Assembly (NCBI RefSeq): GCF_039954625.1
Contig: NZ_CP157199.1
Coordinates: forward strand, 3,100,001-3,164,000
Source: Pontimicrobium sp. SW4
GTDB lineage: Bacteria > Bacteroidota > Bacteroidia > Flavobacteriales > Flavobacteriaceae
Length of the DNA: 64,000 nucleotides
Reading direction: 5' to 3'
Below are positions 1-64,000 of this stretch, in pieces. Every line of letters begins with the position of its first letter. The first letter of the stretch is position 1. The notes under the pieces are model-generated. The model did no database searches. It was given only the letters and a program-made list of their open reading frames with translations, and was not told where the DNA came from. The translations under genes were made by a program, and so were the position numbers.

Positions 1-440
1 TAAAAGATGCGAAAACTACCTCTCAAGCAACACTTAAGTTTGATTTTGAAACAGTTTTAAAACATACTTATCCTGGCGTTGTAACATTAATGGGCGGCCA
101 AGAAAAAGCTATAAACCTATTGGAATCTACATTTAATTCTATGGCTCAAGAGGGCTTTGTCTTTGAAAAGGCTGAAATAATTAATGTTTCTGATATCGTA
201 TATGAACAAGACCAATATCGTTGCTACGTAGAAAGTTACAATCAAATGACAATGAATAATTTAAGAATTAAATCTAAGGCTTATTTATTGGGTATTTATA
301 ATGCTAATTTAAAATACTGGTATTTTATTGAGGCAAAACAAGTTAAAAATAGCGCTTTGATGGCTCAGGTATTTCCTGACTTTATAACTGCCCTTGTTAT
401 TCCTGATAATGAAATGACTCAAGAAAAAATAGAAGATTAA
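1..440 (+). CDS. Conserved hypothetical protein, C-terminal part
   Basis: The reading frame is open from the left edge of the window (base 3 onward) to a TAA at 438-440, so the true start lies outside; the internal ATG at 90 is not a convincing start. About 145 residues are visible. The chain mixes short beta-like and helical segments, has no transmembrane stretch, and has a Lys/Tyr-rich middle. I do not recognise a named domain. A bidirectional hairpin separates it from the convergent glnS gene. Confidence 0.6.
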   Translation, partial: KDAKTTSQATLKFDFETVLKHTYPGVVTLMGGQEKAINLLESTFNSMAQEGFVFEKAEIINVSDIVYEQDQYRCYVESYNQMTMNNLRIKSKAYLLGIYNANLKYWYFIEAKQVKNSALMAQVFPDFITALVIPDNEMTQEKIED

Positions 441-441
441 C

Positions 442-476
442 AAAAAAACCTCGAAGCAATTACTTCGAGGTTTTTT
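442..476. terminator. Bidirectional intrinsic terminator
   Basis: An 8-bp perfect stem CCTCGAAG/CTTCGAGG (449-456 with 463-470) has a 6-nt loop, an A-run on the left and TTTTTT on the right. It lies between two convergent genes, so it can end transcription from both sides. Confidence 0.9.
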
Positions 477-483
477 ATGCTTT

Positions 484-2511
484 CTAAATTGCTTTAGCTT
501 CAGCTACTAACAATTCATTTTTATCTTCTAAAGCTTTTTCTATAAACTCAATAATTACATCGTTTTTTTCTAGACCATTATTAAGCATCTCTTTTAACAC
601 TATCATGGTAGCAATACGAGTTCCTGTTTTTTTAACAGCAGTTCCAAATAATGGTTCTAATTCTTCGTAAGACACATCTTTAGCTAATTCTTGAATGTCA
701 GTTTTTGCTTTTTGCTGCTTCTCTTGAGGAAGATTTGTGTATTTTTTTCCTAATTGCTGAACGATATTAATTGCCTTTCGTTGGGATTGTTGTTGTGGAT
801 TTACGGCTAACTTAGGTTCAGTAACTGTGTGTTTATGACTTGCTGAATCTATCTTTAATTTAACTGAAGCCGCTCTTAGTCCAACGGTCTTGTTGAATAC
901 TAATTTATTAATAGCTGAATCATCATCAACATTAAAATAGCCTAAGCGTTGAAATTGGAATCGTTCTCCAGCTTTTGCACCAGCTAAACTAGGCTCTACA
1001 AAAGCATTGATAATTTTTAAAGAATTTGGATTGATAAACTCCATGAAATCTTTGTCTGGATGACTATCTGGTGCTTCATACATAAATAGTCTATCATATT
1101 CTCTTATTTCAGCTTTAACAGCATGTTTAATAGACACCCAATGTAGTGTTCCTTTTACTTTTTTTGTTGTGTCCTCAGAATATGTACAGTGAATTTCAGT
1201 TATATTTCCGCTAGCCTCTTTAACGACATTTTCAGCCTTGATAATATAAGCATTTTTTAAACGCACTTCTCCTCCAAGCTTTAACCTAAAAAATTTATTT
1301 CCAGCTTCTTCCTTAAAATCTTCTTTTTCGATATAAATTTCTCTAGAAAAAGGCACTTGTCGTGTTCCTGCATTGTCATCTTCTGGATTATTTTCCGCTT
1401 CCAACCACTCTTCCTTTCCTTCTGGGTAATTAGTAATAACAATTTTAACAGGGTCCAAAACAGCCATAACACGAGCTGCAGTTTTATTTAAATCTTCTCT
1501 AATACAAAACTCCAACAGCGATACATCTATGACATTTTCTCGTTTGGCAACACCAACTTTTTCTATAAAATTTCTAATAGAACTTGGTGTATAGCCCCTT
1601 CGTCTAAGTCCAGAAATAGTCGGCATACGCGGATCGTCCCAACCGGAAACTATTCCATCTTCAACCAATTTAAGCAGCTTTCGCTTACTCATAATTGTAT
1701 AGCTAAGATTTAATCTCGCAAATTCACGTTGTTCTGGAAGCAGTGGGTATTTTTCTGAACTATAAGGATATACCTGCTCTTTGAACCAGTCGTAAAGCTT
1801 TCTGTGGGGTTTAAATTCTAAAGAGCAGAGTGAGTGCGAAATTTGTTCTATGTAGTCACTTTCACCATGTGTCCAATCGTACATTGGGTAAATACACCAA
1901 TCGTTTCCTGTTCTATGGTGATGTGCGTACATAATACGATACATTATTGGGTCTCGCATTAACATGTTTGGATCTTCCATGTCTATTTTAGCACGAAGTA
2001 CATGGGTTCCCGATTGGAAATCTCCATTTTTCATGCGCTCAAACAAATCTAAATTCTCTTCTACACTTCTATTTCTGTATGGACTATTGGTTCCAACCTG
2101 CGTTGGAGTTCCTTTTTGTTCAGCAATGGCTTCGCTTGATTGTGAATCGACATAAGCTTTTCCATCTTTTATCATTTCTACAGCCCAATCGTATAACTGC
2201 TGAAAATAGTCTGAAGAGTAAAGTTCATTCTCCCATTTATATCCTAACCATTCAATATCACGCTTAATGGCATCAACATATTCTTGTTCTTCTTTGGTAG
2301 GATTAGTATCATCAAACCTAAGATTTACTGGCGCATTATATTTTTCACCTAAACCAAAACTAATGCCAATAGCTTTTGTATGACCAATATGTAAATAGCC
2401 ATTTGGCTCTGGTGGAAAACGAAAACGTAAATGATTTTTAGGCATTCCGTTTTTTAAATCTTCCTCTATAATGTGCTCAATAAAATTGAGTGATTTTGTT
2501 TCTTCGGACAT
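484..2511 (-). CDS. glnS: Glutaminyl-tRNA synthetase
   Basis: Class I aminoacyl-tRNA synthetase that charges tRNA-Gln with glutamine in the cytoplasm. The HIGH motif is at residues 41-44 and the KMSKS equivalent (MSKR) at 274-277; the anticodon-binding beta-barrels follow to about residue 560. At 675 residues it is about 120 longer than the Escherichia coli enzyme. The extra C-terminal part is Lys/Glu/Gln-rich and helical and may help bind tRNA, as appended domains do in some GlnRS; I cannot assign it firmly. It has a TAACTTTG promoter element 17-24 bases upstream of its ATG. Confidence 0.97.
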   Translation of the reverse strand: MSEETKSLNFIEHIIEEDLKNGMPKNHLRFRFPPEPNGYLHIGHTKAIGISFGLGEKYNAPVNLRFDDTNPTKEEQEYVDAIKRDIEWLGYKWENELYSSDYFQQLYDWAVEMIKDGKAYVDSQSSEAIAEQKGTPTQVGTNSPYRNRSVEENLDLFERMKNGDFQSGTHVLRAKIDMEDPNMLMRDPIMYRIMYAHHHRTGNDWCIYPMYDWTHGESDYIEQISHSLCSLEFKPHRKLYDWFKEQVYPYSSEKYPLLPEQREFARLNLSYTIMSKRKLLKLVEDGIVSGWDDPRMPTISGLRRRGYTPSSIRNFIEKVGVAKRENVIDVSLLEFCIREDLNKTAARVMAVLDPVKIVITNYPEGKEEWLEAENNPEDDNAGTRQVPFSREIYIEKEDFKEEAGNKFFRLKLGGEVRLKNAYIIKAENVVKEASGNITEIHCTYSEDTTKKVKGTLHWVSIKHAVKAEIREYDRLFMYEAPDSHPDKDFMEFINPNSLKIINAFVEPSLAGAKAGERFQFQRLGYFNVDDDSAINKLVFNKTVGLRAASVKLKIDSASHKHTVTEPKLAVNPQQQSQRKAINIVQQLGKKYTNLPQEKQQKAKTDIQELAKDVSYEELEPLFGTAVKKTGTRIATMIVLKEMLNNGLEKNDVIIEFIEKALEDKNELLVAEAKAI

Positions 2512-2527
2512 CTTTAAAAATAAAAGG

Positions 2528-2559
2528 CAAAGTTATTAAATATTAGTGTAATATATTTG
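2528..2559. promoter_or_regulatory. Divergent promoters for glnS and folB
   Basis: Two elements match the Bacteroidota -7 consensus TAnnTTTG: TAACTTTG on the minus strand (2535-2528) for glnS and TATATTTG on the plus strand (2552-2559) for folB. They are back to back in the intergenic gap. No clear -33 TTTG was found for glnS. Confidence 0.6.
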
Positions 2560-2575
2560 CTGAAAATATTTTGTT

Positions 2576-2938
2576 TTGGGAATAATAAAAGTAGAGAATA
2601 TTAGAGTTTTTGCACATCATGGTTGCTTGACAGAAGAAACTAAAATTGGCAGTGATTATCGTGTTGATTTAGAGGTAAAAGCTAATTTACAGAGATCTGC
2701 GAAAACAGATGCTTTAGAAGACACTGTTGACTATGTGTTACTTAATAATATTATAAAGGTAGAAATGGCAAAGCCATCAAAACTCTTAGAAACAGTTGCA
2801 AAACGTGTTATAAAATCTATTTTTAAAGAAAGTGCTATGGTTACTAAAGTAGCTGTATCCATATCTAAAATTAACCCTCCAATTGGTGGCGATGTTGAAA
2901 TGGTAACGATTAAAATGACCGAAAAACGAAAAAAGTAA
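2576..2938 (+). CDS. folB: Dihydroneopterin aldolase
   Basis: Folate biosynthesis enzyme that cleaves 7,8-dihydroneopterin to 6-hydroxymethyl-dihydropterin and glycolaldehyde. The 120-residue length is typical. The family pattern is present: IKVENIRVFAHHG near the N-terminus, the catalytic-region Glu shortly after it, the YVLLNNII stretch and the C-terminal VSISKINPPIGG segment. The start is a TTG only about 17 bases after the -7 element, so the 5' leader is very short. It stands alone, divergent from glnS, and is followed by tRNA-Cys. Confidence 0.93.
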   Translation: MGIIKVENIRVFAHHGCLTEETKIGSDYRVDLEVKANLQRSAKTDALEDTVDYVLLNNIIKVEMAKPSKLLETVAKRVIKSIFKESAMVTKVAVSISKINPPIGGDVEMVTIKMTEKRKK

Positions 2939-2968
2939 GTGTTAATAGTGTGAAAGCTTTATTTTTTT

Positions 2969-2976
2969 TACATTTG
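2969..2976 (+). promoter_or_regulatory. Promoter -7 element of tRNA-Cys
   Basis: TACATTTG is a perfect match to the Bacteroidota consensus TAnnTTTG and ends 12 bases before the first base of the tRNA. Confidence 0.6.
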
Positions 2977-2988
2977 CTGTCCAAATAA

Positions 2989-3059
2989 GGCGTCTTGGCC
3001 GAGTGGCTAGGCAGAGGTCTGCAAAACCTTCTACAGCGGTTCGAATCCGCTAGACGCCT
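2989..3059 (+). tRNA. tRNA-Cys (anticodon GCA)
   Basis: Complete cloverleaf: acceptor GGCGTCT/AGACGCC, a D-arm with GG, anticodon loop CTGCAAA reading GCA, T-arm with loop TTCGAAT, discriminator T. CCA is not encoded. A promoter element lies just upstream and a hairpin terminator just downstream, so it is a single-gene transcript. Confidence 0.97.
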
Positions 3060-3065
3060 CAAAAA

Positions 3066-3092
3066 CCTTCAAGTTTACTTGAGGGTTTTTTA
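3066..3092. terminator. Bidirectional intrinsic terminator
   Basis: Stem CCTTCAAG/CTTGAGGG (3066-3073 with 3078-3085) with loop TTTA, followed by TTTTTTATT on the plus strand and preceded by an A-run. It ends tRNA-Cys and probably also the convergent LysE-type gene. Confidence 0.8.
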
Positions 3093-3761
3093 TTACCCAA
3101 TATCTTCTATTAAATTCTGTGGATTTAATTGATCTTTGGGTAAAAAGCCTTTCACTATTAGTACCAGACCACAAATCACTAAAATAAATCCTAGCAGTTT
3201 TTTTACTTTTAAAATGCGTTCTGGTGTTAGTTTCCGTTTTAGTTGCTTTGCTAATAATATTTTAAATAAATCAGTAACAAAATAAGCTAAAATCATCGTT
3301 CCGAAGAAAACTAAAAACCTATTTATATCGTTTTCTAAGCTTGGTCCTGTAATAATAATAACACCTAGCCAGAAAACTAAAACACCAATATTTATAAAGT
3401 TTAATAAGAATCCCTTTATAAATAGTCCAAGATAGTTTGTCTTAGCAAACACTAATTCACTTGCTTCGTTGGTTGATTTTTTTGGTTTTTTTAGAAAAAT
3501 AATAACTCCATAAACAGTAAGTATCATGCCACCAAAAACAAATAGTCCTGGTTGATTGCTAAGGTTTTCTAATAATTGAAAGCTACTAAAATAGGCTAAA
3601 CCAATAAAAAAAATATCTGCAACTATTACACCTAAATCAAAGGCAACTGCAGCACGAAATCCTTTAGTTGCACTTGTTTCTAGAAGAACAAAAAAAACAG
3701 GACCTATCATAAAGGCTAAGAAAAAACCTAAAGGAATTGCTGTTTGAATGTCTTCTATCAT
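3093..3761 (-). CDS. LysE/RhtB-family exporter
   Basis: Inner-membrane protein of 222 residues with about six hydrophobic segments. It starts with the family-typical stretch IPLGFFLAFMIGPVFFVLLE, in which Gly and Pro sit inside the first membrane helix. Members export amino acids such as lysine or threonine, or related small solutes; the substrate cannot be read from sequence. It stands alone and convergent with tRNA-Cys. Confidence 0.88.
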   Translation of the reverse strand: MIEDIQTAIPLGFFLAFMIGPVFFVLLETSATKGFRAAVAFDLGVIVADIFFIGLAYFSSFQLLENLSNQPGLFVFGGMILTVYGVIIFLKKPKKSTNEASELVFAKTNYLGLFIKGFLLNFINIGVLVFWLGVIIITGPSLENDINRFLVFFGTMILAYFVTDLFKILLAKQLKRKLTPERILKVKKLLGFILVICGLVLIVKGFLPKDQLNPQNLIEDIG

Positions 3762-3840
3762 TTAAAACGTAATAAAAATGCCGAATAAATATTCAGCATT
3801 TTGAAGTTGTAACAAATATAATAAAAGATGCTAAAGGAAT

Positions 3841-4515
3841 TTAATCCATATGCTTAATTCTTCCACCCAAAGCTTTACTTTTATTTACTTTTTTAGGATC
3901 GCCATAAACAAAAACATCGCCTCCTGCTCTTATTTTAATATCTAACAAATCTGTCGCGTTAACATCTGCTTCGCCTCCTGCTCTAATAGCTATTTCGGTA
4001 GATTCAGTCTTTAAATCCTTGCCTTTGTAAACACCTCCTGTACTAATAGATATATCTTGGCTTTGCGCTTTTCCTGAAGTTTGTATAACTCCTCCTGTTA
4101 CAGATTTAATATCCGCTGTAGTTACTTTTAATTCTAGATTAATTTCGCCTCCCTCTTGAGCTCTCAGCTCAATTTCGTATTGCTTTATTTTATCGTTAGA
4201 CTTTATTTTTGCACCTTCATTAGCATCAATAATATCTACATTAGTGTAATATAGTTTTACATTAGTATTGTTTCCATCGTAGCTTTCTTCTAGATTCATT
4301 CTAATTTTAAGTTTCCCATTTTTGTTTACAATAACAACGTCATTTTTATTTCTACCAGAAATAACAACTTCGTTTTTATTTGATTTAATAAGCTCTACTT
4401 CTATTAAATCGTAAACTTTTAGTTCGGAAAATTCGCCAATAGATTTAGTAATCTCGCTTTGAGAAAATACTATGGATGTTATTAAAAATACAAGTGTTGT
4501 TAAGATATTTTTCAT
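3841..4515 (-). CDS. GIN-domain (DUF2807) secreted protein
   Basis: Exported protein of 224 residues with a signal peptide of about 18 residues ending in VFSQ. The rest shows the repeated short beta-strand pattern of the head GIN domain (DUF2807): Gly-rich turns such as TGGVIQTSGKA and RAGGEADVNATD recur at regular intervals, expected to form a beta-helix. Function is unknown; such proteins are common and surface-exposed or periplasmic in Bacteroidota. No obvious operon partner. Confidence 0.82.
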   Translation of the reverse strand: MKNILTTLVFLITSIVFSQSEITKSIGEFSELKVYDLIEVELIKSNKNEVVISGRNKNDVVIVNKNGKLKIRMNLEESYDGNNTNVKLYYTNVDIIDANEGAKIKSNDKIKQYEIELRAQEGGEINLELKVTTADIKSVTGGVIQTSGKAQSQDISISTGGVYKGKDLKTESTEIAIRAGGEADVNATDLLDIKIRAGGDVFVYGDPKKVNKSKALGGRIKHMD

Positions 4516-4578
4516 TGTTTCTTTTGTTTTTTATTGAGGGTTCTAAATCAATAACTATACCATTAAGTATTTATTATA

Positions 4579-6771
4579 TTAAACATCTTCTCTTTTTCCA
4601 ATTAAAGAGAAATCAAGGTGTTTTTTTACTAAATCGGCTTGTTTTACTTTAACTACAACCTCATCTCCTAATTGATACATATTTTTTGTGGCTTGACCAA
4701 TTAATGCATATTCATCCTGATCAAATTGGTAATAATCATCTTTAATATCTCTAATTCTTACCATGCCTTCGCACTTGTTTTCTATTATTTCTACATAAAT
4801 TCCCCAATCAGTTACACCTGAAATTACTCCAACAAATTCTTGATCCTGATGGTCTTGCATGAATTTAATTTGCATGTACTTTATAGAATCCCTTTCGGCT
4901 TTAGTAGCGAGGTATTCCATGTTAGAGGAGTGTTGGCATTTTTCTTCATACACTTCTTCGCTTGCAGATTTTCCTTTATCTAAATAATGTTGTAATAATC
5001 TATGAGCCATTACATCTGGATAACGACGAATAGGCGATGTGAAATGGCTGTAATAATCGAACGCTAATCCATAATGACCAATATTGTGAGTTGTGTATTC
5101 AGCTTTACTCATACTTCGAATAGCAAGTGTGTCTACTAAATTTTGTTCTTTTTTTCCATTTACTTCCTTTAATAAATTATTTAAAGAAGCTGTTGTAGTC
5201 TTTCTATCTTTAAAATTTAACTTATAACCAAAACGACCAACAATATTTTGTAAAGCAGCAAGTTTTTCATCATTTGGTTCGTCGTGGACACGATAAATAA
5301 ATGTTTTTTTAGGTGATTGTTTACCTATAAATTCTGCTACTTTTTTATTAGCTAATAACATAAATTCCTCAATCAATTTATTAGCATCCTTACTGGTCTT
5401 AAAAAATACACCAACCGGGTTATTAGTTTCATCTAAATTAAACTTCACCTCTACTTTATCAAATGATATTGCTCCATCTCCCATTCGTTTTTTTCGCATG
5501 ATTTTAGCAAGTTCGTCTAACTTTAAAGTAGCGTCAGCAATAGCTTGATCGGTTTTGTAAGCTTTTCCTGTTAATGAAATTTCTTTAGGTATTTCATTGG
5601 TTTTAGTTTCAATAATACTTTGCGCTTCTTCGTAAGCAAAGCGAGCATCACTATACGTTACTGTACGTCCAAACCACTGATTTTTTATTTCTGCTTTATT
5701 GTTCATCTCAAACACTGCAGAAAAGGTATATTTTTCTTCGTTAGGTCTTAATGAGCATGCGTTATTCGATAATACTTCAGGAAGCATTGGTACTACTCTA
5801 TCTACTAAATATACACTGGTTGCACGTTCGTATGCTTCATCATCTAAAATAGTTCCTTCTTTTACATAATGTGATACATCTGCAATATGAATTCCTACTT
5901 CGTAATTACCATTTTTAAGTACTTGAAACGATAAGGCATCATCAAAGTCTTTAGCGTCTTTAGGATCTATAGTAAAAGTCAACACATCGCGCATATCACG
6001 ACGCTTTTTTATTTCATCTTCTTGAATGGATGTGTCTAGTTTATTTGCATAGTCTTCTACTTCATGAGGGAATTCATAAGGTAATCCATACTCAGTTAAA
6101 ATAGAATGAATTTCGGTGTTATGTTCTCCTGGTTTACCAAGTACTTTAATCACTTTTCCTGTTGGCGAATCTTGTTTTTCTGGCCAATCTACAAGTTTCA
6201 CAAGTACTTTATCACCATCTTCGGCATTAAGTGTTTTATTAAGCGGTACAAATACATCTACATACATTTTATTACTATCTGGTACCACAAAGGCATAGTT
6301 TTTATGTTTTTGTATTACACCAACATACTCGGTTTTATGTCTGCTAATTACTTGAGTAATTTCTCCCTCTAATTTTCCTCTTTTTTTGCGTTTATATACG
6401 TATAGTTCTACTTCATCGCCATGAAGTGCTTTATTTACATTGTTTGAAGCGATGAAAATATCGTCTTCAAAATCTTCACATATTACATAGCCTGATCCTC
6501 GAGCTGAGGCATCGAAAATTCCTGTATAATATTCAGATGAAACGATAGCTTTAAACTTACCTCGATCAACTTCTTCTATTTCTTCTTTCGCTTTTAAGCG
6601 ATGTAAAGTTTTAATAATTTGATTTCTACTACTAGCATCATTTACACCAAGCTTAGCAGCTATTTGTTTGTAATTAAAAGATTTATTTCTATCCACTTTA
6701 AGAATTGTGTGGATACTATCTGTAAGGTTATGTATTTGTTTAGAATTCTTTTTTCTTTTCTTTCTTGTCAT
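4579..6771 (-). CDS. rnr: Ribonuclease R
   Basis: 3'-to-5' exoribonuclease that degrades structured RNA, rRNA fragments and tmRNA-tagged mRNA. Order in the 730 residues: an N-terminal winged-helix region, cold-shock-type OB domains, the RNB catalytic domain with DPKDAKDFDDAL (Asp residues binding Mg2+), and a C-terminal S1 domain (FVGVISGVTDWGIYVEI). The length fits the family but it lacks the long basic tail of the E. coli protein. It is divergent from rpiB across a 688-bp A+T-rich gap. Confidence 0.96.
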   Translation of the reverse strand: MTRKKRKKNSKQIHNLTDSIHTILKVDRNKSFNYKQIAAKLGVNDASSRNQIIKTLHRLKAKEEIEEVDRGKFKAIVSSEYYTGIFDASARGSGYVICEDFEDDIFIASNNVNKALHGDEVELYVYKRKKRGKLEGEITQVISRHKTEYVGVIQKHKNYAFVVPDSNKMYVDVFVPLNKTLNAEDGDKVLVKLVDWPEKQDSPTGKVIKVLGKPGEHNTEIHSILTEYGLPYEFPHEVEDYANKLDTSIQEDEIKKRRDMRDVLTFTIDPKDAKDFDDALSFQVLKNGNYEVGIHIADVSHYVKEGTILDDEAYERATSVYLVDRVVPMLPEVLSNNACSLRPNEEKYTFSAVFEMNNKAEIKNQWFGRTVTYSDARFAYEEAQSIIETKTNEIPKEISLTGKAYKTDQAIADATLKLDELAKIMRKKRMGDGAISFDKVEVKFNLDETNNPVGVFFKTSKDANKLIEEFMLLANKKVAEFIGKQSPKKTFIYRVHDEPNDEKLAALQNIVGRFGYKLNFKDRKTTTASLNNLLKEVNGKKEQNLVDTLAIRSMSKAEYTTHNIGHYGLAFDYYSHFTSPIRRYPDVMAHRLLQHYLDKGKSASEEVYEEKCQHSSNMEYLATKAERDSIKYMQIKFMQDHQDQEFVGVISGVTDWGIYVEIIENKCEGMVRIRDIKDDYYQFDQDEYALIGQATKNMYQLGDEVVVKVKQADLVKKHLDFSLIGKREDV

Positions 6772-7459
6772 TTATTTTATTATCATATTCTGTTCCTTGA
6801 AGTTAAGGAATCTATTAATTTTTAAACTCAATATTTAAGTGAAGAAGGGGTATTAAGTTTATGCAAAGCTAACATTTATAATTTAAATAGATTATTTTAA
6901 AATTTGACTTATTCACATTTAATAATATAATAACTATTTCTTTTTTAAAATTTAAAATTAAAATGGTGATTATTATAGCTTGTTAACTACTACAATAACT
7001 TTTTTAATAATTACTTTGATGTTAAGTTATCTTCTCTTTATCTAAATGTAATTAACAAGTTATTAGTATAGTAAACTCTTTATAATTAATTATTTAAATA
7101 TTTAGTTAACAATTGTATATTATAGATATAAACAACTTAAAACTCATAAATATTTACTCTTTTTATGTTTGTAAGCACAGTTTATTAGTTAACAAAAATA
7201 CAACTTCTAACAACAACTAAATTTGGATTTTAAAAACAGATTTCTACTTGTAAAAAAAATTGAAATAATAAAATATTAGTTATTAGAAGTAATGATGAGA
7301 TATTAACAATTATTTAAAAAGTAACTAACAACTTTTAAAAGCCCATGTTTATATTTTGTAATTTTATAACCAAGATGAAATATGATTAAAATAAATCTTT
7401 TTAAAGCAAGCTTCGTCTTATTATTGTATTGAAAATATAACTAATTAAAACAACTAATT
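6772..7459. other. Very A+T-rich gap, candidate replication origin
   Basis: By hand count about 18% G+C over 660 bases, far lower than the flanks, with no credible ORF. It holds one perfect DnaA-box-like nonamer (6909-6917), many TTAAC/GTTA words (for example near 6981, 7052, 7103 and 7188), and long A/T-only runs that could unwind. rnr and rpiB both point away from it. An ordinary divergent promoter region is the alternative, although 688 bp is long for that. Confidence 0.4.
6909..6917 (+). promoter_or_regulatory. DnaA-box-like nonamer
   Basis: TTATTCACA matches TTATNCACA exactly. Only one perfect copy was found in the gap, which is fewer than expected for a typical origin. Confidence 0.4.
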
Positions 7460-7897
7460 TTGAAAATATCTATAGGAAACGATCACGCAGGAACCGATTA
7501 TAAATTTGCTATTATAAAACTTCTAGAATCTAAAGGAATAAAAGTTACAAATTATGGAACAGATAGTAACGATAGTGTAGATTATCCTGATTTTGTACAT
7601 CCTGTTGCTAAAGATGTGGTTAATAAATCTGCAGACTTCGGAATTCTAATTTGTGGAAGTGCAAATGGTGTAGCTATGACAGCTAATAAATATCAAGAAG
7701 TTAGAGCTGGTTTGTGCTGGAACAAAGAAATTGTTGAATTAACCAGACAACATAATAATGCTAATGTATTGTGTATTCCAGCAAGATACACTGCAATACC
7801 TCAAGCACTACAAATGGTTGACACTTTTTTAAACACAAAGTTTGAAGGAGGAAGACACCAAAATCGCGTAAATAAAATTCCTGCAGCATCTTGCTAA
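7460..7897 (+). CDS. rpiB: Ribose-5-phosphate isomerase B
   Basis: Interconverts ribose 5-phosphate and ribulose 5-phosphate in the pentose phosphate pathway. The 145-residue LacAB/RpiB fold is clear: phosphate-binding GNDHAGTDYK at the N-terminus, the active-site Cys in ILICGSANG, and the NVLCIPARY segment. A TTG start codon is the only start that gives the family N-terminus. It leads a run of three plus-strand genes with short gaps of 24 and 6 bases. Confidence 0.94.
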   Translation: MKISIGNDHAGTDYKFAIIKLLESKGIKVTNYGTDSNDSVDYPDFVHPVAKDVVNKSADFGILICGSANGVAMTANKYQEVRAGLCWNKEIVELTRQHNNANVLCIPARYTAIPQALQMVDTFLNTKFEGGRHQNRVNKIPAASC

Positions 7898-7921
7898 TAA
7901 ACAATATAAAATTAGCATACA

Positions 7922-8842
7922 ATGGGTCACTCGCATTCGCATAATCATTCTCATAATAATCATGGAAATTTGCAAGGTAGAAACCTGTTAATTACTATTT
8001 TTTTAAATATTCTAATTACTACAGCACAAGTAATTGGTGGTGTTATTTCTGGGAGTTTAGCACTTTTAAGTGATGCCTTACATAATTTTAGTGATGTTAT
8101 TTCATTAGTAGTGAGTTATATAGCTAATAAATTAGCGAAAAGAAAAGCATCTCTTCAAAAAACATTTGGTTATAAGCGTGCCGAAATATTAGCGGCTTTT
8201 ATTAATGCTTCTACACTTATTATAGTAGCAGTTTTATTAATTATTGAAGCAATTGAACGCTTCCAGAATCCGCAAGAAATTGAATCGGGATTAGTTATAT
8301 GGCTTTCCACTATTGCAATTTTAGGAAATGGTTTTAGCGTGCTTTTATTGAAAAAAGATTCTGAAATAAATATGAACCTAAAAAGCGCATATTTGCACTT
8401 ACTTACCGATATGATGGCAAGTGTGGCTGTATTAGTAGGCGGTTTGTTAATGAAATTTTACGATGTATTTTGGGTAGATAGTGTGCTAACTTTTTTAATT
8501 GCTATATACTTAATTTGGATGGGTTATGATTTATTAAAATCATCAACCAAAGTACTCATGCTATTTACGCCTGAAGATATCCCAATAGATAAAATTGTTA
8601 AAGAAATTAATGCTATAGAAGGTATAAAGCATACGCATCACATTCACGTGTGGCAACTTAATGAAGAAGAAATACATTTTGAAGCGCATATAGATTTTCA
8701 TAATAATATCACGTTATCTGAATTTGATGACATACTTCATACCATAGAAGAATTATTATTCCATAAATTTGAAATTAATCATGTGAACATTCAGCCAGAA
8801 TTTGGTAAATGTGATGATAAAGATGTGATTGTACAAGATTAA
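7922..8842 (+). CDS. Cation diffusion facilitator (zinc exporter)
   Basis: Inner-membrane Zn2+/H+ antiporter of the CDF (CzcD/ZitB) group, 306 residues. It has a His-rich cytoplasmic N-terminus (MGHSHSHNHSHNNHG), six membrane segments, and the paired metal-site motifs HNFSD (helix II) and HLLTD (helix V). A C-terminal ferredoxin-like domain with HTHHIHVW follows. It lies 24 bases after rpiB and 6 before the acetyltransferase, so co-transcription is likely. Metal choice is inferred from the HxxxD motifs. Confidence 0.93.
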   Translation: MGHSHSHNHSHNNHGNLQGRNLLITIFLNILITTAQVIGGVISGSLALLSDALHNFSDVISLVVSYIANKLAKRKASLQKTFGYKRAEILAAFINASTLIIVAVLLIIEAIERFQNPQEIESGLVIWLSTIAILGNGFSVLLLKKDSEINMNLKSAYLHLLTDMMASVAVLVGGLLMKFYDVFWVDSVLTFLIAIYLIWMGYDLLKSSTKVLMLFTPEDIPIDKIVKEINAIEGIKHTHHIHVWQLNEEEIHFEAHIDFHNNITLSEFDDILHTIEELLFHKFEINHVNIQPEFGKCDDKDVIVQD

Positions 8843-8848
8843 TAAGTC

Positions 8849-9292
8849 ATGCTAGAAATAACAACTAAAACCTTTCAAGAGCTTACAACCAAAGAAATGT
8901 ATGATTTACTTCAACTTAGACAAGAGGTGTTTATTGTTGAACAAAACTGTATTTATTATGATATTGATGGAAAAGACGAAAAAGCTCTCCATATTATTGG
9001 AAAAAAGAACAATAAAATAATTGCTTATACACGTGTGTTTAAACCAGATGATTATTTTAAAGAAGCTAGCATTGGTAGAGTAGTGGTGAGCAAAGAAGAG
9101 CGCCAACATAAATATGGCTATGATATCATGGAAGCCTCTATTAAAGCAGTAAATGATAATTTTAATGAAACGACTATTAAGCTGTCAGGACAAACATATT
9201 TAAAAAAATTCTACAATAATTTAGGGTTTAAAGAAATAGGAGAGGAGTATCTTGAAGATGGTATACCTCATATACTTATGGAAAAAAAATAG
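8849..9292 (+). CDS. GNAT acetyltransferase, ElaA-like
   Basis: 147-residue GNAT-fold protein. The N-terminal LLQLRQEVFIVEQNCIYYDIDGKD is characteristic of the ElaA subgroup, followed by the acetyl-CoA-binding region IGRVVVSKEERQHKYG. The physiological substrate of ElaA proteins is not established. It is the last gene of the rpiB run; its stop codon lies inside the terminator stem. Confidence 0.85.
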   Translation: MLEITTKTFQELTTKEMYDLLQLRQEVFIVEQNCIYYDIDGKDEKALHIIGKKNNKIIAYTRVFKPDDYFKEASIGRVVVSKEERQHKYGYDIMEASIKAVNDNFNETTIKLSGQTYLKKFYNNLGFKEIGEEYLEDGIPHILMEKK

Positions 9293-9319
9293 AGTAATGA
9301 ATACACTACTCTATTTTTT
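9284..9319. terminator. Bidirectional terminator overlapping a stop codon
   Basis: An A/T-tailed stem around ATAGAGTA/TACTCTAT (about 9284-9296 with 9307-9319) with a 10-nt loop. It includes the TAG stop of the ElaA-like gene and faces the convergent T9SS gene. Confidence 0.75.
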
Positions 9320-9341
9320 TTAATTAAATACCACTTTTCAA

Positions 9342-10172
9342 TTATTCGATTATAATTTTCTTAGTTAATTTACCTTTATTGGTATTAATATCTAATAAGT
9401 AAATCCCTTTACTTAAACTTGAGGTATTTATCTCTGTATTACTAGTTAATTCAATTAATTGACCTACATAGTTATATAATTTTAATTCTTTAAGCTCTAA
9501 ACCATTTTTAAGTTCAAGATTAATACTGTTGACTGTAGGATTAGGAAATACCTTAACACTCTTAGTTAATTCTGATTTATTAGTACTTAACAACTCATCT
9601 CCTTGCACTACAGCAGATATAGCTCTGTACCAATTAATAGTATTTGATCCTGATAAATCCATTGAAGCAGGAAATGTAGGGTAATTAGTTTTTCCACTAT
9701 GGTGAGCAAAATTAGAATTACCTATAGCTACAGCAACACCTTCATTAGTAGGGTTAGGATAGGCATCAACAGCTATAGTACCACCTTGTGGGTCTCCTAA
9801 CACAGCTATTCTATAAGTAGCGTCCCCCATTAAACTTATAGTACCTGAAGGTATTGAAACAGATACATACTCTTCAGTACCACCAGTAATAGTTATATCA
9901 CCAGATTGCCAAAGCAAAGTAGCTGGGTCAGAAGGGCTATGATAAATAGCAAATTTAATAACGCCTCCAGTGGTCGAAGCATCAAGATTAATACCAACCT
10001 CTCTTAAATCATATGGGTTACCTGAAGGCATTGTAAAACTTTCAGAAAACATTTTGTCGGTTGTTAATAAATGGGTACCATTTTCAGTAGAAAACTTTAA
10101 AATATCAATTTGTGAATTAATATTTAATGAAAATAGACTAATTAAGGTTAAAAAAAGTAATGTTTTTTTCAT
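9342..10172 (-). CDS. T9SS-secreted protein, unknown function
   Basis: Exported protein of 276 residues: N-terminal signal peptide, a middle beta-sandwich-like region rich in Thr/Ser/Gly, and a C-terminal type A sorting domain of about 75 residues (VFPNPTVNSINLELKNG, LKLYNYVGQ, KGIYLLDI, KKIIIE). That domain directs passage through the type IX secretion system and attachment or release at the cell surface. The middle domain resembles carbohydrate- or lectin-like sandwich folds only in composition; no function is assigned. Confidence 0.88.
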   Translation of the reverse strand: MKKTLLFLTLISLFSLNINSQIDILKFSTENGTHLLTTDKMFSESFTMPSGNPYDLREVGINLDASTTGGVIKFAIYHSPSDPATLLWQSGDITITGGTEEYVSVSIPSGTISLMGDATYRIAVLGDPQGGTIAVDAYPNPTNEGVAVAIGNSNFAHHSGKTNYPTFPASMDLSGSNTINWYRAISAVVQGDELLSTNKSELTKSVKVFPNPTVNSINLELKNGLELKELKLYNYVGQLIELTSNTEINTSSLSKGIYLLDINTNKGKLTKKIIIE

Positions 10173-10246
10173 ATTGATATATTTTAGGGATTTACGTTAA
10201 AACGTAACAAACCTAAGACGAAAAACATTTTTTTATAAGAAAAGTA

Positions 10247-10278
10247 TTAATAAAAAAACAAAAATGTTCTAAAACATT
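10247..10278 (-). terminator. Intrinsic terminator of the OmpA-like gene
   Basis: On the minus strand a stem AATGTT/AACATT (10278-10273 with 10268-10263) with a 4-nt loop is followed by a T-rich tail (10262-10247). It lies about 120 bases after the stop of the OmpA-like gene. Confidence 0.55.
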
Positions 10279-10395
10279 GTTTTTAATATATGAATGCTTT
10301 AGTAGAAGATATAAACAAAAAATAATAATCTAGAGGTGATTTATAATTTAACAACAAAGACAAAGGAGGGTGTATTAATTAAGACTAGAACTTAA

Positions 10396-11238
10396 TTAAT
10401 TATCATCATTATTAACAATTTTTGTAACTAAAATTTCCACACGCCTATCGTATTTAGGATCTTCTCCTAAAGGAAATTTTCGTCGCATGCCTTCGTACCG
10501 CATACGTTTTTTACTAACACCTTTTCTGGAAAGATAGTAATAAATATATCTAGCCCTAGCTTCAGATAAATTACGTTTTTTCGTTTTTCTATCTACCGCA
10601 TCCATAGTGTTTTTTGTGCAACATACGTGCCCTTGAATAGTAAAATAAACATTACTTCGTTCATTAAGTAATACAGCAATTTTTTCAAGTGTTTCCATGG
10701 ATTCAGGAAGAACGTCACTATAGCCTGTTTTAAATAAAATATTATCTAATACAACTTTATCGCCTACCTTCAAATCTCCTTTTAAAGCGCTTTCCATGGT
10801 TTCCTCTTCCTTGATAACTTCTGGACGAGGAGGAATATATACATAAGCTATAATTTCGACTTTACGATTTAATCCTCTAATAACATCAGCATCAACAGTT
10901 TTTACTGTTTTTAAAAGCACTTCACCTTTACCATCTACATTACTTATAAGTGTATTGTCAATTTCATGTTCAGAAAAAATGGATTTAATAGTATTTGCAC
11001 GCTGTTGAGATAATTGAAGGTTATAAGAATCGCTACCAATATCGTCACAAAAACCATAAATAGATATTTTGGCAATATCTTGATTTTGAATATCTCTAAT
11101 AAATAAAAGAAGTCTATTATCTTCAATGTCAGACACTTCATATTCATCGGTATCAAAATAGACTTCATGTTTTAATTCAGTTTGAGAAAACATGAAATTT
11201 CCGAATAGTAAAAACGTGTATAGAATTTTTTTAAACAT
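10396..11238 (-). CDS. OmpA-family protein with two tandem OmpA-C domains
   Basis: Exported 280-residue protein with a signal peptide ending at FMFSQ. It has two peptidoglycan-binding OmpA-C-like modules: residues about 25-130 (VYFDTDEYEV, YGFCDDIGSDSYNLQLSQQRA, NRKVEIIAYV) and about 160-275 (ILFKTGYSDVLPESMETL, IQGHVCC, LSEARARYIYYYL, YDRRVEILV). There is no N-terminal barrel. In module two the usual GHTD is replaced by GHVCC with two cysteines. It is probably periplasmic, tethering the envelope to the cell wall. Confidence 0.85.
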   Translation of the reverse strand: MFKKILYTFLLFGNFMFSQTELKHEVYFDTDEYEVSDIEDNRLLLFIRDIQNQDIAKISIYGFCDDIGSDSYNLQLSQQRANTIKSIFSEHEIDNTLISNVDGKGEVLLKTVKTVDADVIRGLNRKVEIIAYVYIPPRPEVIKEEETMESALKGDLKVGDKVVLDNILFKTGYSDVLPESMETLEKIAVLLNERSNVYFTIQGHVCCTKNTMDAVDRKTKKRNLSEARARYIYYYLSRKGVSKKRMRYEGMRRKFPLGEDPKYDRRVEILVTKIVNNDDN

Positions 11239-11279
11239 TATCTTAAAAACTCTTATAAATCAACAAAATATTAGAAAAG

Positions 11280-12914
11280 TTAATTTAAATAACTTCTATA
11301 TTTATTAGTGTTGCTTAAAACCTCAACGGCTTTTTTAATTTCATTATTGTGAGCTAAATAATACTTATGAAGCCCCTCTCTATAAAAATAACGTTTTATG
11401 ATTTCTGTTTCCAATAATGAGGTTAATTGGCTTTTATTTTCGTCAACCGCCTGAGTTTTGTACAATTTTAGGGTTGAAATAAGCTTAGAGTAGTCATTTT
11501 CAAGGGTTTTATCTATATCCTCTGTTTTAGCAATTTCCATTAATTCGTTAAGCTGATCTTCAGTTTTAGTTTTAAAGTCAAAATTATTAGATTTCAAATA
11601 ATTCTTGAAGTTTTTAAAATCTGAATCTGTTAATTTAAAAGACATTAGATCATCCACAGAATTATTGTAATAATAGTTTGTGGCGAAGTTGAAAATATAA
11701 TCACCACCAATAATTGCTTTTGTAATTGTTGAAGGTTTAGCGTCTTCAATGACTATATCTGGCTGTATACCGCCTCCATCAAAAACTGAGCGGCCATTTT
11801 TTGTTTTAAATTCGTTAAAATTATCTTGTTTTACACGAATCGCATTACCATCTTTATCTCGATTCCAATAATCCAAAGCTTGAATACAACGACCAGAAGG
11901 TGTATAATATCTTGAAATAGTTACTTTAATTTGAGTTCCATAAGTAAGCTGCTTCGGTCTTTGCACTAACCCTTTACCAAAACTTCTTACACCAACCACG
12001 ACTGCCCTGTCTAGATCTTGTAATGAACCCGAAACAATTTCACTAGCCGATGCACTTCCTTGGTCTATTAAAACAACTAAAGGTATTTCGGTATCTATTG
12101 CTTGATTTTGTGTATAATAAGTTTTGTTATACTTGTCTACTTTCGATTTGGTAGTTACCACAAGCTGCCCTTTATCAACAAATAAATTAACAATATTTAC
12201 TGCTTCTAGTAGTAAACCACCAGGGTTACCACGTAAATCTAATATAATTGACTTAGCGCCTTCAGCTTTTAATTCCCTAAGGGCATTTCCAGTTTCTTTC
12301 GATGCGGTTTGTGTAAATTTAGCTAAAGCAATATAGCCAGTATTTTCGTCAACCATGTCGTATAATGGAACTGCACCAACTTCAACTTCTTGTCGAGTAA
12401 TTGTAGCTGTATTTGTTTTCCCTTGACGCAAATATGTAACATTCACCTTTGATCCTGGTGCACCACGTAGTAAATCGCCAGCATTTTCTTTAAAAGAAGC
12501 TACAGTTATGTCTTCAACTTTAATAATTTCATCTCCAGCTTTTAAACCAGCTTCGTCAGCAGGATAATCTTTATAAGGCTCAATAATTACCAATTTATCC
12601 TTTAAGATTTTTACACTAGCACCAATTCCAGTATAATCACCAGTATTATTAATACGAGAAGCTTCAACATCTTGCTCATTATAAAAAACAGTATAAGGAT
12701 CAAGATCCTTTAACATACTTTTTATTGCGGTGTCCATTAAATCACCAGGATTTGTTTCGTCAACATAATTCATGTTAACCTCCTTAAACATGGTGGTGAA
12801 AATTTCTATTTGTTTCGCAATTTCAAAAAAATCACTTTTAAAAGCAGCAGTAGACAAAAGCACAATAGCAGCTAGTATTGGAAGTATAAATTTCTTTTTA
12901 AAAAAGTTCTTCAT
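11280..12914 (-). CDS. C-terminal processing protease, S41 family
   Basis: Periplasmic or membrane-anchored serine protease of the CtpA/Tsp type (544 residues). It has an N-terminal membrane anchor (FILPILAAIVLLSTAAF), a PDZ domain at about residues 85-170, and the S41 core with the nucleophile in DQGSASASEIVSGSLQD and the general-base Lys in SFGKGLVQ. It trims proteins at C-termini and is often linked to envelope quality control. It lies 17 bases downstream of rnpA on the same strand and is probably co-transcribed with it. Confidence 0.94.
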   Translation of the reverse strand: MKNFFKKKFILPILAAIVLLSTAAFKSDFFEIAKQIEIFTTMFKEVNMNYVDETNPGDLMDTAIKSMLKDLDPYTVFYNEQDVEASRINNTGDYTGIGASVKILKDKLVIIEPYKDYPADEAGLKAGDEIIKVEDITVASFKENAGDLLRGAPGSKVNVTYLRQGKTNTATITRQEVEVGAVPLYDMVDENTGYIALAKFTQTASKETGNALRELKAEGAKSIILDLRGNPGGLLLEAVNIVNLFVDKGQLVVTTKSKVDKYNKTYYTQNQAIDTEIPLVVLIDQGSASASEIVSGSLQDLDRAVVVGVRSFGKGLVQRPKQLTYGTQIKVTISRYYTPSGRCIQALDYWNRDKDGNAIRVKQDNFNEFKTKNGRSVFDGGGIQPDIVIEDAKPSTITKAIIGGDYIFNFATNYYYNNSVDDLMSFKLTDSDFKNFKNYLKSNNFDFKTKTEDQLNELMEIAKTEDIDKTLENDYSKLISTLKLYKTQAVDENKSQLTSLLETEIIKRYFYREGLHKYYLAHNNEIKKAVEVLSNTNKYRSYLN

Positions 12915-12931
12915 AGTAATAGTTTTAATTC

Positions 12932-13303
12932 TTAATTGAGGCCATCGTGAAATTTATCAAATAACAAATTCATTTTAGTTTCAATTTGTTTTAAAGTAGG
13001 TTTTTCATTTCCAATGTACAAAATCATAAACGCACATTGTGTTGAAAAGTTGTTAAAATATTTTGGTTTATTTAATCGATAAGCCTCTCTCATTAATCGC
13101 TTTACCTTGTTTCTATCAACTGCACTTTTAAAATGGCGCTTACTTACTGAAACACCAGTTTTAATAGTAATACCATCAGTAAAAACAGTTTCTAGATAGA
13201 CTAAACGCAATGGGAAAACAGATACAGAATGCCCTTCTATAAACATTTTCTCAATAAGTTTTTTGCTTTTTAATTTTTCTTTTCTAGAATAAGAAGTATC
13301 CAT
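12932..13303 (-). CDS. rnpA: Ribonuclease P protein component
   Basis: Protein subunit of RNase P, which matures tRNA 5' ends. The 123-residue protein has the signature RNKVKRLMREAYR at residues 70-82 and the N-terminal pattern of basic residues and KTGVSVSKRHFKSAV. It is not next to rpmH or dnaA here, unlike in many bacteria; instead it precedes the S41 protease gene. Confidence 0.94.
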   Translation of the reverse strand: MDTSYSRKEKLKSKKLIEKMFIEGHSVSVFPLRLVYLETVFTDGITIKTGVSVSKRHFKSAVDRNKVKRLMREAYRLNKPKYFNNFSTQCAFMILYIGNEKPTLKQIETKMNLLFDKFHDGLN

Positions 13304-13414
13304 TTGTTTGCCTTAACAATTGGCAAGATACAACACTCATTTCATGTATGATAAAAATCATGTTTTAAAAAGTCAAGTAATAGTAATTTAACACAGCTTA
13401 AATTTCTAATTTTT

Positions 13415-15265
13415 ATGGGAGAATTAAAAGTAACAAAACTTACAAGCAAGGAAGATAAAGCTAATTATATCTTTCATTTGCTTAAAGACATAGAGGCTCT
13501 CGATTTTATGATTAATAATAATTTAATTGAGAAAACACCTATTAGGATAGGTGCAGAACAGGAATTTTGCTTGGTCGATAATGAATTTTTACCAAACAAT
13601 AATGCTGTAGAAATATTAAAAGACATTAATGACAGTCATTTTACAACCGAAATTGGCAATTATAATTTAGAAATAAATTTAGACCCAATCGAATTAAAAA
13701 ATGATTGTTTTTCTAGTCTACATAAACAACTATCAGAACTAATAAAAAAGGCAAGCACAGTTGCCAATAAAAAACAAACAAAGATTTTATTAACAGGAAT
13801 ACTGCCAACACTTACGTTAAAGCACATAGGCATACAAAATATGACACCAATAGAACGATACTATGTGTTAAATGAAGCGATAAAAGAGTCAAGGAAGCAA
13901 GATTTTAATATTCATATTAAAGGCATTGATGAGATAAATTTACTACATGATACAGTAATGCTTGAGGGATGTAATACAAGTTTCCAGATGCACTTACAAG
14001 TAGACCCAGATACATTTATTGATACCTATAATTGGGCTCAAGCCATTTCTGGACCTGTCTTAAGCGTATGCACAAATTCTCCACTTTTGTTTGGAAAAGA
14101 GCTATGGAGCGAAACCAGAATAGCATTATTTACACAAAGCGTAGATACTAGAGCAAACTCATTTTTATTAAACGAAAAGCAATCAAGAGTAAGTTTTGGT
14201 AGCAATTGGTCAACAGGAAGTGTTGCAGATATTTTCAGAGATAACGTTTCAAGGTTCAGAAGCCTGGTAACAACAGAATTTAAAAAAGATAGTGTTGATA
14301 TGCTTGAAAATGGAGAAATACCAGGACTAAAGGCATTAAACCTACACAATGGTACTGTTTATCGCTGGAATAGACCTTGTTATGGTGTTGGTGGTGGAAA
14401 ACCACATTTAAGAATAGAAAACAGATATATTCCGTCTGGACCAACGATGCTTGACGAAATTGCTAATATGGTATTTTGGGTAGGAGTAATGATGGGAAAA
14501 CCTAAAATGTATGACAATATTCACGAAAAAATGGACTTTAAAGACGCTAAAAGTAATTTTTTCAATGCCGCTAGATACGGTATGAATACTCAATTCCATT
14601 GGAATGGCGAAATAAGACCTAGCCATGAATTAATTTTAGAAGAATTACTACCAATGGCATATAAAGGCTTATATAAAATGGGAGTTTCACCAAAAGATGC
14701 AGAATATTACTTAAAAATTATAAAAAATAGAGTTACCACAAATAATGGATCTCAATGGGCTATAAAAAGCTATAGAAACCTTTTAAAAACTAAAAAACGA
14801 TTTGAGGCCATACAAATACTAACCTGTAAAATGTATAAAAAACAGCAAAAGGAATACCCAATATCTACTTGGAATGTGATAAAAAAAGACACGATACCAG
14901 AGTTTGTTCCTAACAAAATAGTTAAGCATGCTATGAGTTCGGATATTTTTTCAGTTGATGTAAGTGATAGCCTTGATTTGGTGATTAGCATTATGAGGTG
15001 GAAAAAATTCAACCATATGCCAGTAATTAATGAAGAAAAAGAGCTTGTTGGTTTATTATCATCAACAGATATGGAAAAATATAAAAGAAATCCCCAAAAA
15101 GGAAAGCACAGTATTAAAGATATTATGCAAAAAGATATTATCACCATTAACCAATACTCAAGCGCTACAGATGCTAGTAAACTAATGAAAAAGCATAATA
15201 TAAATAGCCTTCCAGTGGTTGAACAAAACAAGTTAATAGGAATAATAACGTCAAAAGACATATAA
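13415..15265 (+). CDS. GCS2-type carboxylate-amine ligase fused to CBS domains
   Basis: 616 residues. The first about 480 resemble glutamate-cysteine ligase family 2, ATP-dependent enzymes forming an amide between a carboxylate and an amine: IRIGAEQEFCLVD (metal/ATP acid residues), EIGNYNLEINLDP, CNTSFQMHLQV, then HLRIENRYIPSGPT. The C-terminal about 125 residues are a CBS pair (HAMSSDIFSVDVSDSLD, HMPVINEEKELVGLLSSTDM, then a second copy ending GIITSKDI), probably sensing adenine nucleotides. The hydrolase gene follows after 7 bases. The substrate is unknown; true glutathione synthesis is possible but not shown. Confidence 0.8.
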   Translation: MGELKVTKLTSKEDKANYIFHLLKDIEALDFMINNNLIEKTPIRIGAEQEFCLVDNEFLPNNNAVEILKDINDSHFTTEIGNYNLEINLDPIELKNDCFSSLHKQLSELIKKASTVANKKQTKILLTGILPTLTLKHIGIQNMTPIERYYVLNEAIKESRKQDFNIHIKGIDEINLLHDTVMLEGCNTSFQMHLQVDPDTFIDTYNWAQAISGPVLSVCTNSPLLFGKELWSETRIALFTQSVDTRANSFLLNEKQSRVSFGSNWSTGSVADIFRDNVSRFRSLVTTEFKKDSVDMLENGEIPGLKALNLHNGTVYRWNRPCYGVGGGKPHLRIENRYIPSGPTMLDEIANMVFWVGVMMGKPKMYDNIHEKMDFKDAKSNFFNAARYGMNTQFHWNGEIRPSHELILEELLPMAYKGLYKMGVSPKDAEYYLKIIKNRVTTNNGSQWAIKSYRNLLKTKKRFEAIQILTCKMYKKQQKEYPISTWNVIKKDTIPEFVPNKIVKHAMSSDIFSVDVSDSLDLVISIMRWKKFNHMPVINEEKELVGLLSSTDMEKYKRNPQKGKHSIKDIMQKDIITINQYSSATDASKLMKKHNINSLPVVEQNKLIGIITSKDI

Positions 15266-15272
15266 ATAATAG

Positions 15273-16472
15273 ATGGTGGAAATTTATAGCAAAGCATTAA
15301 ACTCCTCTATTTTAGTTGATAGATTAATAGGTAAAATTAAAGGAAAATGTAACGGACCAACAATCGTTTTTTTTGGAGGGATTCATGGCAATGAAATGGC
15401 TGGAGTGTTTGCTCTTAAAGAAGCTTTTGAAAAAATTAACCCAAATCAGGTAACAGGCACCATATATGGTATTTCAGGAAATTTAAATGCACTAAAAAAT
15501 AATCAAAGATATATAGATGAAGACCTTAATAGGGTTTGGCTAAAAGAAAACTTAAGTCAATTAAAAAGCAAAACCAAACTAAACTGTGAAGAGGCAGAAC
15601 AACAAGAGTTATATAATATATTAAAGCAAATTCTAAAAGAAGACGAAGGACCGTTCTATTTTATAGATTTACACACAACCTCAAGTAAAACATTGCCATT
15701 TATTACTATTAATGATGCTTTAATTAACAGAAAGTTTTCAAGCCTCTTTCCTGTTCCAATAGTATTGGGTGTTGAAGAATATTTAGATGGACCACTATTG
15801 AGTTATATTAACCAATTAGGCTATGTCTCTCTTGGGTTTGAGTCTGGGCAACATGACGATTTAAATTCAATAAGTAATAATGTTGCTTTTATTTTTCTAA
15901 GCCTTGTTTATGCTAAAGCGTTAGAAAAAGAAAGTGTAAAGAATTATGATGCGTATTATTCTACTTTAGCAAGTGAATCTAATCAAAACAAAGAAATTTT
16001 TGAGGTAGTTTATTTACATAGACTAAATGGTGAGGACTTTAAAATGATTCCTAATTTTAAGAGTTTTCAAAATGTAAAAAAAGGAGAGCAACTTGCCACA
16101 GCAAAAAACAAAACTATAAATTCGCCATACACAGCAAAAATATTCATGCCGCTTTATCAAACGAAAGGCAATGAGGGATTCTTTATTATAAAAAAAATTC
16201 ATCCATTTTTCTTAAAAATTTCAGAGATTATTAGAAAAATGAAACTGGACACTTTAATAACAATACTTCCAGGTATTACTTGGATGGATAAAGAAAAAGG
16301 TGTTTTGAGAGTAAACCTAAAAGTAGCCAAGTATCTAGCCAAACAAATTTTTCACTTATTCGGTTATAGAAACAAGCAAAAAAACACCACATACATGCTG
16401 TTATTTAACAGAGAAAGAACATCAAAAAAAGAGATGTATAAACATCTAAAATGGTACAAAAAAGTGTCTTAA
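15273..16472 (+). CDS. AstE/aspartoacylase-like zinc hydrolase
   Basis: 399-residue M14-related amidohydrolase. Zn ligands are seen in GGIHGNEMAG (His and Glu) and FIDLHTTSS (His), and the catalytic Glu in LGFESGQHDD. A small barrel-sandwich segment follows (GEQLATAKNKTINSPYTAKI), then an unusual basic C-terminal extension of about 80 residues. Family members remove acyl groups from amino acids. Only 7 bases separate it from the ligase gene, so the pair may make and break the same amide. The last codons lie inside a terminator stem. Confidence 0.82.
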   Translation: MVEIYSKALNSSILVDRLIGKIKGKCNGPTIVFFGGIHGNEMAGVFALKEAFEKINPNQVTGTIYGISGNLNALKNNQRYIDEDLNRVWLKENLSQLKSKTKLNCEEAEQQELYNILKQILKEDEGPFYFIDLHTTSSKTLPFITINDALINRKFSSLFPVPIVLGVEEYLDGPLLSYINQLGYVSLGFESGQHDDLNSISNNVAFIFLSLVYAKALEKESVKNYDAYYSTLASESNQNKEIFEVVYLHRLNGEDFKMIPNFKSFQNVKKGEQLATAKNKTINSPYTAKIFMPLYQTKGNEGFFIIKKIHPFFLKISEIIRKMKLDTLITILPGITWMDKEKGVLRVNLKVAKYLAKQIFHLFGYRNKQKNTTYMLLFNRERTSKKEMYKHLKWYKKVS

Positions 16473-16489
16473 CTAAGACACTTTTTTGT
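16456..16489. terminator. Bidirectional terminator with a 15-bp perfect stem
   Basis: ACAAAAAAGTGTCTT (16456-16470) and its exact complement (16475-16489) surround loop AACT. It contains the last codons and stop of the AstE-like gene and faces the convergent M1 peptidase gene. Confidence 0.9.
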
Positions 16490-16516
16490 AATTAATATTT
16501 TATTTCTTAAATATTA

Positions 16517-18442
16517 TTAACCCTTTATTTTTGGATCTTTTTTAATTGATTCCTCTTTTGTTTCTACTAAATTAATAGTGTTATTTGAGTCATCAACATC
16601 AGCCATTTTTTTAATTGGATCAATGGTAACAGATTTTATCTTGCTTTTGTCTGCAGGAATACCAAAACTAAAGCTTTTATTAGCCCAAGACCAATCAGGT
16701 AATATTGTTGTTGTTTTTGGAGTAGGTTTTTCACCTCGCATCATTTCTAATGGAATATAAAAATCTTCAAAAGTTCCATCAACATATTCAACTCTTAAAT
16801 CAATAGGCATTGGCATTAACCCCTTTCTGTCTAATTTTATAGTTGTTCCTTTATCAGTTGCTTCTACCGATGTGATTCCGTAATCAATAGTATTCGTAGT
16901 TTGTCCAAAATCCATTAAATACCAATCCAATTCTAATCCAGAAACCTTTTCCGCAGTACGAATGACATCATTTGGAGTTGGGTGTGAAAACGCATAATCA
17001 TCAAAATACTTTTTAATAGTTGCTTTTAAATTATCTTCACCAATTACATAGCCTAACTGTGCTAAAAACACAGCACCTTTACTATAGGCAGCAGTACCAT
17101 AAGCACCATTAATATCATAACGATCAGCATGTGTTGTAAGAGGTTGCTCAAAACCTGAGTTTGCTAATCTAATGTAGCCTCTGTAAGAACCAAGGTGTGG
17201 GTTTTCTCTATTTCTTCCGCCTATTTCGTTCATTGCTGATGAACTAATGTAACTAGTAAACCCTTCGTCCATCCATTCATGTTTACCTTCGTTCGTAGCC
17301 AATAAAAATTGAAACCATGTGTGCGCCATTTCATGAGATGTTACACCAATCAATCCGTTTAAACTTCTTCCGCCAGTAATTAAAGTACACATAGCGTATT
17401 CCATACCACCATCTCCACCTTGAATAACCGAGTATTGTTCGTAAGGATATTTACCTATATGCTCACTGAAATATTGCATTAACTGAGATGTTACAGGTTG
17501 AAGTTTTTTCCAGTTTTCATTGGTTTCAGGATTGTCTTTCCATAGAAAATGAAGCATAGGTCCATCTGGCACCTGTAGAGTATCATGATTGTAATCTGGG
17601 TCAGCAGCCCAAGTAAAATCATGTACCATTGGCGCTTTAAAATGCCATGTTAATTTTTTACCAGAACCCTTAGGCCCTTTAGTTTTATTTGCATCGTAGC
17701 CATGTCCTATTTCTTCTGGATTTTGAAGGTAACCAGTTCCGCCAATCACATAATTTCTGTCTATAGATATTTTAACATCGAAATCTCCCCATACACCATG
17801 AAATTCTCTTGCTATATATGAATCGGCATGCCAACCTTGAAAGTCGTACTCTGCTAATTTAGGATACCATTGAGCCATAGATAAATCTATACCTTCACGA
17901 CTATTTCTACCATTTCTTCTAATTTGTAAAGGCACTTGCGCACTAAAAACCATATCAAAAGTTGCTTTTTCACCTGGTTTTATTGGAGTTGCTAGCTTTA
18001 CCTCCAAAACTGTATCAACTACATCATATTCAAGTGGTTTTCCATTTTGTGTTAACGACGCGACTTTAATATAGCCAATTTCATTAGGTTTTAGCTTACT
18101 AATTCTACTTTCAATAATTGGATTTTCTTTAGTACCAACATTTGTTACCATTCTTCCATCTGGATCTGCAATGTTCTGTAAGCGCATATCCATATTGCTA
18201 CCAGGTTGAAAGGCATTTAAGTATAAATGATAAAACACACGATCTAAAACATCTGGTGAATTATTGGTATAGACTAATTTTTGTTTCCCTTGGTATTGAA
18301 AAGTTTCAACATCCATATCTATTTCCATGGTATAATCAACATGTTGTTGCCAATACCCAGGATTAGGATTGTTTTGCGAGTTTGATTTAACGCCAACTAA
18401 AAAGATAGCTATTAAAAGAATTCTTGAGAATAGAGTTTTCAT
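16517..18442 (-). CDS. M1-family zinc metallopeptidase, secreted
   Basis: 641-residue exported aminopeptidase-like protein with a signal peptide of about 20 residues. The thermolysin-like site is clear: HEMAHTWF (HExxH) followed by the third Zn ligand in HEWMDEGFTSY. The substrate-anchoring GxMEN equivalent is GGDGGMEYAM. The N-terminal beta-domain and the C-terminal extension (about 120 residues) are of usual length. No lipobox and no sorting domain, so it is probably periplasmic. It is 20 bases after the S8 peptidase gene on the same strand. Confidence 0.92.
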   Translation of the reverse strand: MKTLFSRILLIAIFLVGVKSNSQNNPNPGYWQQHVDYTMEIDMDVETFQYQGKQKLVYTNNSPDVLDRVFYHLYLNAFQPGSNMDMRLQNIADPDGRMVTNVGTKENPIIESRISKLKPNEIGYIKVASLTQNGKPLEYDVVDTVLEVKLATPIKPGEKATFDMVFSAQVPLQIRRNGRNSREGIDLSMAQWYPKLAEYDFQGWHADSYIAREFHGVWGDFDVKISIDRNYVIGGTGYLQNPEEIGHGYDANKTKGPKGSGKKLTWHFKAPMVHDFTWAADPDYNHDTLQVPDGPMLHFLWKDNPETNENWKKLQPVTSQLMQYFSEHIGKYPYEQYSVIQGGDGGMEYAMCTLITGGRSLNGLIGVTSHEMAHTWFQFLLATNEGKHEWMDEGFTSYISSSAMNEIGGRNRENPHLGSYRGYIRLANSGFEQPLTTHADRYDINGAYGTAAYSKGAVFLAQLGYVIGEDNLKATIKKYFDDYAFSHPTPNDVIRTAEKVSGLELDWYLMDFGQTTNTIDYGITSVEATDKGTTIKLDRKGLMPMPIDLRVEYVDGTFEDFYIPLEMMRGEKPTPKTTTILPDWSWANKSFSFGIPADKSKIKSVTIDPIKKMADVDDSNNTINLVETKEESIKKDPKIKG

Positions 18443-18462
18443 AAAATTATAGTGTAATATTA

Positions 18463-20070
18463 TTAATTTGATATTTTGCTTGCCATGATCAAAGCGTTAT
18501 AAGCGTTTACAAGTTTAGAAGATTTTGACAGTTCTCCAAATGATTTGACAGAATTTTGACTACCAGGAACCGTAACCTTTGCTGGAAGCTGTAAACCAGA
18601 ATCCATGATGATTTGTTTTACTTGTACTGCCGTAAGTTTTGGATAGTACGAACGTACTAAGGCAGCTACACCTGAAACAGCTGGTGCAGCAAACGATGTT
18701 CCGTCAATAAAATCATATTCATTATTTGGTTTAGGAGAATAAATTTGAGATCCAGGAGCAAATACATCAACATTTTTTTTACCATAATTGGAATAAGAAG
18801 CAACTAGATTTGATCCATATTTAGAATCAATAGCACCAACCGATACATAAGTATCAATAATTTCTGAACCATTTTTGTGATCGTTAGGGTAACTGGATTT
18901 TTCATCTAAATCTAAACCTTCATTTCCAGCCGAACTAACAAAAAGCACATCGTTTTGCGCAGCATATATCAAAGCTTCTTGCACTTTATCACTATGAGGA
19001 GAGTAGTACTTGCCAAAGCTTGCATTAATGATTTTTGCCCCATTATCAACGGCGTATCTAATTGCTAAAGCGATGTCTTTATCATATTCATCGCCATTAG
19101 GTACTGCTCTTAATGCCATTATTTTAACGTTATTAGCAACACCGTTCATTCCTTTTCCATTATTACGCTCCGCAGCTATAACTCCTGCTACATGTGTACC
19201 ATGTAGTTCTTCGTTTTTAACTGGGTTAACATTATTGTTACCATATGTTGTTTGAGAAAAATCGTTAGGATTGTCTCCAGTTTTTCTTCCTTTTAGATTT
19301 TTATTTAAGTTAACATTTAATCGTTCGTTAATGTTTTCTAAATCACTATTTATGGCGTTAATAGTTTCTTTAATAGTACCAATACCAAATCCATAAGTTT
19401 GTTTTATTACTGAAACATCCCTTAACAAGGACTGATCGGTTGTTTTAATGGCAAAAACTTCTTCTTTAGTGTAATCTTTTTTATTTAAATGTTTAGCAAC
19501 CGCTTTGTCCGAAGCGACTATTTGCTGAATTATTTGATCATATTGAGCTTTTAAACCGCTGTATTTTTGATATTCGCTATCGTATTCAGCTTTTGCGTCG
19601 GCATACCTAGGATGACTAGTGTCACCACTTACTAAAATACGCACATATTCAAGTTGTTCATCATAAGTATCACCTAGGAAATTCCAACCATGAATATCAT
19701 CTATATAACCATTATCATCATCATCTTTATTGTTGTTAGGTATCTCTTTTTTATTTATCCAAATAACATCATCTAGGTCTTCGTGATTTGTATCTATTCC
19801 AGCATCAATAACAGCAACAACAACAGTTTGTCCTTTTCTATTTTTAATGATTTCGCTATAAGCTTTATTCACACTCATACCAGGAATGGTATCTTTTACC
19901 AAATCTAAATGCATCCAGTTTTTAGATTCGTTTTCAGAAAGCTCTGTATACTTTAAGGGTGTATTGTCAATATTTTCAATAGGTGTTGACAAAATAGCGG
20001 CAGAAGATCCACAGCCAAATAACAAAGTCATTGTTAGTATGCCTAAAATAAAGAGGTTAAGTTTTTTCAT
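18463..20070 (-). CDS. Subtilisin-like S8 peptidase, lipoprotein
   Basis: 535 residues with a lipoprotein signal (LLFGCGSS). The catalytic triad is Asp in VVVAVIDAGIDTNHEDL, His in ELHGTHVAGVIAAE and Ser in DGTSFAAPAVSGVAALV. Between Asp and His there is an insertion of about 150 residues, predicted largely helical and charged (YDSEYQKYSGLKAQYDQI), which could be a lid or binding domain. It is anchored to a membrane by lipid, likely facing the periplasm or surface. It lies 3 bases downstream of the metallo-hydrolase gene, so translation may be coupled. Confidence 0.92.
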   Translation of the reverse strand: MKKLNLFILGILTMTLLFGCGSSAAILSTPIENIDNTPLKYTELSENESKNWMHLDLVKDTIPGMSVNKAYSEIIKNRKGQTVVVAVIDAGIDTNHEDLDDVIWINKKEIPNNNKDDDDNGYIDDIHGWNFLGDTYDEQLEYVRILVSGDTSHPRYADAKAEYDSEYQKYSGLKAQYDQIIQQIVASDKAVAKHLNKKDYTKEEVFAIKTTDQSLLRDVSVIKQTYGFGIGTIKETINAINSDLENINERLNVNLNKNLKGRKTGDNPNDFSQTTYGNNNVNPVKNEELHGTHVAGVIAAERNNGKGMNGVANNVKIMALRAVPNGDEYDKDIALAIRYAVDNGAKIINASFGKYYSPHSDKVQEALIYAAQNDVLFVSSAGNEGLDLDEKSSYPNDHKNGSEIIDTYVSVGAIDSKYGSNLVASYSNYGKKNVDVFAPGSQIYSPKPNNEYDFIDGTSFAAPAVSGVAALVRSYYPKLTAVQVKQIIMDSGLQLPAKVTVPGSQNSVKSFGELSKSSKLVNAYNALIMASKISN

Positions 20071-20073
20071 TTT

Positions 20074-20928
20074 TTATAAATCATTTAAAGTAAGTTTTTC
20101 TTTGAAGCGCACACCTTTTTCGGTGTGCTGTACTGTTATTATTTCATGATGTGCATCATGTTCTAAAAATAAATAAAAGCTGTTATCGGCTGCCATATTT
20201 AAAAACACATCTTTCTCGTCAAGCGTTAAAAGAGGTCTTGTATCGTAACCCATTACAAACGGAAGAGGTAAGTGCCCAACAGTTGGTAATAAATCTGCCA
20301 TAAAAGCTATGGTTATATCTTTGTATTTAATAAGTGGAATCATTTGTTTTTCGGTATGACCATCGGCAAAGAAAATATCAAAACCTAATGGTGAATTTTT
20401 TAAAACCTTGTCACTTGGAAGGTCAACAAATTTTAAATGACCACTTTCTTCCATCGGAATAATATTTTCAGTTAAAAACGATGCTTTTTCTCTTTTATTC
20501 GGTTTTGTTGCCCATTCCCAGTGATTTTTATTGCTCCAAAAATGCGCATTTTTAAAAGCTGACTCATAACCTGTTCTATCTTTGTTCCACTTGATACTAC
20601 CACCACAATGATCAAAATGTAAATGCGTCATAAACACGTCGGTAATATCATCAGGATGAAAGCCATATTTTTTCAATGAGGCATCAATACTGTTGTTTCC
20701 CCACAAATAATAATACCCAAAGAATTTATCACTTTGTTTATCTCCCATTCCAGTATCAATTAAAATTAACCGATTACCATCTTCAATTAACAAACAGCGT
20801 GCCGCAATATCAATCATGTTATTACTGTCGGCAGGATTGGTTCTTTGCCATAAAGATTTTGGCACCACACCAAACATGGCTCCTCCATCTAATTTAAAAT
20901 TTCCGGCGTTTATAGGATATAATTTCAT
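20074..20928 (-). CDS. MBL-fold metallo-hydrolase
   Basis: 284-residue metallo-beta-lactamase-fold enzyme with the metal site MTHLHFDHCGG (HxHxDH), a further His in FADGHTEKQ and a C-terminal LEHDAHHE. The N-terminal LKLDGGAMFGVVPKSLW is typical of a subgroup related to AHL-lactonase-like enzymes. Substrate unknown. No signal peptide, so it is cytoplasmic. It is probably the first gene of the MBL-S8-M1 minus-strand run. Confidence 0.88.
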   Translation of the reverse strand: MKLYPINAGNFKLDGGAMFGVVPKSLWQRTNPADSNNMIDIAARCLLIEDGNRLILIDTGMGDKQSDKFFGYYYLWGNNSIDASLKKYGFHPDDITDVFMTHLHFDHCGGSIKWNKDRTGYESAFKNAHFWSNKNHWEWATKPNKREKASFLTENIIPMEESGHLKFVDLPSDKVLKNSPLGFDIFFADGHTEKQMIPLIKYKDITIAFMADLLPTVGHLPLPFVMGYDTRPLLTLDEKDVFLNMAADNSFYLFLEHDAHHEIITVQHTEKGVRFKEKLTLNDL

Positions 20929-20982
20929 AGTTATTGCAAAGTAATAAAATGAGAAGAATTACAAGAAAAAGTTAAGAATATA

Positions 20983-23175
20983 TTAAGAGATAACGTCTTT
21001 TAGGCGCTTCCCAAAATCAAATAGTGCTTTTATCTCTTTTATGCTAGCTAACCGCTCTTTACCAAACACTAAAATTGCATTTCCGTTACTTTCAATATGA
21101 TAATATGGATTACTCTCGAAGAAATGAGTAATGTCGTCATTAAAAAATGTTTTTATAGCCTCAACATCCTCACCAAGAAGATAAAAACGTTTAGAAAAAT
21201 CACTATGGTCTTGAATAGGAATATCCTTGAATCCCGCAAATGCATATACTTTTTCTAAAAACCCTTCTCTATCTAAGGTAAATTCAGGAATGTTTTTATC
21301 TAATTGAATATGTAGCATAGTTGAACGCACAACTTCTTTTGCAATAAACTCCCCTTCAGAAAACTCAATATCAAACAGTTTTATTGCTAGATTTTTTTCA
21401 GATAGTTTATTGTAGATGTGATTAATTTTTTTGGTTCTAAAAAATAAAAAATAATCTAAAAAATGCGTTTCCCTTTGTTTGTCAGCATTATAATTCAACC
21501 CATAATCCTTAGCAAAACTTTCTATTGCAGATTGTCGTTTAGTTAAACTATTCTTGATTAAATTAGGAACAGGTAACAAACGCCTCATGGCAAAAGGGTG
21601 TTTTGAATCGGTATCGTGCATATCTAAACCAATTACCTCAAAATGACCATCCCTTTTAGTAAATAATTCTTGATAATCATTAAGATTCTCCATCACAGTA
21701 TGGTCAACAAATTGGCATAAAGAAAAATCTACCACAACATCTTGGTCTTCTGGAATAGCATCTAACTTTTCCTTTAGTCTATAAAAATTCAAGAAACTAC
21801 AAAAGTGTTTAACACTCACATAATAATTGCCGCCTTCATCTTCTTTAAACATAAGAACATTTGGCTTTAAAACATTTCTAGCAAATAATGACACTCCTTT
21901 ATTCATAATTATATGAATAATAAATGTTACAGCAACACCAGAAGAGATTCCAGTAATTAAACCAACCTTTAGCGTTACAAATAGCGTTACAAAAAATATA
22001 ATAAGCTGTTCTTTACCTATCGAAAATATATTTTTGATGGTTTTAGGAGAGGCTAGTTTGTAGCCAGTAAACACAAGTATTGCCATTAACGCTGGCAACG
22101 GAATTCGTTTTAATTCAGTACTAAAAAGCACTATGAAAATGACTAAAAAAAGTGCATGGAAAAAATTTGACGAACGATTACTTCCTCCATTGTTTACATT
22201 AACAGAACTTCTTGCTATAACCGTTACAACATTTAACCCTCCCAAGAAACCACTACCAACTGAAGCTAATCCAAGCGCCTTTAAATCTCTATTAACATTA
22301 GAGCGTCTTTTTTGAGGGTCGAGCTTATCAACCGCTTTTATGCTTAACAACGACTCTATACTAGCAATAAGAGTTAAAGCAACGACACTTGCCCAGAAAG
22401 CAGATGTTCCAATTTTGCTAAAATCAATAATCGGTATTTCAGAAATAATAGTGCTGATATTTGGTATTCCTGAAATCATGTAATTTTTATCTATTGGGTT
22501 AGCCTCATGCGCTACTAACTCAAAATAATAACTAAAACCAATAGATAAAATAACAATCCACATAGGCGCAGGTATCAATTGCAGGTATTTATTTCTAATT
22601 TTAGGATAGAACAGCATGATACACAAACTAAAAACACCTATGATTGCTGCATAAATCAACCCTGTATTTGTATAGTGAATAGCATCATTAATTGTGTAAG
22701 GAATTTCCAATAAGTAATCGATTGTATCGGCTCTATCTATTTTATGAGCTAACATAATATGAAATTGTTTGCCCAGAATAATCAAACCAATAGCAGCAAG
22801 CATACCTTGAATTGCAGAAGAGGGAAAGAAATCAGCCAGTTTACCTAAACGAAGAAACCCCAAAAGAATCATTAAGATTCCAGAAAAGATAATTGCAGCA
22901 TAAGCACTTTCCAATCCCAACGTTGATATTGCAACCAATAAAACACCAACCAACCCATTACCAGGCCCAGAAATGGTTACATGACTTCCGCCTAAAATTG
23001 AAACCAATAGGCCTCCAACTATTGCAGCGATGATTCCAGCAATAGGAGGAGCATCACTTGCCATGGCTAGTCCAAGACCTAATGGTAAAGCAATAAGACT
23101 TACCACAAAACCAGAAAAAATGTTTTTTGGCATAGATTTTAAAAAACCTATCAGAATATTTTTCTTTGGACTCAT
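20983..23175 (-). CDS. SulP-family anion transporter with STAS domain
   Basis: 730-residue inner-membrane transporter. About the first 430 residues hold 10-14 membrane segments with SulP motifs (ALPLGLGLAMASDAPPIAGIIAA; SGPGNGLVGVLL). A STAS-like domain follows (VVVDFSLCQFVDHTVMENL). It then has a further C-terminal region of about 200 residues not seen in standard SulP proteins. Bicarbonate or sulfate are likely substrates. Its start overlaps the end of the Usp gene by four bases, so the two are translationally coupled. Confidence 0.9.
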   Translation of the reverse strand: MSPKKNILIGFLKSMPKNIFSGFVVSLIALPLGLGLAMASDAPPIAGIIAAIVGGLLVSILGGSHVTISGPGNGLVGVLLVAISTLGLESAYAAIIFSGILMILLGFLRLGKLADFFPSSAIQGMLAAIGLIILGKQFHIMLAHKIDRADTIDYLLEIPYTINDAIHYTNTGLIYAAIIGVFSLCIMLFYPKIRNKYLQLIPAPMWIVILSIGFSYYFELVAHEANPIDKNYMISGIPNISTIISEIPIIDFSKIGTSAFWASVVALTLIASIESLLSIKAVDKLDPQKRRSNVNRDLKALGLASVGSGFLGGLNVVTVIARSSVNVNNGGSNRSSNFFHALFLVIFIVLFSTELKRIPLPALMAILVFTGYKLASPKTIKNIFSIGKEQLIIFFVTLFVTLKVGLITGISSGVAVTFIIHIIMNKGVSLFARNVLKPNVLMFKEDEGGNYYVSVKHFCSFLNFYRLKEKLDAIPEDQDVVVDFSLCQFVDHTVMENLNDYQELFTKRDGHFEVIGLDMHDTDSKHPFAMRRLLPVPNLIKNSLTKRQSAIESFAKDYGLNYNADKQRETHFLDYFLFFRTKKINHIYNKLSEKNLAIKLFDIEFSEGEFIAKEVVRSTMLHIQLDKNIPEFTLDREGFLEKVYAFAGFKDIPIQDHSDFSKRFYLLGEDVEAIKTFFNDDITHFFESNPYYHIESNGNAILVFGKERLASIKEIKALFDFGKRLKDVIS

Positions 23176-24020
23176 TGAATGATTAATACATCAGTTGGTA
23201 ATTCGGTTAAAATATGTTCTATATCATGAGGAAATAATCTATCCCAAAACGTCATTTTTGAAGATGCATTCATCACCAATAAATCAGCTCGCATTATTTG
23301 AGCATAATGACCTATTGAGTATCCTTGCTTTCCAAAAATTGGCTGAGACTTTATAGATATGTTTTTGGTGTATTCACTATCAATGGTTTTAATAATTTCA
23401 TTTATTCTTGAAGCTTCTCGTTGTCTAATCCGTTCTTTTAAAATATTAGTTTTTCTTAAGGACTTATCGTCATCAACTTTAATAGCTATTTCATCCTGAT
23501 TAATTTCTTCTACAATTGTAATACGTTCAGAATTAAGTTGATGAGCAACATAAAAAGCTGTATTAATAGTTTGAGTAGTCTTTGGGTCTTTTAATCCATT
23601 TACAACTATATGCTGACAAGCTATATGCTCAACAGAAGGGTTGATTAGTAACAAAACAGAACATTGTGCCTTTCTAGTAATTTTTCTAGCGATTGACCCA
23701 ACATAGTATTTTAAAAAGTTCTCTCGCTGAAGCGCTCCAAGAATCAATAAATCTATATTTTTTTCATTAGTGATAGATAAAATGACATCAACAGGGTTTC
23801 CTGGCTTAAAAATTATCTCAAAAACAAGCCCTTTTTTTACAAAAGGCTCTAATATAGCATTAAACTTGGCATCCTTGTCAGTTGATTGTTCTCCAACATG
23901 TATCAATGCTAAATTAGACTTTAATCTTAATGCTAGCCTTGAGGCTTCATGAATATTGGCTTTGAGATTTGGGGAAAAGGTAACACCAATTCCTATTTTT
24001 TTAAATGGTTTTAGAGACAA
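23172..24020 (-). CDS. Universal stress protein, tandem UspA domains
   Basis: 282 residues forming two UspA-like halves. The first half ends in the ATP-loop-like GALQRENFLKYYVGSIARKITRKAQCSVLL (quoted as parts: GALQRENF and GSIARKITRKAQCSVLL). The second half ends in NASSKMTFWDRLFPHDIEHIL with a degenerate loop. It sits upstream of and overlaps the SulP gene, suggesting it regulates or is co-induced with that transporter. Divergent from the cation antiporter gene. Confidence 0.88.
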   Translation of the reverse strand: MSLKPFKKIGIGVTFSPNLKANIHEASRLALRLKSNLALIHVGEQSTDKDAKFNAILEPFVKKGLVFEIIFKPGNPVDVILSITNEKNIDLLILGALQRENFLKYYVGSIARKITRKAQCSVLLLINPSVEHIACQHIVVNGLKDPKTTQTINTAFYVAHQLNSERITIVEEINQDEIAIKVDDDKSLRKTNILKERIRQREASRINEIIKTIDSEYTKNISIKSQPIFGKQGYSIGHYAQIMRADLLVMNASSKMTFWDRLFPHDIEHILTELPTDVLIIQ

Positions 24021-24144
24021 TACTATTTATCTTATATTAATAAGTTTTGTAAGATAGTACTTTTTCAAAAACTACAACTATTTAAATCTTTGGGTCGTTT
24101 TTACTATTATATTTGTTTAGTATTTTCACAAAAAAGCAATAAAA

Positions 24145-25983
24145 ATGTTAGAACTAGCAGGAATCATTATTTTAGGAATTTTAGCTCAATGGGTTGCATG
24201 GCGTTTTAAAATTCCTGCAATTTTACCATTAATTTTAATTGGCTTATTAGTAGGCCCAATTGCAGCAGAATTTTTAAGTGAAGATGGAGCAAAATGGATA
24301 GAACCAATATGGAATGGAGAAAAAGGACTTTTTCCCGGAGAAGGATTATACTATTTTGTGTCGTTAGCCATAAGCATTATTTTATTTGAAGGAGGCTTAA
24401 CATTAAAGCGTTCTGAAATAAGAAATGTTGGACCAGTAATTACCAAGTTAATTACTCTAGGATCTGCTGTTACATTTTTTGCCGCAGGTATTTTAGCACA
24501 TTTCGTTTTTGATTTAAGTTGGGAAATTTCATTTTTATTTTCTGGGCTGATTATTGTAACTGGCCCAACAGTTATTACACCTATCTTGAGAAACATTCCC
24601 CTTAAAAAAGACGTGTCTGCGGTTTTGAAGTGGGAAGGCATTCTTATTGACCCTATTGGTGCATTGGTAGCTGTATTAGTTTTTGAGTTTATAAGTGTAG
24701 GAGGCGATAGTGGTTTTACAAAAACAGCACTTATGGAGTTTGGAAAGATTATACTTTTTGGAACTACATTCGGATTCACTTTTGCTCACGCCTTGGCATT
24801 TGCAATAAACAAAAAGTTAATACCTCACTATTTACTTAACGTGGTGTCGCTTTCAACAGTTTTACTGGTGTTTGTAGAGTCTGAAATATTTGCTCACGAA
24901 TCAGGGCTACTAGCGGTTGTTGTCATGGGAATGGTACTCGGTAATGGAAAACTTGAAAACTTGAAAGAACTTTTGTATTTCAAAGAATCACTAAGTGTAT
25001 TGTTAATATCCATACTATTTATTTTATTGGCTGCTAATATAAATATTGAAGATTTAGAGCTACTATATAGCTGGAAAACAGGTATATTATTTGCCGCAGT
25101 AGTATTTGTAGTCAGGCCTTTAGCAGTATTTTTAAGCACTTACAACTCAAATCTTAAGCTCAATGAAAAACTATTTATTAGCTGGGTTGGACCACGAGGA
25201 ATTGTTGCCGCAGGTATTGCGTCTCTTTTTGGTAGTAAGTTGATAAAAGAAGGTGTTGAAGGCGCAGAATACATAACGCCTTTGGTTTTTATGATAGTGC
25301 TTGGAACCGTTTTATTAAATGCTACCACAGCACGTTTATTTGCCAGAATAGTGGGTGTGTTTTTAACAAAATCAGAAGGCATTTTAATTATTGGTGCTTC
25401 AAAAGTGTCAAGGTTGTTAGGGCATTATTTAGAAAACAACGGAAGACACGTTGTGTTAATAGATAGTAATCAAACCAATATTAAAAAAGCTAAAGATCTT
25501 GGGCTAGAGGCTTTTGATACTAATATTTATTCTGAAACACTGACAGATAATATTGAATTGAACGATGTTGGGTATTTAATGGCTTTAACGGGAAATTCAG
25601 ACATTAACAAATATGCTATTGATAAATTTGGGAAACAGTTTGGAGAAAATGGTTCATTTAGACTCGTTACAAAAGATGAAATGTTAGACGATCAGAACAA
25701 CCCAAAAGAAGGACTATTTAGTCAAACAGATGATTATAACACACTTTCTGAGGTAACCCAAAAATTTCCTTCGATTCAAGAAATTAATCTAAAAGATGAA
25801 GCCCATTATCTTGAACTTATTGAAATAACCAATAATGATAAAGACATCATTCCTTTATTTGTAAAAGACCATACAGGCGAGTTGCATATCATATCATCTT
25901 TTAACAAAGAGGTTAAAGATGTAGATGAAGGAAGTAAGCTAGTGTATTTAGGGAAACCGTTTGATGTTGAGACTACAAAATGA
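24145..25983 (+). CDS. CPA1-type cation:proton antiporter with RCK/TrkA-N domain
   Basis: 612-residue inner-membrane Na+/H+ or K+/H+ antiporter. About 12 membrane segments occupy residues 1-400 with the conserved GPTVITPILRNIPLKKDVSAVLK, EGILIDPIGALVAVLVFE and SWVGPRGIVAAGIASLFG. From about residue 410 a Rossmann NAD-binding domain follows (EGILIIGASKVSRLLGHYLE), then a shorter RCK-C-like tail. It likely senses nucleotide to control transport. Together with SulP/Usp it forms a pH and ion homeostasis cluster. Confidence 0.92.
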   Translation: MLELAGIIILGILAQWVAWRFKIPAILPLILIGLLVGPIAAEFLSEDGAKWIEPIWNGEKGLFPGEGLYYFVSLAISIILFEGGLTLKRSEIRNVGPVITKLITLGSAVTFFAAGILAHFVFDLSWEISFLFSGLIIVTGPTVITPILRNIPLKKDVSAVLKWEGILIDPIGALVAVLVFEFISVGGDSGFTKTALMEFGKIILFGTTFGFTFAHALAFAINKKLIPHYLLNVVSLSTVLLVFVESEIFAHESGLLAVVVMGMVLGNGKLENLKELLYFKESLSVLLISILFILLAANINIEDLELLYSWKTGILFAAVVFVVRPLAVFLSTYNSNLKLNEKLFISWVGPRGIVAAGIASLFGSKLIKEGVEGAEYITPLVFMIVLGTVLLNATTARLFARIVGVFLTKSEGILIIGASKVSRLLGHYLENNGRHVVLIDSNQTNIKKAKDLGLEAFDTNIYSETLTDNIELNDVGYLMALTGNSDINKYAIDKFGKQFGENGSFRLVTKDEMLDDQNNPKEGLFSQTDDYNTLSEVTQKFPSIQEINLKDEAHYLELIEITNNDKDIIPLFVKDHTGELHIISSFNKEVKDVDEGSKLVYLGKPFDVETTK

Positions 25984-26004
25984 TGATTAATATAGAATGA
26001 AAAA

Positions 26005-27801
26005 TTAATCATTTAGCTTTAAAACAGCCATAAACGCTTGCTGAGGTATTTCAACATTTCCTACTTGACGCATACGTTTTTTACCTTTTTTCTGCTTTTC
26101 TAATAACTTTCGTTTACGCGAAATATCACCACCATAACATTTTGCAGTGACATCTTTACGAAGTGCCTTGATGGTTTCTCTTGAGATAATTTTTGCCCCG
26201 ATTGCTGCTTGTATAGGAATGTCAAATTGTTGACGTGGAATAAGCTCTTTCAATTTTTCACACATTTTTTTACCAATATGCTGAGCATTATCCGCATGAA
26301 TTAATGCTGAAAGCGCATCGACTGGCTGCGCATTTAATAATATATCTACACGAACCAATTTTGAGGTTTTCATACCAATTGGGTGATAATCGAAAGAAGC
26401 ATACCCTTTTGAAACCGTTTTTAAACGATCATAAAAATCAAAAACAATTTCTGCTAAAGGCATATCAAAAGATAATTCAACACGTTCGGTTGTTAAATAT
26501 GTTTGATTAGTAATTTGACCTCTTTTTTCAATACACAAAGACATCACATTACCTACAAAATCTGCTTTAGTAATAATAGTTGCTTTTATGAATGGTTCTT
26601 CAACTCGATCTAAGCCCGAAGGGTCTGGTAAATCGGATGGATTATTAACTACAATAGCTTGATCTGGATGCTTTCTTGTGTATGCAAAATAGCTCACATT
26701 GGGAACCGTTGTAATTACGGTCATATCAAACTCACGCTCTAAACGTTCTTGAATAATTTCCATGTGAAGCATTCCTAAGAAACCACAACGAAAACCAAAA
26801 CCAAGTGCAGCAGAACTTTCAGGTGTGAAAACCAAAGACGCATCGTTTAGTTGTAATTTCTCCATTGAGTTACGAAGCTCTTCATAATCTTCGGTATCAA
26901 CAGGATAAATTCCAGCAAAAACCATAGGTTTTACATCTTCAAAACCTCCAATAGCATTTGTTGTTGGGTTTTTAGCATCTGTAATGGTATCTCCAACTTT
27001 AACCTCTTTAGCTTCCTTAATTCCAGTAATTACATAGCCAACATCACCAGCTTTTATTTCTTGTCTCGGAAATTGCTTGAGTTTTAAAGTACCAACCTCA
27101 TCGGCAAAGTAATTTTTACCAGTAGCAATGAACTTAATGTTTTGTCCTTTTTTTATAGAACCATTTATAACTCTAAAATAAGTTTCAACACCACGAAATG
27201 GATTATAAACCGAATCAAAAATTAAAGCCTGTAGAGGTTCGTCAACATTTCCTTTTGGAGCAGGAATTCGCTCTATAATGGCAGTAAGAATATCTTCAAT
27301 ACCTAATCCAGTTTTTGCACTGGCAGGAATTACCTCTTCAGGTTTACAACCAAGTAAATCAACAATGTCGTCCGTAACTTCTTCGGGGTTAGCACTTGGT
27401 AAATCTACTTTATTAAGTACAGGAATTATTTCTAAATCATTTTCTAATGCAAGATATAGGTTAGAAATAGTTTGCGCTTGAATACTTTGTGCTGCATCTA
27501 CAATTAGTAGAGCACCTTCACAAGCAGCAATTGACCTAGACACTTCATACGAAAAATCTACATGACCAGGAGTGTCTATAAGATTTAGAACATAATCTTC
27601 ACCTTTATAGTTGTAATCCATTTGAATGGCATGCGATTTTATAGTAATACCACGTTCTCTTTCAAGATCCATACTGTCTAAAAGCTGATCTTGTTTTTCA
27701 CGCTCAGTTACAGAACCAGTAAAGTCTAGTAACCTATCGGCTAACGTGCTTTTTCCGTGATCTATATGTGCAATAATGCAGAAGTTTCTAATCTTTTTCA
27801 T
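26005..27801 (-). CDS. lepA: Elongation factor 4
   Basis: Ribosomal GTPase (598 residues) acting on translocation and 30S assembly. Motifs: G1 [11 protein letters not shown]2 region [10 protein letters not shown]3 DTPGHVDF, G4 NKVDLPSA. The LepA-specific C-terminal domain contains [25 protein letters not shown]. The length is exactly typical. Upstream on the minus strand TATTTTTG (27841-27834) matches the -7 consensus. Confidence 0.98.
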
Positions 27802-27964
27802 CTATCCTTTTAGGAGGTATTTTTACCAGACCGCAAAAATACACAAAATAATTTTTGCAAAACCAATAAGAGACAGGTTTAAAGATTACGGTAAAGACGT
27901 AATTTCGTTTCAATTTATTGTTATAAGTTTGTGTTTGGAAAATGCAAAAGCTATTAAACGGATT

Positions 27965-30355
27965 ATGAGGATTTTTTATTTAATATTACTTTTTTTAAGC
28001 ACGACAACTATTTGGTCTCAAACATTTACGCTTTCAGGTAGTATTATTGATAAATCAAACTATCCAATTGCATATTCGAACATTTTACTTCTTAGATCGC
28101 AGGACTCGTCTATAGTTTCTGGCACAACATCAGACGATAACGGAAAGTTTATATTTAATAATATTGCGCCTAACACCTATATCTTAAAGGCGAGTTTCAT
28201 AAGTTACATTGATAATTATTCTAGTATAACTATTGCTCAAGATACCCAAATCCCAGCACTTGTTCTAGAAGAATCTATTGAAGCGTTATCTGAAATAGAA
28301 CTGGTTTATAAAAAGCCAACACTTAAACGCGAGGTTGATAGATTGGTATTTAATGTTGAAAAAACAGCCTTAAGTGAAGGGAATTTAATGGAGGTTTTGA
28401 GAAACACTCCGAGCGTTATTGTAATGAACGATGCAATTACAGTAAAAGGATCGGAGCCAACAGTATATATTAATGATAGAAAAGTACACATTTCGTCAAG
28501 TGAAATAGTAGAGTTGCTACAAGGCACATCCGCTTCTAATATTAAATCGGTTGAGGTTATTACAAATCCTCCAGCACGTTATGATGCTGAAAGTGGCGTA
28601 GTTTTAAATATTATAATGACTAAAAATGTGATTTCTGGTTATAACGGAAGTGCATTTAGTAATGTAACACAGGGTGTTTTTCCCAAAACCAGTTATGGAA
28701 TGACCAATTATTTTAAAGGTAAAAACATTAGTTTTTTTGCAAACTATAATTATGGAAAAAGAAAAGTTGATCGTGTCGATAAAGAAACCATTGATTTTTC
28801 TAATAACCAATTTTGGAATACAAATATAGATAGAAATACTTGGACTGAAACCCACAATACCAATGCTAACTTTGATTGGGACATTAATGAAAAAACCACA
28901 TTAAGTGCCGCTACAAATATGCAGTTTGTCCCATACTATAAAAGAAAAACCTACAGTAAAACAGATATTTTACCAAACAATCCAAATGATGTTTCGCGTT
29001 TTATTTCCAACAACATATCTAGAGATGTTAAGCATAATATGGGCTTTAATTTAGATTTTGTTCGTAGGTACGAGAATAATAGTAGATTGTCGTTTAACTC
29101 ACATTACACCAATTACGATTATAGAAGGAAACAAGGTGTAACTACCGATTATTTTTTAAGGAACGGCTCGTTTGACAATAATAATACATTTAAAACCCGA
29201 TCAGATCAAGACACGGAAATTTTTACATCACAAGCAGATTATTCTTTACCTATAAGCGAGACTTCAAACTTTGAGATTGGTGCAAAATTTAGTGATGTAA
29301 CCACTAGCAGTGAAATAAAACATTACGATATAATAAATGGCTCGCCAGTTAAAGACCAAAACAAAACGGATGCGTTTGATTATAATGAAAAAGTTTTTGC
29401 TGGCTATATAAGCTTTGATGAAAGCTGGGAAAAATGGACCTTAAGCACTGGACTTAGAGTAGAGCAAACCAATATTGAAGCAAAATCTGAATCGGTAACA
29501 GGAAATAATGACCAAAACTATTTAGAGTGGTTCCCAACGGCAAATTTAGGACTTCAAGCTTCTGAAAAACTGAACATCTATGTTAATTATAAACGAAGCA
29601 TTTCAAGACCTAATTACAGTTATTTAAATCCGTTTAGGTATTATTTAAACGATAACACTTATGTCACTGGAAACCCTGGGTTAAAACCTTTTTTCACCGA
29701 CCAATACAAATTAGGGTTTTCTATAAACAATATGTTTGTAATAGAAACCTATTATAAAAAATACAAGAACAATATTTTTGAGTTACCAATTCAAGACAAC
29801 ATAAATAATACACTTGCGTATACATCAGTAAACATTAATTATACTGAAGAAATTGGATTTGATTTTGAAGCAAATTTTAACATCACACAAAAATGGAGCA
29901 CTTACTTTGGCACATCATTTTATAAATATCAAGACAACGCGACATTTTCTGGGGACACATTTTCTAAAGGAAAATGGTCAAACTATACCATTTTTCAAAA
30001 CGATTTTTCATTCTTAAAAGACAATAGCTTAGTTGCAAATTTCACTCTAACATATATTCACAAAAATGTTCAAGCGTTACAGGTAATTAATTCTAGACTT
30101 GCATCTGACTTTTCAATTAGAAAAACTCTTTTTAAAGGAAAAGGAAGTTTATCATTATTGGTTTCAGATTTGTTTAACCAACAAGATTTTTATTGGACTA
30201 CAAGGTTTGCTGACCAAAATAGCACAAGCGATGTGAATCTAGATAACAGATACATTAGGCTTGGTTTTAGATACAAGTTTGGAAACACAAAACTTTCAAC
30301 GAACGAGCGCACAAGTTCAGTAGAAGAAAGAGAAAGGCTTAGTAATAATCACTAA
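27965..30355 (+). CDS. TonB-dependent-receptor-like outer-membrane barrel
   Basis: 796 residues. The ATG at 27965 is chosen because it begins a signal peptide (MRIFYLILLFLSTTTIWSQ); the frame is open further upstream to 27776, but that stretch overlaps the start of lepA. A carboxypeptidase-D-like regulatory domain (FTLSGSIIDKSNYPIAYSNI) is followed by a plug-like region (LMEVLRNTPSVIVMNDAITVKG) and a large beta-barrel ending in RLGFRYKFGN. It resembles the group annotated as outer membrane beta-barrel family proteins. The ligand is unknown; a TonB box is not obvious. Confidence 0.88.
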   Translation: MRIFYLILLFLSTTTIWSQTFTLSGSIIDKSNYPIAYSNILLLRSQDSSIVSGTTSDDNGKFIFNNIAPNTYILKASFISYIDNYSSITIAQDTQIPALVLEESIEALSEIELVYKKPTLKREVDRLVFNVEKTALSEGNLMEVLRNTPSVIVMNDAITVKGSEPTVYINDRKVHISSSEIVELLQGTSASNIKSVEVITNPPARYDAESGVVLNIIMTKNVISGYNGSAFSNVTQGVFPKTSYGMTNYFKGKNISFFANYNYGKRKVDRVDKETIDFSNNQFWNTNIDRNTWTETHNTNANFDWDINEKTTLSAATNMQFVPYYKRKTYSKTDILPNNPNDVSRFISNNISRDVKHNMGFNLDFVRRYENNSRLSFNSHYTNYDYRRKQGVTTDYFLRNGSFDNNNTFKTRSDQDTEIFTSQADYSLPISETSNFEIGAKFSDVTTSSEIKHYDIINGSPVKDQNKTDAFDYNEKVFAGYISFDESWEKWTLSTGLRVEQTNIEAKSESVTGNNDQNYLEWFPTANLGLQASEKLNIYVNYKRSISRPNYSYLNPFRYYLNDNTYVTGNPGLKPFFTDQYKLGFSINNMFVIETYYKKYKNNIFELPIQDNINNTLAYTSVNINYTEEIGFDFEANFNITQKWSTYFGTSFYKYQDNATFSGDTFSKGKWSNYTIFQNDFSFLKDNSLVANFTLTYIHKNVQALQVINSRLASDFSIRKTLFKGKGSLSLLVSDLFNQQDFYWTTRFADQNSTSDVNLDNRYIRLGFRYKFGNTKLSTNERTSSVEERERLSNNH

Positions 30356-30359
30356 TTTT

Positions 30360-31469
30360 TTAATCCTGCCACTCAGCAATAAACAAGTTGGTATCATGAC
30401 CACCACCATTGTTTCTATTTGAAGAAAAGATTAACTTTTTTCCATCATTAGAAAACACTGGAAAAGCATCAAATGTTTCACCATGAGTAATACGTTTTAA
30501 GTTTTTCCCATCAAGATCTATCATGTATAAATTGAAAGGAAACCCTCTTTCTGCCTCAAAGTTAGAAGAGAATAAAATCTTCTCACCACTTGGGTGAAAA
30601 AATGGACTCCAATTGGCATTTCCTAGGTTTGTTAATTGACGCAAATCACTCCCATCAGCATTACATATATACAATTCCATTTCGGTTGGTTGTACTAAGC
30701 CTTCAGCCAATAAATCTTTATATTCTTTAATTTCTTCTTCAGTTTTAGGTCTAGAAGAACGGAAAATTAATTTTGTACCATCTGGTGAGAAAAATGCACC
30801 ACCATCGTACCCTAATTCATGAGTTACTTGCTTCACATCTGTACCGTCAATATTCATGGTGAACAACTCTAAATCACCAGTTCGCATAGATGTAAACACT
30901 ATTTTGTCTCCCTTTGGAGATACTGTAGCTTCAGCATCATATCCAGGTTCGTTTGTTAATTGGGCTGTAATATTTCCTTCTAAATCCGAAACAAAAATAT
31001 CATAGCTTTCATAGATAGGCCAAATATATTTCCCTTCTCTACGTAAAGCAGCTGGAGGGCACTCATTACCACCTAAATGTGTTGATCCATAAACAAAATG
31101 TTTGTTATCTGGTAAAAAATACGCGCAAGTTGTTCTTCCTAAACCAGTACTTACCATTGGTGGAACAATCTTATCAAAAGTTTCATCAGCATTCATCAAA
31201 AACATTTGGTCACATTCAACATCCCAATTCTTGTTATTAGACTGAAAAACAATTTGCTTATCATCAAAACTCCAATAAGCCTCAGCATTATCACCTCCAA
31301 AGGTTACTTGACGAATGGATTTAAAGTGAACTTCTTCAGGATATATTAAAGAATCTACCCATTGTTTTGTTGCACCAGATTCAGCATCTGATGAACTTCC
31401 TTTCTTTTCAGATTTACATGATATTATAACTAGCCCTAGAAGGATAATAAGCGCATAGGTTTTTTTCAT
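30360..31469 (-). CDS. TolB-like PD40 beta-propeller lipoprotein
   Basis: 369 residues with a lipobox (IISCKSEKK). Repeated WD40-like PD40 blocks: AYWSFDDKQIVFQSN, EATVSPKGDKIVFTSMR, GAFFSPDGTKLIFRSSR, NWSPFFHPSGEKILFSSN, FPVFSNDGKKLIFSSNR. These form a six-bladed propeller as in TolB, but there is no TolB N-terminal domain. It likely acts at the periplasmic face of a membrane; no catalytic residues are seen. Divergent from the M28 peptidase gene. Confidence 0.87.
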   Translation of the reverse strand: MKKTYALIILLGLVIISCKSEKKGSSSDAESGATKQWVDSLIYPEEVHFKSIRQVTFGGDNAEAYWSFDDKQIVFQSNNKNWDVECDQMFLMNADETFDKIVPPMVSTGLGRTTCAYFLPDNKHFVYGSTHLGGNECPPAALRREGKYIWPIYESYDIFVSDLEGNITAQLTNEPGYDAEATVSPKGDKIVFTSMRTGDLELFTMNIDGTDVKQVTHELGYDGGAFFSPDGTKLIFRSSRPKTEEEIKEYKDLLAEGLVQPTEMELYICNADGSDLRQLTNLGNANWSPFFHPSGEKILFSSNFEAERGFPFNLYMIDLDGKNLKRITHGETFDAFPVFSNDGKKLIFSSNRNNGGGHDTNLFIAEWQD

Positions 31470-31527
31470 AATTCTTTATATAAATGGCAATTAATGTCTA
31501 ATTTTGCGCTAAAATAAGATTTATAAT

Positions 31528-32754
31528 ATGAAAAAAATATTGCTATTGGTTCTTTTTTTATCGTTAATAGGATGCAAGAAAGAATACACACCAGAAAATA
31601 AAATTAAAGAAGACGTAGCTTTTTTAGCCGATGATAAATTAGAAGGACGAGGTACAGGTACAAATGGAGAGAAAGCAGCTGCAGATTATATTGCAAAGCG
31701 TTTTAAAGATTTAGGGCTTGAGGGTAAAGGCACAAATGGGTATTTTCAAGACTTTACGTTTACTCCAAAAACGGACCCACACTCCGAAGCAAAATTTACA
31801 ACGGTAAATGAAGATGGCAGTATTACTGGAAGAAATGTTTTAGGATTTATTGATAATAATGCGTCACAAACCGTAGTTATAGGCGCGCATTATGATCACT
31901 TAGGTTACGGAGGAGAAGGTTCTTTAGATAGATCAGAAGAAAAAGCCATACATAATGGCGCAGATGACAATGCAAGTGGTGTTGCTGTTATGCTAAACTT
32001 AGTTAGCAAGCTTAAGGAAACAAACACAAATAACAACTATTTGTTTATGGCATTTTCAGGCGAAGAAATGGGGCTTTTAGGCTCTAATTACTTTGCAAAA
32101 AACGCAACGATACCAACAGATTCTATTAACTACATGTTTAATATGGATATGGTTGGTCGTTTAAAAGCAGATAGTACATTGGCTGTTTATGGTGTTGGTA
32201 CGTCACCTTACTTTAAGCAAGTTATTAGTTCAAGCAATAAAGATTTTAAAATTATTGAAAACGAATCTGGTGTTGGTCCTTCAGATCACACATCGTTTTA
32301 TTTAGTTGATATTCCTGTGTTACACTTTTTTACAGGACAACATGAAGATTATCATAAACCTGGAGATGATTCGGAGAAGTTGAATTATGACGGAATGAAT
32401 TTAATATCAGAATACATTTTTGATATTATTACAGATTTAGACGATAATGGAAAATTAGCCTTTAGGAAAACCAAGAATGAAAGTGAGGAAACACCAAGGT
32501 TTAAAGTAGGTTTAGGTGTTGTGCCTGATTATTTATATGATGGTGAAGGTATGCGCATAGATGGAGTATCTGAAGATAAACCAGCGATAACAGCTGGACT
32601 TAAAAAAGGCGATGTTATAGTAAAGCTAGGTGACAGCACTATTACAGACATGATGAGTTATATGAGGGCTTTATCTGTATTTGAAGCAGGAAACACGACT
32701 AAGGTTACCTACAAGCGAGATGGTAAGGAAGCGACTGCTGAAATAAAGTTTTAG
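31528..32754 (+). CDS. M28-family zinc peptidase with PDZ domain, lipoprotein
   Basis: 408 residues; lipobox LSLIGCKK. A di-zinc aminopeptidase core: GAHYDHLG, HNGADDNASGVAVML, the catalytic Glu in SGEEMGLLGS, then NMDMVG and SDHTSFYL. A C-terminal PDZ domain (about residues 315-405: VPDYLYDGEGMRIDGVSEDKPA, AGLKKGDVIVKLG) probably binds substrate tails. It is located in the periplasm or on the outer membrane. dusB starts 2 bases after its stop codon. Confidence 0.92.
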   Translation: MKKILLLVLFLSLIGCKKEYTPENKIKEDVAFLADDKLEGRGTGTNGEKAAADYIAKRFKDLGLEGKGTNGYFQDFTFTPKTDPHSEAKFTTVNEDGSITGRNVLGFIDNNASQTVVIGAHYDHLGYGGEGSLDRSEEKAIHNGADDNASGVAVMLNLVSKLKETNTNNNYLFMAFSGEEMGLLGSNYFAKNATIPTDSINYMFNMDMVGRLKADSTLAVYGVGTSPYFKQVISSSNKDFKIIENESGVGPSDHTSFYLVDIPVLHFFTGQHEDYHKPGDDSEKLNYDGMNLISEYIFDIITDLDDNGKLAFRKTKNESEETPRFKVGLGVVPDYLYDGEGMRIDGVSEDKPAITAGLKKGDVIVKLGDSTITDMMSYMRALSVFEAGNTTKVTYKRDGKEATAEIKF

Positions 32755-32756
32755 TA

Positions 32757-33749
32757 TTGGTAAAAATAGGAGACATTGAACTTTCGGATTTCCCATTGTT
32801 GTTAGCACCAATGGAAGACGTAAGCGACCCTCCGTTTCGTGCATTGTGCAAAGAGCAAGGAGCGGATGTAGTGTATACAGAGTTTGTATCTAGCGAAGGG
32901 CTTATTCGTAACGCAGCTAAAAGTGTCATGAAACTCGACATCTATGAAAAAGAGCGTCCTGTAGGCATCCAAATTTTTGGTGCCAATATGGAAAGTATGT
33001 TGCAGACCATTGATATTGTTGAAAAATCCAATCCAGATATTATAGACATCAACTTTGGTTGTCCAGTAAAAAAAGTGGTAAGCAAAGGCGCTGGAGCTGG
33101 AATCTTAAAAGATATTTGCTTAATGGAGCAACTCACTGCCGAAATGGTAAAACGCACCAATTTACCTGTAACTGTTAAAACACGTTTGGGATGGGATCAT
33201 GATTCCATAAAAATTGTTGAGGTAGCCGAAAGACTTCAGGATGTTGGCTGTAAAGCCATAGCAATTCACGGTAGAACAAGAGCACAAATGTATAAAGGCG
33301 AAGCCGATTGGAAACCAATTGCTGAGGTCAAAAATAATCCTAGAATGCATATTCCTGTATTTGGAAATGGCAATGTAGATTCGCCAGAAAAAGCTATGCT
33401 GATGCGAGACAGTTTTGGTTTGGATGGTGCAATGATTGGTCGTGCAAGCATAGGAAATCCTTGGTTTTTTAAACAAGTAAAACACTTTTTTGAAACGGGA
33501 GAGCATTTGCCATCAGTTTCATTATCTGAACGAGTGGAAGCAGCTCGCAGACACTTACAAATGGCAATAGACTGGAAAGGCGAAAAATTAGGTGTTTTTG
33601 AAACCAGAAGACATTATACAAATTATTTTAAAGGGATTCCACATTTTAAAGAATACCGAATGAAAATGGTAACTAGCGATGATGCAAAAGATGTCTTTGC
33701 TGTTTTTGACGAAGTTGAAGATAAGTTCTCGGATTTTCAGTTTGTTTAA
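32757..33749 (+). CDS. dusB: tRNA-dihydrouridine synthase B
   Basis: FMN enzyme reducing uridines in the tRNA D-loop, 330 residues. Motifs: LAPMEDVSDPPFR at the N-terminus, catalytic Cys in NFGCPVKKVV, KTRLGWD, HGRTRAQMYKG and GNGNVDS. The start is a TTG two bases after the M28 stop, implying coupled translation. Its stop region overlaps the convergent permease gene by 4 bases. Confidence 0.95.
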   Translation: MVKIGDIELSDFPLLLAPMEDVSDPPFRALCKEQGADVVYTEFVSSEGLIRNAAKSVMKLDIYEKERPVGIQIFGANMESMLQTIDIVEKSNPDIIDINFGCPVKKVVSKGAGAGILKDICLMEQLTAEMVKRTNLPVTVKTRLGWDHDSIKIVEVAERLQDVGCKAIAIHGRTRAQMYKGEADWKPIAEVKNNPRMHIPVFGNGNVDSPEKAMLMRDSFGLDGAMIGRASIGNPWFFKQVKHFFETGEHLPSVSLSERVEAARRHLQMAIDWKGEKLGVFETRRHYTNYFKGIPHFKEYRMKMVTSDDAKDVFAVFDEVEDKFSDFQFV

Positions 33750-34948
33750 GCCTCAACAATTAATCGTTTTGTAATTCTAGAAGAAGCTAATTTTGAAGCC
33801 AAGACTCCTAAAATAGTTATGGTAATAAATACAATAAAAATGTTTTCTAAATGTATGCTTACAGGATAAGGGAAATTAGCGGTTATCATAAGAAGTGAAA
33901 ACTGTTGCTGTAACACTACAACAAGATAGCCTAAAAACAAGCCAATAGTTCCACCCAAAACACTCATTAAGCTTCCTTGTAAAAAGAAGATTTTTCTAAT
34001 ATCTTTTACCGTAGCACCAACATTATACAGGGTATTAAGGTTCTTTTTTTTGTCTAGAATCATCATAATTATGGAACCAATAACATTAAAAAGAGCAATA
34101 ATCAATACCAGCGTAAAAATTAAATAAACAGCGAGATTTTCGGTATTTAGCATTTTGTATAGCGCATCGTTAAGTTGCTCTCTAGTTTTAAGCACAAAAG
34201 CGCCTTCCAAAGTACGCTCAAGTTCTTCTTGTACAGCCTCAATATTCTCGATATCTTTAAGTAAAAATTCAATACCACTTACCTGATTTTGATTGTAGTT
34301 AAGTAAGTACTGTGCAGTTTCTAAATTAGCATAAACCATAGAATTGTCAAGGTCTTCATTAACCACAAAAATTCCAGAATTCACAACATTAACCGATTTA
34401 AAAATTGAATTAACAGAAGAAGGCAATCCTTTACCAGGCTTGGGAACGGAAACTTTTATAGTTTTGCCGTAATCAAAAACACCAAAAGACAAGTTGTTAG
34501 AAACTCCTGAGCCAGCAACTATTTGGTCTGTTCCTCGTTCAAACCACTGACCAACAATACTAAGAGAATCTATTGTGGATTGTGGATAATGTTCATCAAC
34601 GCCTTTTAGGGTTACAATGAGATTTTTATCTTGAAAATTTAATACAGCACGTTCTTCTATAATTTTAGAGTAAGAAGCTATACCCTGAATATTGTTTATT
34701 TTATTTTTTAAATCTTCGGAAAAAATAAATGATTTTCCTTGTTTTGGAATTGCCTTTAAATCGGGGTCTATAAAAGAGGTAAATTGAACACTAAAATCTT
34801 TTAAACCAGCAAAACCAGAAAGCACAATAAACAAAGAAGCGCTGCCTATAATTACACCAACAGCTGCAATTATTGTAATAAAATTAATAGCATTATTACT
34901 GCTTTTTGAAAGCAGATAACGTTTTGCGATATAAAAAGGGAAGCTCAA
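33746..34948 (-). CDS. ABC transporter permease, LolC/LolE-FtsX type
   Basis: 400-residue inner-membrane permease with one N-terminal membrane helix, a large periplasmic (MacB-PCD-like) domain, and three C-terminal helices. The start FYIAKRYLLSKSSNNAINFI is the usual Bacteroidota LolCE N-terminus. It probably extracts lipoproteins from the inner membrane toward the outer membrane. The ATPase is not adjacent. It begins one base after rbfA ends, so they are co-transcribed. Confidence 0.9.
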   Translation of the reverse strand: MSFPFYIAKRYLLSKSSNNAINFITIIAAVGVIIGSASLFIVLSGFAGLKDFSVQFTSFIDPDLKAIPKQGKSFIFSEDLKNKINNIQGIASYSKIIEERAVLNFQDKNLIVTLKGVDEHYPQSTIDSLSIVGQWFERGTDQIVAGSGVSNNLSFGVFDYGKTIKVSVPKPGKGLPSSVNSIFKSVNVVNSGIFVVNEDLDNSMVYANLETAQYLLNYNQNQVSGIEFLLKDIENIEAVQEELERTLEGAFVLKTREQLNDALYKMLNTENLAVYLIFTLVLIIALFNVIGSIIMMILDKKKNLNTLYNVGATVKDIRKIFFLQGSLMSVLGGTIGLFLGYLVVVLQQQFSLLMITANFPYPVSIHLENIFIVFITITILGVLASKLASSRITKRLIVEA

Positions 34949-35341
34949 CTATTTTTTCTTTCTTTTTTCTAATAAATCTGGATCATCCAATGGATTGTCT
35001 AAGCCCTTTAAAGAACGATCAATTTGGTCTATATATTGTAAAGAATCATCAATAAAAAAAGCGAGCTGAGGCATACGTCTTAACTGATGTTTAGTACGCT
35101 GTGCTAATTCATGCTTAATTAAAGAAGCATTAGATTTTATACCTTCCAACAACTCAGAACCTTTATCAATTGGAAAAATACTTAAATACACTTTAGCAAT
35201 AGAAAGATCGACTGTTACATTAACCTTTGTTACCGAAATGATTACACCTTTCATACCACCTTGAGTCGCTGCATTTTGAAGTACATCTACCAAATCTCGT
35301 TGTAAAACTGAAGCTATTTTTTTTTGTCTATTACTTTCCAT
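34949..35341 (-). CDS. rbfA: Ribosome-binding factor A
   Basis: 30S maturation factor needed for 16S rRNA 5'-end processing. I chose the ATG at 35341 (130 residues, MESNRQKKIASVLQRDLVDV) over one 18 bases upstream, because it starts at the family N-terminus. The KH-like core KVNVTVDLSIAKVYLSIFP and the RMPQLAFFIDDSLQYIDQID end are clear. Upstream of and contiguous with the LolCE-type permease gene. Confidence 0.95.
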   Translation of the reverse strand: MESNRQKKIASVLQRDLVDVLQNAATQGGMKGVIISVTKVNVTVDLSIAKVYLSIFPIDKGSELLEGIKSNASLIKHELAQRTKHQLRRMPQLAFFIDDSLQYIDQIDRSLKGLDNPLDDPDLLEKRKKK

Positions 35342-35409
35342 ATGGCAAAAATAATACATTTCAATTGTTAAAGCTTTAAAACGTTAGTGTTTTAAATTAA
35401 ATTTGCATT

Positions 35410-35823
35410 ATGATGAATAAAATTGAACATATAGGTATTGCGGTTAAAAATATTGAAACTTCCAATGAGTTATTTGAAAAACTTTTTGGAGAACCACATT
35501 ATAAAACAGAATCAGTAGAAAGTGAAGGTGTAAAAACGTCTTTCTTTAAAGTAGGAGAGAATAAAATTGAGCTTTTGGAGGCTACTAACAAAAATAGCCC
35601 TATTGCAAAGTTTATAGATAAAAAGGGTGAAGGTATTCATCATATAGCGTTTGATGTTGACGATATAGAACAAGAAATTAAACGACTAAAAAAGGAGGGT
35701 TTTGTTGTTTTAAATGAAAAACCAAAGAAAGGAGCAGATAATAAGTTAGTAGCTTTTTTACATCCAAAATCAACTAATGGAGTACTCATCGAGCTATGCC
35801 AAGAGCGCATTAATAAAGAATAA
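35410..35823 (+). CDS. mce: Methylmalonyl-CoA epimerase
   Basis: Interconverts (R)- and (S)-methylmalonyl-CoA in propionate/odd-chain metabolism. 137 residues (or 136 from the second adjacent ATG) with the vicinal-oxygen-chelate fold: metal ligands in IEHIGIAVKN (His) and GEGIHHIAFDV (His), and the Glu near the C-terminus in GVLIELCQ. Stands alone between rbfA and a tRNA gene. Confidence 0.93.
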   Translation: MMNKIEHIGIAVKNIETSNELFEKLFGEPHYKTESVESEGVKTSFFKVGENKIELLEATNKNSPIAKFIDKKGEGIHHIAFDVDDIEQEIKRLKKEGFVVLNEKPKKGADNKLVAFLHPKSTNGVLIELCQERINKE

Positions 35824-35870
35824 TTTACTTGCGGAGAAATAAAATAAGTAGTAATATTGCAGCCTAATTT

Positions 35871-35944
35871 GGTCCCATAGCTCAGTTGGTTAGAGCATCT
35901 GACTCATAATCAGAGGGTCCTTGGTTCGAGCCCAAGTGGGACCA
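35871..35944 (+). tRNA. tRNA with CAU anticodon (Met, or Ile2 if modified)
   Basis: Complete cloverleaf: acceptor GGTCCCA/TGGGACC, loop CTCATAA with anticodon CAT at 35905-35907, T-loop TTCGAGC, discriminator A, no encoded CCA. It is not an initiator (no 1-72 mismatch). Elongator Met and lysidine-modified Ile2 cannot be told apart by eye. A near-consensus -7 element TAATATTG (35852-35859) lies upstream. Confidence 0.95.
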
Positions 35945-35956
35945 CTTTTTAAAATT

Positions 35957-35989
35957 AAGCCTCACAGAGATGTTAGGCTTTTCTTTTTT
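35957..35989 (+). terminator. Intrinsic terminator of the tRNA
   Basis: Stem AAGCCT-ACA/TGT-AGGCTT (35957-35980, single C/T mismatch) with loop GAGA, then TTCTTTTTT. The remaining stretch to 36250 is A+T-rich with no recognised feature. Confidence 0.75.
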
Positions 35990-36256
35990 ACAAAAGTCAA
36001 AATAGTTGTATAAACTATTAATCGCTGAGTATGAAGTATTGTGATTTTTTACTGAAGTATATAAATAAAGTTAAAAAACTTGTAGAAAATACACACAAAA
36101 CTTTATTTTAGCATAATAAAGGGATAATGAAAGAGTTATATAGTGTAATTAATTCTTTCAAAAAAATAATTAATTAGTCGTTGTCAAGAGTACTAAGAGT
36201 ATACATTTTGTCGTTGTTTTTTAACGCTTCATAGATGTTTTTTGTGTGTAGTTTTT

Positions 36257-36286
36257 TTTGATAACTGGCTTTTTTTCATACATTTA
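36257..36286 (+). promoter_or_regulatory. Bacteroidota-type promoter of the PID-CTERM-like gene
   Basis: TTTG (36257-36260), an 18-base spacer and TACATTTA (36279-36286, one mismatch to TAnnTTTG) lie 24 bases before the start codon. Confidence 0.5.
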
Positions 36287-36310
36287 CATCAAAATGATTC
36301 AAAAAACAAT

Positions 36311-36505
36311 ATGAAAATTGCCCAAATCTTATTTGTTTTTGTTAATGCAACATATGCCTATCAAGGACCTCCACCCCCGCCTCCTTCAGGACCTCCACCC
36401 CCAGGGTTACCTATAGATGATGCAATTATTTTTGTTTTTGTTTTGGCTCTTTTATATGGAGTAATTAAGTGCCTCAATTTCATTAAATCAAAACCTAAGA
36501 GTTAA
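36311..36505 (+). CDS. Small PID-CTERM-like sorting-domain protein
   Basis: 64 residues; the ATG at 36311 gives a proper signal peptide (MKIAQILFVFVNATYA). Then comes a Pro-rich stretch (GPPPPPPSGPPPPG), the tripeptide PID in GLPIDDA, a hydrophobic helix (IIFVFVLALLYGVI) and a basic tail (KSKPKS). Signal, PID motif, helix and basic end are the layout of the PID-CTERM sorting class common in Flavobacteriia, by analogy with exosortase/PEP-CTERM targets. Function is unknown; no exosortase gene is in the window. Confidence 0.75.
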   Translation: MKIAQILFVFVNATYAYQGPPPPPPSGPPPPGLPIDDAIIFVFVLALLYGVIKCLNFIKSKPKS

Positions 36506-36509
36506 GAGT

Positions 36510-37094
36510 TCACATTTTTTGAAGCTTACTTACATACTTTCCTATTACATCAAATTCTAAGTTAACAATAGAGCCTTTTTTAAGGTTATTAAAATTTGTA
36601 TGCTTGTAAGTATAAGGGATTATTGCAACACTAAATGTATCTTTTTTAGAGTCAATAACCGTAAGACTTACTCCATTAATTGTTATCGAACCTTTTTCAA
36701 TAGTAAGATTTCCTAATGAAGAGTCATATTTAAAAGTATATTCCCAACTTCCGTTAAGTTCTATTGCTTTTGTACATGTTGCGATTTGATCTACATGTCC
36801 TTGAACAATATGACCATCTAGCCTATCACCAAGTTTCATAGCCCTTTCAAGATTTACTTTATCATTAATTTTTAAGGCTCCAATGTTAGACTTATCGATT
36901 GTTTCTTTAATCGCAGTTACAGTATATTCATCATCGTTTAAATTTACAACAGTTAAACAAACACCATTATGAGCGACACTTTGGTCGATTTTTAGCTCAT
37001 GGGTTATATTACTTTTAATAGTGATATCAATATTTTCTTTATCTTTTATCAAGTCTCTAACTATTCCAAGATCTTCTATAATACCAGTAAACAT
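36510..37094 (-). CDS. ribE: Riboflavin synthase alpha chain
   Basis: Makes riboflavin from two 6,7-dimethyl-8-ribityllumazine molecules. 194 residues in two lumazine-binding repeats: MFTGIIEDLGIV, VAHNGVCLTVV, LDGHIVQGHVD, then SLTVIDSKKD in repeat two after ITINGV. Length is typical. Divergent from pdxA; no FMN riboswitch was seen upstream. Confidence 0.95.
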   Translation of the reverse strand: MFTGIIEDLGIVRDLIKDKENIDITIKSNITHELKIDQSVAHNGVCLTVVNLNDDEYTVTAIKETIDKSNIGALKINDKVNLERAMKLGDRLDGHIVQGHVDQIATCTKAIELNGSWEYTFKYDSSLGNLTIEKGSITINGVSLTVIDSKKDTFSVAIIPYTYKHTNFNNLKKGSIVNLEFDVIGKYVSKLQKM

Positions 37095-37156
37095 ATAACG
37101 GTTTTATTTAGTTAAATTTGTACCATCAAAATTACAAACAAAAGTCATCATTACTA

Positions 37157-38203
37157 ATGAGAAGCGAGGAAAAAATTTTAGTAGGTATATCCATAGGAGA
37201 TCTTAATGGGATTGGTGGCGAAATTATTCTTAAAACTTTTGAGGATGATAGAATTCTTGATTTTTGCACACCTATTATTTATGCATCTATTAAAACAATA
37301 GCGTTTTTAAAAAATCATTTTAAAAGTGGTATAAATTTTAATAGTATTCATAAACCTGAACAAGCTATACATGGAAAAATAAATGTTTTAAATGTATGGA
37401 AGGAAAATGTTGCTATTAATTTTGGCGGTGAAGATATGAAGATAGGTGAGTATGCTATTAAATCTTTTAAAGCAGCTACAAATGATTTAAAAGAAAAAAA
37501 AATAGATGTATTGGTTACTGCTCCAATAAATAAACACAATATTCAATCAGAATCTTTCAACTTTCCAGGACATACAGATTACTTATCTAAAGAACTAGCA
37601 GGAGAAGGGCTTATGTTTATGGTTACAGACGATTTAAAAGTAGGCCTTCTCACAGATCACGTTCCTGTTAGTCAAGTTTCATCAAAAATCACCAAAGAAC
37701 TAATCACTTCAAAAATTGAGACAATTAGTAAAACATTAAAAATAGACTTTGGAATAAGGAAACCTAAAATAGCGGTTTTAGGCATTAACCCTCATACTGG
37801 AGATAATGGTGTTATTGGAACAGAAGACGATGATATTTTAAAGCCAACATTAATAGATATACGCAAAACAGGAAAATTAGTCTTTGGTCCATATTCGGCT
37901 GATAGTTTTTTTGGTTCAAATAGTTATAAGAATTTTGACGCAATCATTGCCGCATACCACGATCAAGGGCTTATTCCTTTTAAAACCCTGTCTTTTGGAC
38001 AAGGCGTAAATTTTACAGCAGGGCTAAGTGGTGTTCGGACTTCTCCAGACCATGGAACAGCCTATGAAATAGCAGGAAAAGGAGAAGCAGATAATAGTTC
38101 TTTTAAAGAAGCATTATATGCTGGGATTCAAATTTTTAAGAATCGTCAAGAGTTCAAAAAAATTAGTAGCAACCCATTAAAAAAGCAAAGACAAAAGATA
38201 TAA
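37157..38203 (+). CDS. pdxA: 4-hydroxythreonine-4-phosphate dehydrogenase
   Basis: Pyridoxal-phosphate pathway enzyme. The ATG at 37157 (348 residues, MRSEEKILVGISIGDLNGIG) is preferred over an ATG 39 bases upstream that adds a non-conserved tail. Metal/substrate motifs: VTAPINKHNI, PGHTDYL, LLTDHVPVSQV, AAYHDQGLIPFK and TSPDHGTAYEIAGKG. Standing between ribE and the DUF177 gene. Confidence 0.95.
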   Translation: MRSEEKILVGISIGDLNGIGGEIILKTFEDDRILDFCTPIIYASIKTIAFLKNHFKSGINFNSIHKPEQAIHGKINVLNVWKENVAINFGGEDMKIGEYAIKSFKAATNDLKEKKIDVLVTAPINKHNIQSESFNFPGHTDYLSKELAGEGLMFMVTDDLKVGLLTDHVPVSQVSSKITKELITSKIETISKTLKIDFGIRKPKIAVLGINPHTGDNGVIGTEDDDILKPTLIDIRKTGKLVFGPYSADSFFGSNSYKNFDAIIAAYHDQGLIPFKTLSFGQGVNFTAGLSGVRTSPDHGTAYEIAGKGEADNSSFKEALYAGIQIFKNRQEFKKISSNPLKKQRQKI

Positions 38204-38246
38204 ACAAAAAAATGTTTATAACCCTAAATAGGTAAATATAATTTTA

Positions 38247-38254
38247 TATATTTG
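38247..38254 (+). promoter_or_regulatory. Promoter -7 element of the DUF177-rpmF unit
   Basis: TATATTTG is an exact TAnnTTTG match, 17-24 bases before the possible start codons of the DUF177 gene. Confidence 0.55.
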
Positions 38255-38276
38255 CACGCTCGAAATAAATGTGAAG

Positions 38277-38816
38277 ATGAAGAAACTGAAAGAGTTTATA
38301 ATTCAATTTATAGGATTAAAACAAGGAGAACATAATTTCGAGTATAAAATTGAAAATAAGTTCTTTAACCATTTTGAGTACGACGAGTTTAATGATGCAA
38401 ATCTTGATGTAAAAGTTGTTTTAAATAAAAAAACCACTCTTTTAGAATTGCATTTTATAGTGTCAGGAACAGTTAATATAAACTGTGATTTAACAAACGA
38501 ACCTTTCGACCAAGTTATTGAAAATGATTTTAATTTGGTTGTAAAGTTTGGGAATGAATACAATGATGAAAATGAGGAGATTTTAATTATACCTCATTCC
38601 GAATATGAAGTTGATATTTCGCAATATATATATGAATTAATTGTGTTATCGGTACCATTTAAAAGAGTTCATCCAGGAGTAATAGATGGGACTTTAAATT
38701 CAGAAATACTCAATAAACTTGAAGAATTAAGCCCAAAAAGCTTAGATGAAAAAACAGAAAATGAGGATATTGATCCTCGTTGGAATACATTAAAAAAACT
38801 ATTAACGGATAAATAA
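38277..38816 (+). CDS. DUF177 (YceD-family) protein
   Basis: 179 residues from the ATG at 38277; a GTG six bases earlier is the alternative. The beta-rich core with LHFIVSGTVNINCDLTNEPFDQVI (quoted in parts: VSGTVNINCDLTNEPFDQ) and the acidic end DIDPRWNTLKKLL are typical of YceD/DUF177, which precedes rpmF in most bacteria and is implicated in 23S rRNA accumulation. The Cys pair of plant homologues is reduced to one Cys. Nine bases before rpmF. Confidence 0.9.
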   Translation: MKKLKEFIIQFIGLKQGEHNFEYKIENKFFNHFEYDEFNDANLDVKVVLNKKTTLLELHFIVSGTVNINCDLTNEPFDQVIENDFNLVVKFGNEYNDENEEILIIPHSEYEVDISQYIYELIVLSVPFKRVHPGVIDGTLNSEILNKLEELSPKSLDEKTENEDIDPRWNTLKKLLTDK

Positions 38817-38825
38817 TTATAGAAA

Positions 38826-39026
38826 ATGGCACATCCTAAAAGAAAAATCTCGAAAACAAGAAGAGATAAGAGAAGAACACATTACAAGGCAACTGTACCA
38901 CAAATTGCTACGTGTCCTACTACAGGAGAGGCGCACTTATACCATAGAGCTCATTGGCATGAGGGAAAACTTTATTACAGAGGTCAGGTATTAGTAGATA
39001 ATTCTCAAGAGGAAAATATAGCATAA
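38826..39026 (+). CDS. rpmF: 50S ribosomal protein L32
   Basis: 66 residues starting [17 protein letters not shown], the invariant L32 N-terminus, then [15 protein letters not shown]. The zinc-type CxxC pairs are absent, so this is the zinc-free form. It is followed by a terminator, then the fatty-acid genes. Confidence 0.96.
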
Positions 39027-39051
39027 GCAATATGCACACAAAATAATTAAG

Positions 39052-39075
39052 CGCTCACTTGTGAGCGTTTTTTTT
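39052..39075 (+). terminator. Intrinsic terminator after rpmF
   Basis: Stem CGCTCAC/GTGAGCG (39052-39058 with 39061-39067), effectively a small loop around CTTG, then eight T residues. Confidence 0.8.
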
Positions 39076-39145
39076 ATGATAAATTTTTTTTGAAGTCAAA
39101 AACACCTATTTTGCAGCATTATTTGTTCAAAAAGTGGTATTTTTC

Positions 39146-39180
39146 ATCACTTTTTTGACGTTTTACGTCAATTTTGTGAT
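39146..39180. promoter_or_regulatory. Inverted repeat upstream of fabH
   Basis: An inner arm pair TTGACGT/ACGTCAA around TTT (39155-39171) is nested, through matching TTTT spacers, in an outer pair ATCAC/GTGAT (39146-39150 with 39176-39180). It lies 27 bases before fabH. It could be a repressor operator for lipid genes or an RNA stem; there is no U-run after it. Confidence 0.4.
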
Positions 39181-39206
39181 TTTTTGTTCAAAACTAAACT
39201 ATAACT

Positions 39207-40202
39207 ATGAGTAAGATCACAGCAGCAATTACAGCTGTTGGCGCATACGTGCCAGAATATGTATTAACCAACCAAATATTGGAAACAATGGTTGATACAA
39301 ATGATGAATGGATTACAACTAGAACAGGAATTAAGGAGCGAAGAATCCTTAAAGATGAAGGTAAAGGAACTTCTTTTTTAGCTATTAAAGCAGCAGAAGA
39401 TTTAATAAGCAAAAAAGGAATTGATCCAAAAGATATAGAACTTGTAATAGTTGCAACTGCAACTCCCGATATGAAGGCAGCATCCACAGCTGCTTATACA
39501 GCCACACAAATTGGAGCCATAAATGCCTTTTCTTTTGATTTAGAAGCAGCCTGCTCAAGTTTTTTATTTGGAATGTCGACAGCCGCTAAATATATTGAAT
39601 CAGGAAGATATAAAAATGTATTACTAATAGGCGCAGATAAAAATTCATCATTTATTAATTATGAAGATAGAGCTACTTGCATCATTTTTGGTGATGGAGC
39701 AGGAGCTGTATTATTTGAACCGAATGAAGAAAATTTAGGACTTCAAGACGAATACCTTAGAAGTGATGGCTCGGGAAGAGAGTTTTTGCAGGCAACATAT
39801 GGAGGTTCGTCATATCCTATAACTCAAGAAGCTTTTAATGATGGGAAACACTATGTGTTTCAAGATGGAAAAACGGTATTTAAAAATGCTGTATTTAATA
39901 TGGCAGATGTAGCAGTAAAAATATTAGAACGCAATAACCTAATAAAAGATGATATTGCATGGTTAGCTGCTCATCAAGCTAATAAACGTATTATTGATGC
40001 TACTGCCAATAGAATAGAACTAGACAAAGATAAAGTAATGATGAATATTGAGAAGTATGGCAATACTACATCAGCTACGCTTCCGTTATTATTACACGAC
40101 TACGAATCGCAACTTAAAAAAGGAGATAATATAATTTTTGCTGCCTTTGGAGGCGGATTTACTTGGGGTTCCATTTATTTGAAATGGGCATATAATTCTT
40201 AA
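39207..40202 (+). CDS. fabH: Beta-ketoacyl-ACP synthase III
   Basis: Starts fatty-acid synthesis by condensing acetyl- (or branched acyl-) CoA with malonyl-ACP. 331 residues; catalytic Cys in LEAACSSF, His in LAAHQANKRI and Asn in EKYGNTTSAT; TRTGIKERR near the N-terminus. First of the fabH-accB-accC run, with 30 bases to accB. Confidence 0.96.
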   Translation: MSKITAAITAVGAYVPEYVLTNQILETMVDTNDEWITTRTGIKERRILKDEGKGTSFLAIKAAEDLISKKGIDPKDIELVIVATATPDMKAASTAAYTATQIGAINAFSFDLEAACSSFLFGMSTAAKYIESGRYKNVLLIGADKNSSFINYEDRATCIIFGDGAGAVLFEPNEENLGLQDEYLRSDGSGREFLQATYGGSSYPITQEAFNDGKHYVFQDGKTVFKNAVFNMADVAVKILERNNLIKDDIAWLAAHQANKRIIDATANRIELDKDKVMMNIEKYGNTTSATLPLLLHDYESQLKKGDNIIFAAFGGGFTWGSIYLKWAYNS

Positions 40203-40232
40203 CAACACTAACTAAACTAAAATAGCTAAATT

Positions 40233-40709
40233 ATGGATTTAAAAGAGATTCAAAACCTAATCAAGTTTGTTGCCAAATCAGGTGCAAGTGAGGTTAAACT
40301 TGAAATGGATGATATTAAAATTACCATTAAAACAGGATCAGATTCTGAAACCACAATATTACAGCAAGTTCCAGTTCAAGCGCAAATGACGCAAGCCATT
40401 GCTCCAGCTGCAACTTCGGCACCTGTACAAGATGCTCCACAAGCTGTAGCAACAGAAGATAACTCAAAATATATTACAATTAAATCACCAATCATAGGAA
40501 CTTTCTATAGAAAACCTTCACCAGATAAACCATTATTTGTTGAGGTAGGACAAACTATCGCTGAAGGGGATGTACTTTGCATTATTGAGGCAATGAAACT
40601 ATTCAATGAGATAGAGTCTGAAGTTTCAGGTAAAATAGTAAAAATATTAGTTGATGATTCTTCTCCAGTAGAATTTGACCAACCATTATTTTTGGTTGAC
40701 CCATCTTAA
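40233..40709 (+). CDS. accB: Biotin carboxyl carrier protein of acetyl-CoA carboxylase
   Basis: 158 residues: an N-terminal helical domain, an Ala/Pro/Gln-rich linker (about residues 50-78) and the biotinyl domain with the biotin-accepting Lys in IEAMKLFNEI. It carries CO2 between AccC and the carboxyltransferase. Upstream of accC with a 96-base spacer holding short repeats. Confidence 0.97.
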   Translation: MDLKEIQNLIKFVAKSGASEVKLEMDDIKITIKTGSDSETTILQQVPVQAQMTQAIAPAATSAPVQDAPQAVATEDNSKYITIKSPIIGTFYRKPSPDKPLFVEVGQTIAEGDVLCIIEAMKLFNEIESEVSGKIVKILVDDSSPVEFDQPLFLVDPS

Positions 40710-40753
40710 TTTTAGATTATTAGATCCCTTGATTGTTAGATGTATGCTATTCT

Positions 40754-40777
40754 AATAATCGAATAATCGAATAATCC
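40754..40777. repeat. Three tandem 8-bp repeats between accB and accC
   Basis: AATAATCG, AATAATCG, AATAATCC in direct tandem, followed by two copies of TCTAATTA/C (40783-40798). Probably slippage-prone spacer DNA. Confidence 0.7.
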
Positions 40778-40805
40778 AATTGTCTAATTATCTAATTCGA
40801 AAAAG

Positions 40806-42158
40806 ATGTTTAAAAAAATATTAGTAGCCAATAGAGGGGAAATAGCACTACGTGTTATTAGAACCTGTAAAGAAATGGGAATTAAAACAGTTGCAGTATA
40901 TTCTACAGCTGATGCCGAAAGTCTTCACGTAAAGTTTGCAGATGAAGCTGTTTGTATTGGTCCTGCACCAAGTAGCGAGTCTTATTTAAAAATGTCTAAT
41001 ATTATTGCTGCTGCAGAGATTACTAATGCCGATGCAATACACCCTGGATATGGATTCTTATCTGAAAATGCTAAGTTTTCAAAAATTTGTGGTGAACATG
41101 ATATTAAATTCATTGGTGCATCTCCTGAAATGATTGATAGAATGGGAGACAAAGCAAATGCAAAAGCGACTATGAAAGCTGCTGGAGTACCATGTGTTCC
41201 TGGAAGCGAAGGTGTTATAGAAACTTTTGAAGAATGTATTAAAACAGCTGAAGAAACAGGATATCCTGTAATGCTTAAAGCGTCTGCTGGTGGTGGTGGA
41301 AAAGGGATGCGTGCTGTATGGAAACCAGAAAACTTGAAAGAAGCTTGGGAGTCTGCAAGGCAAGAGTCTAAAGCAGCTTTTGGTAATGATGATATGTATA
41401 TGGAAAAGCTCATTGAAGAGCCTAGACATATTGAAATTCAAATTGTTGGAGACTCTAGAGGAGTAGCTTGTCATTTATCAGAAAGAGACTGCTCGATTCA
41501 ACGACGTCATCAAAAATTAACAGAAGAAGTACCTTCTCCATTTATGACTAATGCTTTGCGTAAAAAAATGGGAGAAGCAGCAGTAAAAGCAGCAGAATAC
41601 ATTAAATACGAAGGAGCAGGAACCGTTGAGTTTCTAGTGGATAAGCATAGAAATTTCTATTTTATGGAAATGAATACACGTATTCAAGTAGAGCACCCAA
41701 TTACCGAACAGGTAATTGATTTCGATTTGATTCGTGAACAAATATTGGTTGCTGCAGGTGTGCCAATTTCTGGGAAACATTATACGCCTAATTTACATTC
41801 AATCGAATGTAGGATTAATGCAGAAGATCCTTTTAATGATTTTAGACCGTCACCAGGAAAAATCACAACACTGCATTCTCCAGGTGGTCATGGAGTCCGC
41901 TTAGACACTCACGTATATGCAGGATATTCAATACCGCCAAATTACGATTCGATGATAGCTAAGTTAATTACAACAGCTCAAACCCGTGAAGAAGCAATAA
42001 ACAAAATGAAGCGTGCTTTAGACGAATTTGTAATTGAAGGTATAAAGACTACAATTCCATTCCATAGACAATTAATGGATCATCCAGATTATTTAGCAGG
42101 AAATTATACCACTAAATTCATGGAAGATTTTAAAATGGATGAGCAGTATAAAGATTAA
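40806..42158 (+). CDS. accC: Biotin carboxylase of acetyl-CoA carboxylase
   Basis: 450-residue ATP-grasp enzyme that carboxylates biotin on AccB. N-terminal [20 protein letters not shown], Gly-rich ATP loop [12 protein letters not shown], catalytic [14 protein letters not shown]. Full length. It closes the fabH-accB-accC run and is followed at once by a strong terminator. Confidence 0.97.
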
Positions 42159-42167
42159 GTAAAAAAA

Positions 42168-42196
42168 ACTCCGAAATTAATTTCGGAGTTTTTTTA
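42168..42196 (+). terminator. Intrinsic terminator after accC
   Basis: Stem ACTCCGAAA/TTTCGGAGT (42168-42176 with 42181-42189) with loop TTAA and a run of T residues. Confidence 0.9.
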
Positions 42197-42226
42197 TGGC
42201 TTATTTTTAAGTTGTACATTTATCTC

Positions 42227-42289
42227 ATGACTAAAAAAAGAAAATTAAAAACAAACGAGATGCCTTGGGTATTAATTCCGGGGCTTTAG
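42227..42289 (+). CDS. Possible 20-codon mini-ORF upstream of the saccharopine-dehydrogenase-like gene
   Basis: ATG at 42227 to TAG at 42287-42289; the peptide starts MTKKRKLKTNEM and is Lys-rich (5 of 20). A -7-like TACATTTA ends only 5 bases before the ATG, so it would be nearly leaderless. It ends 59 bases before the next gene. No terminator follows. Could be chance. Confidence 0.2.
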   Translation: MTKKRKLKTNEMPWVLIPGL

Positions 42290-42348
42290 CTTCCTTTTTC
42301 GTTTACTTCAAACTTTAAATTCTTTTTTCAACTTTTAAATTTCTTTTA

Positions 42349-43491
42349 ATGAATAATATTATTGTATTAGGCGCTGGTATGGTGGGCAGTGCCATGGCTA
42401 TAGATATAGCAAAAACACACAAGGTTACCTTAACAGATGTTAATGTACATGCTTTAGAAAAGGTAAAACAAAAATCTACAGATCTTGATTTTTTATTATT
42501 AGATGTAACTGATAAGCAAACCCTTAAATCAATGATTAAAGATTTTGATTTGGTAATTTGCGCAGTTCCTGGATTTCTTGGGTTTGAAACACTTAAAGCT
42601 ATTATTGAAGCAGAAAAGAATGTTATAGATATTTCTTTTTTCCCTGAAAACTCTTTGGAATTAGATGCTTTAGCTAAAGAAAAGAATGTTACTGCAATTG
42701 TAGATTGTGGAGTAGCTCCAGGAATGGATAACGTTATTCTTGGGTATTATAATGAAAAAATGAAGCTCACAGATTTTGAGTGCTTAGTTGGAGGCTTACC
42801 AAAAATTAAAAAATGGCCATTTTGTTATAAAGCACCATTTTCTCCAGTAGATGTTATTGAGGAATATACAAGACCAGCTCGTTATGTAGAAAACAGCCAA
42901 GTTATTACAAGAGAGGCGTTAACGGATTGCGAATATTTAGAATTTGATAACATTGGAACATTAGAATCTTTTAATTCAGATGGGTTGAGGTCGATAATTT
43001 ATACCATGTCTCATATTCCTAATATGAAAGAAAAAACCTTACGTTATCCAGGACATGTGGAGTATATTAAAGTACTTAAGGAAAGCGGCTTTTTTAGTGA
43101 AGAAGTTATTGAAGTTAATGGCAATAAAGTATCACCATTAGATTTTACAAGTAAAGTATTATTTAACGAGTGGAAACTTGGAGAAACTGAAGAAGAACTT
43201 ACGGTTATGCGTGTAACAGTTAAAGGCGAAAACGAGAATGGGAAAATAGAAGAGGTTGTGTATAATCTTTATGATGAGTATTGTCCAGATACGCAAACCT
43301 CATCTATGTCTAGAAGTACAGGTTATACTGCCACAGCTGCAGCAAATCTATTCTTAGAAGGATTGTTTAGCGAGAAAGGTGTTTTTCCACCAGAGTTAAT
43401 TGGAAAAAATGAAGTGTGTTTTAACTATTTCTTAAACTATTTAAAAGAACGAGGTGTTGTATATAAAAAAACATCTAGACTGTTAGAATGA
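42349..43491 (+). CDS. Saccharopine dehydrogenase family protein
   Basis: 380 residues with an N-terminal Rossmann domain (IIVLGAGMVGSAMAIDIAK) and the catalytic/C-terminal domain (IVDCGVAPGMDNVILGY, GLRSIIYTMSHIPNMKEKTLRYPGH in parts). Such enzymes act in lysine degradation or synthesis, or on carboxynorspermidine; which applies here is not clear. The GreA-like gene overlaps its last four bases, so the two are translationally coupled. Confidence 0.88.
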   Translation: MNNIIVLGAGMVGSAMAIDIAKTHKVTLTDVNVHALEKVKQKSTDLDFLLLDVTDKQTLKSMIKDFDLVICAVPGFLGFETLKAIIEAEKNVIDISFFPENSLELDALAKEKNVTAIVDCGVAPGMDNVILGYYNEKMKLTDFECLVGGLPKIKKWPFCYKAPFSPVDVIEEYTRPARYVENSQVITREALTDCEYLEFDNIGTLESFNSDGLRSIIYTMSHIPNMKEKTLRYPGHVEYIKVLKESGFFSEEVIEVNGNKVSPLDFTSKVLFNEWKLGETEEELTVMRVTVKGENENGKIEEVVYNLYDEYCPDTQTSSMSRSTGYTATAAANLFLEGLFSEKGVFPPELIGKNEVCFNYFLNYLKERGVVYKKTSRLLE

Positions 43492-43937
43492 ATTTGAAGC
43501 AAAAGCTATATCGATCTTGTGAAGCTTTTATTGAGAATAGATTTCAAACAATTCAAAAAAGCATAGAAGAATTACAAAATGCACTTCAGTCGGAAACCAA
43601 AAGTAGCGCTGGAGACAAACATGAAACTGGAAGAGCCATGTTGCAGCTTGAGAGAGAAAAAGCTGGTCAACAATTAGCTGAAATAAATAAAACAAAAATG
43701 GTTTTATCGAAAGTAAGTCTTGATAAAAAATCTACTATTGTTACACTAGGTTCTTTAGTATATACCAACCAATTGAATTATTTCATTTCAATAAGTGCAG
43801 GAAATTTAGTAGTTGATCATGAATCTTTTTATGCGATTTCGGCTAATACACCTATTGGTAAATTGCTTATCGGTAAAACAGCAGGAGATAGTATTAATTT
43901 TAACAGAAATAGTATTGAAATTAAAAAAATAGAATAA
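43488..43937 (+). CDS. GreA/GreB-like C-terminal-domain protein with coiled coil
   Basis: 149 residues. Residues about 10-75 form a charged coiled coil (SIEELQNALQSETKSSAGDK, LQLEREKAGQQLAEI). Residues about 85-149 look like the FKBP-like C-terminal domain of Gre factors (GSLVYTNQLNYFISIS, ISANTPIGKLLIGKTAGDSI, IEIKKIE). It may bind RNA polymerase through its secondary channel. Homologues are sometimes labelled 3-oxoacyl-ACP synthase, which the sequence does not support. Overlaps the previous gene by 4 bases; convergent with the ABC ATPase. Confidence 0.7.
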   Translation: MNLKQKLYRSCEAFIENRFQTIQKSIEELQNALQSETKSSAGDKHETGRAMLQLEREKAGQQLAEINKTKMVLSKVSLDKKSTIVTLGSLVYTNQLNYFISISAGNLVVDHESFYAISANTPIGKLLIGKTAGDSINFNRNSIEIKKIE

Positions 43938-44855
43938 CTACCTATTAGTAATTTTAAGGGAAATCTCTTGATCTATTTTAAGCTCGTGAGAAGTTTCAAA
44001 AAAAATGGACTTATCATTCAATAATGCTTCAATTAAATAATAATCTCCATTATAATAATTATGTTTTACAGTAGCTTTTATTTTAGAATTATTGACAACT
44101 TCTAGTTGATGTGCATACAAAATACCATAAGGCTCTATGGTATTAAATTCACCAAAAAAAGAGGCAACTAAAGGCAAAGGAGGATTACTGTAAAGCTCTT
44201 TAGGTGTATCATTAGCAATAAGCTCTCCTTTATGAAGCACAATCATTTTATCGGAGAATGGTAATACATCATTCTTATCATGAGTGGCAACAATACATGT
44301 AATATTATTTTCTTTTAAGTGCTTGAATAGATTGCGTCGTAAAGATTGTTTTTTAAAATTATCTATATGACTAAAGGGCTCGTCTAATAAAATAATTTCT
44401 GGTTTTAAAGCAATAGCTCTTGCCAATGCTACACGCTGTTTTTGTCCACCACTTAAATATTGAACTTTTACATTTGCGAACTCTTTTAATTCTACAATAT
44501 CAATAAGAGTGTTGATTCGTTCTTGTTTTTCTTCTGGATAAAAGTTTGACAAGAATTTTCCAATATTTTCTTTTACCGTTATGAAAGGCATTAAATCAAA
44601 CTCTTGAGTGACATATTTCATAAAAGGGTAGCCAACAACTAAGTTGTGGCTAGGGCCTAAAATGGGCTCATCTTTCCAGTAGATGCTACCTTTACCTAAA
44701 TCATATTCTCCATGTATCAGTTTTAACAACGTACTTTTACCAGAGCCACTTTCTCCAATAATTGATATGTTTTCACCTGGCAGCGCAGAGAAATTAATGT
44801 TTTTTACAACTATATTTTTATGATATCCAAAGGAAATGTTTTGAACCTGAAGCAT
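43938..44855 (-). CDS. ABC transporter ATP-binding protein
   Basis: 305 residues: Walker A GESGSGKSTLL, signature LSGGQKQRVALARA, Walker B EIILLDEPF, switch His in VATHDKND. After residue about 230 comes a C-terminal beta-rich extension, possibly TOBE-like as in importer ATPases for anions or polyamines. No permease is adjacent, so the transported substrate is unknown. Stop codons of this and the GreA-like gene are adjacent. Confidence 0.9.
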   Translation of the reverse strand: MLQVQNISFGYHKNIVVKNINFSALPGENISIIGESGSGKSTLLKLIHGEYDLGKGSIYWKDEPILGPSHNLVVGYPFMKYVTQEFDLMPFITVKENIGKFLSNFYPEEKQERINTLIDIVELKEFANVKVQYLSGGQKQRVALARAIALKPEIILLDEPFSHIDNFKKQSLRRNLFKHLKENNITCIVATHDKNDVLPFSDKMIVLHKGELIANDTPKELYSNPPLPLVASFFGEFNTIEPYGILYAHQLEVVNNSKIKATVKHNYYNGDYYLIEALLNDKSIFFETSHELKIDQEISLKITNR

Positions 44856-44881
44856 TAAATGTATTTAGAGGTAAAAATAGT

Positions 44882-44912
44882 ATAAAAAAAGCCATCTAAC
44901 TTAGATGGCTTT
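44882..44912 (-). terminator. Intrinsic terminator of the FG-GAP gene
   Basis: Stem AAAGCCATCTA/TAGATGGCTTT (44888-44898 with 44902-44912) with loop ACT; the minus-strand tail is TTTTTTT. Confidence 0.85.
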
Positions 44913-44935
44913 AATATAAAAGTTCAATAAATATA

Positions 44936-46999
44936 TTATTCTTTAATAAATTTTTGAGTATGAGACAATCCATCTTGCATGACTCTAAGGAAATAAGTTC
45001 CAGTGCTTAAAGATGACACATTAACAGTGTTATCTTTTCCAAACTTACTATTTAAAACACGCTTTCCTGAAATATCAAAAACGGTATAAATCGCATCGCT
45101 TAAGTTATATTTAGTACGAACATATAATGTGCTTTTCGCTGGGTTTGGAAACAACGTTAGATCTTCAGCGAAAGTCTCAGTTTGAGTACTTAGAGTAGAT
45201 CCTTCAGCCAAAGTAATAGATTGATTTACGCTAACATTATTAATAATATCTACGGTATTAGAGGGCCAATATACTTTAACAGATGTAATATTAGTATCAG
45301 TACCGAGACCAAAATGCGTCGTTAAACTATTCATATATCTAAACCCTTCTCCACTTCTAACATCACGTATTTGAGTTCCAGAACTAGTAGTAATTTCTAT
45401 TCGTGCTCCAATTCCAGCCTTGTTTAGACCATTTCCTACTAACTTTATTTTAAAGTAATTATTAAGGTTTCCATTGTTATAATATATTTTAGAACCACTT
45501 GTTACATCCATAAACCCATCATCATTTAAATCACCAATAGCACCTTGAGGTGGCATTCCTGAAGTATATGCAGTAAATGACATATTAGTAGAGTTGCCAT
45601 CGTTTAGTAAAACATTTCCGTTAGAGAGAATATCTATAAACCCATCGTTATTAAAGTCCACAGGAGCATTATCAATACCTGTGTAAGTGAAGAATCCTAA
45701 ATTTGTTGTTGCAGTAACATCAGTAAATGTACCATCACCATTATTACGCATCATTTTATGTGATGCTCCACTATAGCCACCAATAAAAACATCCATGTCA
45801 CCATCATTATCATAATCTCCCCAAGCTCCAGACCAAGTTTGAATAGGATCAGCTAAATTTGCAGCTACAGCAACTTCGGTATAAGAGCCATTTCCGTTAT
45901 TTCTAAATAATTGGTTTTTTCGTCTCTCTTCTCCACCACCACATTTTGCCAAAAACATATCAATATCGCCATCATTGTCGTAATCTACCCAAACAGAACC
46001 ATAGTTGCCACCAGATGGATAAATACCTAAACCTTCAGGAACTCCATTTGCATCTGCACCTTGATAGAATTCTAAACCACTGGTTTCATTCATATAATAA
46101 ATGTTTGGCGCTATATCGTGACAGATAAAAACATCTAAACGACCATCCTCATTAATATCCACAAAGTTTGTACGCTGTGTAAAAATGCCGCTTTTGGTTT
46201 CTACAATGGCATAATCGGTTCCACTATTAGTTGCTTTTATAATATTTACTCCAGAACCATTTCCCCAAACAAGATCATTGTATCCATCACCATTATAGTC
46301 ACCAGCAGCTAAGCTCCATGAAGCACTATAGGGTGCCGAAACTGGGTAATCATGACCTGTAAATCCTCCGCCTGGTACTTGTTCTTGAATATTTATATCA
46401 TAAACATTACTATCATTTACATTTTTAGCAACGATGGATACAATATCATCTAATCCATCATTGTTCATATCTACAGCACCCCTTAAAGTTCCTCCGCCAG
46501 ATCTTACTTGCTCATTAAAACTAATAGCTAATACAGGCGCTTCAGTTAGTGTAAAATCAAAAGAAGAAGAATCATACCTGTTATCCCAAGCAATATAATA
46601 TGTTGTGTTTGCCTGAACGGTAAATTTAACATTAGATAAACGAGCATAAACAGTATAGTTATCATAGTCATCATTACCAATTATACAATTTAAAGAGCCA
46701 CAAGTTCCATCATATACCTGAACTTTAGTATCCTTTCCGTCATTTCCGGCAATATCTGAAGAAATTTCAACTTGATAATCGTTAGTTGGTGTATAAGCAA
46801 ACCACTCACCATTACTAGCAATGCTACCAGGAGAACAACCTGGAACTGGTGCAGTACCATCAAAAGAGGTTATTGAGTAGGTTCCCGCGCTTGTTATATG
46901 AGTTGCGCTATCAGCTGTTGCACAAGTATTTGAACTACTTTGAGCCTTAATAGCAAAAGGCGCTATGCAAATGATTAAAAAGAGTAATTTTGTTTTCAT
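44936..46999 (-). CDS. T9SS-secreted FG-GAP/VCBS-repeat protein with ASPIC domain
   Basis: 687 residues: signal peptide, an N-terminal beta-sandwich (residues about 20-150), then Ca2+-binding FG-GAP/VCBS repeats with D-x-D/N-x-D-G loops (DMNNDGLDDI, DYNGDGYNDLVWGNG, DYDNDGDIDMF, DYDNDGDMDVFIGG, DFNNDGFIDI). An ASPIC/UnbV-like stretch follows (GIGARIEITTSSGTQIRDV), then a T9SS type A sorting domain (LFPNPAKSTLYV ... FIKE). Probably a surface integrin-alpha-like propeller; its ligand is unknown. Confidence 0.92.
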   Translation of the reverse strand: MKTKLLFLIICIAPFAIKAQSSSNTCATADSATHITSAGTYSITSFDGTAPVPGCSPGSIASNGEWFAYTPTNDYQVEISSDIAGNDGKDTKVQVYDGTCGSLNCIIGNDDYDNYTVYARLSNVKFTVQANTTYYIAWDNRYDSSSFDFTLTEAPVLAISFNEQVRSGGGTLRGAVDMNNDGLDDIVSIVAKNVNDSNVYDINIQEQVPGGGFTGHDYPVSAPYSASWSLAAGDYNGDGYNDLVWGNGSGVNIIKATNSGTDYAIVETKSGIFTQRTNFVDINEDGRLDVFICHDIAPNIYYMNETSGLEFYQGADANGVPEGLGIYPSGGNYGSVWVDYDNDGDIDMFLAKCGGGEERRKNQLFRNNGNGSYTEVAVAANLADPIQTWSGAWGDYDNDGDMDVFIGGYSGASHKMMRNNGDGTFTDVTATTNLGFFTYTGIDNAPVDFNNDGFIDILSNGNVLLNDGNSTNMSFTAYTSGMPPQGAIGDLNDDGFMDVTSGSKIYYNNGNLNNYFKIKLVGNGLNKAGIGARIEITTSSGTQIRDVRSGEGFRYMNSLTTHFGLGTDTNITSVKVYWPSNTVDIINNVSVNQSITLAEGSTLSTQTETFAEDLTLFPNPAKSTLYVRTKYNLSDAIYTVFDISGKRVLNSKFGKDNTVNVSSLSTGTYFLRVMQDGLSHTQKFIKE

Positions 47000-47022
47000 A
47001 ATGATTGGGATATTATAATATT

Positions 47023-48117
47023 TTATTGATTCGTGTTTTCTAATGAGTTAATCCATTGCTCTATAAGCTGAACACCTTCTTTATGTTGAAGGTTTCTTCC
47101 CATAATTGGCATTTTATATTCGTCTAAGGTTGATTTAAGCCTAAATAGCAAAGCTGATTCTTTTGGTTTTCCTGGAGCCACAATATGGGATAAGCCTTCT
47201 TCGAGTTCAAAATTGTGTTCAACGTCAACACCCATATTTACAAAATCGTAGGTGTCTTTAAAAGAAAATCTCATTGGCGCATATTCGCAGTAGCCTTTAT
47301 CTGTATGGCAGTGTGCACAATTAATATCTAGGTATGACCTAACTCTTAAGTCTAAAGGTTGTGATATGTCTGCCCAATCAACTACCGAAACTATTTCAGA
47401 AGGAATATTTGAGGTGTTTAAATATCCAAATTCCGCCCATTTTTTTAATTGATTCTTAATCCCATCTTTAAAAAGAAGGTCTTCATTTATGTTCTGGGGT
47501 TTTGGACCAATAGGCAATATTTCATCATATTTGTTATGACAAGTGAAACACTCATTATATGATGGTATTTTATAGTTAACAGCTTTTGTTTCATTATTGT
47601 CTTCAATTTTAACATTAACAAAACTGCCTTCAGTTGTGTAAAATGCTTCAGATTGCTCATCATTCCACTTATAATTAACTAAAATCCATTCTCCTTCTTT
47701 TTTTATAATAAGGCGAGTTTCAATCATTTTTCTGTTCTTCTCTGGTAAGACATTTTCAAAATAATGACTGGTAATTAAAACGGCTCCATCAGGAAAATCT
47801 AATACACTATGGTCGTTAACATAATTTGCTTTAGAGCCTTTTGGCATCCAGACAAATGTTTGTGCTTTTGCATAGTCTATAAATAACCCACTTGTAATTT
47901 TGTACGGTAGAACACCATAAACAGGTTTTAAATCAGACATTTTACCTTCAAAAAAATTGTATTCTGAAAGTGTTGAATAAGGAACATTCTCTAAGTTTAG
48001 AGAAACGGGAGATGTGGGTGCAGGTTCAACTTGTACATAACTATCCTCTTCCGAACACGATGTACAAGAAAATACAAATAGCAAAAGCCCTATTAAACAG
48101 GAGTATTTTTTTGTCAT
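47023..48117 (-). CDS. Diheme cytochrome-c-like lipoprotein (SO2930 type)
   Basis: 364 residues with lipobox SCTSCSEED. Two heme-binding CxxCH motifs: CFTCH (about residue 195) and CAHCH (about residue 270). The domain order and the ends PIGPKPQNIN and GRNLQHKEGVQLIEQWI fit the SO2930-family diheme c-type cytochromes. It probably acts in electron transfer on the periplasmic side. Same strand as the FG-GAP gene, 23 bases upstream of it, so likely co-transcribed. Confidence 0.85.
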   Translation of the reverse strand: MTKKYSCLIGLLLFVFSCTSCSEEDSYVQVEPAPTSPVSLNLENVPYSTLSEYNFFEGKMSDLKPVYGVLPYKITSGLFIDYAKAQTFVWMPKGSKANYVNDHSVLDFPDGAVLITSHYFENVLPEKNRKMIETRLIIKKEGEWILVNYKWNDEQSEAFYTTEGSFVNVKIEDNNETKAVNYKIPSYNECFTCHNKYDEILPIGPKPQNINEDLLFKDGIKNQLKKWAEFGYLNTSNIPSEIVSVVDWADISQPLDLRVRSYLDINCAHCHTDKGYCEYAPMRFSFKDTYDFVNMGVDVEHNFELEEGLSHIVAPGKPKESALLFRLKSTLDEYKMPIMGRNLQHKEGVQLIEQWINSLENTNQ

Positions 48118-48244
48118 TTATAGAAAATTTGGATAGCTAATTTAATTAAAAGGGAAAGCCGCTAGTAATTAATTAGTTATAATGCCAAAAATTCCATACA
48201 ATATGTTGAAAGGCAGTTTTTTCCTATAAACAACAGGGCTTAAG

Positions 48245-49234
48245 CTAGAATAGTCTGTTTGCGTGTAAGTACTCTGCAATCTGAACAGCATTAGTAGCTG
48301 CTCCTTTGCGTAAATTATCTGAAACAATCCACATATTTAATGTATTAGGCTGTGTTTCGTCCCTTCTAATTCTGCCAACAAAAACATCATCTTTTCCATG
48401 TGCTAAAATTGGCATTGGATAGATATTTGCACTTGGATTATCTTGCACAATGACGCCTTCAGTTTTCGCTAATAATTCACGTACATCTTGCAAGTTAAAG
48501 TCGTTTTCAAATTGAACATTTACCGACTCAGAATGCCCTCCAGCTGTAGGAATTCTTACTGCAGTAGCAGTTACAGAAAAAGTTCTATCGTCTAATATTT
48601 TTTGTGGCTCTCTGGCTAGTTTCATTTCCTCTTTTGTATAACCATTTTCTAGAAAAACATCGCAATGTGGTAATGCATTTCTTCCAATTGGGTAAGGGTA
48701 CGCCATTTCTCCATCAATACCGTTTATTTCATTTTCAAGTTGTTGTACTGCTTTCACACCTGTTCCAGAAACTGACTGATAGGTCGATACAACTACACGC
48801 TTCATTTTGTATTTTTTGTGCAATGGAGCTAAAGCGAGAACTAATTGAATGGTCGAACAGTTAGGATTTGCAATAATTTTATCTTGCTTTGTAAGAGCTT
48901 GAGCATTAATTTCAGGAACCACTAATTTCTTGTCTTGATCCATTCTAAAGGCAGAAGAATTATCAATAACCGTCGTTCCTGCCTCAGCAAATTTTGGAGC
49001 CCACTGTAAAGATGTATCTCCTCCAGCAGAAAATAAAGCGATATCTGGCTTCATGGAAATAGCATCACTAATACTAACAATTTTATAGGAAGTCCCTTTA
49101 TACTCAATACTTTTTCCAATGCTTCTTTCTGAGGCTACAGGTATTAATTCCGATATAGGAAAATTACGTTCTTCAAGAACTTTTAACATAACATTGCCTA
49201 CCATTCCGGTAGCGCCAACAATAGCTACTTTCAT
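48245..49234 (-). CDS. asd: Aspartate-semialdehyde dehydrogenase
   Basis: Second step from aspartate to lysine, threonine, methionine and diaminopimelate. 329 residues: NADP loop VGATGMVGNVML, nucleophile Cys in ANPNCSTIQLVLAL, active-site His in RIPTAGGHSESV. Full length. Single gene between the cytochrome gene and mscL. Confidence 0.96.
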   Translation of the reverse strand: MKVAIVGATGMVGNVMLKVLEERNFPISELIPVASERSIGKSIEYKGTSYKIVSISDAISMKPDIALFSAGGDTSLQWAPKFAEAGTTVIDNSSAFRMDQDKKLVVPEINAQALTKQDKIIANPNCSTIQLVLALAPLHKKYKMKRVVVSTYQSVSGTGVKAVQQLENEINGIDGEMAYPYPIGRNALPHCDVFLENGYTKEEMKLAREPQKILDDRTFSVTATAVRIPTAGGHSESVNVQFENDFNLQDVRELLAKTEGVIVQDNPSANIYPMPILAHGKDDVFVGRIRRDETQPNTLNMWIVSDNLRKGAATNAVQIAEYLHANRLF

Positions 49235-49296
49235 CTAATTTAAATTTTGAAAAGCAAAAGTAGTTATTTATTCATTTGATGCTTGAATAATCTCAC

Positions 49297-49331
49297 AAAA
49301 AAAGCCCTTGTTTTTTAAAAACAAGGGCTTT
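49297..49331 (-). terminator. Intrinsic terminator of mscL
   Basis: A long stem AAAGCCCTTGTTT/AAACAAGGGCTTT (49301-49313 with 49319-49331); its minus-strand T-run is formed by 49303-49297. Confidence 0.85.
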
Positions 49332-49352
49332 TTAACAAGTAAAGATAATATG

Positions 49353-49754
49353 TTATTTCTTTAACAAATCACGTATCTCAGTTAATAAATCATTGTCAGA
49401 TGGTCCAGCTGGAGGAGCAGGAGCAGGTTCTTCCTTTTTCTTCATTTTATTGATGCCTTTTATAACTAAGAACATTACAAAAGCAACAATAATAAAATCA
49501 ATAAGATTTGTAAGAAACTCTCCCCACATTAAAGCGACTTCGCCAACAATATTTCCTGATTCGTCAGCAACACCTTCTTGGAGTATCATTTTTTGATCTT
49601 TAAAATCTGATTTGAATACTAATCCAATGAGCGGAGATACAATTCCGCCAGTGAATGAAGATACTATTTTGTTAAAAGCAGCACCCATTACAAAAGCAAC
49701 AGCGATATCGACTAAGTTGCCTTTCATTGCAAATTCTTTAAATTCTTTAAGCAT
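49353..49754 (-). CDS. mscL: Large-conductance mechanosensitive channel
   Basis: 133-residue homopentameric channel releasing solutes at hypo-osmotic shock. Pore helix DIAVAFVMGAAFNKIVSSF, second helix FIIVAFVMFLVIKGI, cytoplasmic C-terminal helix DLLTEIRDLLKK. The loop between helices and the Pro/Ala-rich linker are typical. Confidence 0.96.
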   Translation of the reverse strand: MLKEFKEFAMKGNLVDIAVAFVMGAAFNKIVSSFTGGIVSPLIGLVFKSDFKDQKMILQEGVADESGNIVGEVALMWGEFLTNLIDFIIVAFVMFLVIKGINKMKKKEEPAPAPPAGPSDNDLLTEIRDLLKK

Positions 49755-49824
49755 AATAGTTTAATGTTTTAGTTAATTAAGCTCTAAAATACGAAAAAAA
49801 TTAAATGTTAAAATAATCTTAAAA

Positions 49825-50931
49825 TTATTTTATAATTTTTCGTTTTACACGTCTTGAAATAGAGGTAATTAATTCATAAGATATGGTATTAGCAGATTCG
49901 GCTAAATTTTCGGCTGTATGTTGATTGTCAAATATGATTACTTCGTCACCTTCATTGCACCTAATATGTGTTACATCTACCATAATCATATCCATACAAA
50001 CATTTCCAATAATATTCGCTTTTTCTTTATTGATAAACACAAATCCCTTACCGTTTCCAAAGTGCCTACCAATACCATCTGCATGACCAATTGGTATGGT
50101 TGCGGTTTTTTTAGAAGCACTGCTTTTAAAAGCCCTATTATAACCAACAGTTTCTCCCTTTTCTATATAATGTATTTGAGAAATCACCGATTTTAATGCA
50201 GCTATAGGTTTAAGGTTTTTGCTTTCTTTTTCAGAATTACCAAAACCATAAAGCCCAATACCACTTCTTACCATATCTAAATGCGCTTCGGGATAATTTA
50301 AAATACCGGAAGTATTACAAAGGTGAAGAAAGGGCATATAACTTAAAGAATCAACTAATTTTTTTGAAATGCTCTTAAAGCTAGATATTTGAGATTTAGT
50401 AAACTCTGTTTCTCCTAAATCTTCACTAGCAGCAAGATGAGAAAAAATAGACGCTATTTTAATTGAATGATTGTCTTTTAGCTGAGACAAAATATAATCA
50501 ATATCATTTTCCCAAAAGCCAAGCCTATTTAAACCTGTATTAAACTTTATATGCACAGGGTAATTTGACTGATTTTCTTTCTCGGCACAATAGATAAAGC
50601 TTTTTAAAAGACGAGCGCTGTGTAAACTAGGCTCTAAACAGTAATCAATAATTGTTTTAAAATTTACAGGCTGTGGGTGCAATACCAAAATGGGTTTAGT
50701 TATACCTGCATCACGAAGTATAACACCTTCTGATGTATAAGCTACAGCAAAATAATCAACATTTAATCCTTGAAGATGAAGTGCAATTTCTTCAGCATCA
50801 CTACCATAAGCAAATGCTTTTACTACTGCTAAAAATTTAGTGTTCTTTTGAAGTTTCGATTTAAGATATTCAAAATTATGCGTAAGCGCATTTAGGTTTA
50901 TTTCAAGAACCGTTTCCTGAGCCTTAACCAT
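49825..50931 (-). CDS. alr: Alanine racemase
   Basis: PLP enzyme making D-alanine for peptidoglycan. 368 residues: catalytic Lys in [16 protein letters not shown], the Tyr in VGYNRAFKS of the C-terminal barrel, and [12 protein letters not shown]. It overlaps the end of tdk by 8 bases, so the two are translationally coupled. Confidence 0.95.
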
Positions 50932-51571
50932 TACCAGTTTTTAGTTTTGAAGAAACTTCTTCAGCATCATTCACATTCATGTTACGCACTTTGTCTCTTA
51001 ACATGGCTTTATAAAATGCAGCTCTACTTAAAGGCTCGTATTCGTCAACTTCGCCTAATAAAACTAAATCGTCACTTTTTGCTTTTCTATAACTGTACTG
51101 TGCTAAGTTTCCAGTTCTTGTACAAACCGCATGAACTTTAGTAACATATTCGGCTGTAGCCATTAAACTAGGCATTGGCCCAAATGGATTTCCTTTAAAA
51201 TCCATATCTAATCCAGCAACAATAACTCTTACACCTTTATTTGCCAAATCATTGCAAACTCTTACAATTTCATCATCAAAAAATTGAGCCTCATCAATGC
51301 CTACCACATCGCAACCATCAGCTAAAATAGGTATATTAGCAGCCGCAGGAACTGGTGTTGAACGTATTTCATTTGAGTCATGTGAAACAACCATTTCATC
51401 ATCATATCTCACATCAACAGTAGGTTTAAAAATCTCAACTTTTTGTCTTGCAAATTGAGCGCGTTTAAGCCTGCGAATCAATTCTTCTGTTTTTCCAGAG
51501 AACATTGAGCCACAAATAACTTCAATCCAACCAAATTGTTCTTTATGATTTACTGTATTTTCGAGAAACAT
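50924..51571 (-). CDS. tdk: Thymidine kinase
   Basis: Salvage kinase phosphorylating thymidine. 215 residues: P-loop [15 protein letters not shown], Asp/Glu site [15 protein letters not shown], zinc-type Cys near HAVCTRTG (the usual zinc quartet is reduced), and a lasso region ATAEYVTKV. First gene of tdk-alr; upstream AATATTTG near 51600 may be its -7 element. Confidence 0.95.
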
Positions 51572-51672
51572 TTTGTAATTTTAACACTAAAATAATGCAA
51601 ATATTCGTTTGTATAAAGGTGGCGTAAATTTATTAAAAATCAAAAACGAAAAGCGCATTAAATTTAAAAGTT

Positions 51673-52407
51673 ATGAAGAAGAAACTAGAATCAGAGCTAA
51701 TTAGTATAGCGCATAGAATTCTAAAATTAAAAGGGAAAGAAGATGTTTTAAAAATGCATGCTGAAGTTGAGGCATTGTATGAAAAATTATCTGTTTTAAA
51801 ATTTGCTCAAGAAAATTTTGAAGATAATATACCAACCATTGGAAGTGACTCCTCTTTTTTTGGTATGCTAGATCAAGCGTTCAACAATAAAGTAAGCGAT
51901 AATGTTGAAGTCGGTGATAGAATTTATGTAAATCTAGATGAAATAGAAGATGATGGTATTATGGAGCCTGCTATTGAAAAGATTAAAGATATTGTCGCTC
52001 AAATGCCTCAAGAAACGCAGGGAGTCGATGATTTTCTTAAATCGGTTATCCCTGTAGATGATGCCTTTGAAGAATTGACAGCAGGATTTAAAGATATGCC
52101 AGTTTTTGAGGCAGTAAGCCCTACAAAAACTCAAGCAAAAGAAGATACCAAAAAAACATTAAACGATGCTTTAAAAGGAAAAGCTTTGACTTTTGGATTA
52201 AACGATAAAATAGCTTTTATAAAGCATTTATTTGACGGTAATAGTGAAGATTTTGAACGCGTTGTGTCTCAAATTAATACATCTCAAAATTTTGAAGAGG
52301 TGAGTACGCTAATCCAAAATATTATTAAGCCAGATTATAACCATTGGGAGGGTAAGGAAGAGTTTGAACAACGTTTCATGGACATTATTCAAAGTAAGTT
52401 TGAGTAA
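51673..52407 (+). CDS. Conserved hypothetical protein next to rsmI
   Basis: 244 residues, acidic and mostly helical, no signal peptide or membrane segment. The N-terminal 50 residues look like a coiled coil (HRILKLKGKEDVLKMHAEVE); the C-terminal 80 form a conserved helical block (LTFGLNDKIAFIKHLFDGNS, EDFERVVSQI). I know this as a Bacteroidota-wide protein of unknown function. Its stop is followed immediately by the rsmI ATG, so it is tightly co-expressed with it. Confidence 0.75.
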   Translation: MKKKLESELISIAHRILKLKGKEDVLKMHAEVEALYEKLSVLKFAQENFEDNIPTIGSDSSFFGMLDQAFNNKVSDNVEVGDRIYVNLDEIEDDGIMEPAIEKIKDIVAQMPQETQGVDDFLKSVIPVDDAFEELTAGFKDMPVFEAVSPTKTQAKEDTKKTLNDALKGKALTFGLNDKIAFIKHLFDGNSEDFERVVSQINTSQNFEEVSTLIQNIIKPDYNHWEGKEEFEQRFMDIIQSKFE

Positions 52408-53079
52408 ATGAGCAAACTGTATATTGTTCCAACGCCTATAGGGAATTTACAAGATATAACTTTAAGAGCCATTGAGGTATTAAAAGAAGTTGATTTGATT
52501 TTAGCTGAAGACACAAGAACTTCTGGCAAACTATTAAAACATTTTGATATTAATACACCTTCGCAGTCTCACCACATGCATAATGAGCATAAAACGGTTG
52601 AGGCAATTATCCGAAAACTAAATTCTGGAATGACCATTGCTTTAATCAGTGATGCAGGGACGCCTGCTATTTCTGACCCTGGATTTTTACTCACAAGAGC
52701 GTGTATTGAAAATAATATTGAAGTAGACTGTTTACCAGGAGCAACAGCATTTGTACCTGCGTTAGTGAATTCAGGATTGCCAAACGATAAATTTGTGTTT
52801 GAAGGGTTTCTACCTGTAAAAAAAGGGCGTCAAACAAGGTTAAAACTACTCGCTGAAGAAACCAGAACCATGATTTTTTATGAATCTCCACATAAGCTTA
52901 TTAAAACTTTGACTCATTTTTGTGAGTATTTTGGTGAAGACAGACAACTTTCTGTATCTAGAGAATTGACTAAACTCTATGAAGAAACCATTAGAGGAAC
53001 AGCCAAAGAAGTATTAGAGCATTATACAAATAAGCCACCAAAAGGTGAAATTGTAATTGTTGTTGCTGGACTTAAATAA
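52408..53079 (+). CDS. rsmI: 16S rRNA (cytidine-1402-2'-O)-methyltransferase
   Basis: SAM-dependent enzyme modifying C1402 in the ribosome decoding centre. 223 residues: YIVPTPIGNLQDITLRAIE, AEDTRTSGKLL, ALISDAGTPAISDPG, and FYESPHKLIKTL. It lacks the C-terminal extension found in some homologues. It abuts the hypothetical gene and overlaps the UDG-like gene by one base (TAATG). Confidence 0.95.
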   Translation: MSKLYIVPTPIGNLQDITLRAIEVLKEVDLILAEDTRTSGKLLKHFDINTPSQSHHMHNEHKTVEAIIRKLNSGMTIALISDAGTPAISDPGFLLTRACIENNIEVDCLPGATAFVPALVNSGLPNDKFVFEGFLPVKKGRQTRLKLLAEETRTMIFYESPHKLIKTLTHFCEYFGEDRQLSVSRELTKLYEETIRGTAKEVLEHYTNKPPKGEIVIVVAGLK

Positions 53080-53651
53080 TGCAAGAATTACTTCACAATA
53101 TTAGCCAATGCACTATTTGTTCTAAGCATTTACAGCTTGGGCCACGACCAGTAGTGTCTGCACATCCTAATTCAAAAATCGTAATTATTGGTCAGGCACC
53201 AGGAACGAAAGTTCATAATTCTGGGATTCCTTGGGATGATGCTAGTGGAAAGCAACTACGACAATGGCTAGGTGTACCGGATGAAGATTTTTATGACGAA
53301 ACAAAATTTGCCATAATTCCTATGGGGTTTTGTTACCCTGGAAAAGGAAAAACAGGTGATTTGCCACCAAGACCAGAATGCGCACCACAATGGCATGAAT
53401 CATTATTTAATTTAATGCCAAACCTTAAACTCGTTATTTTAATTGGGATGTATGCTCAAAAGTATTATCTAAAAGATTCAGCTAAAAAGACACTTACCGA
53501 AACGGTTGCCAACTATTCAAAATATTTGCCTCAGCATTTTGTAATGCCTCATCCATCACCTAGAAATCGATTTTGGTTAACAAAAAACCCTTGGTTTGAA
53601 GCTGAGGTTGTTCCAACACTTAAAAATAAAGTTGCTAAAATTATCTCATAA
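53079..53651 (+). CDS. Uracil-DNA glycosylase family protein
   Basis: 190 residues of the UDG superfamily, which removes uracil from DNA. Motif A-like VIIGQAPGTKVHNSG with the following WDDASGKQLRQWL, and motif B-like MPHPSPRNRFW. An N-terminal CTICSKHL pair resembles part of a Fe-S site but only two of four ligands are present. Overlaps rsmI by one base. Confidence 0.85.
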   Translation: MQELLHNISQCTICSKHLQLGPRPVVSAHPNSKIVIIGQAPGTKVHNSGIPWDDASGKQLRQWLGVPDEDFYDETKFAIIPMGFCYPGKGKTGDLPPRPECAPQWHESLFNLMPNLKLVILIGMYAQKYYLKDSAKKTLTETVANYSKYLPQHFVMPHPSPRNRFWLTKNPWFEAEVVPTLKNKVAKIIS

Positions 53652-53685
53652 AGTTGTAATATTATAGTCTAAACACTTCACGATT

Positions 53686-55407
53686 ATGTCTAAAAAATTC
53701 ATTTACCTATTAACAGCATTTACAATCATCTTTTTTTCATGCAAAAAGACCAACGAAATAACTATCCAAGAATACTTTGATATAGTAAATGAAGAGCTCA
53801 CAGGAGATTTAGCCTATGAAACTACTGCATTTGTAGAAAAGTATTGGCGTGTTGTTGGGAATACAGGATTTAATAAAAGTGTTTACAGAATTGCCGAACA
53901 GCTTGAAAAAGACGGTTATGTTTTAGAAGAAAATGCTACTGAAGATGACTTTTTAACCTACCGAATTGAAACAAGGCCATTAAAAAGACCTACGTGGGAA
54001 TCGGTTGATGCTACGGTAATCATCAATGGAGAGGAAAGTCCTCTACTTAGTCATGTAACAAACCGAAATATGATAGATCTAAATTCGTATAGCACAGCCG
54101 AAGAAGGCGATACAGCTGAGGTAGTTTATATAGAAGACATAAAAAAGCTAGGAGAAACAGATGTAAAAGGAAAAATTGTGTTTGCTGAAACTCATCCAGG
54201 GCGAATATTTAAAACTGCAGTTACCGAAGGAGGCGCAGTTGGTATCATTACCTATAATAACCCTGATTATCTACAACCAGAAAAAAACACAACATCTATC
54301 CAGTTTCGCTCAATTCCATTAGATTCTGTGAGCAAAGCATGGGGAATTGCCATGTCTTTTGAAGCTAAAGAGCGATTAAAAAATAGCTTATCGAATGGAA
54401 AAACCACGTTAAATGTAAAAGTTGAAACCAACATATACCCTTCGGAAGAATTAACAATTGTCGCAGATATTAAGGGTAGAGAATTGCCTAAAGAGCGTTT
54501 GGCTTTTAGTGCGCATGTTCAAGAACCAGGAGCTAACGACAATGCTTCAGGTGTTGGAGCTACATTGGAAATGGCTTCTGTTGCAGCTAAACTTTTTAAA
54601 GATGGAAGATTCTCACCAAAGAGAACATTAACCTTCCTTTGGGGAGACGAGATTGTGTCAACAAGACGTTATGTAGAAGAAGATAGTATTAGAGCTAAAG
54701 ATATTAAATGGGGAATATCATTGGACATGGTTGGAGAAGATACTGAAAAAACTGGAGGTTCTTTTCTAATTGAAAAAATGCCAGATCCAAGTGCTATTTG
54801 GACACGAGGAAACGATAAACATACTGAATGGGGAGGACGACCATTAAAAGTTGAAGACATGACACCTCATTATTTAAACGATTTTGTAATTGAAAAATTT
54901 AAGGAACAAGGAAAGCGTGCTAACTGGATCGTGAATACCAATCCTTTTGAAGGCGGAAGCGACCATGTACCATTTTTACGAGGGAATATTCCAAGTGTGT
55001 TGTTTTGGCATTTCACCGACCAGTTTTACCACACAGATAATGACAGAATCGACAAGGTTTCTAAAACTACTTTAAAGAATGTTGCAACCGGTGCATTGGT
55101 CTCTGCAATTGAGTTGGTAAACTCAGATGAAACTACTGCAAAACGAGTTTTAGAAAGCATAGAAGCAGCAGCTATTAATCGTCTAGAAGAAGAACAAAAA
55201 CAAAGTGAATTAGCTATTGAAAATGGTGATACTCTAGAAGAGCAAATCGAAATTATTAACACTTGGAAAGATTGGTATGTAAAAGCAGCAAGTACCACAA
55301 GTGATATGGTAAGTGATGAAAGCCAAATTAAATCTAACATTGAAGCAACTCAAAAAGCGATTAGCGATAAAGCGAAGATTGTTTTGGAAGTTTTGAGAAC
55401 TAAATAA
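53686..55407 (+). CDS. M28-family peptidase lipoprotein
   Basis: 573 residues; lipobox FFSCKKTN. A PA-type inserted domain at residues about 120-230 (AEVVYIEDIKKLGETDVKGK), then an M28 core: SAHVQEPGANDNASGVGATLE (in parts: GANDNASG), FLWGDEIVSTRRY, ISLDMVGED, GGSDHVPFL and HTDNDRIDKV. The first HxD of the family is changed to HVQ, so one metal site may be altered. C-terminal about 100 residues are helical. Probably periplasmic or surface. Confidence 0.85.
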   Translation: MSKKFIYLLTAFTIIFFSCKKTNEITIQEYFDIVNEELTGDLAYETTAFVEKYWRVVGNTGFNKSVYRIAEQLEKDGYVLEENATEDDFLTYRIETRPLKRPTWESVDATVIINGEESPLLSHVTNRNMIDLNSYSTAEEGDTAEVVYIEDIKKLGETDVKGKIVFAETHPGRIFKTAVTEGGAVGIITYNNPDYLQPEKNTTSIQFRSIPLDSVSKAWGIAMSFEAKERLKNSLSNGKTTLNVKVETNIYPSEELTIVADIKGRELPKERLAFSAHVQEPGANDNASGVGATLEMASVAAKLFKDGRFSPKRTLTFLWGDEIVSTRRYVEEDSIRAKDIKWGISLDMVGEDTEKTGGSFLIEKMPDPSAIWTRGNDKHTEWGGRPLKVEDMTPHYLNDFVIEKFKEQGKRANWIVNTNPFEGGSDHVPFLRGNIPSVLFWHFTDQFYHTDNDRIDKVSKTTLKNVATGALVSAIELVNSDETTAKRVLESIEAAAINRLEEEQKQSELAIENGDTLEEQIEIINTWKDWYVKAASTTSDMVSDESQIKSNIEATQKAISDKAKIVLEVLRTK

Positions 55408-55432
55408 AGGAAGCTTCTTAAAACAAAATTAT

Positions 55433-55621
55433 TCATCTTTTTTTGTTTTTAACTCTTTGCCAAAAAGAAGATTTCTTTTCATAATTTCCGATGGCATTTA
55501 TTTTAGAATTGTCCATCTCTTTAAATTCTAAGATTCTTTTTCTTTTCTCTTTTTCTTTGATGTGTGTTCTAATTACTAAAGCAATTGAACTAATAACTCC
55601 TATTATTAAATATGTTTTCAT
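55433..55621 (-). CDS. Small single-membrane-span protein
   Basis: 62 residues: one N-terminal hydrophobic helix (YLIIGVISSIALVI) then a strongly basic, helical cytoplasmic part (HIKEKEKRKRILEF, FWQRVKNKKR). No known domain. Codon use is like the neighbours. It may be real, but short length keeps confidence low. Confidence 0.5.
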   Translation of the reverse strand: MKTYLIIGVISSIALVIRTHIKEKEKRKRILEFKEMDNSKINAIGNYEKKSSFWQRVKNKKR

Positions 55622-55641
55622 AACTCACATGTATTAAACAT

Positions 55642-55743
55642 AACAAATCTATTATATTAAGTGGTTTGGAACGATTATAAATGACAACATAAGTAGAAAT
55701 CAAAACAAATCTATTGCATTAAGTAGTTCATAACGATTAAAAA
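55642..55743. repeat. Imperfect 40-bp direct repeat, period 62
   Basis: Two copies (55642-55681 and 55704-55743) share 33 of 40 bases by eye, including AACAAATCTATT, ATTAAGT and AACGATTA. They lie between the small membrane protein gene and the terminators of the SPFH gene. Confidence 0.7.
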
Positions 55744-55756
55744 CTATTAAAGAGAA

Positions 55757-55818
55757 AACCTCACTATTTCTAGTAAGGTTTAAAATAAAAAATGCGCTAG
55801 TTTTATACTAGCGCATTT
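55757..55818 (-). terminator. Two tandem terminator hairpins after the SPFH gene
   Basis: Nearest the stop codon: stem AAATGCGCTAG/CTAGCGCATTT (55818-55808 with 55800-55790), minus-strand tail TTTTTT. Next: AAACCT-ACTA/TAGT-AGGTTT (55781-55757, one mismatch) followed by TTTTCTCTTT. Confidence 0.8.
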
Positions 55819-55828
55819 AAACACCCAC

Positions 55829-56929
55829 TTATTTTCCAGAGAAAATCTCTTTCAATTGTGTTACAACACCTCCATTGCCAGAGATTGTGATTTCACCAAT
55901 TTTCTCAGCGATTTTTTCAACATACTCCATTTCTTTTAGCTTGTACAGCATGTTATTCTCTTCCATCAACTTTGCCGTATTTAGCAAGCTACGTGTTGAA
56001 GCTGTTTCTTCACGTCTTGTAATAGTATTAGCCTGAGCTTTTTTTTGTGCGACTAAAACTTGATTCATAATCTCTTTCATATCTCCAGTTAAAATCACAT
56101 CTCTAATACCACAGCTTAAAACATTAACACCTAATTTTGATGCACTTGCCTTAACATCTTCAAATACTGCTTCCGCAATATTTTCTTTACGCTCTAGCAA
56201 TTCATCTAATGTGTAAGCACCAATGTAAGCACGTAATACTAATTGCATAGCAATGTATAACTGCTTTTCATAATCCTTGTTTTCTAGTAAAGCTTTTTCA
56301 ATATCTGTTACTTTATACTGTGTGTAAAAGTTGATACGAATTGCAGCTTTATCTTTAGTTAACAATTCTTGACCAGCAATTTCTAATTGCAACTGACGTA
56401 AATCAGCTTTAGCAATTTTAATTGTAGTATCGTTTCTCCAGAATCTGTATGTACCTCCATCTAGAGTTTTTGTATACACATCATCAACTAAAAGCACAGC
56501 TTTTTCGTAAGCGGCGACCTCAAAAGTTCTGATGTATTTGCTCAATTCATAATTACTGAATAATGATTTGTCAATTTTTTCAGTAATATAAATTTTGCTC
56601 AAATCGGCACGCACAAATTCACGTTTAATCAAACCCTTCCAGTACACGTAACGTCCAGCTGTTAAAACGGTTTTGAAGTTTCTTTTTTCGTAAACTAAAA
56701 CTAGCTCACTGTCTTTAACTTCAATAATGTCTAACATTGCTTCCAACATTTCGTCTTTTAGTAAGAGTTCTAAAGCTATTGGAGCCACAAAGGTATTTGC
56801 AAGGTCATACACCAACACACGCTCATTAAAACCAAGCCAGTGCTTTCCTTGAGTAATTACTCTTTTGTAATCACCTTTTTTGAATACCAATCCTACTTTT
56901 CCCGCATTAATTCTTACTCGTTTCATCAT
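55829..56929 (-). CDS. SPFH/band-7 (slipin-like) protein with three N-terminal repeats
   Basis: 366 residues. Residues about 170-310 are an SPFH domain (TKDKAAIRINFYTQYKV, AYIGAYTLDELLERKENIAE, LGVNVLSCGIRDVILTGDM, QKKAQANTITRREETAS). Unlike usual slipins there is no N-terminal membrane segment. Instead about residues 1-170 hold three similar modules: KVGLVFKKGDYKRVITQGKHW, ELVLVYEKRNFKTVLTAGRY, KAVLLVDDVYTKTLDGGTY (first one trimmed by a residue to GLVFKKGDYKRVITQGKHW). SPFH proteins form oligomeric scaffolds, and slipins occur in RtcB RNA-repair operons elsewhere. Here it is the last gene after the tRNA-like array. Confidence 0.85.
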   Translation of the reverse strand: MMKRVRINAGKVGLVFKKGDYKRVITQGKHWLGFNERVLVYDLANTFVAPIALELLLKDEMLEAMLDIIEVKDSELVLVYEKRNFKTVLTAGRYVYWKGLIKREFVRADLSKIYITEKIDKSLFSNYELSKYIRTFEVAAYEKAVLLVDDVYTKTLDGGTYRFWRNDTTIKIAKADLRQLQLEIAGQELLTKDKAAIRINFYTQYKVTDIEKALLENKDYEKQLYIAMQLVLRAYIGAYTLDELLERKENIAEAVFEDVKASASKLGVNVLSCGIRDVILTGDMKEIMNQVLVAQKKAQANTITRREETASTRSLLNTAKLMEENNMLYKLKEMEYVEKIAEKIGEITISGNGGVVTQLKEIFSGK

Positions 56930-56959
56930 TTCTAAATTTTAAATTAAACAATCTAATTT

Positions 56960-57001
56960 GTCCACTATGGACGTGGCAAAACCTGTAACGGAAGGGTTGC
57001 C
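56960..57001 (-). promoter_or_regulatory. Structured leader of the SPFH gene
   Basis: Two neighbouring hairpins 30-70 bases before the SPFH start: GGCAA...TTGCC with inner CC/GG (56975-57001) and GTCCA-CTA-TGGAC (56960-56972). No known riboswitch was recognised. They could be processing sites between array and mRNA. Confidence 0.4.
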
Positions 57002-57369
57002 AACTTCAACTTGTAATGACTAGTTCATTATTAATTGAAGTATATTTTTCAAACTTTTTTCATCATTAAAATAGTAGAAAGCAAATCATCTTTCTGGTGC
57101 GGAAATACTCATATTAATAGTGTCTATAATTAGTGTTAAGTATTGTGACAACAATATGAATCGATATTCAGATTTATACAATTCTCTTAATACAAAGCAG
57201 TAAAAATGTCTGCTATTAAAAATCAGTATTTCAAGGCACTTTCAAGACTGCTTTTATTGAACACTAATGTTTTATTAAAGCCGACTTGCTATCCACTATT
57301 TCTGTCATTTTTTTATTGAGCAGTGTGACAAACTGCATTGGCCATCAGTTTTAAAAGATGATGAGCTTT
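57002..57369 (-). other. Eroded tail of the tRNA-like array
   Basis: No credible ORF. One further tRNA remnant is visible: an anticodon arm GCAGT-TTGTCAC-ACTGC (57336-57320) with an Asp anticodon GTC, but no T-arm follows it. A weaker stem AGCAG/CTGCT lies near 57196-57214. The rest is A+T-rich and unassigned. Confidence 0.4.
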
Positions 57370-57459
57370 TTCAACCTGCATTATGAGTGCAGTGCTCTAA
57401 CCAGACTGAGCTACGAGATCTAACTTTAGTGACCTCGACAGGAATCGAACCTGTGCTTG
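57370..57459 (-). tRNA. Circularly permuted tRNA-like unit, anticodon CAU
   Basis: On the transcript the 3' part comes first: T-arm ACAGG-TTCGATT-CCTGT and acceptor strand CGAGGTC with A (57454-57430). A 9-base spacer follows, then the 5' part: GATCTCG, TA, D-arm GCTC/GAGC with GG, anticodon arm CTGCA-CTCATAA-TGCAG (57420-57376). GATCTCG pairs with CGAGGTC over all 7 positions (one G-T). All stems are canonical, but the linear order is swapped. Alternative: a tandem duplicate that lost both outer halves. Confidence 0.6.
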
Positions 57460-57529
57460 TGGACACTTTACAGAATGTCAACTGTTCTCTAGAACCAAAA
57501 TCTAGCGCGTCTTCCGTTCCGCCATATCC
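57460..57529 (-). tRNA. tRNA-like unit: Leu-like body, TTG anticodon
   Basis: Acceptor GGATAT pairs with GTGTCC (two G-T pairs; seventh position mismatched), discriminator A. The D-arm (GGCGGAACGGAAGACGC) is Leu-like. The anticodon arm CTAGA-TTTTGGT-TCTAG reads TTG (57498-57496), which would decode Gln. The T-arm is eroded to ACAG-TTGACATT-CTGT and lacks TTCGA. Probably non-functional in translation. Confidence 0.5.
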
Positions 57530-57533
57530 TATA

Positions 57534-57595
57534 TAAGGACAGTGGGATTCGAACCCACACGAACTTGAGTTGATTTTTGGTAATCAACAAACCTT
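57534..57595 (-). tRNA. tRNA-like unit lacking the D-arm
   Basis: Acceptor strand AAGGTTT (57595-57589) leads directly into an anticodon-type hairpin GTTGATT-ACCAAA-AATCAAC (57588-57569); there is no D-arm. A perfect T-arm GTGGG-TTCGAAT-CCCAC and TGTCCTT (four terminal acceptor pairs) plus A close the unit. Total 62 nt. The anticodon is ambiguous because the loop has 6 or 8 bases (CCA, Trp-like, is one reading). Confidence 0.5.
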
Positions 57596-57600
57596 CAAGT

Positions 57601-57673
57601 CTAGTTGAACATAAGACGAAATACATCGCTGCATCGTATTATACAATAGTGCTATACCGAAACACCCAACAAG
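57601..57673 (-). tRNA. Degenerate tRNA-like unit, loop TATAATA
   Basis: 73 nt: acceptor CTTGTTG/CAACTAG pairs at 6 of 7 positions. A weak D-arm contains CGG. The anticodon stem TATTG/CGATG is paired using wobbles, with loop TATAATA, where the invariant U33 is A. The T-arm is not well formed. Identity unclear. Confidence 0.35.
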
Positions 57674-57692
57674 ACCGCTTGATACTTTAGTG

Positions 57693-57764
57693 TGGAACAG
57701 ATAGGATTCGAACCTATACTTCAAAGTCCGTAGCTTTGAGTGCTTTCCATTACACCATGAGTTT
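57693..57764 (-). tRNA. tRNA-Arg(ACG)-like unit with broken acceptor
   Basis: Anticodon arm CAAAG-CTACGGA-CTTTG (anticodon ACG, 57731-57729) and T-arm ATAGG-TTCGAAT-CCTAT are perfect. The two acceptor strands AAACTCA and CTGTTCC do not pair at all, so it cannot fold as a normal tRNA. Confidence 0.5.
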
Positions 57765-57769
57765 AATTG

Positions 57770-57843
57770 TACTCCACCCAAGATTCGAACTTGGACTTAA
57801 CAGCGCTTAAAACTGTTGCCTCTTCCAATTGGGCTAGTAGAGT
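57770..57843 (-). tRNA. tRNA-like unit, anticodon TAA, short variable loop
   Basis: Acceptor ACTCTAC/GTGGAGT pairs fully (one G-T), discriminator A. Anticodon arm ACAGT-TTTAAGC-GCTGT (TAA, 57809-57807); T-arm CCAAG-TTCGAAT-CTTGG. TAA means Leu, but the variable loop is only about 5 nt, whereas bacterial Leu tRNAs have a long one. The D-stem is weak. Confidence 0.55.
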
Positions 57844-57849
57844 ATTAGT

Positions 57850-57920
57850 ACAGGAAGAGAGATTCGAACTCCCAGTTTCTCGATTCTAAGTCGAGTGCGT
57901 TTACCGTTTCGCCATTCCTG
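57850..57920 (-). tRNA. tRNA-Leu(TAG)-like unit, short variable loop
   Basis: Acceptor CAGGAAT/CTTCCTG has 6 of 7 pairs. The D-arm GGCGAAACGGTAAACGC is Leu-type, anticodon arm CTCGA-CTTAGAA-TCGAG (TAG, 57888-57886) is perfect, T-arm GGGAG-TTCGAAT-CTCTC. The long Leu variable arm is replaced by AAACT. The discriminator is T instead of the A needed by LeuRS. Confidence 0.55.
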
Positions 57921-57926
57921 CATTTG

Positions 57927-57999
57927 TTGAGATATTAGGAATCGAACCTAAACCCCTCGCCTTATGAGAGCGATGCTCTACCTATTAAGCTATATCTCA
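57927..57999 (-). tRNA. tRNA-like unit, anticodon CAU (Met/Ile2-like)
   Basis: Acceptor TGAGATA/TATCTCA pairs fully but begins with T1-A72, which is unusual; discriminator A. D-arm GCTT/GAGC, anticodon arm TCGCT-CTCATAA-GGCGA (CAT, 57966-57964), T-arm TTAGG-TTCGATT-CCTAA. Well-formed cloverleaf, no CCA. Confidence 0.6.
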
Positions 58000-58004
58000 T
58001 TTTG

Positions 58005-58076
58005 TACTCTATAAGGGAATCGAACCCTTGTCTTCTGGGAGAAAACCAGATGCACTAACCACTATGCTAATAGAGC
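58005..58076 (-). tRNA. tRNA-Glu(TTC)-like unit
   Basis: Acceptor GCTCTAT/ATAGAGT (G1-T72 wobble), discriminator A, D-arm GCAT/GTGC with GG, anticodon arm TCTGG-TTTTCTC-CCAGA (TTC, 58043-58041), T-arm AAGGG-TTCGATT-CCCTT. Well formed. Genuine bacterial tRNA-Glu usually has G1-C72 and discriminator G. Confidence 0.6.
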
Positions 58077-58084
58077 AGCTTTGT

Positions 58085-58154
58085 CTGAGAAGCAGGATTC
58101 GAACCTACAACCTTTCACTTCCAAAGCGAGTAAACAACCATCGTTATCTTCTCA
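58085..58154 (-). tRNA. tRNA-Pro(TGG)-like unit
   Basis: Acceptor TGAGAAG/CTTCTCA pairs fully. Anticodon arm CTCGC-TTTGGAA-GTGAA (TGG, 58123-58121) has one mismatch and one wobble; T-arm GTAGG-TTCGAAT-CCTGC. The D-arm is very short and weak (AAC-GATG-GTT). Confidence 0.5.
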
Positions 58155-58159
58155 GTTTT

Positions 58160-58219
58160 GCAGTACCGACGAGACTCCCTTCGACTGCGCTCAGGGTAAA
58201 CTTCTCATCTCTTGAACTG
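58160..58219 (-). pseudogene. Collapsed tRNA-Asp-like duplicate interrupted by a REP-like element
   Basis: 58160-58176 copies 58224-58240 of the Asp unit with two changes, and 58199-58206 copies its variable-loop side. The T-loop between them is replaced by a 20-bp palindromic element, and the D- and anticodon arms are mostly deleted. A decayed partial duplicate of the neighbouring unit. Confidence 0.6.
58177..58196. repeat. REP-like palindromic element
   Basis: CCCTTCGACTGCGCTCAGGG has complementary ends (CCCT/AGGG) and matches a short element I recognise as widely scattered in Bacteroidota intergenic DNA. It lies exactly in the T-loop position of the collapsed Asp-like copy. Confidence 0.65.
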
Positions 58220-58224
58220 CTTAG

Positions 58225-58297
58225 CAGTATCGACGAGATTCGAACTCGCAACTTCTCGGGAGACAACCGAGCGCTCTAGCCATTGAACTACGATACT
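58225..58297 (-). tRNA. tRNA-Asp(GTC)-like unit
   Basis: Acceptor AGTATCG/CGATACT perfect, discriminator G as AspRS requires. D-arm GTTC/GAGC, anticodon arm CTCGG-TTGTCTC-CCGAG (GTC, 58264-58262), T-arm GCGAG-TTCGAAT-CTCGT. Best-formed linear unit. A1-T72 is atypical, and position 37 is T rather than a purine. Confidence 0.65.
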
Positions 58298-58302
58298 GTT
58301 TG

Positions 58303-58386
58303 TGGGAACTGAAAGATTCGAACTTTCTTAGCATTTAAGCAACAGGTTTACAATCTGCACCAACTCTCCAACGTTGACGAGTTCCC
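58303..58386 (-). tRNA. tRNA-Tyr(GTA)-like unit
   Basis: First unit on the transcript. Acceptor GGGAACT/AGTTCCC perfect, discriminator A. Anticodon arm GCAGA-TTGTAAA-CCTGT (GTA, 58351-58349) has a mismatch next to the loop. A 14-nt variable region fits the class II Tyr type. T-arm GAAAG-TTCGAAT-CTTTC. No encoded CCA. Confidence 0.6.
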
Positions 58387-58389
58387 ATT

Positions 58390-58416
58390 AAATCGGCAAG
58401 ACAAGATTGCCGATTT
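58390..58416. terminator. Hairpin between the TPR gene and the array
   Basis: Stem AAATCGGCAA/TTGCCGATTT (58390-58399 with 58407-58416), 7-nt loop. The good T-run (TTTTTT) is on the plus-strand side. On the minus strand only TTT follows, so read-through from the TPR gene into the array is possible. It may act as a partial terminator, a processing stem, or a stop for antisense transcription. Confidence 0.5.
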
Positions 58417-58431
58417 TTTCTCCTTTCGTTT

Positions 58432-59013
58432 TTATAATAAATTATTTAACCGATTTCGGAACCAGCTTGTCTCTGGTTTGTCTACAGTTTCAGTTTTTTT
58501 GTTTTCGGCCTCTCGATTTATTTTATTTAAAACTTTTCGCTTTTTATTAACTCGAGAAATCACTTCATCAACATAATTAATAAAGTCATTATTCATACCT
58601 AAAAGCTTTGCATCATTTAAGGCTTTGTCGGCCTTATCTAACTCTAAATTAGCTTCAAACAAGCTTGCTTGAGTTAGTTCTATTCCAGCCTTATCAATTC
58701 CTTTTACTTGTCTCGCAAATTCAATTAATTTTTGAGCTTCTTCATAATCTTCATTATTTATTAAAAGTCTTATATAGTCTGGATACACATCAGGAATATC
58801 TAAACGACTCATCAAAGCTTTTTCGTAAAACTCTTTTGCTAACTCATAATCACCTAATTGTTCATTTTGTATTCTTGCCATTAAGCAAAGCGCTTTAACA
58901 CTTTTTGGATTGTATGATAGTGCATAGTTTAGTGCTTCTATCGCTTTTTCCAATTCATAAGGATATGCTTCAATGGCTCGGAATAAATAGTTGTTATATA
59001 AATTATTTTCCAT
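58432..59013 (-). CDS. TPR-repeat protein upstream of the tRNA-like array
   Basis: 193 residues, cytoplasmic. Helical tetratricopeptide-type repeats run from residue about 10 to 150 (ELEKAIEALNYALSYNPKSV, YELAKEFYEKALMSR, DYEEAQKLIEFARQ, LELDKADKALNDAKLLG). A basic linker (VNKKRKVLNKINREAENKKT) and a short amphipathic end (WFRNRLNNLL) follow. Such proteins mediate protein-protein contacts. It is the first coding gene after the attenuator and reads into the tRNA-like array and the SPFH gene. No closer family is recognised. Confidence 0.8.
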   Translation of the reverse strand: MENNLYNNYLFRAIEAYPYELEKAIEALNYALSYNPKSVKALCLMARIQNEQLGDYELAKEFYEKALMSRLDIPDVYPDYIRLLINNEDYEEAQKLIEFARQVKGIDKAGIELTQASLFEANLELDKADKALNDAKLLGMNNDFINYVDEVISRVNKKRKVLNKINREAENKKTETVDKPETSWFRNRLNNLL

Positions 59014-59105
59014 TTTCGTTTTATTAAATAGATTATTACTGTCTTAAATGCATCTTTTTAGGATGCTCTTAAAACTGATCAGATTGATGTACTCTTAAAA
59101 TTTTG

Positions 59106-59143
59106 GAATAAAAAAATCCGAAACAGTTTGTTTGCTTCGGATT
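59106..59143 (-). terminator. Attenuator terminator in the leader of the TPR operon
   Basis: On the minus strand stem AATCCGAA/TTCGGATT (59143-59136 with 59122-59115), then TTTTTTTATT. It starts 18 bases after the stop of the leader ORF. Its 5' arm CCGAAGC can instead pair with GCTTCGG (59178-59172 region) inside the leader ORF, giving an antiterminator. Confidence 0.8.
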
Positions 59144-59160
59144 CTTTTCTGGAAAGTTAT

Positions 59161-59238
59161 CTACAGAAAATACCGAAGCCTTGTAAATGACTCGAGGTCA
59201 TAACTTAAAGGTTGTAATGCTATCATATATCTTAGCAT
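59161..59238 (-). CDS. Leader peptide of the TPR/tRNA-like operon
   Basis: 25 codons, starting MLRYMIALQP and ending TRLRYFL. Six Leu codons use five different triplets (CTA, TTA twice, CTC, CTT, CTG) and three Arg codons are AGA, AGG and CGG; several should be rare in so A+T-rich a genome. GAAGCC just before the ATG can pair with GGCTTC (59180-59175) near the end of the ORF, and GCTTCGG there can pair with the terminator arm. A ribosome at the stop codon would cover that segment and allow termination; one stalled early would free it. Confidence 0.6.
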   Translation of the reverse strand: MLRYMIALQPLSYDLESFTRLRYFL

Positions 59239-59295
59239 GGCTTCTTGTTTTTAATTATTAATATTTTTTTGCAATAGTTATTTAAAACTGCGATG

Positions 59296-59326
59296 CAAAG
59301 ATGAAAACTATTTTTAAAAAAACAAA
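59296..59326 (-). promoter_or_regulatory. Promoter of the TPR/tRNA-like/SPFH operon
   Basis: On the minus strand TTTG (59326-59323), a 19-base spacer and CATCTTTG (59303-59296; one mismatch to TAnnTTTG). Start of RNA expected near 59289, about 50 bases before the leader ATG. Confidence 0.55.
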
Positions 59327-59510
59327 TAAAATTTTAATTTAATTTACTGAAAATCAATTAGTTATGTTTAAAATTAAACAAAGGAATTCCTGTCCGTTTT
59401 TTAACGGATACTTGAGTTTGTGTGCAAGTGTTTGTCTCCCAGTTGCTTACTCTTCAATGCTTAATATTTTAGTTTTTAAAAGTTATTTTCAAATTCTTTG
59501 ATTTTTTTCA

Positions 59511-59538
59511 TAAAAAAAGCGTCCAATTTCTTGGACGC
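59511..59538 (-). terminator. Strong intrinsic terminator
   Basis: Stem GCGTCCAA/TTGGACGC (59538-59531 with 59526-59519), loop of 4, minus-strand tail TTTTTTT. It ends either the AhpD-like gene transcript or a short RNA starting near 59700. Confidence 0.9.
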
Positions 59539-59578
59539 TCGTACTATTTATAGTTTTTGTGTTTAAATCATCTCTTAT

Positions 59579-59632
59579 TTAATGATTAAAAATAGATACA
59601 TAACGTCCTTGTCGTAGAAATAATTCATTCAT
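59579..59632 (-). CDS. Possible 17-codon mini-ORF in a short transcript
   Basis: Peptide MNELFLRQGRYVSIFNH. Within it GGACGTT (59608-59602) can pair with AGCGTCC (59539-59533) of the terminator arm (7 bp, one G-T), and a perfect hairpin CACTG/CAGTG lies upstream (59663-59646 region). The stop is 40 bases from the terminator stem, so the geometry is less convincing than in the next leader. Confidence 0.3.
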   Translation of the reverse strand: MNELFLRQGRYVSIFNH

Positions 59633-59704
59633 TCCTCGATAATCCCACTGGCAAAACAGTGATTTTGGTGCAATATGTACTATTGTGTTTTTCAATTCTA
59701 GCTG

Positions 59705-59737
59705 CAAATATGTGATTTTTATGCTATACAAAACAAA
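59705..59737 (-). promoter_or_regulatory. Candidate promoter of a short RNA
   Basis: CATATTTG (59712-59705; one mismatch to TAnnTTTG) with TTTG at 59737-59734 (spacer 21) or 59732-59729 (spacer 16); neither spacing is ideal. It would give an RNA of about 185 nt ending at the 59511 terminator. The stretch from there to 59330 holds only another small stem TCCGTT/AACGGA near 59393-59408. Confidence 0.35.
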
Positions 59738-59749
59738 TTTTAGTGCGAA

Positions 59750-60340
59750 TTAAACATGTTTCCCTTTCTCCCAACCATGTTTTCCTAAATATTGTTCACC
59801 ACTTTCAACAGCGCCTTCTTCAATACTTGTTCCCATGCTATCATTCCAACGGTTGAGGTAGCCAAACAATGAAATCACTCCCAACATTTCCACAATTTCG
59901 CCTTCATTCCAATGCTCATGGAGTCGTTTTTTAATATCTTCATTAACAGCATTTGGTACTAGGCTTGCTGCTAAACTAAAGTCTAAAGCAGCACGTTCCG
60001 CTTCGTTAAAAGCAGGATGCGTTCTATATTCCCAAATGTTATCTAACTGTTCTTGTTCTGCACCATAGCGTTCAGCAGCTCTAATAGCATGTGCTTGACA
60101 ATATCTACAACCAGTAGAGTTACTACTTACCCAAGCAATCATTCTTTTTAAAGCCGAAGTCACACGTCCTTCATTAGCCATTACCGCTTTATTTAAATTA
60201 ATAAACGCTTTAGAAATAGCTGGACGACGTTGCATTGTTAATACCGAATTTGGACAAAACCCAAGTGTCTCGTTAAAAAATTCAGCTAATTGTTTTGTTT
60301 CTAAATCGTGGTCTGCAGATAATGGTGTTACTAATGGCAT
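59750..60340 (-). CDS. Carboxymuconolactone decarboxylase/AhpD-like protein
   Basis: 196 residues, all-helical alkylhydroperoxidase-D-like fold. Redox motif CRYCQAHAIRAAERYG (CxxC with the following His) at about residue 76. The group labelled peroxidase-related enzymes shares this layout. It probably reduces peroxides or acts as a thiol carrier. Divergent from the OsmC-like gene, also a thiol peroxidase type, across 156 bp. Confidence 0.85.
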   Translation of the reverse strand: MPLVTPLSADHDLETKQLAEFFNETLGFCPNSVLTMQRRPAISKAFINLNKAVMANEGRVTSALKRMIAWVSSNSTGCRYCQAHAIRAAERYGAEQEQLDNIWEYRTHPAFNEAERAALDFSLAASLVPNAVNEDIKKRLHEHWNEGEIVEMLGVISLFGYLNRWNDSMGTSIEEGAVESGEQYLGKHGWEKGKHV

Positions 60341-60496
60341 ATTGCTATATTTTTTAGTTTTTTAATAGTATTTTTGAACTAACAAGAAACATCCATTCTA
60401 CTAAAATAGTACGATAGTAAAATTTATTTTGTGGATGTTCTTTGTGTCAGAATTAATAAAATATTTGTTTACACAAGAAACGAAAAATCTTTGAAT

Positions 60497-60919
60497 ATGA
60501 TAAATAAAATTACCACAGAGTGGAAAGGAGGAGTAACCTTTGAATCTGGGAACATGAGCGGAAACACCTTTTTGATTGATGATAAAGTTGAAGGAGTAGA
60601 TAAGCGTAAGGGATTAGCTCCAAAATCTTTAATGTTATCAGCTTTAGCTGGATGTACAGGATTGGATGTAATATCTGTACTTGATAAGATGAAAGTAACT
60701 GATTATGAGTTTAAAATGGATGTAACTGGTGAATTAACTGAGGAACACCCAAAGTATTATCATAAGGTGAAATTGGATTATCATTTTTATGGAAAAGATT
60801 TAAATAAAAAGAAAATAAAAAAAGCAGTTGATCTTTCAGTTGATAAGTACTGTGGCGTTATGGAAATGTTTCGTCAGTTTGCTAAGCTAGATACCGAAAT
60901 ACATTACCATAATAAATAA
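60497..60919 (+). CDS. OsmC-family protein
   Basis: 140 residues from the ATG at 60497; an upstream ATG at 60431 adds a non-conserved tail. OsmC/Ohr fold with the two conserved cysteines in SALAGCTGLDVISVL and DKYCGVMEMF, the pair used to reduce organic peroxides. Cytoplasmic. 11 bases before recJ, so probably first in a recJ-MFS run. Confidence 0.9.
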   Translation: MINKITTEWKGGVTFESGNMSGNTFLIDDKVEGVDKRKGLAPKSLMLSALAGCTGLDVISVLDKMKVTDYEFKMDVTGELTEEHPKYYHKVKLDYHFYGKDLNKKKIKKAVDLSVDKYCGVMEMFRQFAKLDTEIHYHNK

Positions 60920-60930
60920 TTTAGTTATTA

Positions 60931-62622
60931 ATGCGCTGGACGCTTAAGCCAAAATCAGAAGCTACAAAAGTAGCTCTATTAAAAGAAGCTCTTCAAGTTG
61001 ATGATGTTGTTGCAACATTGTTATTACAACGAGGAATTGAAACGTATGAAGCAGCTAAAACCTTTTTCAGACCAAGTTTAAGTGATTTATACAATCCATT
61101 CTTGATGAAAGATATGGATAAAGCTGTTGAGCGCATTGAAACTGCGTTTTTTAAGAATGAGAACATTTTAGTGTTTGGCGATTACGATGTTGATGGCACC
61201 TCTTCGGTAGCTTTAATGTCTTCCTATTTAAAAACAAGAACGGACAATGTAGCTACTTATATTCCTGATAGATATGATGAAGGTTACGGTGTTTCAATTA
61301 AAGGAATAGATTTCGCTCAGGACAATGACTTTTCACTCATTATCGCTTTAGATTGTGGTGTAAAAGCGATTGATAAAGTTGCCTATGCTAAAGAAAAGGG
61401 TATCGACTTTATTATTTGTGATCACCACAGACCAGGAAATGAACTTCCTAATGCAATTGCAGTTTTAGACCCAAAGCGAGATGATTGTGAATATCCTTAT
61501 AAAGAGCTTTGTGGTTGTGGTGTTGGTTTTAAACTTATACAAGCTTTAGCTTCAAAAGAAAATAAAAGTGTTGAAGATTTAACCGAATACTTAGATTTGG
61601 TTGCTACTGCAATTGGAGCTGATATTGTCCCAATTACTGGCGAAAATAGAGTATTAGCATATTTCGGATTGCAAGTCATTAATGCCAACCCGCGACCTGG
61701 GATAAAAGCAATAATTAGTCAAGTTAAAAAAGAGGAACTTACTATTACTGATGTTGTTTTTATTGTAGCGCCTAGAATTAATGCAGCGGGACGTATGAAA
61801 CATGGTAATTATGCAGTGACATTATTAACCGAAATGGATATAAAATTGGCTGAAGAATATGCGGCTGAGATTGAAGATTTTAACACAGACAGACGAGAAG
61901 CAGACAAGAGAATCACAGAAGAAGCACTTCAGCAAATTGAAAGTCATAATGAACAAGAACGTTGTACAACAGTGGTTTATCAAGATAGTTGGCACAAAGG
62001 TGTCATAGGTATTGTAGCCTCTAGACTAACAGAAACCTATTACAGACCAACGTTGGTATTTACTAAAAGTGGAGATAAGTTGGCGGCTTCAGCACGTTCG
62101 GTTTCTGGATTCGATGTATATAACGCATTAGAAGCTTGTAGTGAACACATTGAACAGTTTGGAGGTCATAAATATGCAGCAGGATTAACACTTAAAGAAG
62201 AAAACTATGAAGCTTTTAAACAGGCTTTTGAAGATGAGGTATCAAAAACTATAGATACATCTTTATTGACTCCAGAGATAAAAGTGGATATGCAAATAGA
62301 TTTACCTCAGATAAATGATAAATTAATGCGCATAATACGTCAACTAGCGCCTTTTGGACCAGGAAATATGACGCCAATTTTTTTGACTAATAATTTAAGA
62401 GATACAGGTTATGGTAAGTGTGTTGGTGAAGACGATAAACATTTACGAATCACTGTGACACAATCTGGAAAAGAAAAGTTTGTTTGTATTGGGTTTGGTT
62501 TAGGAGATAAGTTGAGCTTGATTAAAGATAGGAAAGTATTTAAAGCGGTGTATTCTATTGATGAAAATCATTGGCAAGGAAGAACGTCACTTCAATTAAA
62601 GTTGAGAGATATTAAATCTTAA
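60931..62622 (+). CDS. recJ: Single-stranded-DNA-specific exonuclease RecJ
   Basis: 5'-to-3' ssDNA exonuclease in recombination and mismatch repair. 563 residues: DHH domain motifs FGDYDVDGTSSVALM, ALDCGV, ICDHHRPG, GADIVPI; DHHA1 domain with GRMKHGNYAV and RSVSGFDVYNALEAC plus EQFGGHKYAAGLTL; C-terminal OB-fold PFGPGNMTPIF. Full length. The MFS gene starts 2 bases after its stop. Confidence 0.96.
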   Translation: MRWTLKPKSEATKVALLKEALQVDDVVATLLLQRGIETYEAAKTFFRPSLSDLYNPFLMKDMDKAVERIETAFFKNENILVFGDYDVDGTSSVALMSSYLKTRTDNVATYIPDRYDEGYGVSIKGIDFAQDNDFSLIIALDCGVKAIDKVAYAKEKGIDFIICDHHRPGNELPNAIAVLDPKRDDCEYPYKELCGCGVGFKLIQALASKENKSVEDLTEYLDLVATAIGADIVPITGENRVLAYFGLQVINANPRPGIKAIISQVKKEELTITDVVFIVAPRINAAGRMKHGNYAVTLLTEMDIKLAEEYAAEIEDFNTDRREADKRITEEALQQIESHNEQERCTTVVYQDSWHKGVIGIVASRLTETYYRPTLVFTKSGDKLAASARSVSGFDVYNALEACSEHIEQFGGHKYAAGLTLKEENYEAFKQAFEDEVSKTIDTSLLTPEIKVDMQIDLPQINDKLMRIIRQLAPFGPGNMTPIFLTNNLRDTGYGKCVGEDDKHLRITVTQSGKEKFVCIGFGLGDKLSLIKDRKVFKAVYSIDENHWQGRTSLQLKLRDIKS

Positions 62623-62623
62623 T

Positions 62624-63892
62624 ATGAAAAAAAACGACCCTTACGCAGCATTAAGAATTAAAGAATTCAACATTTTTTTATTAGTACGTTTTGCATTGAT
62701 TTTTGGGTGGTCTATGCAATTTATAGTTATTGAATGGCAAGTATATGCTATGACGAAGAACCCACTTTCGCTTGGAATTATTGGTCTTTGTGAATTTTTA
62801 CCTGCTTTTTTCCTTGCACCATTTGCAGGACATATTGTTGATAAAAAGGAAAAGCGAAATCTATTCGCACTTTGTATTGCTCTATTTTCTTTAATAAGTT
62901 TTGGATTATTTTGGCTAACGTCAACCCATATAGAATCCTCATGGGAAACTAATACAATTTTATACGGAATTTATGGATTAGTATTTTTTGGTGGTGTTTT
63001 GAGGGCTTTCTTCGGTCCAACTATTTTTTCACTTATTGCACTACTTGTTCCTAAAAACATATATCCTAATGCAGCAACATGGAGTAGTAGTACATGGAAA
63101 GGCGCTACTGTTTTTGGTGCTTTATGTGGGGGGTTTTTAATTGCATGGATAGGTGTAAACTACACGCTTGGTATTATATTCTTATTAGTAATGCTGGCAT
63201 TATTGCTTGTCTTTTTAATAGCTCAAAAACCTATTTTAAATAAAGGCGCTACTGAATCAGTGAAAGAAAGTTTAAAGGCGGGTCTTCGTTTTGTGTTTAA
63301 CGATAAAGTTATTTTAGGCGCGTTAACCTTAGATATGATTGCTGTTTTGTTTGGAGGTGCAGTTGCAATTTTTTCTGTATTTGCAACAGATATTTTAGAT
63401 GCAGGACCAAAAGGGTTTGGAATATTAAATGCAGCGCTTTCTTCAGGTAGTATTATTACTATGTTAGCAACTACGTATATACCTATCACTAAAAATACAG
63501 GAAAGAAATTACTCGTTTCAGTTTTTGGATTTGGAGTTTGTATGATAATCTTTGGAGCTTCAAAATTAATGTGGCTTAGCGTTATAGCATTGTTCTTTTC
63601 TGGTGTTTTTGATGGTATTTCAATGGTAGTCCGTCAAACCATACTACAACTTAAAACACCAGATGAAATGAGAGGGCGCGTAGGAGCAGTTAATTCCATG
63701 TTTGTTGGGTCGTCTAACGAGCTAGGGGCATTAGAGAGTGGTTTAGCAGCTCGACTTTTTGGTGCGCCTTTAGCGGTTGTACTTGGTGGTACAGTAACAC
63801 TTATTATTGTTGCTGTAATTGGTGTTAAGAATAAGCCTTTGCGAGGGTTAGATTTACAGCAAGATCTTGAAACGCATGAGAGAGAAGACTAA
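62624..63892 (+). CDS. MFS transporter, EntS/MFS_3-like
   Basis: 422 residues with about 11-12 membrane helices. The cytoplasmic loop motif between helices 2 and 3 is present (APFAGHIVDKKEKRN), and MRGRVGAVNSMFVGSSNELG in the C-terminal half is typical of the enterobactin-exporter-like MFS_3 group. The exported substrate is unknown. Its stop overlaps the stop of the convergent LpxH-like gene. Confidence 0.88.
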   Translation: MKKNDPYAALRIKEFNIFLLVRFALIFGWSMQFIVIEWQVYAMTKNPLSLGIIGLCEFLPAFFLAPFAGHIVDKKEKRNLFALCIALFSLISFGLFWLTSTHIESSWETNTILYGIYGLVFFGGVLRAFFGPTIFSLIALLVPKNIYPNAATWSSSTWKGATVFGALCGGFLIAWIGVNYTLGIIFLLVMLALLLVFLIAQKPILNKGATESVKESLKAGLRFVFNDKVILGALTLDMIAVLFGGAVAIFSVFATDILDAGPKGFGILNAALSSGSIITMLATTYIPITKNTGKKLLVSVFGFGVCMIIFGASKLMWLSVIALFFSGVFDGISMVVRQTILQLKTPDEMRGRVGAVNSMFVGSSNELGALESGLAARLFGAPLAVVLGGTVTLIIVAVIGVKNKPLRGLDLQQDLETHERED

Positions 63893-64000
63893 TACTTTTT
63901 TAAGGCCATTTTTTTACCATCAAATACACCATAAGTATAGTAATGTATCCAATCGCCTAGGTTGATGTATTTAGAATTAGATTTTAAATCTATTTCCAAG
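63889..64000 (-). CDS. UDP-2,3-diacylglucosamine diphosphatase-like protein, C-terminal end
   Basis: Partial; the frame runs off the right edge. The visible 37 residues include SKYINLGDWIHYYTYGVFDG and end KKMALKKY, which resembles the tail of LpxH-type metallophosphatases in Flavobacteriaceae (lipid A synthesis). Only the tail is seen, so the call is tentative. Confidence 0.55.
   Translation of the reverse strand, partial: LEIDLKSNSKYINLGDWIHYYTYGVFDGKKMALKKY

What the first reader, a model, noticed from the sequence alone, without database searches (positions are those of the whole stretch)
57370..58386. Compact array of about twelve divergent tRNA-like units
Seen: the minus strand carries successive units with Tyr, Asp, (Asp remnant), Pro, Glu, CAU, Leu(TAG), TAA, Arg(ACG), an unclear unit, a D-arm-less unit, a Leu-body/TTG unit and a permuted CAU unit. 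Gaps in the best part are 3-8 nt. None encodes CCA. Most T-loops keep TTCGAAT or TTCGATT, while acceptor, D- and variable arms are often eroded. Units start with unusual pairs (A1-T72, T1-A72, G1-T72). The two single tRNA genes at 2989 and 35871 are fully canonical, so decay here is local. This does not look like an ordinary tRNA operon; T-arms seem kept while tRNA identity elements are not. Inference: RNA mimics or decoys rather than translation tRNAs.
Basis: partly seen in the sequence, partly recalled or inferred. Interest (0 to 1): 0.93.

Follow-up and report, generated by a model that had tools for sequence, protein, structure and literature searches.

The report
Spare tRNA set in RNA-repair locus
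Next to a gene for a scaffold-type (SPFH) protein, this bacterium carries a row of altered spare tRNA genes and a large RNA that imitates tRNAs, behind two leader switches that look built to sense stalled protein synthesis; many related bacteria carry the same locus together with RNA-repair enzymes.

Summary
The array is real, but it is two things. (1) 58386-57693 (-) is a row of tRNA genes redundant with the chromosomal set. In relatives the row holds up to 18 genes in partly conserved order, with isotype-correct discriminator bases in most families; nine isoacceptors carry an array-specific base at position 37, beside the anticodon. This points to translation-competent spare tRNAs, damaged here by one insertion and one deletion, rather than decoys. 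Of 299 Flavobacteriaceae genomes, 27 have both this RNA and the SPFH gene, 2 only the gene, 1 only the RNA. Many relatives hold RtcB, PrfH-like, WYL or TROVE genes in the locus. Upstream lie two short leader ORFs whose ends can pair with the arm of a following terminator: a predicted ribosome-stalling switch. Best reading: a translation-damage response releasing altered tRNAs plus an SPFH/tRNA-mimic particle. Expression, charging and nuclease resistance are untested.

The parts
59579..59695 (-). leader ORF 1 (beta type), read from a TTG that lines up with the ATG of G002: 38 aa, MKNTIVHIAPKSLFCQWDYRGMNELFLRQGRYVSIFNH (an in-frame TTG further upstream would give 50 aa)
   Evidence: beta leaders precede arrays in other genera. 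This leader did not pass the strict criterion
59512..59540 (-). terminator hairpin 1 (GCGTCC/GGACGC + T run); GGACGT near the end of leader ORF 1 (within 59597-59610) pairs with its 5' arm in the alternative fold
59161..59238 (-). leader ORF 2 (alpha type), 25 aa, MLRYMIALQPLSYDLESFTRLRYFL; its 3' end (59161-59180) is the 5' half of the antiterminator
   Evidence: 301-nt leader region 97% identical in L031, 92% in L032
59110..59151 (-). 3' half of antiterminator 2 (59134-59151) overlapping terminator hairpin 2 (59110-59145)
58432..59013 (-). TPR protein, 193 aa (a member of this cluster in 53 of 84 related loci)
58303..58386 (-). tRNA-Tyr(GTA)-like unit with long variable arm
   Evidence: sequence, position; not called by ARAGORN or Rfam here
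58224..58297 (-). tRNA-Asp(GTC), U37
58157..58223 (-). displaced Asp 3' end and inserted REP-like hairpin (58171-58200)
   Evidence: alignment with L031
58084..58155 (-). tRNA-Pro(TGG), weak here (28.8 bits), called by ARAGORN in G002
58004..58076 (-). tRNA-Glu(TTC)
57926..57999 (-). tRNA with CAU anticodon (Met or Ile2, not resolved)
57848..57921 (-). tRNA-Leu(TAG) with short variable loop
57769..57843 (-). tRNA-Leu(TAA) with short variable loop, G37
57693..57763 (-). Arg(ACG)/Phe deletion chimera (Gln gene lost)
   Evidence: by inspection
56930..57688 (-). non-coding RNA: 5' multibranch domain, T-arm 1 (57542-57558), acceptor 1 (57525-57541), D-arm 1 (57507-57523), anticodon-like arm (57489-57506), T-arm 2 (57438-57454), acceptor 2 (57414-57437), D-arm 2 (57394-57411), anticodon-like arm (57376-57392), then further conserved blocks up to the SPFH gene; covariation tested only for 57337-57688, exact ends unknown
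55829..56929 (-). SPFH/Band_7 (slipin-type) protein, 366 aa; the model shows N-terminal 5-strand beta repeats before the SPFH domain and no N-terminal membrane helix

Best explanation
The locus is a stress-released translation-rescue cassette. Shown by comparison: leader ORFs whose ends can pair with the arm of a following terminator; an old family of redundant tRNA genes with mostly isotype-correct identity elements and array-specific bases at position 37; and a conserved RNA with two permuted tRNA-like modules tied to the SPFH gene. Inferred: when ribosomes slow down in the leader because some charged tRNA is lost (for instance cut by an anticodon nuclease) or translation is blocked, the antiterminator forms and transcription runs into TPR, tRNA array, ncRNA and SPFH. 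The array tRNAs, altered in the anticodon loop, replace tRNAs that the attacker has cut. The SPFH protein and the tRNA-mimic RNA form a particle that handles or shields damaged tRNA, in relatives together with RtcB, PrfH-like protein or Ro60.
For: Leaders: terminator plus an antiterminator of 6 or more bases overlapping the ORF in 52 of 85 loci. Synonymous single changes exceed the no-constraint expectation in all five leader groups (73 vs 39.6 of 195; 218 vs 130.5 of 634; 52 vs 44.5 of 211; 91 vs 43.7 of 185; 36 vs 23.2 of 100). For the 7 leaders of the window, L046 and L060, RNAfold gives the terminator on one stretch and the antiterminator on the other. Leaders use more kinds of amino acid than random peptides (z 3.6, 8.3, 4.1 on 21, 23, 13 non-redundant leaders). 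tRNAs: discriminators and U33 kept; median identity 0.71-0.89 among arrays against 0.54-0.71 to the chromosomal isoacceptor (16 isoacceptors, up to 25 sequences each); position 37 differs from the chromosomal base, the same in the three genomes examined, in Asp, Glu, Pro, Gln, His, Leu-TAG, Leu-TAA, Phe and Arg-ACG. ncRNA: 48 of 70 pairs with double-sided changes; 514 cells against 138.8 +/- 10.9 shuffled and 59-94 slid. Co-occurrence with SPFH: 27 both, 2 and 1 alone, 269 neither. RtcB in 16 of these 27 genomes against 19 of 272 others. Locus neighbours RtcB, RF-1 domain (PrfH-like), WYL, TROVE, Tpt1, RlaP. In Anabaena, TrcR represses a 26-gene tRNA operon, rtcB and a slipin gene, and translation-targeting antibiotics relieve repression (PMC10272220).
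Against: No expression, charging or cleavage data. About half of the isoacceptors do not change at position 37: Lys, Tyr-GTA, Cys, Ser, Trp, Asn, Val, Met, Ile-GAT and Arg-TCT, so resistance cannot be general through this base. Antiterminator-side energies lie well below mononucleotide shuffles for some leaders (window alpha -22.1 against -10.4 +/- 3.0) but within about 1 sd for L046 beta and L060 alpha; third codon positions are not the most variable in the gamma/delta and Aquimarina beta leaders; leader pairs are not independent. Leader 1 of the window fails the strict criterion. Leader enrichment and array content correlate weakly or not at all (Spearman 0.45, p 0.047 for alpha; 0.31, p 0.19 for beta plus gamma/delta); Asp and Glu, common in arrays, are depleted in leaders. 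The own genome has no RtcB and no TROVE. The array is eroding here; in the genus the SPFH gene is truncated in G003, and G001 and G004 gave only weak hits. Gln arrays often have U73 and Leu units lack the long arm.
Confidence: 0.57

Rival explanations
1. The array units are baits: they are made to be bound or cut by tRNA-targeting nucleases or to occupy the SPFH particle, and do not take part in translation.
For: The neighbouring ncRNA is a tRNA mimic. Leu units lack the long variable arm and Gln often lacks A73. For YrlA, Hughes et al. name competitive inhibition of the anticodon nuclease as one possibility (PMC7790460, passages).
Against: Isotype-specific discriminators are kept across many genera, which a bait would not need. 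Array and chromosome differ right beside the anticodon in nine isoacceptors, opposite to what a bait for the same nuclease would need.
Confidence: 0.15
2. The array is a relic of a phage or plasmid tRNA cluster captured at the locus, now in decay, without present function.
For: Two lesions in this window; patchy presence (29 of 299 genomes have the SPFH gene); some array tRNAs match phage DNA, e.g. Leu-TAG with Vibrio phage VspSw_1 at 82.7% over 80 nt (15 phage records in all).
Against: Partly conserved order and up to 18 genes in many genera, conserved identity elements, and structure or coding conservation in ncRNA and leaders. The ncRNA (57337-57690) has no blastn match at E 1e-5 in 50,697 phage records.
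Confidence: 0.12
3. The spare tRNAs serve general translation stress (antibiotics, cold, amino-acid limitation) and have nothing to do with tRNA cleavage; position-37 bases only reflect long separate evolution or freedom from TrmD or MiaA modification.
For: The Anabaena trn operon responds to antibiotics that hit the ribosome (PMC10272220). The five changed isoacceptors with G36 (Pro, Leu-TAG, Gln, His, Arg-ACG) all go from G37 to A37, as expected if m1G37 (recalled) is avoided; Arg-TCG keeps G37 in 4 of 5 calls, some of them on the ncRNA.
Against: Association with RtcB, PrfH-like, TROVE and Tpt1 genes, whose families act on damaged or special RNA (recalled).
Confidence: 0.3

Closest known systems
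trn operon of Anabaena sp. PCC 7120 under TrcR (PMC10272220; abstract and passages seen)
   Same: a long array of extra tRNA genes, silent until translation is stressed; a slipin gene (alr0740, 42-fold up without TrcR) and rtcB are in the same regulon
   Different: 26 genes on a megaplasmid controlled by an RHH repressor; here fewer genes lie beside the SPFH gene, with leader switches and the ncRNA; whether Anabaena array tRNAs differ at position 37 was not tested
YrlA / bacterial Y RNA (Rfam RF02553; rsr-yrlBA-rtcBA operon, PMC7790460 passages)
   Same: circularly permuted tRNA-like module (Y RNA 6CU1 superposes on tRNA by circular permutation: PMC11472068 passages) in RNA-repair loci
   Different: two modules in tandem behind a conserved 5' domain; matches of 26-43 bits stay under Rfam's gathering score of 69; partner is an SPFH protein, with TROVE in only 4 of 84 loci
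SPFH/Band-7 modules with 'a novel tRNA-like molecule' in RNA-repair systems (Burroughs and Aravind 2016; abstract recalled, text not held)
   Same: probably the same SPFH-ncRNA pairing
   Different: I could not check whether that paper describes the permuted double module, the tRNA array or the leaders
phage tRNAs with anticodon-loop mutations (PMC10264068, passages)
   Same: tRNA sets differing from host tRNAs in the anticodon loop, proposed to resist anticodon nucleases
   Different: bacterial chromosomal locus, kept across genera
leader-peptide transcription attenuators (trp type; recalled)
   Same: short ORF whose end overlaps the antiterminator
   Different: leaders hold on average 14-17 different amino acids instead of repeating one, and often sit in tandem

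Membership tests
redundant tRNA gene array (Anabaena trn type) | cluster of tRNA genes duplicating chromosomal isoacceptors | tested here: met
redundant tRNA gene array (Anabaena trn type) | silent and induced by translation stress | not testable with these tools
   no expression data
Y RNA (YrlA) | circularly permuted tRNA-like module | tested here: met
Y RNA (YrlA) | reaches the Rfam gathering score of RF02553 | tested here: not met
   28.2 bits here, 26.1-43.2 in five other loci, cut-off 69
Y RNA (YrlA) | Ro60/TROVE partner | tested here: not met
   none in the own genome; a TROVE cluster in 4 of 84 loci
leader-peptide attenuator | translated leader ORF | tested here: inconclusive
   synonymous excess in five groups and conserved length, but no third-position excess in two of them; sequence only
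leader-peptide attenuator | alternative antiterminator and terminator folds, antiterminator overlapping the ORF | tested here: met
   leader 2 by the strict criterion and by folding; leader 1 by folding only
leader-peptide attenuator | read-through depends on ribosome stalling | not testable with these tools
   needs a reporter assay
RtcB RNA-repair operon | RtcB present | tested here: not met
   none in this genome; an RtcB cluster in 43 of 84 related loci
SPFH/Band_7 protein | Band_7 domain over Pfam cut-off | tested here: met
   103.7 against 23.6 bits
vault particle (MVP) | tandem beta repeats before an SPFH domain, particle formation | tested here: inconclusive

The most novel reading that the evidence does not exclude
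A general tRNA-loss sensor and spare-parts kit: tandem leader peptides that sample nearly every amino acid register the loss of many tRNAs, and release a set of anticodon-loop-altered, cleavage-resistant tRNAs together with an SPFH particle built on a double, permuted tRNA-mimic RNA (a bacterial counterpart of vault or Ro particles).
Probability: 0.33. Interest if true: 0.94.

Novelty: new variant of a known kind. Interest (0 to 1): 0.82.

Why it matters
Phage tRNA sets have been proposed to escape anticodon nucleases (PMC10264068); a bacterial counterpart kept across genera beside RNA-repair genes would show that hosts hold spare, altered tRNAs too. Leader peptides that sample most amino acids would be a sensor of tRNA loss as such, not of one amino acid. 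The tandem permuted tRNA mimic gives a concrete RNA partner for an SPFH protein, whose role in RNA repair is open. All of it is testable in culturable Flavobacteriaceae.

Tried and rejected
Rfam ROOL/GOLLD-like large RNA (recalled idea): no such match in the e-value scans. tmRNA: only weak matches in L046, L049 and L060 (14.5-18.6 bits, cut-off 47), rejected. Phage origin of the ncRNA: no match. PADLOC: no model for the SPFH, TPR, RtcB or PrfH-like protein; the WYL protein matched WYL models, Cas3c and weakly DpdJ. A specific amino-acid code linking leader and array: weak or not significant; in 35 loci 2 of 342 array amino-acid types were missing from the leaders, 13.3 expected if unrelated, 6.5 +/- 1.9 when leaders are reassigned among loci (50 of 5000 at or below 2), without correction for kinship; so not claimed. 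A vault identity: inconclusive. Citrobacter slipin locus (L207): Rfam found nothing upstream and the fold was not better than shuffles (z -0.91); only a T-arm-like stretch is seen by eye.

Rows dropped: five leader ORFs judged false and the window's beta ORF trimmed before the counts. Array tRNAs were counted only if ARAGORN called them on the + strand upstream of the SPFH gene (L094 also downstream); the 462 include a few calls that sit on the ncRNA (e.g. Ser-AGA, some Arg-TCG and Tyr-ATA). The three 299-genome searches are taken as the same set from their handles; one search used stricter filters.

Literature (open-licence library only, ten searches). Slipin with tRNA-like, RtcB and operon: 0 papers. 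RtcB with slipin and tRNA: 2. Leader peptide with attenuation and RtcB: 1, on an efflux pump, listing only. Three or more of SPFH, RtcB, RNA repair, tRNA-like, slipin, stomatin: 25, of which 10 listed. So it is not shown that the leaders and the position-37 pattern are absent from print.
Full report
Observation. The interval carries a minus-strand row of tRNA genes: six by ARAGORN and Rfam, a Pro gene just under Rfam's cut-off, and a Tyr-like unit seen in the sequence. The chromosome holds its own copies of the array isoacceptors. Lack of CCA is normal here: 2 of 37 chromosomal tRNAs encode it.

Kin. The gene downstream (55829-56929) is a Band_7/SPFH protein. Among 60 related genomes five others held a match over 350 bits: two same-genus orthologues (G002 98%, G005 92%), one truncated (G003), and two from other families of the order (G039 60%, G048 51%). 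With the window and L031-L034 this makes 85 loci. In 37 of 85 ARAGORN calls five or more tRNAs upstream of the SPFH gene, in partly conserved order; among these 37 arrays Ala, Gly and Thr tRNAs are rare (0.03, 0.08, 0.05 of arrays). BLASTP clusters over 84 loci (without the window) gave TPR 53, RtcB 43, PrfH-like 20, WYL 19, TROVE 4, Tpt1 4; families were checked by Pfam on one representative each (TPR on the window protein). In G048 the SPFH gene is followed by a T4-type RNA ligase. So in many relatives the array sits in an RNA-repair locus. The window's own genome lacks RtcB and TROVE.

The tRNAs. Over 462 ARAGORN calls the discriminator base fits the chromosomal isotype in most families, U33 is kept in nearly all, and the D-loop holds GG in nearly all (Lys 21 of 27). 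Exceptions: Gln U73 in 20 of 31, Arg-ACG mixed, Leu without the long arm. Array tRNAs resemble each other across loci (median identity 0.71-0.89) more than the chromosomal isoacceptor (0.54-0.71), least clearly for Tyr (0.71 against 0.68). Position 37 differs from the chromosomal base, the same in the three genomes examined, in nine isoacceptors: Asp U 36/37, Glu U 30/30, Pro A 19/19, Gln A 30/31, His A 22/24, Leu-TAG A 30/32, Arg-ACG A 20/24, Phe G 26/32, Leu-TAA G 14/20; it does not differ in Lys, Tyr-GTA, Cys, Ser, Trp, Asn, Val, Met, Ile-GAT and Arg-TCT. I read this as a maintained set of translation tRNAs with partly altered anticodon loops. That the change gives resistance to nucleases is inference, by analogy with phage tRNAs (PMC10264068, passages). 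In this window two lesions are visible against G002: a 64-nt insertion in Asp, and an Arg/Phe fusion with loss of Gln.

The non-coding RNA. A block of conserved sequence begins at 57688 and runs to the SPFH gene; its 5' motif was found in 73 of 85 loci (up to 4 mismatches in 18 bases), also where no array exists (e.g. L057, L065, L079). On 43 sequences RNAalifold predicts 73 pairs, 49 with compensatory double changes. For 70 of these pairs (three long-range ones left out) 48 have double changes; 514 cells against 138.8 +/- 10.9 in shuffles (0 of 500) and 59 to 94 when slid; 97.2% of cells pair against 38-44% slid. The order T-arm, acceptor 3' strand, loop, acceptor 5' strand, two bases (UA in many), D-arm, in the second module also an anticodon-like arm, is a circularly permuted tRNA, twice in tandem. 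YrlA (RF02553) matches these modules in the window (28.2 bits, E 0.0028) and in 5 of 5 other loci, best 43.2 bits and E 2.9e-6, L085 only E 0.056, all under the gathering score of 69. Bacterial Y RNA is known to superpose on tRNA by circular permutation (PMC11472068, passages). A model of the first 153 positions (R1) was searched in 299 Flavobacteriaceae genomes: 28 hits at E 1e-5; the SPFH profile gave 29 at E 1e-60; 27 have both, their 5' ends 628-936 nt apart (median 744). SPFH alone: G003 (truncated) and G061. RNA alone: G064, where RtcB follows it. RtcB (E 1e-40) is in 16 of the 27 against 19 of 272 others.

The leaders. Two short ORFs precede the TPR gene: 59579-59695 (TTG start here) and 59161-59238. 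Each ends in a sequence that can pair with the 5' arm of the following terminator; RNAfold gives both alternatives for the 7 leaders tested in three loci, with energies well below mononucleotide shuffles for some and within about 1 sd for L046 beta and L060 alpha. Strict automatic criteria find such leaders in 52 of 85 loci (leader 2 but not leader 1 of the window), looser motif criteria in 64 of 85 before five false ORFs were dropped. Synonymous changes exceed expectation in all five groups tested, only slightly in Aquimarina beta (52 against 44.5), and third positions are not the most variable in two groups; pairs are not independent. Leaders contain more kinds of amino acid than random peptides (beta 17.2 against 14.8, gamma/delta 17.4 against 15.8, alpha 14.2 against 13.0); beta and gamma/delta leaders are rich in Cys, Arg, Ser, His, Trp and Tyr and poor in Ala and Val. 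The expected link between leader and array composition is weak.

Mechanism. Most likely the locus answers blocked or damaged translation: stalled ribosomes in the leaders allow read-through, which supplies spare tRNAs and an SPFH/tRNA-mimic particle. Steps shown are sequence and structure conservation, alternative folds and association; steps inferred are translation of the leaders, induction, charging, resistance and particle formation. The nearest experimental support is Anabaena, where a tRNA operon, rtcB and slipin share one repressor and respond to ribosome-targeting antibiotics (PMC10272220, passages).

Noticed in passing
59300-59510 (-): Conserved block between terminator 1 and leader 2 (with a TCCG...CGGA hairpin) shared with L031 and L039 by eye; function unknown. 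A Flavobacteria-type -7 box (consensus recalled) lies at 59295-59303.
   Followed up: no
59510-59616 (-): Sub-threshold Rfam match to the phenylalanine leader (23.3 bits, cut-off 55, E 0.8) over leader 1 and its terminator; chance level.
   Followed up: no
G064:C4:164022-164178: The ncRNA without an SPFH hit, RtcB gene starting about 480 nt downstream.
   Followed up: no
L207 3966-7919: Citrobacter plasmid locus rtcR - slipin - RlaP; the gap before slipin holds a T-arm-like stretch followed by a possible acceptor hairpin, by eye.
   Followed up: partly
L093 9812-9930: tRNA-like (33.1 bits) and YrlA-like (37.9 bits) matches downstream of the TROVE gene in an uncultured Kordia, a possible separate Y RNA.
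   Followed up: no
L046 5780-5882: Flavo-1 RNA (RF01705, 54.3 bits, over cut-off 42) inside the region between the permuted modules and the SPFH gene.
   Followed up: no
57845-57924 (-): Array Leu(TAG) is 82.7% identical over 80 nt to a stretch of Vibrio phage VspSw_1; an origin of array tRNAs from phages is open.
   Followed up: no
L048, L050, L051, L063, L077, inside the array: In five Aquimarina loci an unrelated gene (cluster C20, transporter-like by eye) lies on the other strand between the main tRNA group and His/Phe.
   Followed up: no
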